This document shows, piece by piece, positions 1 through 35,111 of a DNA stretch of 35,111 nucleotides; position 1 is the stretch's first letter; each line of letters opens with the position of its first letter. Location: positions 1 to 35,111 of the forward strand of contig JACPGD010000447.1 in the NCBI GenBank assembly GCA_016182645.1. Reading direction: 5' to 3'. The translations under genes were made by a program, and so were the position numbers. The notes beneath the pieces are model-generated. The model did no database searches. It saw only the letters and a program-made list of their open reading frames with translations, and was not told where the DNA came from. This stretch comes from Candidatus Hydrogenedentota bacterium (GTDB taxonomy: Bacteria; Hydrogenedentota; Hydrogenedentia; Hydrogenedentales; JACPGD01).

Positions 1-128
1 GGGAAGAAAAGCGGAACGGACGGTCCCCCGCGAAACCGCCGTTAAGCGCCTTGCTCTTAGCGACCCTACAACGCTTTCCGGACAGCGAAAAGGAGAGTTT
101 TGTCCCTTGACACGGGGCCACCTAATGG

Positions 129-178
129 GTGTCCCTGATTATCCCCTGATTATCCCTGATTATCCTGAATTATCCCGA
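129..178. repeat. Short tandem repeat, about 4-5 degenerate copies of (C)CCTGATTATC
   Basis: Direct reading: gtccctgattatcccctgattatccctgattatcctgaattatcccgatt. Confidence 0.8.
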
Positions 179-757
179 TTTCTCCACATTTCCTCGCGAA
201 AGGGAGGAATCAAGGAGAACAAGCAGCAGGGCAATATTCAGATCATTTACTCCAAGTATTAAAGCGAAGAAGTAAAAGAATGTGCTATTCTCCATGTTCC
301 CGTGAACACGGAGCCATGCCAACACGATAAGCATTGCCAAGATTAGACCAATTAGTAAGTGGTGGACGCGCTTCTCGTTCAAAGCTCGATACGATAGCGC
401 AGCAAGGACAGCTGCCGAGCTCCCTCCTAATATGGCCACAAACCCGACAACCGGATAAACTTGTTCGCGCCACAGGCCATATGCGCTATACAGGGAAAAG
501 GTGGCGAGTAGGAGCAACCAAAGAACATAATTTGTAATCGATCCCTTGTGTGTTATGCGGGACAAAAGCAAATACCCAAACACCAAGACGGTGACTCGTA
601 ATATCATAGACAAGAAGTAATTAAGACCAAGTATGTTGGCGGCCAATCGAAGGCCGTGAAGGTGGCAAGCCCAAAAAACGAGAATCGCGTTGAATGCCAG
701 TTCTGTTGTCACACTCAAGACAATCCAACCACGCACGCTGGCTGCGCGCGCATTCAA
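170..757 (-). CDS. Hypothetical multi-pass membrane protein (195 aa)
   Basis: ORF with several hydrophobic segments; no family recognised. Confidence 0.55.
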   Translation of the reverse strand: MNARAASVRGWIVLSVTTELAFNAILVFWACHLHGLRLAANILGLNYFLSMILRVTVLVFGYLLLSRITHKGSITNYVLWLLLLATFSLYSAYGLWREQVYPVVGFVAILGGSSAAVLAALSYRALNEKRVHHLLIGLILAMLIVLAWLRVHGNMENSTFFYFFALILGVNDLNIALLLVLLDSSLSRGNVEKSG

Positions 758-1146
758 AATGGCCTCCCGTCACTCAGTCCGTCCCTTCCGTATGTATAAT
801 CCTTGTAAAATCTGGGGACGCTTCCCATATTTTGCCTCACCCCTCTTGCTCCTGGCTCCTTCTTCGCGGCCGGCCTGCTTTCTTGGACCGGACAGTCTTT
901 CCCAGGAGCGTTTCCAGCAAGTCGAGGAATACGGTTCGTCATCAGGCAATAGGCCCTGATGGCCAGCGCATGCTTCGCGGCATAGTGCAACAAGAGCTTT
1001 AGAAAGGTGTTGCGGTCCCCGTCCGAAAAGAAAACATCCTCCCGGCGGTTCCCCCGCTGCGTTACGTGGTAGGGCAGGTTGGGGACAACGATGCACGCAA
1101 TCCGAGGCATGCCGTCAAGTATGCCGTAAGGGAGGAACCGTTTCAA
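754..1146 (-). pseudogene. Truncated REP-associated (Y1/HUH) transposase remnant
   Basis: MPRIACIVVPNLPYHVTQRGNRREDVFFSDGDRNTFLKLLLHYAAKHALAIRAYCLMTNR is the classic N-terminus; the sequence after MTN is lost or scrambled. Confidence 0.8.
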
Positions 1147-1166
1147 GAAGAATATGAGTAGCGTCC

Positions 1167-1386
1167 CGAATGGCGCTAAGTTAAGCGTAAGTCATTCATG
1201 CGAAGCAACTTAGCGTCCTGCATCTGGATCGCGTCTTCTCATGCCCTCCGCACCGCCATTTTCACAATGCCTGCATGTATTGGGTCTGGCAAGGATCCGC
1301 TCCAGAAGGGCCGCGCCAATCGCCAGTGAAGGGAACTCGGCAAATCGTTAATTTGCAACGTGTTACGCTTAACTTAGCGCCATTCG
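1167..1386. mobile_element. MITE-like non-coding element, 220 bp
   Basis: Perfect 24-bp TIRs CGAATGGCGCTAAGTTAAGCGTAA (1167-1190) and its reverse complement (1363-1386), flanked by direct repeats GTAGCGTCC at 1158-1166 and 1387-1395; no credible ORF inside. Confidence 0.85.
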
Positions 1387-1410
1387 GTAGCGTCCCCTGA
1401 TTTCCGCCTG

Positions 1411-1596
1411 ATTTCCGGCGTGACCGAAGCGGGCTGTAAGAACGTCGTTGGCATACGTCTCAGGCAATCCGGAATGGAATGGACGCTCGAAGGGGCAAAC
1501 AAGATCATCGCCCTGCGGTGCCTCACGCTCTCTCGCCGCTTTAATGACTACTGGGACCAGCGCGCTGCCTAATTCCTACATTCCAGACGCAGGCCC
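1411..1596 (+). pseudogene. 3' remnant of an ISKra4-like transposase plus its terminal inverted repeat
   Basis: Translates GVTEAGCKNVVGIRLRQSGMEWTLEGANKIIALRCLTLSRRFNDYWDQRAA*, near-identical to the C-terminus of the intact copy; the following taattcctacattccagacgcaggccc is a diverged copy of the intact IS end. Confidence 0.9.
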
Positions 1597-1630
1597 GAAT
1601 TTCTTTCTCGTTGTGGGTCTGCGCGTCGGC

Positions 1631-1660
1631 TCGTCCGGGGTGTAGCAACCCCGGACTACT
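1631..1660. repeat. REP-like hairpin unit, copy 1
   Basis: TCGTCCGGGGTGTAGCAACCCCGGACTACT; arms GTCCGGGGT/ACCCCGGAC. Confidence 0.85.
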
Positions 1661-1679
1661 CCACGGTCAGTGCGCTGTG

Positions 1680-1709
1680 TCGTCCGGGGTGTGGCAACCC
1701 CGGACTACT
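1680..1709. repeat. REP-like hairpin unit, copy 2
   Basis: TCGTCCGGGGTGTGGCAACCCCGGACTACT; 29/30 identical to copy 1. Confidence 0.85.
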
Positions 1710-1739
1710 GTGGGGGGGCCTGCGTCATGAACGTAGGAA

Positions 1740-3038
1740 TTATGCAACCCGCTGCTCCCAGTATTCGTTGAATCGCCCGGAGAGCGTGACGCAGCGCAAG
1801 GCGATGATCTTGTTGGCGCCCTCGACGGTCCACTCCATGCCGGATTGCTTGAGTCGTTTGCCGATGACGTTTTTGCATCCGGCTTCGATCACTCCGGAAC
1901 CGATGAACAACCCTTGCTCCCTGAACGCCCGGTAGCGCATCTGTTCTTTATTGCCGTCGAGGTAGGCGAGTTCGCGGCGGGCGCTCCTATCTCCGTTTGG
2001 GTCTTTGGACAGCAAGGGACCGGCTTCCGCGAGGATGGATTCGATGTGCCCTTGGGCCAGCAGGCCCCACCAGCGCTCGCGGTAATGGGCCACGCGCTCT
2101 GGCTTGTAAAAGAGATCCTGACAGAGGTGGTTGAGGTGTTCCTTGGCGTGGTAGAAGTCGATGATGCGAATGGCCATGGGGAAATGCAGTTCCACGAGCT
2201 TCTTGATCCATTCGGCGGCATCCGCGAGAACGACCACGCGCTTGGCGCCGTAGAGACCGCGGCGAAGGGCTTCGGCATAGATGCGCCAGCCGAAGAGGGC
2301 GGTCTCCTCGATGGCGCCGGTGAACGTGGTGGAGGCGGGATCGCGGACAGGGCGTCCTTCCTCGTCGAGCGTCGTTTGCGTAAAGACACAGCCCAACTTG
2401 GCCTCGCGCGTTTTGGCGCTGCCGTCGGCTTGCTTGCCTTTACGTCCTTCGAGTTCCCGGGGGACCACGGGGATGCCTGTCCCATCCATCTCGATGTAGA
2501 GGGTCTCCATGGTCTTGGGGGTCTCGGGGGCAGGGGCCGGCGCAAAGCGCTGCCGCTCCCGCTGCCTTTGGTCCCAGGTGTCGATGTCGTGGCCCACGGC
2601 TTCGGCAATTCGCTCCGCGTCCTTGCGCGAGAGCTGCACGCCCGCCAGTTCCGCCAAGTCCTGCGCCACCTCTTGAAACGTTTCCTTCGACCCCAATCGC
2701 GCGGTTTGCCGGCGCAGGCCAGGAGAGCGGGAGGTCCCTACCACATCCAACGCTTCATCTGCCGGATAGCGGACAGACTTTTGGCAGAAGGGACAGTCGT
2801 AGCGCGCCCGGGTGTAGGCGGTGGGACCCAGCAAGCTCACCATGTTCCGGCGGCGCGGTCCGGTGCCGCGCATGCGCCGGTGGCAGTGGGGGCATAAAAC
2901 GGGGGTCTTGGGTTGGGCCTTGCCGACGGCCGACATGAACTTGCCCAGCATCTCGGCGCCCGCGGCCAACACCGCGCACCGGATGGCCTGCTCCACCGCC
3001 TCCAAGTCATGATCTGCCCGGCGCAAGGCTGCCCCCAC
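1740..3038 (-). CDS. ISKra4-like transposase (second ORF)
   Basis: Zinc-ribbon CPHC...CPFC N-terminus; ...MDGTGIPVVPRELEGRKGKQADGSAKTREAKLGCVF... and ...GSGVIEAGCKNVIGKRLKQSGMEWTVEGANKIIALRC... motifs. Confidence 0.85.
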   Translation of the reverse strand: MGAALRRADHDLEAVEQAIRCAVLAAGAEMLGKFMSAVGKAQPKTPVLCPHCHRRMRGTGPRRRNMVSLLGPTAYTRARYDCPFCQKSVRYPADEALDVVGTSRSPGLRRQTARLGSKETFQEVAQDLAELAGVQLSRKDAERIAEAVGHDIDTWDQRQRERQRFAPAPAPETPKTMETLYIEMDGTGIPVVPRELEGRKGKQADGSAKTREAKLGCVFTQTTLDEEGRPVRDPASTTFTGAIEETALFGWRIYAEALRRGLYGAKRVVVLADAAEWIKKLVELHFPMAIRIIDFYHAKEHLNHLCQDLFYKPERVAHYRERWWGLLAQGHIESILAEAGPLLSKDPNGDRSARRELAYLDGNKEQMRYRAFREQGLFIGSGVIEAGCKNVIGKRLKQSGMEWTVEGANKIIALRCVTLSGRFNEYWEQRVA

Positions 3039-3046
3039 GATCCGGG

Positions 3047-3421
3047 CTACTTCCTGGTTCTGTTCCGCCGCGAGCTGGGCTTTTTTTTTACCTCTTCCCC
3101 CAGCGCGGGCGCGCCTGGCAGTTCCGCCAGCCGCTGCCCGAGCGCGATGTACTCCGCCGCCAGGGCTTCGAACTTCCGGCGCTGGGCGATTTCGTCAGCA
3201 AATCTCGGGGCCTCCTCCGCCCGCACCCGGACGCTGAAGTGCTTGCCCTTGAGCGAACCCTGCCACACGAAGTAAGGACCTTCCTTCCCGGTCCCCTCTT
3301 TGCGCTTGCGGCGCTCAGGATAGACCTGGGGACTGAGGGTGCCGCGGCGCATGACTTGAATCTGTCCCATTTCCAGCAGGAGTTTCTGCTGGCGCTCTGC
3401 GAGTTCCTGGCGTGTTTGCAT
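3047..3421 (-). CDS. IS first ORF, DUF6788-like small protein
   Basis: 124-aa ORF MQTRQELAERQQKLLLEMGQIQVMRRGTLSPQVYPERRKRKEG...; AGGAG RBS upstream; ends just after an A9 run in the -1 frame relation to the transposase ORF. Confidence 0.75.
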   Translation of the reverse strand: MQTRQELAERQQKLLLEMGQIQVMRRGTLSPQVYPERRKRKEGTGKEGPYFVWQGSLKGKHFSVRVRAEEAPRFADEIAQRRKFEALAAEYIALGQRLAELPGAPALGEEVKKKPSSRRNRTRK

Positions 3422-3441
3422 GGTAAAGTCTCCTTGGCTTA

Positions 3442-3463
3442 GGTGTATAACTCATTATACACC
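3442..3463 (-). promoter_or_regulatory. Perfect palindrome overlapping a consensus -10 (TATAAT) for the IS genes
   Basis: GGTGTATAA-ctca-TTATACACC; minus strand reads GGTGTATAATGAG upstream of the orfA start at 3421. Confidence 0.6.
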
Positions 3464-3597
3464 AAACACAAGAAAACTCACCATCAAATTGAAACTCCTT
3501 CATTCATGACGCAGGCCCACTGTGGGGGCCGGAGGTGCAATGCACGGGCGAGACACGGTATTGTGCTGAGGAAGGTCTTCCTCCAGGAGCAACCCCC

Positions 3598-4905
3598 ATG
3601 GAAAAACTTGGGTGGCATAGTCTCGGCACTTCCTTTGACTGTGAATGCGGGTTGACGCATAGCCTGCCGATTGAGGCGTGCTATGTCGGCGAACAGGCGG
3701 CGGAGGAACTGGTGGAGTTTGCGCATGGGCGCTGCGGGGTGACGTGTCTGGCGGTGTCGGATGAAAACACCCGGGCGGCCGGGGGGGAGCGGTTGCTGTC
3801 GCTGCTGGGGATGCGCCACCTCCGCGTCGCGGAGCACTGTTACCCCGGCGCGGGTCTCGAGGCGACGGAGGAACGGGCAGGGGAGGTGGCGCGCGCGGGG
3901 ATGGAGGCCGACTTCTACGTGGGGATTGGCGCGGGGACGATCTCGGACCTGGTCAAGGACGCCGGTTCGCGGCAGGGAAAGCCGGTGTTGCTCTTTCCGA
4001 CGGCGGCGTCGATGAACGGGTACACGTCGGCAATTGTCGCGCTGAAGGTCCGCGGGCTGAAACGCACGCTGCCGTGCAAACCGGCGACCGGCATCTTCGC
4101 CGACCCGGCGGTCGCGGCGACCGCCCCCCCGCGCATGACGGCGGCGGGCGTAGCCGACTTCCTGTCGAAATGTTCGTCCGCCGCGGACTGGCGCGCCGCG
4201 CACCTCCTCCGCGGCGACTATTATTGTTCCCGGCCGCGCGAGTTCAGCGAAGGCATCCAGGAACAATTGTTCCAGCAGGCGCCGGCGATTGGGCGCGGCG
4301 AGCCGCCAGCAGTGCGGTTGACGCTCGAGGCGCTGCTCTTGTCGGGCTTCGGGATGGTGGTGGCCGGGTCGTCCGCGCCGGCGTCGGGAGGGGAGCACCT
4401 GTTGAGCCATTACCTCGACATGAAGCATGCGCTGTATGGGACGCCCAACGACTTGCACGGAATCCAGGTGGGCGTGGGGACAGTCTATACGCTGGGCCTC
4501 TGGGAAAGAGTGCTCCAGATGCGCCCGGAAGACATCGTTATCAAGGATCTGGTGCTGGCCCATCCGGCGCAAGATCAAGTGCGCCAATGGGTAATGCAGG
4601 ACTGGGGTGCCGAGGTGGGTGAGGAAGTGTGGGGGCAATGGGTCCAGAAGGCGCCCAGCCCACAGCAATTGCGCGGCGAACTCGAACGGGTCCGCCAGGA
4701 ATTGCCGCGTCTGCGCGCGGAACTATCCAAGGATCTGCAACCGGCGGCGCTGGTCGCGCGTTGTATAGAAGAGGCCGGCGGCCCGACCACGCCCGCGGGA
4801 ATGCACGCGCCTGTCGAGGAGTTTGAGAAAGCCATGAAGTACGCCCGTTTCCTGCGCAATCGATTCACCGTGCTGGACCTCGCGGCGGAGCTGGGGATCG
4901 CCTGA
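3598..4905 (+). CDS. sn-glycerol-1-phosphate dehydrogenase family protein (EgsA/AraM-like)
   Basis: GIGAGTISDLVKDAG...GKPVLLFPTAASMNGYTSAIVAL...KCSSAADW...GGEHLLSHYLDM...HGIQVGVGT motifs; ATG at 3598 preceded by AGGAG. Confidence 0.85.
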   Translation: MEKLGWHSLGTSFDCECGLTHSLPIEACYVGEQAAEELVEFAHGRCGVTCLAVSDENTRAAGGERLLSLLGMRHLRVAEHCYPGAGLEATEERAGEVARAGMEADFYVGIGAGTISDLVKDAGSRQGKPVLLFPTAASMNGYTSAIVALKVRGLKRTLPCKPATGIFADPAVAATAPPRMTAAGVADFLSKCSSAADWRAAHLLRGDYYCSRPREFSEGIQEQLFQQAPAIGRGEPPAVRLTLEALLLSGFGMVVAGSSAPASGGEHLLSHYLDMKHALYGTPNDLHGIQVGVGTVYTLGLWERVLQMRPEDIVIKDLVLAHPAQDQVRQWVMQDWGAEVGEEVWGQWVQKAPSPQQLRGELERVRQELPRLRAELSKDLQPAALVARCIEEAGGPTTPAGMHAPVEEFEKAMKYARFLRNRFTVLDLAAELGIA

Positions 4906-5966
4906 TGTCCGCCCTGTTCCTCGTAGTCGTCACCCTGGCCGCGCCCGCGGTAATTCCCGTCCCCGCCGCCCCTCCGGCCACCGCCGAAGTGGAAGCATTC
5001 CTTGGCGCGCATCCGGAGTTCCTCCACCATCACACGGGCTACTTGATCCATGTCCAGACGCACCCCGCTTTGGCAAGCGTCGAGCCGGACTGGTGGTCGC
5101 TGAACAGCTTCTCCGAGTTTTACACACGGGTGGCGCAGTTTGACGAGGCCCTGGCGCAAGACGAAAACGCACAGCGGGCATTTGACGCCTTTTATAGCGA
5201 GCTTGCGCGGGACGGTGAGTTGAAAGACGCCATCGGCGCGCTACAAGACCTCGAACTGGCCGATCCGAGCCCGGCGCGGGCGCTTCAGACGGCCCTCCAA
5301 TACTTCCGCTTGCATCCAGAGGTGGCGTTGCGTGCGCTCGAACGCGCCGCGGGCCTCGAAAGCCTGAACCACGTGGTGCAACCCCTGCGCGAATATGCCG
5401 AGCAACATCCCGAGGCTGTAGGCCACCTGCGCGACGCATTCCGCACGCTCGCCGCCACGCCGCAGGTGCAAGAGCGGCTGGCGCCTTGGTGGGCCTTCGT
5501 GGAGTCGAGCGCCGCCACGCCCTATCGCGATTTGCTGGATTACTTTGTCCAGCATCCCGCGCAGTTCTCGGTGTGGCACCAGCGCAACCTGGCGCTTGCC
5601 GCGGACCCGCATGCGGCGGAGTGGATCCGGTGGTGGGAGCGGCGCGTGCGGCGCAAACCCCAACTGGAGCGCGGGTATTTCGCCTATCTGGCGGCGACTG
5701 TTGGCGAGAATAAAGCCGCGGCAGGACCGGCGGGCGATTCCGGCAAAACCGTGGCAGAGCACTGGCCGCGGGCCGGTTCCCCGCCCCCATTGCCAGCGCT
5801 GCCTCCGGTGCTTCCTGAAGTTGTGGAAAGCAAGGAGCTACGCCCCTGGATCGAGCGCCCGCTACGCCCCGAGTTCCACCGTCCCGAATTGCCCGAGCGC
5901 CCGAACCGCCCCGCCCTGCGGGAATCCACGCGCTTTCCCCGCCGCCGGGAAGCGGGCCAGGAATAG
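4905..5966 (+). CDS. Hypothetical secreted/anchored helix-rich protein with Pro-rich tail
   Basis: Start overlaps the upstream stop (TGATG); hydrophobic N-terminus; no family recognised. Confidence 0.65.
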   Translation: MSALFLVVVTLAAPAVIPVPAAPPATAEVEAFLGAHPEFLHHHTGYLIHVQTHPALASVEPDWWSLNSFSEFYTRVAQFDEALAQDENAQRAFDAFYSELARDGELKDAIGALQDLELADPSPARALQTALQYFRLHPEVALRALERAAGLESLNHVVQPLREYAEQHPEAVGHLRDAFRTLAATPQVQERLAPWWAFVESSAATPYRDLLDYFVQHPAQFSVWHQRNLALAADPHAAEWIRWWERRVRRKPQLERGYFAYLAATVGENKAAAGPAGDSGKTVAEHWPRAGSPPPLPALPPVLPEVVESKELRPWIERPLRPEFHRPELPERPNRPALRESTRFPRRREAGQE

Positions 5967-6014
5967 CCAGGTAAGATCACATGCATCACTCACCCGGTAG
6001 CGTTGGAAGTCTGC

Positions 6015-6161
6015 TTAGCAGTCCGTTGCAAAAGTCCAGAGAAGATAAGAGGGTAGCGTCCGGTCTCCGTGCCGGAGGTGAAATTTGGGGCAAATCCGCA
6101 ATGTCAAGTGACGCCCGGCACAGAGGCACGGGCGCTACAGGACTCTTGCAACGGGCTGTTA
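6015..6161. repeat. Imperfect long inverted repeat spanning the sulfatase start region
   Basis: TAGCAGTCCGTTGCAAAAGTCC (ends 6037) versus reverse complement of GGACTCTTGCAACGGGCTGTTA (6140-6161), 19/22 match; inner arms gtagcgtccggtctccgtgccgg / ccggcacagaggcacgggcgctac also pair. Confidence 0.7.
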
Positions 6162-8224
6162 GGGGCGCTATCTTGGCAGCGTTGGGGCCTCTTCTTCTGC
6201 TCTCCTGCACCGCGCCGCCAGAGGAGGTCACGCTCGCGCTCGACACCCTGCCCCGCAAGCGATTGAGTGCAGGAAACCAGTGGCGAGACACCTGGAAAGT
6301 AGACGTCCGTGCTCCGAGTAGACTCGAACTAGGCACGTGTCCAGCACAAGGAGTGCTACGCCTGAGTCTCCGGGACGCCGGTTTTCCCGGCACAGCGGTG
6401 GATGTCTCCCTGCTCTCCGGCGGCGAAGTCGTGCGCCAACAAAACACTGGGGGGACGGGACTGTGGCAAGATTGGCGTTGGCCGCTGCCGGAAGCCGCGG
6501 TGGGGCAGCCCGTGAGTGTCCTTTTCACGTCCGGGCAGGATTTCTGGATCGGTTGCTGCGAATTGCTCGATCCCCCGAGTCCACAGCCAAGCGTTCTGGT
6601 ATATCTAATCGATACCCTGCGCGGCGACCACCTGCATTACAACGGATACGCCCGCGAGACCTCCCCCGCCATTGATGCGCTCGCGCGCGACGCAGTTTCC
6701 TTCACGCGCGCGGTGCCGCAATCCTCCTGGACGCGGCCCTCGGTGGCCTCCCTCCTTACGTCCACCTATCCCGCCGTGCATGGCGCCCAGGACCGCTCCG
6801 ACATGCTCGGGGAGGGGCTTGGTTCACTCGGCGCTGAACTGCAAAAAGCCGGCTACGAAACCTGGTGCTTCATGAGCAATCCGAGTTGCACACCCAATTG
6901 GGGGTTCGGCGAGGAATTTAAAGCTTTCGTGGACATAGAGAGCGTCAAGCTGGAAGCGGACAAGGATGCCAAAGTCGTGGATGCGGCACTGGCCGCAGTC
7001 GAGCACGCCCAGGGTCGGCCCGCCTTCTTCTTCGTGCACGCCATCGCCCCCCACAACCCTTACGAGCCGCCCGCACCCTACGACCGCCAGTTCGCGCAAG
7101 CGGCCTACCTCGGGGATGCCGAGAGCCAGGAACACCAGAAGTTGATTGATTTATACGATGGCGAAATCGCCTTTACCGATGCGCAATTCGGCAGGCTCAT
7201 TGAAGCACTGAAGAAGAGCGGGCAGTATGACAATACGTTGGTTGTCCTGCTCTCGGATCATGGCGAAGAATTCTGGGAGCACGGCGTCTGGGGACATGGG
7301 CTGAACCTCTTTGAGCCCCAGATGATCATCCCTCTCCTGGTCAAGCTGCCGGCCCAACAGTTGGCAGGGTCCCTCCGCGAGGACGTCGTGGAACTGGTCG
7401 ATGTGGCGCCGACGATTCTCCATCTCTTGGGCCTCGGCACGCCGCGGCAATTCCAGGGCCGCCCAATCCTGCCGGAACCGCCCCAGGCGCCCCGTCTCGC
7501 CTTTGCTTCCCTCAGCCTGGAAATGACCAGCATGAATATGGCGCGAGATGCCCGCTATAAACTCATCAACGATTACGTCGCGAACACCCGGCAATGCTTC
7601 GACCTGGCGGTGGACCCGGCGGAATCGTTGCCCCTGGCGCCTTCACCAGTCACGGAAGCATTGGCCGCACATGCGGACCGTTTTTCCATGTACGGAGCGC
7701 CGGGCTTGCACTTGCTGTTCACCGGACCGCTTGAATCGGGAGACGAGTTCACCGGCTCGATTGAAACGGCGGGGCTGGGGGCGTGGCGCTTGCAGTACGA
7801 CGCGAAAAACGCCGAAGTTACGCGCACGCCCGCAGGACTGGACTTTCGCGTCAAGCTCTCTCCCGGCACCGGCGTACCAGGGGACCTGGCTGCATGGCAC
7901 AAAGAGGGAGCGGAGCAGAATTCCGCGCACTTGTTTATTGAGGCGGCCCCGGACTTGGCGCCGTCCTTCCGCATGAAATTCAATGGGGCGGCCCTGCCTG
8001 GCGACATGCTTTCGTCGCCACGGGCCGATGCCACGCCGCTCTTGTCAGGCGCCGCCGTCCCGCTCCAACAACTGGCGACCACTTCTGCAAAGTATGCCCC
8101 GGAGATACTGCCGGAACGCACCGCGGTCTACCTCTGGTACAAACCGCCGCCGGCCGCAGTGGAAGACAGCGTGCTCAGCGACGAGATGCGCGAAGCGTTG
8201 CGCGCTCTCGGATACATACACTAA
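6101..8224 (+). CDS. Sulfatase-like (alkaline phosphatase superfamily) lipoprotein
   Basis: Lipobox-like LLLLSC; LVYLIDTLRGDHLHYNGYARETSPAIDALARDAVSF...SSWTRPSVASLLTSTYP...LLSDHGEEFWEHGVWGHG. ORF is open from 5981; start uncertain. Confidence 0.85.
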   Translation: MSSDARHRGTGATGLLQRAVRGAILAALGPLLLLSCTAPPEEVTLALDTLPRKRLSAGNQWRDTWKVDVRAPSRLELGTCPAQGVLRLSLRDAGFPGTAVDVSLLSGGEVVRQQNTGGTGLWQDWRWPLPEAAVGQPVSVLFTSGQDFWIGCCELLDPPSPQPSVLVYLIDTLRGDHLHYNGYARETSPAIDALARDAVSFTRAVPQSSWTRPSVASLLTSTYPAVHGAQDRSDMLGEGLGSLGAELQKAGYETWCFMSNPSCTPNWGFGEEFKAFVDIESVKLEADKDAKVVDAALAAVEHAQGRPAFFFVHAIAPHNPYEPPAPYDRQFAQAAYLGDAESQEHQKLIDLYDGEIAFTDAQFGRLIEALKKSGQYDNTLVVLLSDHGEEFWEHGVWGHGLNLFEPQMIIPLLVKLPAQQLAGSLREDVVELVDVAPTILHLLGLGTPRQFQGRPILPEPPQAPRLAFASLSLEMTSMNMARDARYKLINDYVANTRQCFDLAVDPAESLPLAPSPVTEALAAHADRFSMYGAPGLHLLFTGPLESGDEFTGSIETAGLGAWRLQYDAKNAEVTRTPAGLDFRVKLSPGTGVPGDLAAWHKEGAEQNSAHLFIEAAPDLAPSFRMKFNGAALPGDMLSSPRADATPLLSGAAVPLQQLATTSAKYAPEILPERTAVYLWYKPPPAAVEDSVLSDEMREALRALGYIH

Positions 8225-8228
8225 CGGC

Positions 8229-10574
8229 TCAGTCCGAGAGGGTCAGGCCGCGCTCCGCACGAGCACTGCTCACCTCAACGCCCTGGCGCGCCGGCCTCAG
8301 CCGTATCCCTCCGTGGAGGTCGGTGCGCCATAACTGTATCCCAAGCGAGCGGTAGCGCGCGATCACTTCCGGGTCCGCCGTGTGGTAATGACCACGCGGT
8401 AATACAGACATCACGGCCAGTCCCGGCGCGACGGCGCGCAAAAACGCTGATGAACTCGAGGTATCGGAACCGTGGTGGGGCGCCTTCAGGACCGCCGCCC
8501 GGCAGTCGGCGGAACTCAGCAACCTCTCCGCTTCAACCTCGACGTCACCGGACAGCAGGAGATCTGGTCCCTCCCACCGCACGCGCAACACGACGGAATG
8601 CTCATTCTCGGACAAGTCGGGCCGCCAGTCTTTGGGCGGATGCAGCACTTCCAGGCTGGCCGTGCCCAAGTGAAGTGTTTCACCCGCGTATACGCGCCGC
8701 ACCGGCACTTCGGCCGCCGCGCATTCACTCAAGAACAGCGTTTCCAGCGGTTCCCCGCTTTCCGGCCCCAGCAATACTTCTCCCACCGGCATGCGCTGTA
8801 CCACGCTCAACAGGCCCCCCATATGGTCGCGATCCGCGTGCGTGGCCACCACCATGTCCAAGTGGTCCACTTGATTCGTGTAAAGAAACGGCAGGATGAC
8901 CCGCTTTCCCGTGTCTCCATATTCACTGGTATCGCCCCCATCCACCAACAGGGTCTTGCCGTCGCCCGTCCGTAGAAACGTGCAGTCGCCATGGCCCACA
9001 TCGAGAAAATCCACCTCCGCTTGGGCCGTCCATGGCGACCAAAGAAGCACAGCGGCCGTGGCCGCGGCCCCTGTCCCAACGAGCCACTTCTTGCGGGCGC
9101 CCGCCCGCAGACAGTAACCAAGGAAGCCGGCGGCGGCAACGTAATAGGCAGCGGCGGCCAGAGGCGTCGGGTCCGTCACTATGAAGTGACTGAAAGGCAA
9201 TGCGGCGACCTGCGCCGCCACCCAGTCAATCGTCCACACGAACGGCGCCAGCGCATGCCCCAGCAGCAACGCGGCCGGCGGCAGGAGGAATCCAAGCACC
9301 ACGGTCGCGAAGGCCAGCCACAGCACCGCGCCCAGCAGCGGCAGGATTAACAGATTCCCCAACGGCGCGGCCAGGGGGAGCACGTGGAAGAAGTGAAGCG
9401 CGAGGGGCAGCGGCAGCAGTTGCACTGCAAAGGTCGGCGCCAACGCGTGCCGGACAGGGTTGGGCACACTTTCCAACAGGGTGTCAAGTGCCGGTGCGAA
9501 GATAAGGAGTGAAGAGACGCTGGCAAAGGACAGCAGGAAACCGGCGTCAAACAGCCAGTCCGGCACCGCCAGCAGGAACAGCAATGCCGCCACACTAATC
9601 GCGGTGGCAGGGTCCGGTTCCCGCCGCAGCAACTCGGCCACCAGGTACATCTCGACCATCAAGGCCGAGCGGAACGTAGCCACGCGCGCGCCGGTGGCCA
9701 GCGCGAACACAAGCACGGCCACCATGCCCAGCCAAGCCCGTGCGCGCCGGGACGGCAACAAGGGTTGAAGCAGAAACTGGATGCTGGCGAAGACGATGGC
9801 CACGTGCACCCCGGACACGGAGAGGATGTGCGCTGTTCCCGAGGCAATAAACGCCTCATTTTGCTCCTCGGTGATGTCGCTGCGTTCGCCCAGCCAGACC
9901 GCCAGCACGAAAGGCAGGACATCGCCCGGCACCGCGCGCTGGAGCGCTCGGGCCTCCGCGGTGCGCAAGCGCGAGACCCAATAATACGGCGACCACACCG
10001 GCACGCTCAGCCGCTCGAGCGCCGGACCACGCACCCGGATTTCCGAGTGCACGCCCTGCGTGCGAAGATAGTCCTCGTACCCACGCACGCCATGATTGAC
10101 CGGCCCAAGCCGATGGCCAATCTTCCCCCGAACGCGTACGCGTTCGCCGCTATGCACGGGTGCCGGGTCCGTCCAGCGTACCAGCAGTCTGCCGGGGGCA
10201 AACACCGCGCCGTGCGGCGTGGCGACATAGTCCACGGCGAGAATAAAGGTCGCATAACCGCGTTCCGAGGCGAAGACCGGGGCTTGGCGCACCTCCCCTT
10301 CCAGACCGAGTTCTTCAAGCGGGTGCGCCCGGCTGTAGCGGCTGAGTGCGTCCCCCGCTGCTTGCCGGTGTTCCAGCCCCCAGACCAGGCCGCCGAGCGA
10401 ATAGAAGACGATTCCGAAAATGAAATGCTGGCGGTAGGCGAAATGATTCCTCATGGCCGCCGCCAGCAGCCCAGTCAGAAGCGCAAGCGCCCCTACGAAC
10501 CAAGCCGCCCCGAATGCTGCCGCGAACATGCCCAGGGTCAAGCCGGCGGCAATCCAGACGAGCGGTCGATCCAT
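8229..10574 (-). CDS. comEC: ComEC/Rec2 family DNA internalisation protein
   Basis: Multi-TM competence domain (LPFVLAVWLGERSDITEEQNEAFIASGTAHILSVSGVHVAIV) plus C-terminal metallo-beta-lactamase domain (FLDVGHGDCTFLRTGDGKTLLVDGGD...ATHADRDHMGGL). ORF open to 10649; MDRPLVW at 10574 chosen. Confidence 0.9.
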   Translation of the reverse strand: MDRPLVWIAAGLTLGMFAAAFGAAWFVGALALLTGLLAAAMRNHFAYRQHFIFGIVFYSLGGLVWGLEHRQAAGDALSRYSRAHPLEELGLEGEVRQAPVFASERGYATFILAVDYVATPHGAVFAPGRLLVRWTDPAPVHSGERVRVRGKIGHRLGPVNHGVRGYEDYLRTQGVHSEIRVRGPALERLSVPVWSPYYWVSRLRTAEARALQRAVPGDVLPFVLAVWLGERSDITEEQNEAFIASGTAHILSVSGVHVAIVFASIQFLLQPLLPSRRARAWLGMVAVLVFALATGARVATFRSALMVEMYLVAELLRREPDPATAISVAALLFLLAVPDWLFDAGFLLSFASVSSLLIFAPALDTLLESVPNPVRHALAPTFAVQLLPLPLALHFFHVLPLAAPLGNLLILPLLGAVLWLAFATVVLGFLLPPAALLLGHALAPFVWTIDWVAAQVAALPFSHFIVTDPTPLAAAAYYVAAAGFLGYCLRAGARKKWLVGTGAAATAAVLLWSPWTAQAEVDFLDVGHGDCTFLRTGDGKTLLVDGGDTSEYGDTGKRVILPFLYTNQVDHLDMVVATHADRDHMGGLLSVVQRMPVGEVLLGPESGEPLETLFLSECAAAEVPVRRVYAGETLHLGTASLEVLHPPKDWRPDLSENEHSVVLRVRWEGPDLLLSGDVEVEAERLLSSADCRAAVLKAPHHGSDTSSSSAFLRAVAPGLAVMSVLPRGHYHTADPEVIARYRSLGIQLWRTDLHGGIRLRPARQGVEVSSARAERGLTLSD

Positions 10575-10688
10575 GTGTGAATCCCAGGCAGTTCTTGTTG
10601 TGGATTGCCCCGAAACGCAGTCTCCGTCCTCGCCGTCATTCCGCAACAAGAACCGGGCAGACGCGGCGGGGACGCTGCATTCATGATC

Positions 10689-10901
10689 TCAAAACGGCAG
10701 AAAGTCAAGCCCGCCGTTTGCTGGATCGTTCCCAAATAGGAAAATCTTGCTCAGAATATCGAGAATTACGTATAGCTTCGCATAGATGTTGTCGAGCGGT
10801 ATGGGAATCAGCAGCGCCAAGGCCGCCTGATACACTTGATTGAGCACATCGAGTAGCACGGGTGAACCCTCCCTTTGCGATTCAAACATCTGCGACAGCA
10901 T
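10689..10901 (-). CDS. Small hydrophobic hypothetical protein
   Basis: 70-aa ORF in an otherwise empty intergenic region; weak support. Confidence 0.3.
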   Translation of the reverse strand: MLSQMFESQREGSPVLLDVLNQVYQAALALLIPIPLDNIYAKLYVILDILSKIFLFGNDPANGGLDFLPF

Positions 10902-11061
10902 TCAGATAGTAGGGGCCTCGCCCAAGCTGCGTCAACCCGAGGAGGGGCACCGATGAGGGGACAGGAAGAACGGGGCTTGAAGCCCCCCGCTCTCCGTTGG
11001 CTTTCACGCGAGTATGAGTTTTCTATGTTCAATGACCTCAGTTTGCAATTTTTTCGCACTG

Positions 11062-11090
11062 TTGACTTTCCCGGTCTTTTGTGTTAAGCA
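11062..11090 (+). promoter_or_regulatory. Candidate sigma70-type promoter for the pseudopilin operon
   Basis: TTGACT, 17-nt spacer, TAAGCA; weak -10. Confidence 0.3.
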
Positions 11091-11169
11091 TATCATCACT
11101 GTTTGGGCGCAAAACCGCTTGGTCAGGGATCCGGTAGCGTTTTGGGCAACATCACTTGGAAGGGAGTGT

Positions 11170-11700
11170 ATGGTGCGCGCCATGAATTTGGGCGGGAAGA
11201 GGGGCGGCGGCAAGCGGCGAAGAGGGTTTACCCTTGTTGAATTGCTCGTCGCGCTCAGCGTGATCAGCATTGCCGGGTGGGTGTTTGTTTCCTTTTACTC
11301 CTCGGCGCTGGATTTGAACCGCACCGCGGTCAACCGCGCTACCGCGACGCAGATCGCCCAAGACCAGCTACTGTCCATCGTCCAGTCGCCCAAGCAATAT
11401 CAGTGGGCACTTCCGGAACAAGGAGGTGCGGACCTGTTTTCGATCCGCAAAGGTGCGGACGATCCGCCCAGCGGCAACCCGGCCGAACTCCCGGCAGCCA
11501 TGCCGGTCGACCGCAACGCCTTGTCGCAGCAAACCAATTATCACGAACGGTTCCGCTGGTTGGCTTTCGGCCGGCTGCCATCGCCGGAAGCCACCTACTA
11601 CGAGGTCACCGTGGTCGTCCACTGGGAAGAAAGGTCTCGCCAGGAGTCTGTTGCGCTCACTGGCAGCGTGCCCCGTTTTGCCCTGGGAGGAACCGCATGA
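11170..11700 (+). CDS. Type II secretion/type IV pilus-like minor pseudopilin (GspI/PilV-like)
   Basis: RRRGFTLVELLVALSVISIAGWVFVSFY prepilin cleavage and N-methylation motif. Confidence 0.8.
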   Translation: MVRAMNLGGKRGGGKRRRGFTLVELLVALSVISIAGWVFVSFYSSALDLNRTAVNRATATQIAQDQLLSIVQSPKQYQWALPEQGGADLFSIRKGADDPPSGNPAELPAAMPVDRNALSQQTNYHERFRWLAFGRLPSPEATYYEVTVVVHWEERSRQESVALTGSVPRFALGGTA

Positions 11701-12332
11701 GCACACGCCGTGACAGCCGGGGATTCAGCCTCATCGAAATGCTGACAGTGATCGCCTTGCTCGCCGTAATGACCACCATCGGCGTAAACGTGTTCGTCAC
11801 CATTACGGGCGGCTGGACGCAGGCGCGCAAGCGCTCCGACCTGGACAACAAAGCCCAGACGGTGTTCTCCACCATCAAGCAGGACGTTGAGAAGCTCCTT
11901 TCGCAGCGTCTCTCCGGCGTGCCCCTGGTGGGGGAACAGCAGAGCTATCAAGTCGGAGCGGCCGCCTCGCCCTTCTACCGCATCTCGTTTGAGGATGATC
12001 GGATGGTCCTGCCCATTCAGGATCTTGACCCCGTGAGTGGCAAGACCACCGACCAGAATGTGATGTACCACATCGACCGAACGGGTGAAACCCCGGCGTT
12101 GGCGCGTGTGCTCGGCGCCTTGGGGGCGAATCCGCCCGCCGGGGCGACGGCGGCCCAGTGGCCGGGCGTCTACTCGATGCGGGTCGAGTACTTCGATGGT
12201 GAGAATTGGCAGCCCAAGTGGGACCAGCCCGCCCTGCCGCGAAGCGTACGGGTCAGTCTGATGATCGTCGATGAGACGCGGATCGATGAACAAATTGCCC
12301 GCCGGGCCACTTTCGGCATTCACGTGGATTAA
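11697..12332 (+). CDS. Minor pseudopilin (GspJ/PilW-like)
   Basis: SRGFSLIEMLTVIALLAVMTTIGVNVF; ATGA overlap with the upstream gene. Confidence 0.8.
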   Translation: MSTRRDSRGFSLIEMLTVIALLAVMTTIGVNVFVTITGGWTQARKRSDLDNKAQTVFSTIKQDVEKLLSQRLSGVPLVGEQQSYQVGAAASPFYRISFEDDRMVLPIQDLDPVSGKTTDQNVMYHIDRTGETPALARVLGALGANPPAGATAAQWPGVYSMRVEYFDGENWQPKWDQPALPRSVRVSLMIVDETRIDEQIARRATFGIHVD

Positions 12333-12338
12333 TCTCAC

Positions 12339-13466
12339 ATGCGCATGAATCAAGCAAGCCTGACCAGGATCTTCAAGGTGCAGCGCCTCCAGGAGGAGCG
12401 AGGGGCCGCGCTCGTAATCGCGGTGACCCTCCTGTTCCTCTTTGTAGTACTCGGCGCGGCCTACGTGAAGTTCGGGTACCTCGAGATCGATGAGACGAAC
12501 TTTGCCTTGCGCCAGGCCCGCGCGGAGACCCTGGCCGAAGCGGGCATCAACGCCGCCATTGGCAACATTCACCAGGCGCTCGGGCAGAATCAGGCCGCCA
12601 ACGCACTGGGTACCACCAACTACGCCTTTCCGTCTTACAAGGCCGCCAAGGACAGCGATCCGCCCGTCCTTGAGGCGCTTGAGAATCGCGAGGCCTTCGC
12701 CACGGTCAGCGTGCGCGACGAAAGCGGCAAAGTAAACGTGAATCATGCGCCGGCAAGCGTCCTCCAGCGCGTCCTGAACGTGGACGGCGCCACTGCCCGG
12801 GCTATCACGGCCAGCCTTCCGCGCAGCGAAGCGGGGGCCGCGCCGGCGGAGGGCAGCCGCTGGCTGCTGAGTCTCGACGATTTGGCATCGCGCAAGCTGC
12901 TCACGCCGGAACAGTTTGAGAAGCTGGATCAATCGTTGGTGACCACCAGCACCGTGGCGGATCACGCGCACCCCGGCGCCTACCTCAGTATCAACACGGC
13001 GCCCGCGGAAGTGTTGGCCGCCGTACTCGATGTCCCGGCGGAACAGGCCCAGCAAATCATGGCCAAGGGGCCATTCAATTCCATTGCGGCCTTGGCCGAG
13101 GCGGCCGGAAAGACGGTGGATACCTTCAACCTGCATCCGGAATGGCCCATGACCGATGGCATGGTGGCCCCGTTTACCATCCAACCCAACTGTTTCCGGA
13201 TCGCCAGCAGCGCCACGTACAAGGCCGTGAGCGAAGGCCATGAGGCCACGGCCAGTGCCGAGGCCGTGGTGCTGTTTCACGAAGATGGCAGCTACGAAAT
13301 TGTCGACTGGACCACGGCCGAGCCGGAGGAAGATGCCGCCGAGGAGCCTGCGGCCGAACCCGCGGCGGCCGAACCGGCGCCTGCCGAAGCAACGCCGACC
13401 GAGGACGCGCCTGGTGGAAGCCCGGCGGAGACACCCCCAACAGCCCCTGCGGAACCCGCCGCATGA
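12339..13466 (+). CDS. GspK-like general secretion protein with Pro/Ala/Glu-rich tail
   Basis: RGAALVIAVTLLFLFVVLGAAYVKFGYLEIDE; helix-hairpin-helix-like VNVNHAPASVLQRVLNVDGATARAI and INTAPAEVLAAVLDVPAEQAQQIM. Confidence 0.8.
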   Translation: MRMNQASLTRIFKVQRLQEERGAALVIAVTLLFLFVVLGAAYVKFGYLEIDETNFALRQARAETLAEAGINAAIGNIHQALGQNQAANALGTTNYAFPSYKAAKDSDPPVLEALENREAFATVSVRDESGKVNVNHAPASVLQRVLNVDGATARAITASLPRSEAGAAPAEGSRWLLSLDDLASRKLLTPEQFEKLDQSLVTTSTVADHAHPGAYLSINTAPAEVLAAVLDVPAEQAQQIMAKGPFNSIAALAEAAGKTVDTFNLHPEWPMTDGMVAPFTIQPNCFRIASSATYKAVSEGHEATASAEAVVLFHEDGSYEIVDWTTAEPEEDAAEEPAAEPAAAEPAPAEATPTEDAPGGSPAETPPTAPAEPAA

Positions 13467-14758
13467 AAGCACGGCGTCCAGCAGCCAACAAAAGTTTTAT
13501 TGCCTCAAAGGAACCAAATGGAGGAGGAAGCCGCCTTATGGCCACAGCCGACCGGACCGGAGGCGAACGGCGCACCGTAAAGCGCGTCACACGCAAGAAA
13601 ACTACCATCCAAACCGCCGCGGCCGAACCAGCCGAGGAAGAAGTTGTCGTGCGCGTCGCCGAAGAGGCAGTCTCGCCCGGCAGGGCTTCTGTTCGAGGTA
13701 TGGTGCGCCACTCGGATGTCACCAGCTTCCTGCGCCAGCTCATCATGCTGCTCGAGGCGGGCACCCCGATACTGAGATCCCTGAAAACGCTTTCCAGCCG
13801 CGGTCAGCGCGCCTCGGCCCGCGCGCTGATTGCCGATGTGGCCGCCTATGTCGAAGCAGGCAACCCGCTCTGGCAGGCGTTCGACCGGCATCCACGCTAC
13901 TTTGACAGCGTTTTTGTCAACCTTATCCGAGCGAGCGAGGCCAGCGGTACGCTTGTCACCGTGCTCCGCCGCACAGTGGACTACCGGGAGAAGCGCGAAC
14001 TCCTGACCAAACGCGTGCGCGGCGCGATGATCTATCCGATCCTGCTCGTGGTCGCCTGTTTCGGTGTCATGGTGCTGCTGATTACGGTGGTCATCCCGCA
14101 GTTCAAGGACCTGTTCGAGAAGGCGGGTATCGCCGACCAGGTCCCGTGGTATACCAACGTCCTCTTGAACACCTCGGATTCGTTCTTGAAATGGTGCTGG
14201 GTCCCGGTTGTCGCCCTGTTCTTGCTGATTTTTATCTACAAGTTCTGGTATGTACGCGGCCCCTTGCGCCGCCTGCGCGCCGACCGCGTGAAGCTGCGCA
14301 TCCCCATCATGGGCAAGATCCTTCACAAGAGCGCGCTGGTCGAATTGACCCGCACCATGTCCCTCCTCCTGCGCAGCGGCCTGAGCATGATGGCCACCTT
14401 GGAACTCACGCGGAAAGCCATTCACAACCGCGCCGTTGCCCAGAGTCTTCAGGCCGTGCGCGACTCCGTCGAACGCGGCGAAGGCATGGAACCGCCGCTC
14501 CGGCAGAACAGTTCGGTGATCCCCCCCGTGGTGACCGACATGCTGGTCACCGGCGAAGAATCCGGGCGCGTCGATCAAGTCTGTGAACAAATTGCCGACG
14601 TGTTCGAGGAGGAAGTGAAGATTTCCGTGAACACGCTGGGGGAAACGCTGCAGCCAGTCTTCACGGTCATCATTGGCTTCGTCGTCATCTTCCTGTTCAT
14701 CTCCCTCTTCATGCCGCTGGTCACGATGATCCAGGAAATCTCCTCCGCCGGCGTCTAA
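13463..14758 (+). CDS. Type II secretion system F family inner-membrane protein
   Basis: FLRQLIMLLEAGTPILRSLKTLSSR...LVELTRTMSLLLRSGLSMMATLELTRKAIHN...VTDMLVTGEESGRVDQVCEQIADVFEEEV...PLVTMIQEI. Confidence 0.9.
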   Translation: MKARRPAANKSFIASKEPNGGGSRLMATADRTGGERRTVKRVTRKKTTIQTAAAEPAEEEVVVRVAEEAVSPGRASVRGMVRHSDVTSFLRQLIMLLEAGTPILRSLKTLSSRGQRASARALIADVAAYVEAGNPLWQAFDRHPRYFDSVFVNLIRASEASGTLVTVLRRTVDYREKRELLTKRVRGAMIYPILLVVACFGVMVLLITVVIPQFKDLFEKAGIADQVPWYTNVLLNTSDSFLKWCWVPVVALFLLIFIYKFWYVRGPLRRLRADRVKLRIPIMGKILHKSALVELTRTMSLLLRSGLSMMATLELTRKAIHNRAVAQSLQAVRDSVERGEGMEPPLRQNSSVIPPVVTDMLVTGEESGRVDQVCEQIADVFEEEVKISVNTLGETLQPVFTVIIGFVVIFLFISLFMPLVTMIQEISSAGV

Positions 14759-14784
14759 AAAATTCAAATCTGTCCGTATCAACG

Positions 14785-14822
14785 CGGCGGCCCGTAAAAC
14801 TGGCGGGCCGCCGTGGCTTTTT
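14785..14822 (+). terminator. Rho-independent terminator after the pseudopilin operon
   Basis: CGGCGGCCCG-taaaactgg-CGGGCCGCCG followed by tggcttttt. Confidence 0.75.
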
Positions 14823-14919
14823 CCCCCCAGGCTCACACGTGATGACGCTGAATGGACCTAATGGACAGAAATGGACAAGGAGGACCACGAGAAGAGTAGG
14901 CCCCATCGCCGGTACAACG

Positions 14920-16017
14920 TCATCTGGTTGTGGCTGAGCCTCTGAGGGCTGCCATCAGCTCTTCTCGCCGCTCGTAAAGCCGCCGCAGCGGGCGGGGCGC
15001 GTGGGCGTCTAGGGCGTAGGCCGTAAGGAGCGGCAGGGCGACCGTCGAGTCGGCGTAACAGACGACGGCATCGGGGAGGTGGGTGGGATCGACCTTGCCC
15101 CAGGACACCGCTTCAGCGGGAGTGGCCCCGGACAAACCGCCGGTGTCCGGGCGGGCATCGGTCATCTGGATGAAATAGGTGTGGCCGGAGTCGGGCAGGC
15201 CAAGGATTTCCTGGATGTGCGGTTCGGTCTGGAGTACGAAGTTCTTCGGGGAGCCGCCGCCCAGGATCAGAATGGCGGACTTGCCGCCGCGGGTAGCGTC
15301 AAACACGATGGCAGCGGTCTCATTGACGTCGATGTTGGGATCGTATTTGCACTGGCTGCCCTGTAGTGCCACGGCGGCGACATTCATGCCGACAGAACTG
15401 TCGCCAGGCGATGACGTATACACGGGAACGCCCGCGCGGTAGGCGGCGATGAGGAGGCTGGAGGGCGACTGGGAGGCACTGCCGCCCGCGAGGGCTTGTT
15501 GGCGGGCGTCCAGGAACTTGCCGGCGAGGTAGTGGAATTCGGCCGTGCCCATCGTCTTCTGGAACGGTGGCGTCATGATTAGTTCGCGGTAGAACTTGTC
15601 GGTGTCGAGCAGCACGCTGTAGTGAAAGAGGACATCGTAAATGCGGATGATTTCGTCCTCGCGCAACTTGACGTCGTCGACAAACGGCGAGCCCTGGTGC
15701 AGATCCATGCCGAGCGCGAAATGTGTGTCGTGATAGAGATTGGCGCCGGTCGAGACGATCCAGTCCACAAACCCGTATTCGAGCAAGGGAATAAGGCAGG
15801 AACAGCCGAGGCCAGCGGGGGTAAGCGCACCAGAAATGGACAGGCCGATGGTTACATCTTCGGCCAGCATTTTTTCGCTGAAGAGCCGGCAAGCCTCGCG
15901 CAGGCGCCCGCCGTTGTACGCGAGGAAGGCATTATCAATGAGTTCCCGCGCCGTGATGCCGGGGGTGACGGGGGCAGGGGCAATTTTTTTGCCGGCCAGC
16001 CAATGGTGTTTCTTCAT
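14920..16017 (-). CDS. Deoxyhypusine synthase-like family protein
   Basis: [38 protein letters not shown], and C-terminal [16 protein letters not shown] retaining the family Lys. Confidence 0.9.
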
Positions 16018-16094
16018 GAGGGGACCCTCGAGATTGACGCCCGATGGGCGGCCAGACGAGTCGGACGATCGGACGGGTCACACAGCTTGGATGC

Positions 16095-16640
16095 TCAAGG
16101 CAAGAGCACAGCGGCCGCGACGGTCGTGGTCCAGAGACCTTCTTTGTCGCTCAGTGCCGTCTGCGTCATGTGGCTGGTCTTCAACATGATGCCGCTGATC
16201 TTCCATTCTTCGCGCTTCTCGTCCCAGCTCTTATTTGCGTCGAACTTGATGCCCATGACGGTGGCGAACATCTCCGCCGCAAGATCTTCGGCATATTCGC
16301 TGGCCTTGCGCTCGGTAACGCCAAATCCGTGGAATTCAGACAGGTAGCCGAACTGATTGGGGTCCTTGGGGATTGCTATGCCAATGGAGGAGGCCATGAG
16401 CCGGCGCGGTTCGTTGGTGGCCGCTTCGGCGAGTACCACGTGGACGATCTGTCCGGGGCGCATTTCCTTCAGACCCTGCTGGCGCGGAATGATCTTGCAA
16501 TTGGGCGGATAGATGCTCGACACGCGCACGAGATTGAATTGCGCGATGTCCCCGGCACGCAGCGCCATTTCGAAGCTGGACAGTTTTTCTTTGTGGGTCC
16601 CCACGCCACGGGTGAGGAACATCTTTGAAGGAACATACAT
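16095..16640 (-). CDS. pdaD: Pyruvoyl-dependent arginine decarboxylase
   Basis: MYVPSKMFLTRGVGTHKEKLSSFEMALRAGDIAQFNLVRVSSIYPP with Ser-Ser processing site; MASSIGIAIP; ILKT C-terminal region. Confidence 0.9.
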   Translation of the reverse strand: MYVPSKMFLTRGVGTHKEKLSSFEMALRAGDIAQFNLVRVSSIYPPNCKIIPRQQGLKEMRPGQIVHVVLAEAATNEPRRLMASSIGIAIPKDPNQFGYLSEFHGFGVTERKASEYAEDLAAEMFATVMGIKFDANKSWDEKREEWKISGIMLKTSHMTQTALSDKEGLWTTTVAAAVLLP

Positions 16641-16840
16641 GGCGGTACCCTCGACGCTGGACAATCAGAGCTAAACCCACTCCCAAGAGGCAGAGAATCA
16701 ACGGCGTGCACTTCGGCTGGAGCCCCCACGCAGGGAAGCTCGCCGCACGTTGAGCGCAGATTGTACTGATTCCGGGAAGGATTTTCGAGTATCTTCTTGG
16801 TTGGGCTTCTGGAGTCTGGAGTCAAATACCTGGAGGGTCA

Positions 16841-18994
16841 ATGAAGCGCGCACTGCGGCAAGCTCTGATGTATTGCGTTGGGTTCACCTCCCTGGCCGCG
16901 GCCCAAGAGAGTGGAAGTGATGCAACCAGTGAAACGGTAACGGCCACAACGGCACTCCTAGAGAATGGCGGTTTCGAGCAGGACCTCGCCGGACAGCCTC
17001 CTGCCGGCTGGATGGCGCTGGCGGGCGGGGACCGCGCACAAGCGGTGGATGCGGCGGAGAAACTTGCCGGGAGCGCGTCGCTACGCGTGGAGCCAGGATC
17101 GGCCACACTCGCGCTGGCATCTCTCCCCATGGACGTGGCCGCGGGTTTAGAGACCGTGTCTGGCGTGGTCATGGCGCGTGGCGCGGAAAACCTGGAGGCG
17201 CGCCTGCGCTGGCTCCGCGGTGCGGCGGACGGATTCACCTCCACGGCGGCTGCCGTGCGCGAGGACGCCTTTATCCTGGGCGGCCCGGGTGCATGGCGGC
17301 GCTTGACGTTGTCCGAGGTCACTCCGCCGGACGGCGCGCACGCCCTGCAGTTGGTGCTGGTGACCCCTCCCAGCGAAACGCCGGTCTGGTGGGACCAGAT
17401 CCAACTGACGGGGGTCGTGCGACAAACACGCCAGGTCAAGGTGCTGGTGAACCAAGTGGGCTACGAAATAGGCGCGCCCAAGAAGTTTACCGTCGCGACG
17501 AATTTCCCCGCGGAAACGGCGCAGTTCCGAGTGATGGACGAATCGGACGAAGAAGTGTTCAGTGGCGCACTGTCAGGAGGGGAAACCATCACGTCCGGGG
17601 GAGACCGCGCGTGGGGCGATTATTACTGGCGCGGCGATTTTACCGCGTTCGAGTTCAAGGGCGTCTTCACCGTCGAAGCGGAGTTGGGCGAGGTGCGCGG
17701 GCGTGGCCCTGCTTTCGAAGTGGACGTTGATCTACTGTGGAAGCGTACCTTCGAACCGGTCTGGCGCTGCTTCACCTATCATCGCTGTGGAACCAACGTC
17801 GAAGGGTACCACGCTGCCTGCCATTTGGATGATACCGCGGAGGGCGTGTCGCTCGCGGGCGGTTGGCATGAGGGGAGTACTTACGGCAAGGCAAGCACGC
17901 CATGGCTCGCGTGGAAACTCGCGGCCGTCTGCGACACGATCGGATGGCGCTTGAAAAAAGAAACCCCACCGGGCGAAATGCCCTCAATCCTCGAGGAGAC
18001 GGCCTGGGGCGCGGACTTGGTGGCGCGCGCCGTGGGGCCGTCCGGCGCGGCCCGGCCGATGCCCATGTCGAAGCCCGGCTACTGGGGCGCCCCCGAAGCA
18101 GAAACCGACAACCTGGCGGGCAGCGGCGATGAACGGCCCGTGGCCTCGCTGACCTTTGGAAACGCCACCCTCCATACCGCCATGCTCGCGCGCGCGGCCC
18201 ACCTCCTGTGGCCCGAGCGGTCCCTCTACCGGGAAACGGCACAACGGGGATTGGAATGGGCGCTGGCGCAGCACCTGCGCACGCCTTACCAGTTCGAGGC
18301 GGCTTATGAATTATGGACGCTCCGGCCGCCAGCCTGCACGGAGGAAAATCTGCATGACCTGGCGCTGGCGCTGGGCGCGGCGCCTGAAGTGGCCGACAGC
18401 GTGGTGGACTACGAAACAACGTTCGGGACGGGAGTGCTGATGAATCTAGTGACAAAATTGCAAGCCCAGGCCGATGAGCTGCTGCAACGCGCGGACAATC
18501 CTTTCGGCGTCTGTGCCCGGGGTACCGGTCCTCAAGCCCAATTCTTTGAAGCGCCGGAGCAGCCTGCGGATCTTCGGCATGGGAACACGCGATTCGTCCT
18601 CGAGGCCGCGGAGACCGTCGCGAAGGCGTATCGCTTTGTGCCGCGCCCGGAGTATCTGGCGTTTATTCTTGATCAGTTCAACTGGGTGCTGGGAAACAAT
18701 CCGTTTGGCGTCAGTCTGGTGGAAGGCGCCGGCACGGCATTTCTTCCCTCCTATTACCACGGGTACAGCACGACGGGGCTGGCGCGCGGCGCCGTGCCGG
18801 GCGCGGTGGCGGAAGGGATTGCGGCGCGTGGCCCCAGCGATGATCGCCCGTGGCTGGACTTAAGCGGCGCTGAGAAGCCCTATGCCGGCACAAACGCCGT
18901 CTCGCTCGTGAACAATGCCTGCTACCTCGGCGCCCTGGCGCAACTGAAGAGGACCCCGATGGAAGGAGAATTGCCGCCACCCCCAGGCAACTAA
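16841..18994 (+). CDS. Glycoside hydrolase family 9-like protein, probably catalytically inactive
   Basis: N-terminal CBM-like region, CelD-type Ig-like domain (KVLVNQVGYEIGAPKKFTV...), CHLDDTAEGVSLAGGWHEGSTYGKAS, FNWVLGNNPFGVSLVEGAGT, TNAVSLVNNACYLGAL. Confidence 0.85.
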   Translation: MKRALRQALMYCVGFTSLAAAQESGSDATSETVTATTALLENGGFEQDLAGQPPAGWMALAGGDRAQAVDAAEKLAGSASLRVEPGSATLALASLPMDVAAGLETVSGVVMARGAENLEARLRWLRGAADGFTSTAAAVREDAFILGGPGAWRRLTLSEVTPPDGAHALQLVLVTPPSETPVWWDQIQLTGVVRQTRQVKVLVNQVGYEIGAPKKFTVATNFPAETAQFRVMDESDEEVFSGALSGGETITSGGDRAWGDYYWRGDFTAFEFKGVFTVEAELGEVRGRGPAFEVDVDLLWKRTFEPVWRCFTYHRCGTNVEGYHAACHLDDTAEGVSLAGGWHEGSTYGKASTPWLAWKLAAVCDTIGWRLKKETPPGEMPSILEETAWGADLVARAVGPSGAARPMPMSKPGYWGAPEAETDNLAGSGDERPVASLTFGNATLHTAMLARAAHLLWPERSLYRETAQRGLEWALAQHLRTPYQFEAAYELWTLRPPACTEENLHDLALALGAAPEVADSVVDYETTFGTGVLMNLVTKLQAQADELLQRADNPFGVCARGTGPQAQFFEAPEQPADLRHGNTRFVLEAAETVAKAYRFVPRPEYLAFILDQFNWVLGNNPFGVSLVEGAGTAFLPSYYHGYSTTGLARGAVPGAVAEGIAARGPSDDRPWLDLSGAEKPYAGTNAVSLVNNACYLGALAQLKRTPMEGELPPPPGN

Positions 18995-19046
18995 CCGTTG
19001 GGGTGCCTTTAAAAACGAAGCTGGCCGCTGTTATCCTGCGGCGCAT

Positions 19047-19904
19047 ATGAGCGGCTATGTTTATGAGAGCGCGGTGCAGCGGCAGCCATGGCGCGTAATT
19101 CGAGAACTTGCGCGTGCCCGGCACCTGCTGCTGGATCTGGTCTGGAAAGACTTGCGGGCGCGCTACCGCTACACGGTCCTGGGGTTCTTCTGGGCGGTGG
19201 CGCAGCCAGTCGCCCTGATGGTGCTGCTTACGTTCATTTTCACGGTGGTCTTCCCTGGCCGGCTGGATGCTGTCGCGGGCGCCCCACAACGTGATTTCGC
19301 CGTGATGATCCTCTGCGGCCTCGTCTTTTGGCAGTTCCTGGCGACCGCGCTCAGTGCCGCCACCCGCAGCGTGGTGGACAACCGGACGCTCGTCAACAAA
19401 GTCCATTTTGCCCGCGAAGTCCTCCCACTGGCGGCTGTGCTGTATCCCCTCGTTAATCTTGCTTTGGGCGTGGTTGTCCTCGTCGTCGTGCATTTGGCGC
19501 GCGGCGGGGAAGCGGGACTGGGGTTGCTCTGGCTGGCGCCCCTGTTTGTCATCGAGCTTGCCTTAGCCACAGGCCTGGGGTTGCTCTGCGCCTGCGGGCA
19601 GGTCTACTACCAGGACGTCGGCTATCTCGTGGACATTGGCCTCCTCTTCGGGTTCTACGCCTCACCGGTGTTCTATCCCCTGGAGTGGATTCTGAACAGT
19701 GGCGCCGTGCCCGAGTTGGTCCGGGCGCTATACCTGGCGAACCCGATGGCGGGCCTGCTGAGCGCCTATCGTGAAATCTTGTTCGCGCAGCAGGTCCCCG
19801 CGCCATCGATTTGGTTGTGGCCCGCGCTGTGTTCCCTGCTGCTGCTCCTCGCGGGATTGTGGCTGTTCCGGCGCTGCGCCCCCACCTTTTCGGATCGGCT
19901 CTGA
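19047..19904 (+). CDS. ABC-2 polysaccharide exporter permease (Wzm/TagG-like)
   Basis: LVWKDLRARYRYTVLGFFWAVAQPVALMVLLTFIFTVVF...FWQFLATAL...ASPVFYPLEWI...NPMAGLLSAYREIL. Confidence 0.9.
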   Translation: MSGYVYESAVQRQPWRVIRELARARHLLLDLVWKDLRARYRYTVLGFFWAVAQPVALMVLLTFIFTVVFPGRLDAVAGAPQRDFAVMILCGLVFWQFLATALSAATRSVVDNRTLVNKVHFAREVLPLAAVLYPLVNLALGVVVLVVVHLARGGEAGLGLLWLAPLFVIELALATGLGLLCACGQVYYQDVGYLVDIGLLFGFYASPVFYPLEWILNSGAVPELVRALYLANPMAGLLSAYREILFAQQVPAPSIWLWPALCSLLLLLAGLWLFRRCAPTFSDRL

Positions 19905-22048
19905 TGCGGGAAGCGGGGTGCACATCGGGGGAGCCGCCGCAGGAGAGCGGGAACGGGGCTGGAAGCCCGGGCTGCGTCATCTCCATCCAAAACGTCGCCA
20001 AGATGTATCCGCAGCGGCGGGGTTCGAGCCGCCTCCTCGGGCGTGGAGGGCTGCATGAATGGCTGGGGCGCCGCCGCCCCGCGCGCGTCCCGGTACTCCA
20101 GGAGATCAACCTCACGGTACGCCGTGGCGAGACCCTGGGCATCATCGGCCGTAACGGCTCGGGCAAGAGCACACTGCTCAAGTTGATGGCCGGCGTAACG
20201 TTGCCAACGTCGGGCGCCGTGACGGTGCGCGGCCGCATTGCTTCCCTCTTGGAACTCGGCGCGGGTTTTCATCCCATGCTTAGCGGCCGCGAGAACATCT
20301 ACCTGAACGCCGGGCTGCTCGGTATGCGCCATGAAAGCGTGGACCGCGTCCTCGAGCCGATCATCGAGTTCTCCGGCTTGCGCGAATTCATCGATCAGCC
20401 GGTCGAGACTTACAGCAGCGGCATGTATGTGCGCCTGGGCTTCTCCGTGGCTGTCCATGCGAACCCCGAAGTATTCCTGGTGGATGAGGTGCTGGCGGTG
20501 GGCGACGAAGAGTTCCAGCGCAAGTGCCGGCGCAAAATCGGCGAGTTGAAGGAACAAGGCAAGACCATCGTCTTCGTTTCACACGATCTTGGGTCGGTGC
20601 ATGCGCTGTGCGACCGCGTCGTTCTCTTGCAGCAGGGCCGCATGCTCGACCGCGGCAGCGCCCAAGCCACGATAGACTTCTACCTCCGCCAGATTGGGAG
20701 TGCCTCGGCCATCCACCTGTTAGGGCAGGGGGACATGGAAGTCATCTTCAGTCATGGCCGCCTGTCCCTTTTTCATCGGCAGCGCGAATTGACGAGCGCG
20801 CGCGGCCTCTCGTTTCTGGCGGTCTCGCTCGGGAACTACCATAGCTCGGGCGAAGCGGATTGGGAACTCACGGAGAAGACCGAGACCTCCGTGCTCGCGC
20901 GCGGGCGGCTGCCGCGTCTCCCCATAACGTGGAATTGCCGCATCGCGCTGACCGGCGGCGCGCTGCAGATGGATCTGGCCCTGGAGGTCGAGCGGGCGTG
21001 TGCCGTGCAGCACATTGCCCTGGCCCTTCATGCCCCGACCGAGTATGCGCACTGGTACTTGGGCGATCGCATGGGAACCTTCCCGCCCATTTCCCCTGAA
21101 GATACCGAGCCCACCCTGCTGGCGCCGCCCGCGCCTGGTGTCCGGGAAGTCTGCATCGCCGCCCCGCAGGACGCGCCGCCGCCCCTTCAACTCACCCGGG
21201 AAGCCGGACACCCGCATGTGGCCTTCCAATTGCAGAACGGCGATTATGCAGGCAGCGCGCGCATCGTCTATGCCGGATTGAACCTGCCCGAATCCGAGTC
21301 GCGATTAGCGCCAGGCCGCTTTGAGTTTGGCCGATTTCAACTCGCAGTGGCCCCCGGGCGGGCCAGTGTGGACGAGCGCTTTGAAGTCCAGCGGGCGCGT
21401 CGGCGCATTGTATCCGGGGCGTACACAGCAACGTTCGACGGGGGTTCCATTGCCATTTTCAAAGGAGAATTGCCGATTACGGCGGACGTGCACTGGCACA
21501 CCGAACTTCGCGCGGGAGATCTGTGGCTCATGAGCCATGCAGTGCGTTGGGGCGAGGTGACCCGCGAGGGGGACACCCTGATGGTGGCGGGAGCTTCCGT
21601 GCGGATACCGGGGACGCACGAGTGGCGCTTACGCCCCGTCGAGAATGGATTTCAGTTGGAAGTGATCTTGGAACTGACCGCCTCCTTGACCCTGCAAGAG
21701 TACAATGTCTCTGTCGCCCTGACGAATGCCTACGCGCAGTGGGCCACGCCGCGGGAATCCGGGCCGTTTCCCCCCATTTCTCCAGAGAGCCAGGAGTGGG
21801 TGCACTTGAGCGATCAGTATCCCGAGGCGGCGTACATCGCGGCGTCAGGCCCCGGATTGCCGCAGGTGCGCCTTGCCCCTGACCCGGAGGGCGAGTGCTT
21901 CCGGATGAGCGCCCTGAATACGGCGTACAGCCAGCAGGCCCGCGTCATCCAGGCCCTGCGTACGCCCGGCCGCAGCCTCGTGTTCCCGCTGCCGGCCGGC
22001 CGGCACGAACTCTTCCGTGGAACAGTGACGGTGAAGGACGAAGGATGA
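19904..22048 (+). CDS. ABC polysaccharide exporter ATPase (Wzt-like) with long duplicated C-terminal extension
   Basis: Walker A GRNGSGKST, signature YSSGMYVRLGF, Walker B VFLVDEVLAVGD; about 450 residues follow the ATPase. Start overlaps the permease stop. Confidence 0.9.
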   Translation: MREAGCTSGEPPQESGNGAGSPGCVISIQNVAKMYPQRRGSSRLLGRGGLHEWLGRRRPARVPVLQEINLTVRRGETLGIIGRNGSGKSTLLKLMAGVTLPTSGAVTVRGRIASLLELGAGFHPMLSGRENIYLNAGLLGMRHESVDRVLEPIIEFSGLREFIDQPVETYSSGMYVRLGFSVAVHANPEVFLVDEVLAVGDEEFQRKCRRKIGELKEQGKTIVFVSHDLGSVHALCDRVVLLQQGRMLDRGSAQATIDFYLRQIGSASAIHLLGQGDMEVIFSHGRLSLFHRQRELTSARGLSFLAVSLGNYHSSGEADWELTEKTETSVLARGRLPRLPITWNCRIALTGGALQMDLALEVERACAVQHIALALHAPTEYAHWYLGDRMGTFPPISPEDTEPTLLAPPAPGVREVCIAAPQDAPPPLQLTREAGHPHVAFQLQNGDYAGSARIVYAGLNLPESESRLAPGRFEFGRFQLAVAPGRASVDERFEVQRARRRIVSGAYTATFDGGSIAIFKGELPITADVHWHTELRAGDLWLMSHAVRWGEVTREGDTLMVAGASVRIPGTHEWRLRPVENGFQLEVILELTASLTLQEYNVSVALTNAYAQWATPRESGPFPPISPESQEWVHLSDQYPEAAYIAASGPGLPQVRLAPDPEGECFRMSALNTAYSQQARVIQALRTPGRSLVFPLPAGRHELFRGTVTVKDEG

Positions 22049-23001
22049 AGGAACCGGTCAGCGTCAGTATTGTGGTGCCCACCTATAACCAGGCGGAAGT
22101 GCTCAAGGGGTTGCTGGCGTCGTTGGAGGCATTGCAGGCGCATCGCCCGTTTGAAGTCCTGATTGTCGATGATGCCTCGGTTGACCACACCCGCGAAGTG
22201 GTGGAGACCTGGCTGCGGAGGGGCCTTCCATTCGGGCAGCGCTACCTCCGGCTTGAAAAGAATAGCGGCCCGGGCGGTGCGCGCAATGCAGGCGCGCGCG
22301 CGGCGGCCGGGGACATTGTCGCGTTCACGGACAGTGATTGCCGCGTCGATCCCCACTGGCTGGAACACCTTGTGCGCGGGATCCACCGGGACAAGAACGT
22401 CATCGGGGCCGGTGGTCACGTCTTGCCTGCCGCCCAGGTAACCCCCTACGCCCGGTATATGTATCTCCACCGTGTTCTCGATCCGCCGCCCAACCTTCAG
22501 TACTTGGTTACGTGCAATTGCGCCATCGTACGCGAGTGCTTTCTCGAGGTGGGCGGTTTCCCCGAAGATCTGCCCATGCCGGGGGGGGAAGACATCGAAC
22601 TCAGCATCCAGTTGTGGAAGCGCGGGGGGCGGTTTGCGTTCGTGCCGGACGCTCTGATTCACCACGAGCACCGCGACACGCTCCGTTCGTTCGTTCGCAC
22701 GTGGCGTAATTACGGCTACGGAACGGGCCTCGCCACGCACCGCACTCTGGATTCGAGCGAACTGGCTGGCCGGCCCTCGGAGAATCCAAACTATTGGAGC
22801 ATCGAGTACGTACTGCCGCTCCCACGAGGCCGCCGCGTGATCTGGGGGGCCTTCAAGTACCACCTCGCCGAGTGCCGCGGGCACCGCTTTGGTCCCCGGC
22901 GAACGCTGGAAACCCTGTCCCTGTGGGCGATTGAGCGGCTGGCCTACGGGCGTGGCTGGCGGCAAGGGCAGCAGGCGGCGCAACGTCAGAAGTGTCGTTG
23001 A
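22045..23001 (+). CDS. Family 2 glycosyltransferase
   Basis: VSIVVPTYNQAEVLKGLLASL...VLIVDDASVDHT...GPGGARNAGARAAAGDIVAFTDSDC; ATGA overlap with the ATPase gene. Confidence 0.9.
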   Translation: MKEPVSVSIVVPTYNQAEVLKGLLASLEALQAHRPFEVLIVDDASVDHTREVVETWLRRGLPFGQRYLRLEKNSGPGGARNAGARAAAGDIVAFTDSDCRVDPHWLEHLVRGIHRDKNVIGAGGHVLPAAQVTPYARYMYLHRVLDPPPNLQYLVTCNCAIVRECFLEVGGFPEDLPMPGGEDIELSIQLWKRGGRFAFVPDALIHHEHRDTLRSFVRTWRNYGYGTGLATHRTLDSSELAGRPSENPNYWSIEYVLPLPRGRRVIWGAFKYHLAECRGHRFGPRRTLETLSLWAIERLAYGRGWRQGQQAAQRQKCR

Positions 23002-25301
23002 ACGCCATACCACTGACTCCCACCGTGATCCAGGTGCAGCACACGCACATCAAAGCGATGTTCCAGGCCAAAATGGGCCCGCAGTTCCACGCCGAATTCC
23101 CAGTCGGCCCCCTCGAAGTGCTGGTATTCCTTGTACTGCACTTTCTCCAGAAAACTGCGGCGGAAGATCTGATTGAAGCCGATGGGCACGCCCCTGGCCT
23201 CGCGGTCCCGGATTTGTTCCGCACCGTCCAGCAGGCTTTGCCAGGCGTTCCACGGTTCAATTTCCCCCAGCAGGATCTTGGACGTGGTCTTCCGGTCCAG
23301 CATCGCCCGGCCGATCGGCGCCAGGTAGCCATGCTGTTCCGTCAACGGCTCAAGGGTCGAAAACATGTCCGGCGGCAAGAGGATGTCCGCGTCCATCAAC
23401 ATGATCCAATCACCCGAAGCGAGCTTAAGCGCTTCGTTGATGGCGTAGCCTTTAGTCTTGACGTTTCCCCGTGTCATGGCTGCGTGCAAGATGCGCAACT
23501 CTGGGAAGACGTCGCGCATCGAGTCGATCACGTCTTCCGTGGCGTCAATCCCCGGGACGTACGCCACGATCACCTCTAGCATGTCCATGGCCACGCCCGT
23601 TTGATGTGCGATACACCGCAGGCAGGCCTCCAGCCGGCGCGCAAAATAGGTGCAAAAGAGGACAATCGAGTACTTGATGCCCTCTTTCCGTTCCTGATAC
23701 AGCGGCGCGCGGGACCATACTTTGAGCGGGGTCAGGCTGAGGGCGTCATTGATGTTCCAGACCGAAAGGTGAATGGGCCCGGAGTTGGTCATGCGGAGCG
23801 GCACGACGGTCCGGCCCTCCACCCAGGACGGCTCGACCAATTCGCCGTCGCGCAGGAGTACAAAGCGCCCGTCCCGATCCACATAGAGCAGCAGCGTATG
23901 AGACGGCGCGATCATCGGACACAGGATCGCCTGGGTCCGGTTAATCCGGAACCCCACCAGTTCGGCCATTCCTCCGCCGAACGTAATCATGATCATGAAC
24001 GGCGTTTCCACCCAACACAATGGCGAACTGATCTTCTCTTCCGCGCTGGCCGAGAACCACTTCTGGGCACCCAACAACGTGGCTTGGGCCGAGTTCAACG
24101 GGCCCCATTGGTCATGACTTTCCATCAGCGGCTTTTCATTCCGCTGCCACTCCAGAGCGTGCTTGGCCAGTGCTTCCTGCTGCTTGCGTTCCTCTAAGCA
24201 CTCCCGATTCACGGGGTCGAAGTAGTAGCGGCGGTCCCCCCTCTGGGGGCCGGAGAACAGCATGGCCGCGCAGGGGACGTCGGGGAATGCGGCCGCGAAA
24301 TCCTGGGCCATACCGCTTTCCCAGTCGTGTTCCTCCAGGTCACGGTAGTTCCGGTAGTGCGGCCGGGGCAGCACTGCCCGGTACAACTTGCTGACCAGGT
24401 GCACGGGCTTGTAGAGGTAGCGCCCGTGGAGCACAACCAATCGCATGAGATAGCGGTCTACGGTGTCCTCCTGATGGGACAAGCGCGCCATCTGATACAA
24501 CATGAGCAGCCGGACCACCTTAGGTGGATAGCGATAGAGAAAGGACGCAAACGTGTATGGCGCCCGTTGGTAGTGCTCATGGTTGCGGAAGTACTCGTCC
24601 AGCCCGTCGGCCAAAGGACGATTATCCGGGTGAAGCACCTGGAGGGGGAAGCCGCAAAAACTCAGCGCCAGTGCTTCCTGCTGCAACGCTGCCGCGAGGT
24701 CATTGTAGAACGCCAGCGACGCCTCCTGGTCCTCCTTGGGCCGGGGAGACACTCGAATGAACGGGTCGGCTGCCTTAAACGTCACTACCCGCACGCCAAG
24801 GTCCTTCCAACGTTTAGCAAGGGTGGACACCGGCTGGCTGGAAGTGCATGCTCCGGTCAATTGCAGCCGTATGGGAAGCTTCAGTTCCGCTGCGGTGGCC
24901 AGCCAGGCCTCGAAGCCCTCATCATCGATGGCCTGTGGCGTGAGCATGAGACTTTCGAGGCCGCGCTCCGCCAAGACGCGGATCTCCCGGGGGGAACTGG
25001 TGCAGTCCGTACGATAACCCCACGGCACCCCCTTGAAGGCGCAGTATTCCACCATTTGCAGCGCGCCCGTCGAGGTCGTCCCGTGGCACAGCACGTCAGC
25101 CTGTTTCACCTGGTATGCCGTGAGCAGGTAGTTCAGGCAGCGGTGGATATCAGTGACGCGGAAGGGACGGTGGCGCCAGTTATGTACCGGAACAATCCCA
25201 CGGACCGGGGGAAGGGCAGGATGCGCGAAAACACCCTCCGGCATTTCCCTGGCGCCGGACTCAATATGAAGTGTACTAACGTGCTGCATGTATTTGGTCA
25301 C
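22986..25301 (-). CDS. Two-domain protein: radical-SAM-like barrel lacking the Cys motif, fused to a GT2 domain
   Basis: C-terminal half YSIVLFCTYFARRLEACLRCIAHQ...TKGYAINEALKLASGDWIMLMDADILLPPDMF is GT2; N-terminal half has barrel-like order. Confidence 0.75.
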   Translation of the reverse strand: MTKYMQHVSTLHIESGAREMPEGVFAHPALPPVRGIVPVHNWRHRPFRVTDIHRCLNYLLTAYQVKQADVLCHGTTSTGALQMVEYCAFKGVPWGYRTDCTSSPREIRVLAERGLESLMLTPQAIDDEGFEAWLATAAELKLPIRLQLTGACTSSQPVSTLAKRWKDLGVRVVTFKAADPFIRVSPRPKEDQEASLAFYNDLAAALQQEALALSFCGFPLQVLHPDNRPLADGLDEYFRNHEHYQRAPYTFASFLYRYPPKVVRLLMLYQMARLSHQEDTVDRYLMRLVVLHGRYLYKPVHLVSKLYRAVLPRPHYRNYRDLEEHDWESGMAQDFAAAFPDVPCAAMLFSGPQRGDRRYYFDPVNRECLEERKQQEALAKHALEWQRNEKPLMESHDQWGPLNSAQATLLGAQKWFSASAEEKISSPLCWVETPFMIMITFGGGMAELVGFRINRTQAILCPMIAPSHTLLLYVDRDGRFVLLRDGELVEPSWVEGRTVVPLRMTNSGPIHLSVWNINDALSLTPLKVWSRAPLYQERKEGIKYSIVLFCTYFARRLEACLRCIAHQTGVAMDMLEVIVAYVPGIDATEDVIDSMRDVFPELRILHAAMTRGNVKTKGYAINEALKLASGDWIMLMDADILLPPDMFSTLEPLTEQHGYLAPIGRAMLDRKTTSKILLGEIEPWNAWQSLLDGAEQIRDREARGVPIGFNQIFRRSFLEKVQYKEYQHFEGADWEFGVELRAHFGLEHRFDVRVLHLDHGGSQWYGVQRHF

Positions 25302-25381
25302 GAATTATAGGCACCCGGGGCAGGCAAGGCAAAAGATCGATCACCGTCGTAGCCGAGCACGGGGCCCAAGCCAACGCGAGA

Positions 25382-25411
25382 TTGCACAAAGTTGACCAGA
25401 TAGGTCATAAT
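25382..25411 (+). promoter_or_regulatory. Candidate promoter plus operator for the Rrf2 gene
   Basis: TTGCAC-N18-CATAAT containing a perfect inverted repeat TGACC-AGATA-GGTCA (25393-25407). Confidence 0.5.
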
Positions 25412-25446
25412 TCGCGCTTGAGGGGCCGAGTCTGTCTGGAGCTTTC

Positions 25447-25860
25447 ATGAATATCAGTGCCCGCTGCGAATATGCCTGCCGCGCGATGGTCGAACTCGCG
25501 CTGATGCAACAGAACCACGATCCCGTGGCCTCGTCCGTGTTGGCGGAACGGCGGCACATCCCGGAGAAGTACCTCGTCCATATCTTGCTGCAGTTGAAGC
25601 GGGCGGGATTGGTACAGAGTGTTCGTGGTGCGCAAGGGGGCTATCGTTTGGGCCGGCTGCCGGAGGACATCACGCTCTTGGAAGTCGTCCAGGCTATTGA
25701 CGGCCCCGTACTCGATCCGCTCCCGGTCAACGACGGTCAGTCGCTGGATTTGCGGGCGGTTTGGAAAGAAACGGCTGATTCGATCGCGGGGGAACTGCGT
25801 CAAATCTCGATCCGCGAAGTCGCGGACCGCGCCGCGGCCAGCCCCATGTATTACATTTAG
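25447..25860 (+). CDS. Rrf2 family transcriptional regulator
   Basis: MNISARCEYACRAMVELAL...IPEKYLVHILLQLKRAGLVQSVRGAQGGYRLGR...ITLLEVVQAIDGP. Confidence 0.9.
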   Translation: MNISARCEYACRAMVELALMQQNHDPVASSVLAERRHIPEKYLVHILLQLKRAGLVQSVRGAQGGYRLGRLPEDITLLEVVQAIDGPVLDPLPVNDGQSLDLRAVWKETADSIAGELRQISIREVADRAAASPMYYI

Positions 25861-25940
25861 GCTGGAGGCTGGAGGAAGGGGGGTGGTATGCATAGTGCCC
25901 GGTTGAATTCGGAATTTAGTGTCATCAGGAGCAGTGAAGC

Positions 25941-27197
25941 GTGAGTATCGAGCATGTGAAAGAGCCGGCGGGGAACGCGATCCGGCAAGCGTACGCGCGG
26001 TTGATCGGGCGCGGGCAAAGCACATATACCCCGACCGAGATTGTGGTGAAGAAGGCGAAGGGCGTTTATCTGTGGACGGTGGATGGCCGGAAACTGATCG
26101 ATTTCACCAGCGGCGTTTTGGTGAGCAACCTGGGATACGCCCATCCCCGCTTTGAAGAGCGCTGCAAGAAGTACCGGAAGGGTCTGCCGCGCAATGCCTA
26201 CAACATGCTGACCGAGCTCCAGGCGCAGGCGACGCAACGGCTCCTCAAGACCATGGCGTCACCCCGCCTCCAAAAGGCACTCTGGGCGGCAAGCGGTTCC
26301 GAGGGCGTGCAGAAGGCCATGTGGACCGCGCTCCACCGCTATCCCAGCCGCAACATCCTCGTGGCGACGCGCTATGGTTTTCATGGCAAGAAAGGTCTGG
26401 CGGCGGACGTGACCGGCGAGTCCAGCGCCAACCCAGATGTTCGTTTCATCTCCTTTCCCATGCACGAAGAACGGCCACAGGCTTTCTTCGAGAACGAACT
26501 TGCGGACCTTTGGACAGCGCATCGGGACCAGATCGCGCTGCTGATCACGGAACCCTACCTGGGCGCGGCAGGCTCATTCCACCCGCCGAAATGGTATCAC
26601 CAGTTGCTCCAGGAGTGGTGCCATTCCCACGATATTCCCTTTATTTTTGACGAAGTGCAGTCGTGTTTCGGCCGCACCGGCCATATGTTCGCCTATCAAA
26701 CCTATGAAGTGGAACCGGACCTGGTCGTGCTGGGGAAGGGCTTGGCCAACGGTGAACCCGCGGCCGTCGTGGTGGGCCGCGCCGACCTCATAGACGCCCT
26801 CGATTACGGCGAGGCCTCCGACACGTTCAGCGGTAGTACCATGGCCTGCGCCGCGGTTTGTGCCGCGCTCGACGTCTTCGAGGAAGAAGAGGTCGTCAAG
26901 CATGTGCAAAAGGTGTCAGAGCATTGCCGGGCGGGCTTCCGCGGCTTGCAACGCGAGTACCCCTTTATCCGTGCGATCCGCGGGGAAGGACTGGTCTTTG
27001 GCGTGGAGATTGATACGCCGCAACGCGCCAACCAGTGCGTCTTGCAGGCTTACTACGGCACCCATAAGAAGGGCGTCCACTTCCTCGGACCGCTGGCCAA
27101 GAAAGTCCTCCGCGTCAGCCCGCCCCTGGTGATCACGAAAAAAGAACTCGACGAAGCCTTCGAGGTCCTGCACACTGCCTGGAAGCTGGTGGGTTGA
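25941..27197 (+). CDS. Class III PLP-dependent aminotransferase
   Basis: LIDFTSGVLVSNLGYAHP, LWAASGSEGVQKAMWTA, IPFIFDEVQSCFGRTGHMFA, PDLVVLGKGLANGEP. Confidence 0.9.
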   Translation: MSIEHVKEPAGNAIRQAYARLIGRGQSTYTPTEIVVKKAKGVYLWTVDGRKLIDFTSGVLVSNLGYAHPRFEERCKKYRKGLPRNAYNMLTELQAQATQRLLKTMASPRLQKALWAASGSEGVQKAMWTALHRYPSRNILVATRYGFHGKKGLAADVTGESSANPDVRFISFPMHEERPQAFFENELADLWTAHRDQIALLITEPYLGAAGSFHPPKWYHQLLQEWCHSHDIPFIFDEVQSCFGRTGHMFAYQTYEVEPDLVVLGKGLANGEPAAVVVGRADLIDALDYGEASDTFSGSTMACAAVCAALDVFEEEEVVKHVQKVSEHCRAGFRGLQREYPFIRAIRGEGLVFGVEIDTPQRANQCVLQAYYGTHKKGVHFLGPLAKKVLRVSPPLVITKKELDEAFEVLHTAWKLVG

Positions 27198-27254
27198 AGC
27201 TGCGCTCAGACCTGTCCGACAGGTCCGACGACAAGCTCTGCTATACTAAAACTC

Positions 27255-28232
27255 ATGTGCGCATCCCGCTTGCAGTCACGTCCCGCGTTCAGTGAGCGTT
27301 TCACGCTGGACGCCTTCACACCGTGCTATCTGCACCTGAGCGCCGCTGCGATCGCAGCCAAGGTGGAAGCGGCACAGGAAGAATTGCGGGCGTGCCGGGC
27401 CTGTCCGCGCGATTGCGCCGTAAACCGGCTCGAAGATCGGGAGGGCGTCTGTCACACGGGTCGGCATGCGCGCGTGGCGAGCGCCTTCGCGCACTTTGGC
27501 GAGGAGGACTGCCTCCGCGGGTGGCGCGGGTCCGGTACAATTTTTTTCAGCCGCTGCAATCTTCGGTGCGTGTTCTGTCAGAACTGGGACATCAGCCAGC
27601 AGCAGGCTGGCGAAACATGCACCGCGGAGGATCTTGCGCGGATCATGTTGCTCCTCCAAGAGCGCGGCTGTCACAACATTAATTTCGTCACGCCGGAACA
27701 TGTCGCGCCGCAAGTGGCCGAGGCCATCGCCGCCGCCATACCGCTTGGTCTGCGCCTGCCCATCGTGTACAACACGAGCGCCTACGACAGCCTTTCGTCA
27801 TTGCGGTTGATGGACGGGCTGGTCGACATCTTTATGCCCGACTTCAAATTCTGGGAACCGGAAACGGCCCGGAACCTGTCCAGGGCGAAGGACTATCCTG
27901 AGCGGGCACGGACAGCGATTCAGGAAATGCACCGGCAGGTGGGGCCCTTGTGCTTCGGCCCGGACGGCCTGGCCCGATGCGGCGTGCTGGTGCGACACTT
28001 GGTTATGCCGGGCCAAACGGCACAGTCGTCCGCTATTTTCCGTTGGCTGGCCGAGGAAGTATCGCCGGATACGTATGTGAACATCATGGCCCAGTACCAT
28101 CCCGAATATCGGGCAGGCAGCCAACGGCGTTACGACAGCATCAACCGCGGGCCGAATTCCGCTGAACTGGAAAAGGCGAACGCTGCCGCGCGCGCCGCCG
28201 GGTTGTGGCGTCTTGACACCCGCTCGCGGTAA
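27255..28232 (+). CDS. PflX-like (COG1313 type) radical SAM protein
   Basis: N-terminal CRACPRDCAVNRLEDREGVC and radical SAM CNLRCVFCQNWDIS. Confidence 0.88.
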   Translation: MCASRLQSRPAFSERFTLDAFTPCYLHLSAAAIAAKVEAAQEELRACRACPRDCAVNRLEDREGVCHTGRHARVASAFAHFGEEDCLRGWRGSGTIFFSRCNLRCVFCQNWDISQQQAGETCTAEDLARIMLLLQERGCHNINFVTPEHVAPQVAEAIAAAIPLGLRLPIVYNTSAYDSLSSLRLMDGLVDIFMPDFKFWEPETARNLSRAKDYPERARTAIQEMHRQVGPLCFGPDGLARCGVLVRHLVMPGQTAQSSAIFRWLAEEVSPDTYVNIMAQYHPEYRAGSQRRYDSINRGPNSAELEKANAAARAAGLWRLDTRSR

Positions 28233-28276
28233 AGTACAGGTGGCGTTTGGTGAATCACACTGCAGGAGGGAGTCCT

Positions 28277-29641
28277 ATGTCGTGCAGAATGAGCAAGCTT
28301 ATTATTACTGTTCTTGGGGTATTCATTGCAGTGGCCGCGGCGGCGGATCAAGCAGCCTGGGTGATGCAGGAGACGGCGGAGAGTGCCGTGGAATTGCTGC
28401 CGGCCGGCGCCGAGTATCGTTACTACTGTCAGCCATGCGGCGACACCGCGGCGAGCCCCGAAACCGTGACCACCGCGGAAGTCCGTTATACCGGCACGGA
28501 AGGCATGTATGAAGTGGCGATCAATGACGAAGGCATGGATCTGGCCTACATCTATGTCAACATCGATGGGGAATGGAAGAACCTGGCCTTGCATCTCGGC
28601 CTGGAAGTCACCGGGGTGGACCAGACTTTGGCGGAATCGGGCCAACCCCAGGAAGCGCCCGAAATGGTCCCCAGTTTTGAGCGGAACCTCTACGCCGGTG
28701 TGGTCGGCAAGCGCCGGGTGATGATGGAACTCTGGATGTCGCCGGACGGCGCCTCGGGGGAATATAAGTACTTGCATATCGGCACGCCCATCGATCTGAT
28801 GGGCAGCGCGGACGTTGATGGAAGTTTCACGCTCGGCGAAAAAGTCGAGGAGTCGAAGACGGGCGAGTTCAAGGGGACCATGAGTGGGGACACCGTCAAC
28901 TTGAGCGGTGTCTGGGTGAGCGGAGATGGCGAAAAAACGCTCGATTTCTCACTGAATCGTTTTGCCGTCTCGGCGTTGGAACTGTTAAACGTGACCACCG
29001 CCGGGCTCAACAACGAAGGGTATATGAACTACCCGGTGTTCATGATGGACGTCGCTCCCGCCTACGAGAATCTTAATACGGCCGTGCAGAAGTTCGTGAC
29101 TGGACTGTATCAGGAATACCGTGGCCCCTTCATTGAGACTGTGGCGGGGAACATCACGGCGCCGCGCGGGGAGGATGGCTCTTTTGTTTACGCCTACGCC
29201 TACCAACTGAATTACATGTTCGTGCTCTACACCGAGGAATTGGTCAGTCTTGTGTTCATGGAATACATGTTTGGCGGCGGCGCGCACGGCAACACCATAA
29301 CACACAGTCTCAATCTCGGCATCAATTCCGAAGGAAAAGTGCGCGTGCTCGCCTTGAAGGATTTCTTCAAGGATTTTGCGGCGGCCCATCCGATCCTATC
29401 CAAGAACGTGATCCAGGGCCTGCTCGATCAGGACGCCCAGTGGATACTGGACAACGAAGTCAAGGAGTTAAAGGCGGAGGACCTCCAAACGTTCAGCGTC
29501 TCGGCGGAAGGCCTCACCTTTTACTTCGACCCCTATGACGTAGGCCCCTATGTGCAGGGAGAATTCCAGGTGGCCGTGCCTTATTCCGCCATCGCGGAAC
29601 AGTTGAAGGAAGGACTGATTCCCGCATCCATTCGCAAGTAG
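28277..29641 (+). CDS. Secreted protein with C-terminal DUF3298-like domain
   Basis: Signal-like N-terminus; EYMFGGGAHGNTITHSLNLGINSEGKVRVLALKDFF...FDPYDVGPYVQGEFQVAVPYSAI. Confidence 0.75.
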   Translation: MSCRMSKLIITVLGVFIAVAAAADQAAWVMQETAESAVELLPAGAEYRYYCQPCGDTAASPETVTTAEVRYTGTEGMYEVAINDEGMDLAYIYVNIDGEWKNLALHLGLEVTGVDQTLAESGQPQEAPEMVPSFERNLYAGVVGKRRVMMELWMSPDGASGEYKYLHIGTPIDLMGSADVDGSFTLGEKVEESKTGEFKGTMSGDTVNLSGVWVSGDGEKTLDFSLNRFAVSALELLNVTTAGLNNEGYMNYPVFMMDVAPAYENLNTAVQKFVTGLYQEYRGPFIETVAGNITAPRGEDGSFVYAYAYQLNYMFVLYTEELVSLVFMEYMFGGGAHGNTITHSLNLGINSEGKVRVLALKDFFKDFAAAHPILSKNVIQGLLDQDAQWILDNEVKELKAEDLQTFSVSAEGLTFYFDPYDVGPYVQGEFQVAVPYSAIAEQLKEGLIPASIRK

Positions 29642-29801
29642 CCGAGGCTTTTTCGACGCTGGTAGCCGTTCAATCAAGAGTGGCCTGTGCCGCGCAGGAT
29701 GGGGCCTTGCCCTGGACCTCATCCCGCGCGCATATCAAACGTGAGGCAAACTACGCCTTGCAGTCCGCCGCTTTCGTTTGCTAGGATAAGCCCTTCTACG
29801 T

Positions 29802-29845
29802 GTGGCGTCACATTCGCCACCGCGTTTTCTGTTATTTTTCTGATT
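29802..29845 (+). terminator. Possible terminator hairpin between the DUF3298-like gene and ndk
   Basis: GTGGCG-tcacatt-CGCCAC followed by a T-rich stretch (cgcgttttctgttattttt). Confidence 0.35.
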
Positions 29846-29894
29846 CTTTTCCAGCCGTCCGCGTGCGGGCGCAGTATGTTCAAGGGAGTGCCGG

Positions 29895-30344
29895 GTGAGC
29901 GAGCGGACCTTCGTGATGGTGAAGCCGGATGGCGTGGGGCGGCGGCTGATTGGCGAGTGCATTCGCCGCTTCGAGCGGCGCGGTCTCAAGTTGGTCGGAA
30001 TGAAGATGCAGATTATCTCGCAAAAGCTGGCCGAGTCTCACTACGAGGAACATCGTGCACGCCCTTTTTTCCCGCATCTCGTACAGTTCATCACGTCCGG
30101 CCCCACCGTGCAGATGGTGTGGGAAGGCAAGGACGCCGTCGCGCAGGTGCGCAAGATGAATGGCGCCACGAACAGCCTCGAGGCGGCCGTCGGCACCATC
30201 CGCGGCGATTTCGGATTGAGCCTGCAAAACAACATGATTCACGCCTCCGACTCGATCGAGACCGCGAAGCGTGAGATTGCGCTCTATTTTGATCAGAACG
30301 AATTACTGGAGTATGCCATGCCGGACGCGCACTGGCTGTCGTAA
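29895..30344 (+). CDS. ndk: Nucleoside diphosphate kinase
   Basis: [35 protein letters not shown]...[42 protein letters not shown] start. Confidence 0.95.
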
Positions 30345-30412
30345 GCCGCGACAGTACAACACGGCCCGTCACACTGGCCGTGGCGCCCGGAGGAAGACAG
30401 GAGGATACGAGG

Positions 30413-30502
30413 TTGGCTGGTGGACGCAAAGCACGCAAGGCGAAGATTAACAAGCACAAGCGGAAGAAGAAGAGGCGCCAGAACCGCCACAAGAACAAGT
30501 AA
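30413..30502 (+). CDS. 29-aa highly basic protein, AURKAIP1/COX24-like (putative small ribosomal protein)
   Basis: TTG start 8 nt after AGGAGG (30399-30404): MAGGRKARKAKINKHKRKKKRRQNRHKNK*; absent from the supplied ORF track. Confidence 0.65.
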   Translation: MAGGRKARKAKINKHKRKKKRRQNRHKNK

Positions 30503-30531
30503 CCGCCGCCCTGCTTCTTAGGTTTTGGGCG

Positions 30532-30572
30532 CTCCCGGCTGCCTGTCCGCAGGCGGCCGGGAGGGTTCTTTT
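30532..30572 (+). terminator. Rho-independent terminator
   Basis: CTCCCGGCtGCCTG-tccg-CAGGCgGCCGGGAG followed by ggttctttt. Confidence 0.85.
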
Positions 30573-30607
30573 CCCGCAGCCCTGGTGATCGGTCAGGAGG
30601 ATGAACC

Positions 30608-31123
30608 ATGCCGGACGAAAAGCCCCGTGTCATTATTGACGAAGACTGGAAGGCCCAAGTTCACCGCGAGAAGGAAGAGGCCGCGCGCAAGGCCGCGGAA
30701 GCGGCGAAGCAACCGGCGGGCGCCCCCGCGGGGGAGGCCGTATCCGGCGCTCCCGCGAGAACACACGCAGCCCCAGAGCCAGAAAGCGAAGACGAGGCGC
30801 TGGAGGGCGAGGAAGGCCCGGTCGAAGCTTCGTTCGTAACGCTGGTCGCCAGCCTCGCCACGCAGGCCATGTTCGCGCTGGGCGTCATGGCCCCTCCGGG
30901 CGCGCGCCAAGTAATGATCAATCTGGATCAGGCGAAGTTCACTATCGACACTCTCGACATGCTGCGTCAAAAAACCAAGGGCAACCTCGTCCCCGAAGAA
31001 GAGGGCGCGCTCCGCGAGGCCCTGGCCGAACTGCAACGCCTGTACGCCGCGCGCGTCCAGCAATGGCAGGAACAAACCCTGCGACAGTCCGGCATCGACC
31101 CCACCAAGCTGAAGGGCCACTGA
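30608..31123 (+). CDS. DUF1844 domain-containing protein
   Basis: ASFVTLVASLATQAMFALGVM...VMINLDQAKFTIDTLDMLRQKTKGNLVPEEEGALREALAELQRLYAARV. Confidence 0.88.
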   Translation: MPDEKPRVIIDEDWKAQVHREKEEAARKAAEAAKQPAGAPAGEAVSGAPARTHAAPEPESEDEALEGEEGPVEASFVTLVASLATQAMFALGVMAPPGARQVMINLDQAKFTIDTLDMLRQKTKGNLVPEEEGALREALAELQRLYAARVQQWQEQTLRQSGIDPTKLKGH

Positions 31124-31400
31124 TTCGCACCGCCCTCCCCAAATTCCGGCCAGTCCGATGGGTCAGCCAGATCCGCCCTGCCAGCAATCCCACGGGCGCC
31201 CCGCGTGTTTGACTGTCAGGAGTGGCTCCAGTAGACTTGCCTCGGCGGACGCCATCCCCTGTGGCGACGCTGCCACGCCCCTTGGGGAAATAGCGGTGTT
31301 GCGGCTGCAAGTAACGCCCGGCGTGGCATAAACCCGGTCAAGACGGTGCGAGTCTAAGTATTCACAAACAGATCCAGGATGTTGTGCGCGGAGGGGTGCC

Positions 31401-33266
31401 ATGTTCAGGTCGGGACTGATAGTTGCGGGTGTGTTCTTCCTCTGCCTCGGCACTGCCTCTACCCAGGACAGCGTGACGGTGTCGGAAGCGGTCCCCGTGG
31501 AAACCGAAGCGCCCGCGCCCGCCCCGGAGGCCGCCCCCGCCGAGACCCCCGCACCGCCAGACACGCCCGAGGCCGGGGAGGACGCGCCCGTTGGTGGTAC
31601 CCCTGCGCCCGGTGAACCCAGCCCCCTCGAAAACCCCGGGGCGGCCATCACCATCGAGTACGAGAATACCCCCCTCTCGGACGCCGCGCAACGCAGTATC
31701 CAGGAAGAGATCTCCATCAATTTGATTGATCTCGAACCATTCCGGCGGGCCATCGAAGGTCTTCCCGAACGAGATAAGATTCGACTCACGCTGGAGGAGT
31801 GCATCCGCATTGCGCTTGAAGAGAACCCGGAAATCAATGTGACGGTCTATGAACCGTTGAAGGCCGGCGCCGACGTCTACACGGCGCACGGTGAATTCGA
31901 TCCCGCACTCCAAGGGACGTTCAATTACCAGCACGCCTCCACCAGCGCCAGTCAACAAATCGAAACGTTCGGCGGCATCAGCGAGATCGAGAGCTTTAAT
32001 ACGGACGTGACGGGCGGGATTGCCGGGAAGCTGACCTATGGCACCCAATATCAACTTGGCGCGCAATTCGGCAAAGAAGAAACAACGTTTGGCGGCTTCA
32101 TCGAAGAATTCAGCGGCATGACAAACCTGACGCTGACTCAGCCGCTGCTGCGCGGCTTCGGCAAGAGCGTGAACACCATCCGCATTCGGCAGGCGGAAAA
32201 CGCGCGGCGCGTCACCGAGGCGCAATTGCGGCTGAGCATGCTGAATACCGTGGCGGAAGTCATCCGTGCCTACTGGGACCTCGTCGGCGCCATCGAAAAC
32301 CTTAAGGTGCAGGAAACTGCACTGGCCAACGCCGAGCGCCTCTTCGACATTAACGAAACCCGCCGCGAAATCGGTATCGCGGCCGACATCGATGTGCTCC
32401 AGGCCAAGGCCGGCGTGGCCACCCGCCAGAGTGACCTGATTGCTGCCCGCGCGCGCGTGGCAGACGCGGGCGACCGCTTGAAGTTGCTCCTAGGTCTCAA
32501 AGATGGCGACCGCTTTAGCCGGGCGAACGTTCTCCCCATTGACCGCCCAAATCCCGACGACCTGACGCTGTTCGACATCAACGATTTCGACCGGCGCGTC
32601 GAGGAGAGCCTGCAACTCGCGCTCGAGAAGCGCCCGGAAATGGCCATGTCGGAATTGGAAATCGTGAACGCTGAATTGGAAGAACGGCGCACCCGGAATG
32701 AGATGTTGCCCCAATTCGATGTCACCGGCAGCTACGGCCAGGGCGGCCGCGACCACAAACTGCGCCAGACCTTCTATGGCATTCGCGACAGTCAGGACAA
32801 GGTGTACTCGTATGGTTTTCAGGCCACGGTGCCCCTGCGCAACCGGGCCGCGCGCGGCGCGCACCTGCGGGCTGAGTTGAGCACGCGCCAATCCGAACAG
32901 CGCCTCGAGCAAACGCGCCAGCAATTGATGGCCAACGTGTATATCGCCGCGCGAAACGTCCTGACCAATCAGGCCCTCGTGGAGAGCACGCGGCAGGCCC
33001 GCAGCATGCAGGAAGTGAACGTCATCGCCGAAGAAAAGAAACTGCGCCTCGGCACCACCACCAGTTTTCAGGTGCTGCAAGTCCAGGAGGACCTGACGCT
33101 CGCACAGACCCAGGAAGTCCAGGCGCAGATTGGCTATGAGAAGGCATTGATGGAAGTTCAACTCGCTAAGGGCACGCTCCTCGAAGATCTCGGCATCGAA
33201 TTTGCCGCGCCGGACGCCGAAAAACCGCTGGGCTACTGGAAGAGCCTCACCCCCCGCTGGAAATAG
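31401..33266 (+). CDS. TolC family outer-membrane efflux protein
   Basis: Signal peptide; RLTLEECIRIALEENPEINV; LTLTQPLLRGFG; repeated coiled-coil TolC segments; Pro/Ala/Glu-rich N-terminal linker. Confidence 0.9.
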   Translation: MFRSGLIVAGVFFLCLGTASTQDSVTVSEAVPVETEAPAPAPEAAPAETPAPPDTPEAGEDAPVGGTPAPGEPSPLENPGAAITIEYENTPLSDAAQRSIQEEISINLIDLEPFRRAIEGLPERDKIRLTLEECIRIALEENPEINVTVYEPLKAGADVYTAHGEFDPALQGTFNYQHASTSASQQIETFGGISEIESFNTDVTGGIAGKLTYGTQYQLGAQFGKEETTFGGFIEEFSGMTNLTLTQPLLRGFGKSVNTIRIRQAENARRVTEAQLRLSMLNTVAEVIRAYWDLVGAIENLKVQETALANAERLFDINETRREIGIAADIDVLQAKAGVATRQSDLIAARARVADAGDRLKLLLGLKDGDRFSRANVLPIDRPNPDDLTLFDINDFDRRVEESLQLALEKRPEMAMSELEIVNAELEERRTRNEMLPQFDVTGSYGQGGRDHKLRQTFYGIRDSQDKVYSYGFQATVPLRNRAARGAHLRAELSTRQSEQRLEQTRQQLMANVYIAARNVLTNQALVESTRQARSMQEVNVIAEEKKLRLGTTTSFQVLQVQEDLTLAQTQEVQAQIGYEKALMEVQLAKGTLLEDLGIEFAAPDAEKPLGYWKSLTPRWK

Positions 33267-33409
33267 GCACAGGACCGTGGACTTCCAAGTCCACGCGGGT
33301 GCACTTTCAAACCATGACGCTTGAGGTGGCGGCTCTGGCTGGCGCCCTTCAAGCAATCAAGACTTGAGTGTGGCAACTCCGCCAGCACCCCAAAGTCGCC
33401 TGTCTTACC

Positions 33410-33501
33410 GGCCCCGCGGGGGCCGAATGTGAATAGCCGCAGGTGAAACCTACGGAAAGGAAGACAACCTAACCCCGACCCCCGCAGGGGTCGAATATGA
33501 A
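33410..33501. repeat. Cluster of palindromic hairpins with a repeated GGGG(C/T)CGAAT(G/A)TGAA motif
   Basis: ggccccgcgggggccgaatgtgaa (33410-33433) and gacccccgcaggggtcgaatatgaa (33477-33501), with CCGCAGGT-gaa-ACCTaCGG between them. Confidence 0.7.
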
Positions 33502-33506
33502 GGCCC

Positions 33507-34604
33507 ATGAAGAAAGACTATCGCATCGCATTACTGCCGGGGGACGGCATCGGCCCCGAAATCGCCTTGGAGGCCGTGAAAGTCCTCCGCGCCCTCGAAC
33601 GCAACGCCCCGTTCACCTTCACCATCGAGGAAGGCGATTTCGGCGGCGGCGCCTACTTCAAGCACGGCAAGTCCTTCCCCGAATCTACCCAAGCCCTCTG
33701 CGACCGCTCCGATGCCATCATCAAAGGCCCGATCGGTCTCAGTTTCGACGAATCACAGAAGATCCCCGTGGACGAACAGCCCGAACGTGGCGCGCTCCTG
33801 CCCCTGCGTCGGCGCTACAACACTTTTGCCAATTTTCGTCCCGTGTACCTGCCTGAAGAACTGGCCCACTTCTCGCCGCTCAAGCCGCACGTGGTCCACG
33901 GCGGCATCGATATCATGATGATCCGCGAACTGGTCGGCGGCCTGTACTTCGGCAAGAAGGAAATGGGCGTCAACGCCGCCGGAAAACGTTATGTCGACGA
34001 ACACCTCGAATACGACGAGGACCAGATTCAAGCCATCATGCACGTGGCATTCCGCGAGGCCATGGGCCGCAAGAAGGTCCTGCACAATGTGCACAAAAGC
34101 AACGTTCTCAAGTCGAGCGTCCTGTGGAACGAAGTCCTCACGGAAGTGGCCCGAGACTACCCCGAGGTCACGGTCAAACACATCATCGTTGACGCCGCCG
34201 CCACCGCCCTCGTCCTGAATCCCCGGCAATTCGACGTTATGGTCATGGAAAACATGTTCGGCGATATTCTCAGCGACCTCGGCGGCGGCATCCTTGGTTC
34301 GCTCGGCCTCATGCCCTCCGCCTGCGTCGGGCCCGAAAAAGCCTATTACGAACCCTCCCATGGCTCCGCGCCCGACATTGCCGGCAAAGGCATTGCCAAC
34401 CCCTACAGCATGATTGGTTCCGTCGCGCTCATGCTCGAAAAAAGCTTTGGCCTGCACAACGAGGCGCGTGCCGTCATGCACGCCATGCGAAAGGTCTTCG
34501 GCAAGGGCATCACAACCGCCGACCTCCGCGACCCCGAAGGCAAGGCCGCCATAGTCAAGACTGCCGATTTCGGAGACATGGTCATTGAAGCGCTCTCTAA
34601 GTAA
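33507..34604 (+). CDS. leuB: 3-isopropylmalate dehydrogenase
   Basis: RIALLPGDGIGPEIALEAVKVL...HNVHKSNVLKSS...MVMENMFGDILSDLGGGILGSLGLMPSA...EPSHGSAPDIAGKGIANP. Confidence 0.88.
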   Translation: MKKDYRIALLPGDGIGPEIALEAVKVLRALERNAPFTFTIEEGDFGGGAYFKHGKSFPESTQALCDRSDAIIKGPIGLSFDESQKIPVDEQPERGALLPLRRRYNTFANFRPVYLPEELAHFSPLKPHVVHGGIDIMMIRELVGGLYFGKKEMGVNAAGKRYVDEHLEYDEDQIQAIMHVAFREAMGRKKVLHNVHKSNVLKSSVLWNEVLTEVARDYPEVTVKHIIVDAAATALVLNPRQFDVMVMENMFGDILSDLGGGILGSLGLMPSACVGPEKAYYEPSHGSAPDIAGKGIANPYSMIGSVALMLEKSFGLHNEARAVMHAMRKVFGKGITTADLRDPEGKAAIVKTADFGDMVIEALSK

Positions 34605-34706
34605 GCTCTCCCCTTGCCTTGCCCCTTGAACCTTGAACCTCAAGTCATTGAAGCGCTCTCTAAGTAAGCTCTCCCCTTGCCTTGCCCCTTGAACCTTGAA
34701 CCTCAA
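34581..34706. repeat. Exact 63-bp tandem duplication (2 copies)
   Basis: gtcattgaagcgctctctaagtaagctctccccttgccttgccccttgaaccttgaacctcaa at 34581-34643 and 34644-34706. Confidence 0.95.
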
Positions 34707-34747
34707 GCCAGGAGTGTCGCGCCCGGCGTTCCCGCTAGAATCCCGCC

Positions 34748-35111
34748 ATGCGCAAACTCATCATCCAGATCCCCTGCTACAACGAGGAACAAACCATCGG
34801 CGTCGCCTTGGATGCGCTGCCACGCGAAGTCCCGGGCGTCGAGGTGGTGGAGTGGCTGGTGATCGACGACGGCTCAACCGACCACACCGTGGAAGTCGCG
34901 CGGGAACATGGCGTCGATCATATCGTTAGTCTGACGGTCAACCGGGGTCTGGCCCGCGCCTTTATGGCGGGACTTGATTTCTGCATCCGCAATGGCGCCG
35001 ACATCATCGTCAACACCGACGCCGACAACCAATACAACGCCGATGACATTCCAAAACTGATCGAGCCTATCCTCGCGCGAAAAGCGGAAATTGTGGTGGG
35101 GGAGAGGCCCA
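34748..35111 (+). CDS. Family 2 glycosyltransferase, truncated by window end
   Basis: [55 protein letters not shown]...[18 protein letters not shown]. Confidence 0.9.

Follow-up and report, generated by a model that had tools for sequence, protein, structure and literature searches.

A clade of degenerate GH9 paralogs retained across the phylum Candidatus Hydrogenedentota

Results

A GH9-related gene and its genomic neighborhood

The window analyzed here, a stretch of 35,111 nucleotides (contig JACPGD010000447.1 of assembly GCA_016182645.1), originates from the uncultured bacterial phylum Candidatus Hydrogenedentota, and its family is represented by one genome among those searched. At positions 16841..18994 of the plus strand, to which all coordinates within this gene refer, the window contains an intact open reading frame for a 717-amino acid protein, denoted pseudo-GH9, which was characterized using Pfam profiles, an alignment and a tree with masked motif columns. 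The ATG is preceded by a Shine-Dalgarno-like GGAGGG (16832..16837). The length, position and motif sequences given for this gene in the initial annotation proved exact.

The protein starts with a predicted Sec-type signal peptide, MKRALRQALMYCVGFTSLAAAQ (residues 1-22; 16841..16906), without a lipobox Cys; several relatives also have N-termini resembling signal peptides, and the corresponding helix 2-23 of the AlphaFold model is of low confidence. The signal peptide is followed by an N-terminal beta-sandwich (residues 32-196; 16934..17428), which was recognized from the strands of the model and by Foldseek; a CelD_N Ig-like domain (residues 199-281; 17435..17683; Pfam PF02927, 3.4e-11, 44 bits with a cut-off of 24.6); and a GH9 (alpha/alpha) barrel (residues about 298-706; 17732..18958; PF00759, 2.4e-18). 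The GH9 profile score, 67.1 bits, is well above the curated cut-off of 27.7, and the family assignment is corroborated by the predicted fold.

Downstream, after 52 bp, come genes for an ABC-2 permease, an ABC ATPase and a family-2 glycosyltransferase (GT2) (19047-23001, plus strand), which likely form a polysaccharide export set; the ATPase has a long C-terminal part without a Pfam match. Upstream, a 194-aa open reading frame (16044-16628, plus strand) has neither a family match nor a homolog in the neighbor set and may be spurious. It is preceded by a gene for a deoxyhypusine synthase-family protein (14920-16017, minus strand; 225 bits), here in a bacterium, which adjoins type II secretion genes (T2SSK, T2SSF and pilin-like; 11014-14758).

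The AlphaFold model, built from an alignment of 30 sequences (mean pLDDT 87, pTM 0.86), comprises the N-terminal sandwich, the Ig domain and the alpha barrel. Its leading PDB matches in Foldseek are all GH9 enzymes, with 3x17 at the top. For the sandwich, Foldseek also lists 3k4z, which is a CBM4 module from CbhA (E 1.4e-7), but with a low TM-score that perhaps reflects a different orientation of two modules. No Pfam CBM match was obtained for the window protein or A2 members at E<=1, so that 'CBM4-like' refers to the fold only. Trp57, Trp124 and Trp184 are conserved in this domain; its absolute conservation is low (27-35%) and does not allow a specific ligand site to be pinpointed. Together, the N-terminal sequence, Pfam, the model and Foldseek bear out the secretion signal and accessory domains that had been proposed for this protein.

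Degeneration of the catalytic motifs

In GH9 enzymes, the DAGD motif contributes a pair of Asp residues, the second of which is the catalytic base, and the Glu of the NE motif is the catalytic acid. These roles, and that of the metal site, are as in T. fusca Cel9A, CelD and AaCel9A. The window protein was aligned with 23 intact paralogs, all from the same phylum, and each of the motifs was found to be altered. The first motif, GGWHEGSTYGKA (residues 340-351; 17858..17893), reads GGWHEGSTYGK where the intact paralogs have GGWHDAGDYNx, with D to E at 344 and D to T at 347, the position of the base. The HHR motif (residues 639-641; 18755..18763) is YHG, and HHRY of the intact paralogs corresponds to YHGY, with Gly641 in place of Arg. 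The second motif, TNAVSLVNNA (residues 684-693; 18890..18919), aligns with SNEVWLPHN and has Ala686 at the position of the acid Glu. Thus, the replacement of the catalytic Glu by Ala and the disruption of the HxR motif claimed in the initial annotation hold, whereas the claim that both Asp of the base motif are lost needs one correction: the second Asp is replaced by Thr347, but the replacement of the first is Glu344, which preserves the acidic character.

The window protein retains the ligands of a Cys2His2 site, C316, C327 and H328 (17786..17824) and H343 (17867-17869), as do the 23 intact paralogs without exception; we take this to be a metal site, as in AaCel9A. No conserved new acidic residue near the acid position was identified in the alignment of degenerate and intact sequences, and E678 of the window protein aligns with an Asp already present in the active paralogs. 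Close to the C-terminus, the protein contains an LKR tail (residues 702-704; 18944..18952), of which R704 is conserved in 93% of the degenerate clade described below vs 9 of the 23 intact paralogs.

Intact paralogs with a beta-propeller

The genome that contains the window encodes, on another contig (C292, L036), an intact paralog of 1143 aa that consists of a beta-propeller, a CBM4-like domain, a CelD_N Ig domain and a GH9 domain, with the motifs GGWHDAGDYN, HHRY and SNEVWLPHN. Intact GH9 proteins with an N-terminal beta-propeller of the PQQ/FG-GAP type are encoded at several other Hydrogenedentota loci (L039, L044, L048 and others). Among the best 80 contig matches, this architecture was found only in the top, Hydrogenedentota-like loci; Hydrogenedentota-type propeller-GH9 genes are also contained in two public records labelled Nitrospiraceae and Phycisphaerae (L060 and L058, respectively). 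A second GH9 type has the motif GGWHSAGDYNK, with Ser replacing the first Asp and the acid Glu present (L037, 2-1360, which is contig C494 of the window's genome, and L034, 1178-3736). A scan of the genome contigs with a single protein yielded no match.

A degenerate clade across the phylum

Among 68 Hydrogenedentota genomes searched, we identified 28 alignable degenerate paralogs from six families (f1, f3, f7, f9, f10 and f11). In a tree of these sequences and the 23 intact ones, the degenerate proteins form a single clade with support of 99/100 after masking of the motif columns; in an unmasked tree with fewer sequences, the support was 100/100. The intact paralog, this clade and the tandem arrangement described below all go beyond the initial annotation.

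Of the 26 degenerate relatives in which the column of the acid Glu is occupied, 25 have Gly, Ala or Ser. The lone Glu belongs to a sequence (L180) that is too diverged for reliable alignment there, and none of the 28 degenerate paralogs has a credible acid Glu. Because the reading frame is open and the relatives share the replacement, the degenerate motifs are neither chance nor a sequencing error. The base Asp (position 347) survives in 5 of the 28 sequences, and position 344 is Asp or Glu in 22. Family f10 has deletions of the HHR loop and of the loops bearing the first motif. The window protein and families f9 and f7 have the Cys2His2 site; f3 and f10 have lost it. The clade has its own characteristic residues, W369, F485 and R598. 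The acid Glu looks to have been lost in a single ancient event, and the simplest order of changes places this loss first, followed by that of the base and erosion of the cleft. Within the clade, the propeller is still found in three members of f9 and at least two of f11, which implies that the duplication took in the whole enzyme and that the propeller was lost later.

Selection and constraint

All 28 degenerate sequences, across the six families, are open reading frames. The NG86 estimates of dN/dS, taken from pairs with usable dS because dS is saturated in distant pairs, are 0.09-0.22, and the less saturated pairs of intact paralogs yield about 0.12-0.14. Examination of dN/dS in relatives, which the initial annotation had proposed, thus points to purifying selection.

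We further compared the two paralogs in the 13 genomes that carry both. Within the catalytic region (residues 298-432), the identity is 31% among the degenerate copies vs 71% among the intact ones, and it is lower for the degenerate copy in 78 of 78 genome pairs, which are not mutually independent, although the contrast between domains of the same genes is clear. In the CBM4-like domain, the respective values are 35% and 34%, whereas the Ig domain and the remaining barrel show a smaller drop in the degenerate copy. Constraint was lost at the catalytic side and not in the N-terminal domain.

Tandem arrangement and co-occurrence

In eight genomes of families f9, f3 and f10 (G015, G021, G002, G010, G047, G016, G055 and G009), the degenerate gene immediately precedes the intact one, in the same orientation. 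G021 and G016 have a 4-bp overlap between the two genes, and most of the other tandems have gaps of tens of bases, depending on the choice of the start codon; in G015, the intact open reading frame is open for the 3' part only. This arrangement is probably ancestral. The two genes of the window's genome are on separate contigs and non-adjacent.

By hand count, the intact paralog is absent in about 15 of the 29 genomes with the degenerate gene, including all of family f7, where genome completeness is 86-96%. Co-occurrence of the two genes (Fisher odds ratio 2.7, p 0.07, uncorrected for kinship) is too weak for an obligate partnership, which we rejected. Apart from the intact paralog, operon partners are conserved within genera but not across families. 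A conserved protein of 255-282 aa is encoded just upstream of the degenerate gene in each of the four f7 genomes (L050-L052, L183); it has no Pfam match in the two loci scanned (L050, L052).

Discussion

The monophyly of the degenerate paralogs, the loss of the acid Glu throughout, the stepwise disappearance of the base Asp and the catalytic loops, and the relaxation at the catalytic side under overall purifying selection support well the view that pseudo-GH9 is a pseudoenzyme, as the initial annotation had it: the catalytic loss is conserved in a retained clade. Given the loss of both acid and base, the window protein should be incapable of GH9-type inverting hydrolysis. The reading that we consider probable is that of an old, vertically inherited, secreted, non-hydrolytic protein, which probably binds glycans. 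The alignment and the tree indicate that an ancestor in the Hydrogenedentota duplicated a secreted enzyme composed of a beta-propeller, a CBM4-like domain, an Ig domain and a GH9 domain, and that one of the duplicates lost the acid Glu. This copy was passed on vertically; in most lineages, the propeller was dropped, and erosion or deletion affected the base Asp, the HHR loop and the cleft. The window protein is predicted, from its signal peptide and fold, to be exported by the Sec pathway, with the CBM4-like domain, the Ig domain and a folded barrel kept. There, outside the cytoplasmic membrane, it most likely would hold a polysaccharide via the CBM4-like face, with the barrel serving as a rigid scaffold. 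Glycan binding is plausible in view of the CBM4-like and Ig domains; binding in the cleft is unlikely because members of the clade do not share a conserved cleft.

The tandem arrangement also fits a protein partner. The degenerate protein could be an inactive partner or regulator, either prozyme-like or a targeting subunit, that is co-translated with the active propeller-GH9 and binds it. The gene order in eight genomes of three families, with the two 4-bp overlaps, is compatible with such a role, and the conserved LKR tail together with W369, F485 and R598 could form an interface; however, the many genomes without an intact paralog, the weak co-occurrence and the separation of the two genes in the window's genome make this reading a possible but less than likely one. 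In a mixed version, which we regard as unlikely, the protein originated as a non-catalytic subunit of the new propeller-GH9, from an ancestral co-translated tandem, and acquired an independent role later, where the enzyme was lost. That the protein has remained an enzyme, either through relocated catalytic residues or through other chemistry on the same barrel, seems improbable: the degenerate sequences share no novel acidic residue close to the acid position, E678 corresponds to an Asp of the active paralogs, and the catalytic region erodes fastest, with loops deleted in f10, even though E344 and the Cys2His2 site are kept in the window protein, position 344 is usually acidic in the clade, and some published pseudoenzymes proved active (PMC12037411). 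A functionless, decaying pseudogene would account for the faster evolution of the degenerate copy compared with the intact paralog; such decay is very hard to reconcile with 28 open frames in six families, dN/dS well below 1 and retention of the gene in many genomes that lack the intact paralog.

Dead glycoside hydrolases are already known. Leaf beetles keep inactive GH28 paralogs beside active ones (PMC6549527), a case that differs from pseudo-GH9 in family, host kingdom and fold. For the coconut rhinoceros beetle, a GH9 protein without measured activity has been reported (PMC10981690); this is a single animal gene, its inactivity was measured, and the parts of the report available to us describe no conserved dead clade. 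Within a literature collection containing a minority of subscription journals and preprints, our search did not turn up any bacterial clade of inherited dead GH9 proteins. Dead relatives of glycoside hydrolases are usually noticed as lone oddities, whereas here a whole clade extends over six or more families of a single phylum, and its graded active-site erosion, beside intact sister genes, provides a natural series of what becomes of a cellulase fold after cutting ends. It is also a warning that cellulose degraders in the Hydrogenedentota are overcounted when GH9 genes are annotated automatically.

Among characterized proteins, the GH9 exo-glucosaminidases of Vibrio and Photobacterium (3h7l, 6gdt, 5dgq) rank among the top sequence-profile matches of the degenerate clade as well as of the intact one; unlike pseudo-GH9, they are active and lack the CBM4-like domain. 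CbhA of C. thermocellum (1ut9, 3k4z) has CBM4-like, Ig and GH9 modules in the same order but is an active cellobiohydrolase with low identity to the window protein (17%). The theme C GH9 endoglucanases with an Ig domain (3x17; AaCel9A, 3ez8 and 3gzk; CelD, 1clc) share with it the Ig and GH9 folds and the metal-type Cys2His2 site, whereas the catalytic acid Glu, the base Asp and the Arg of HHR are missing from the window protein.
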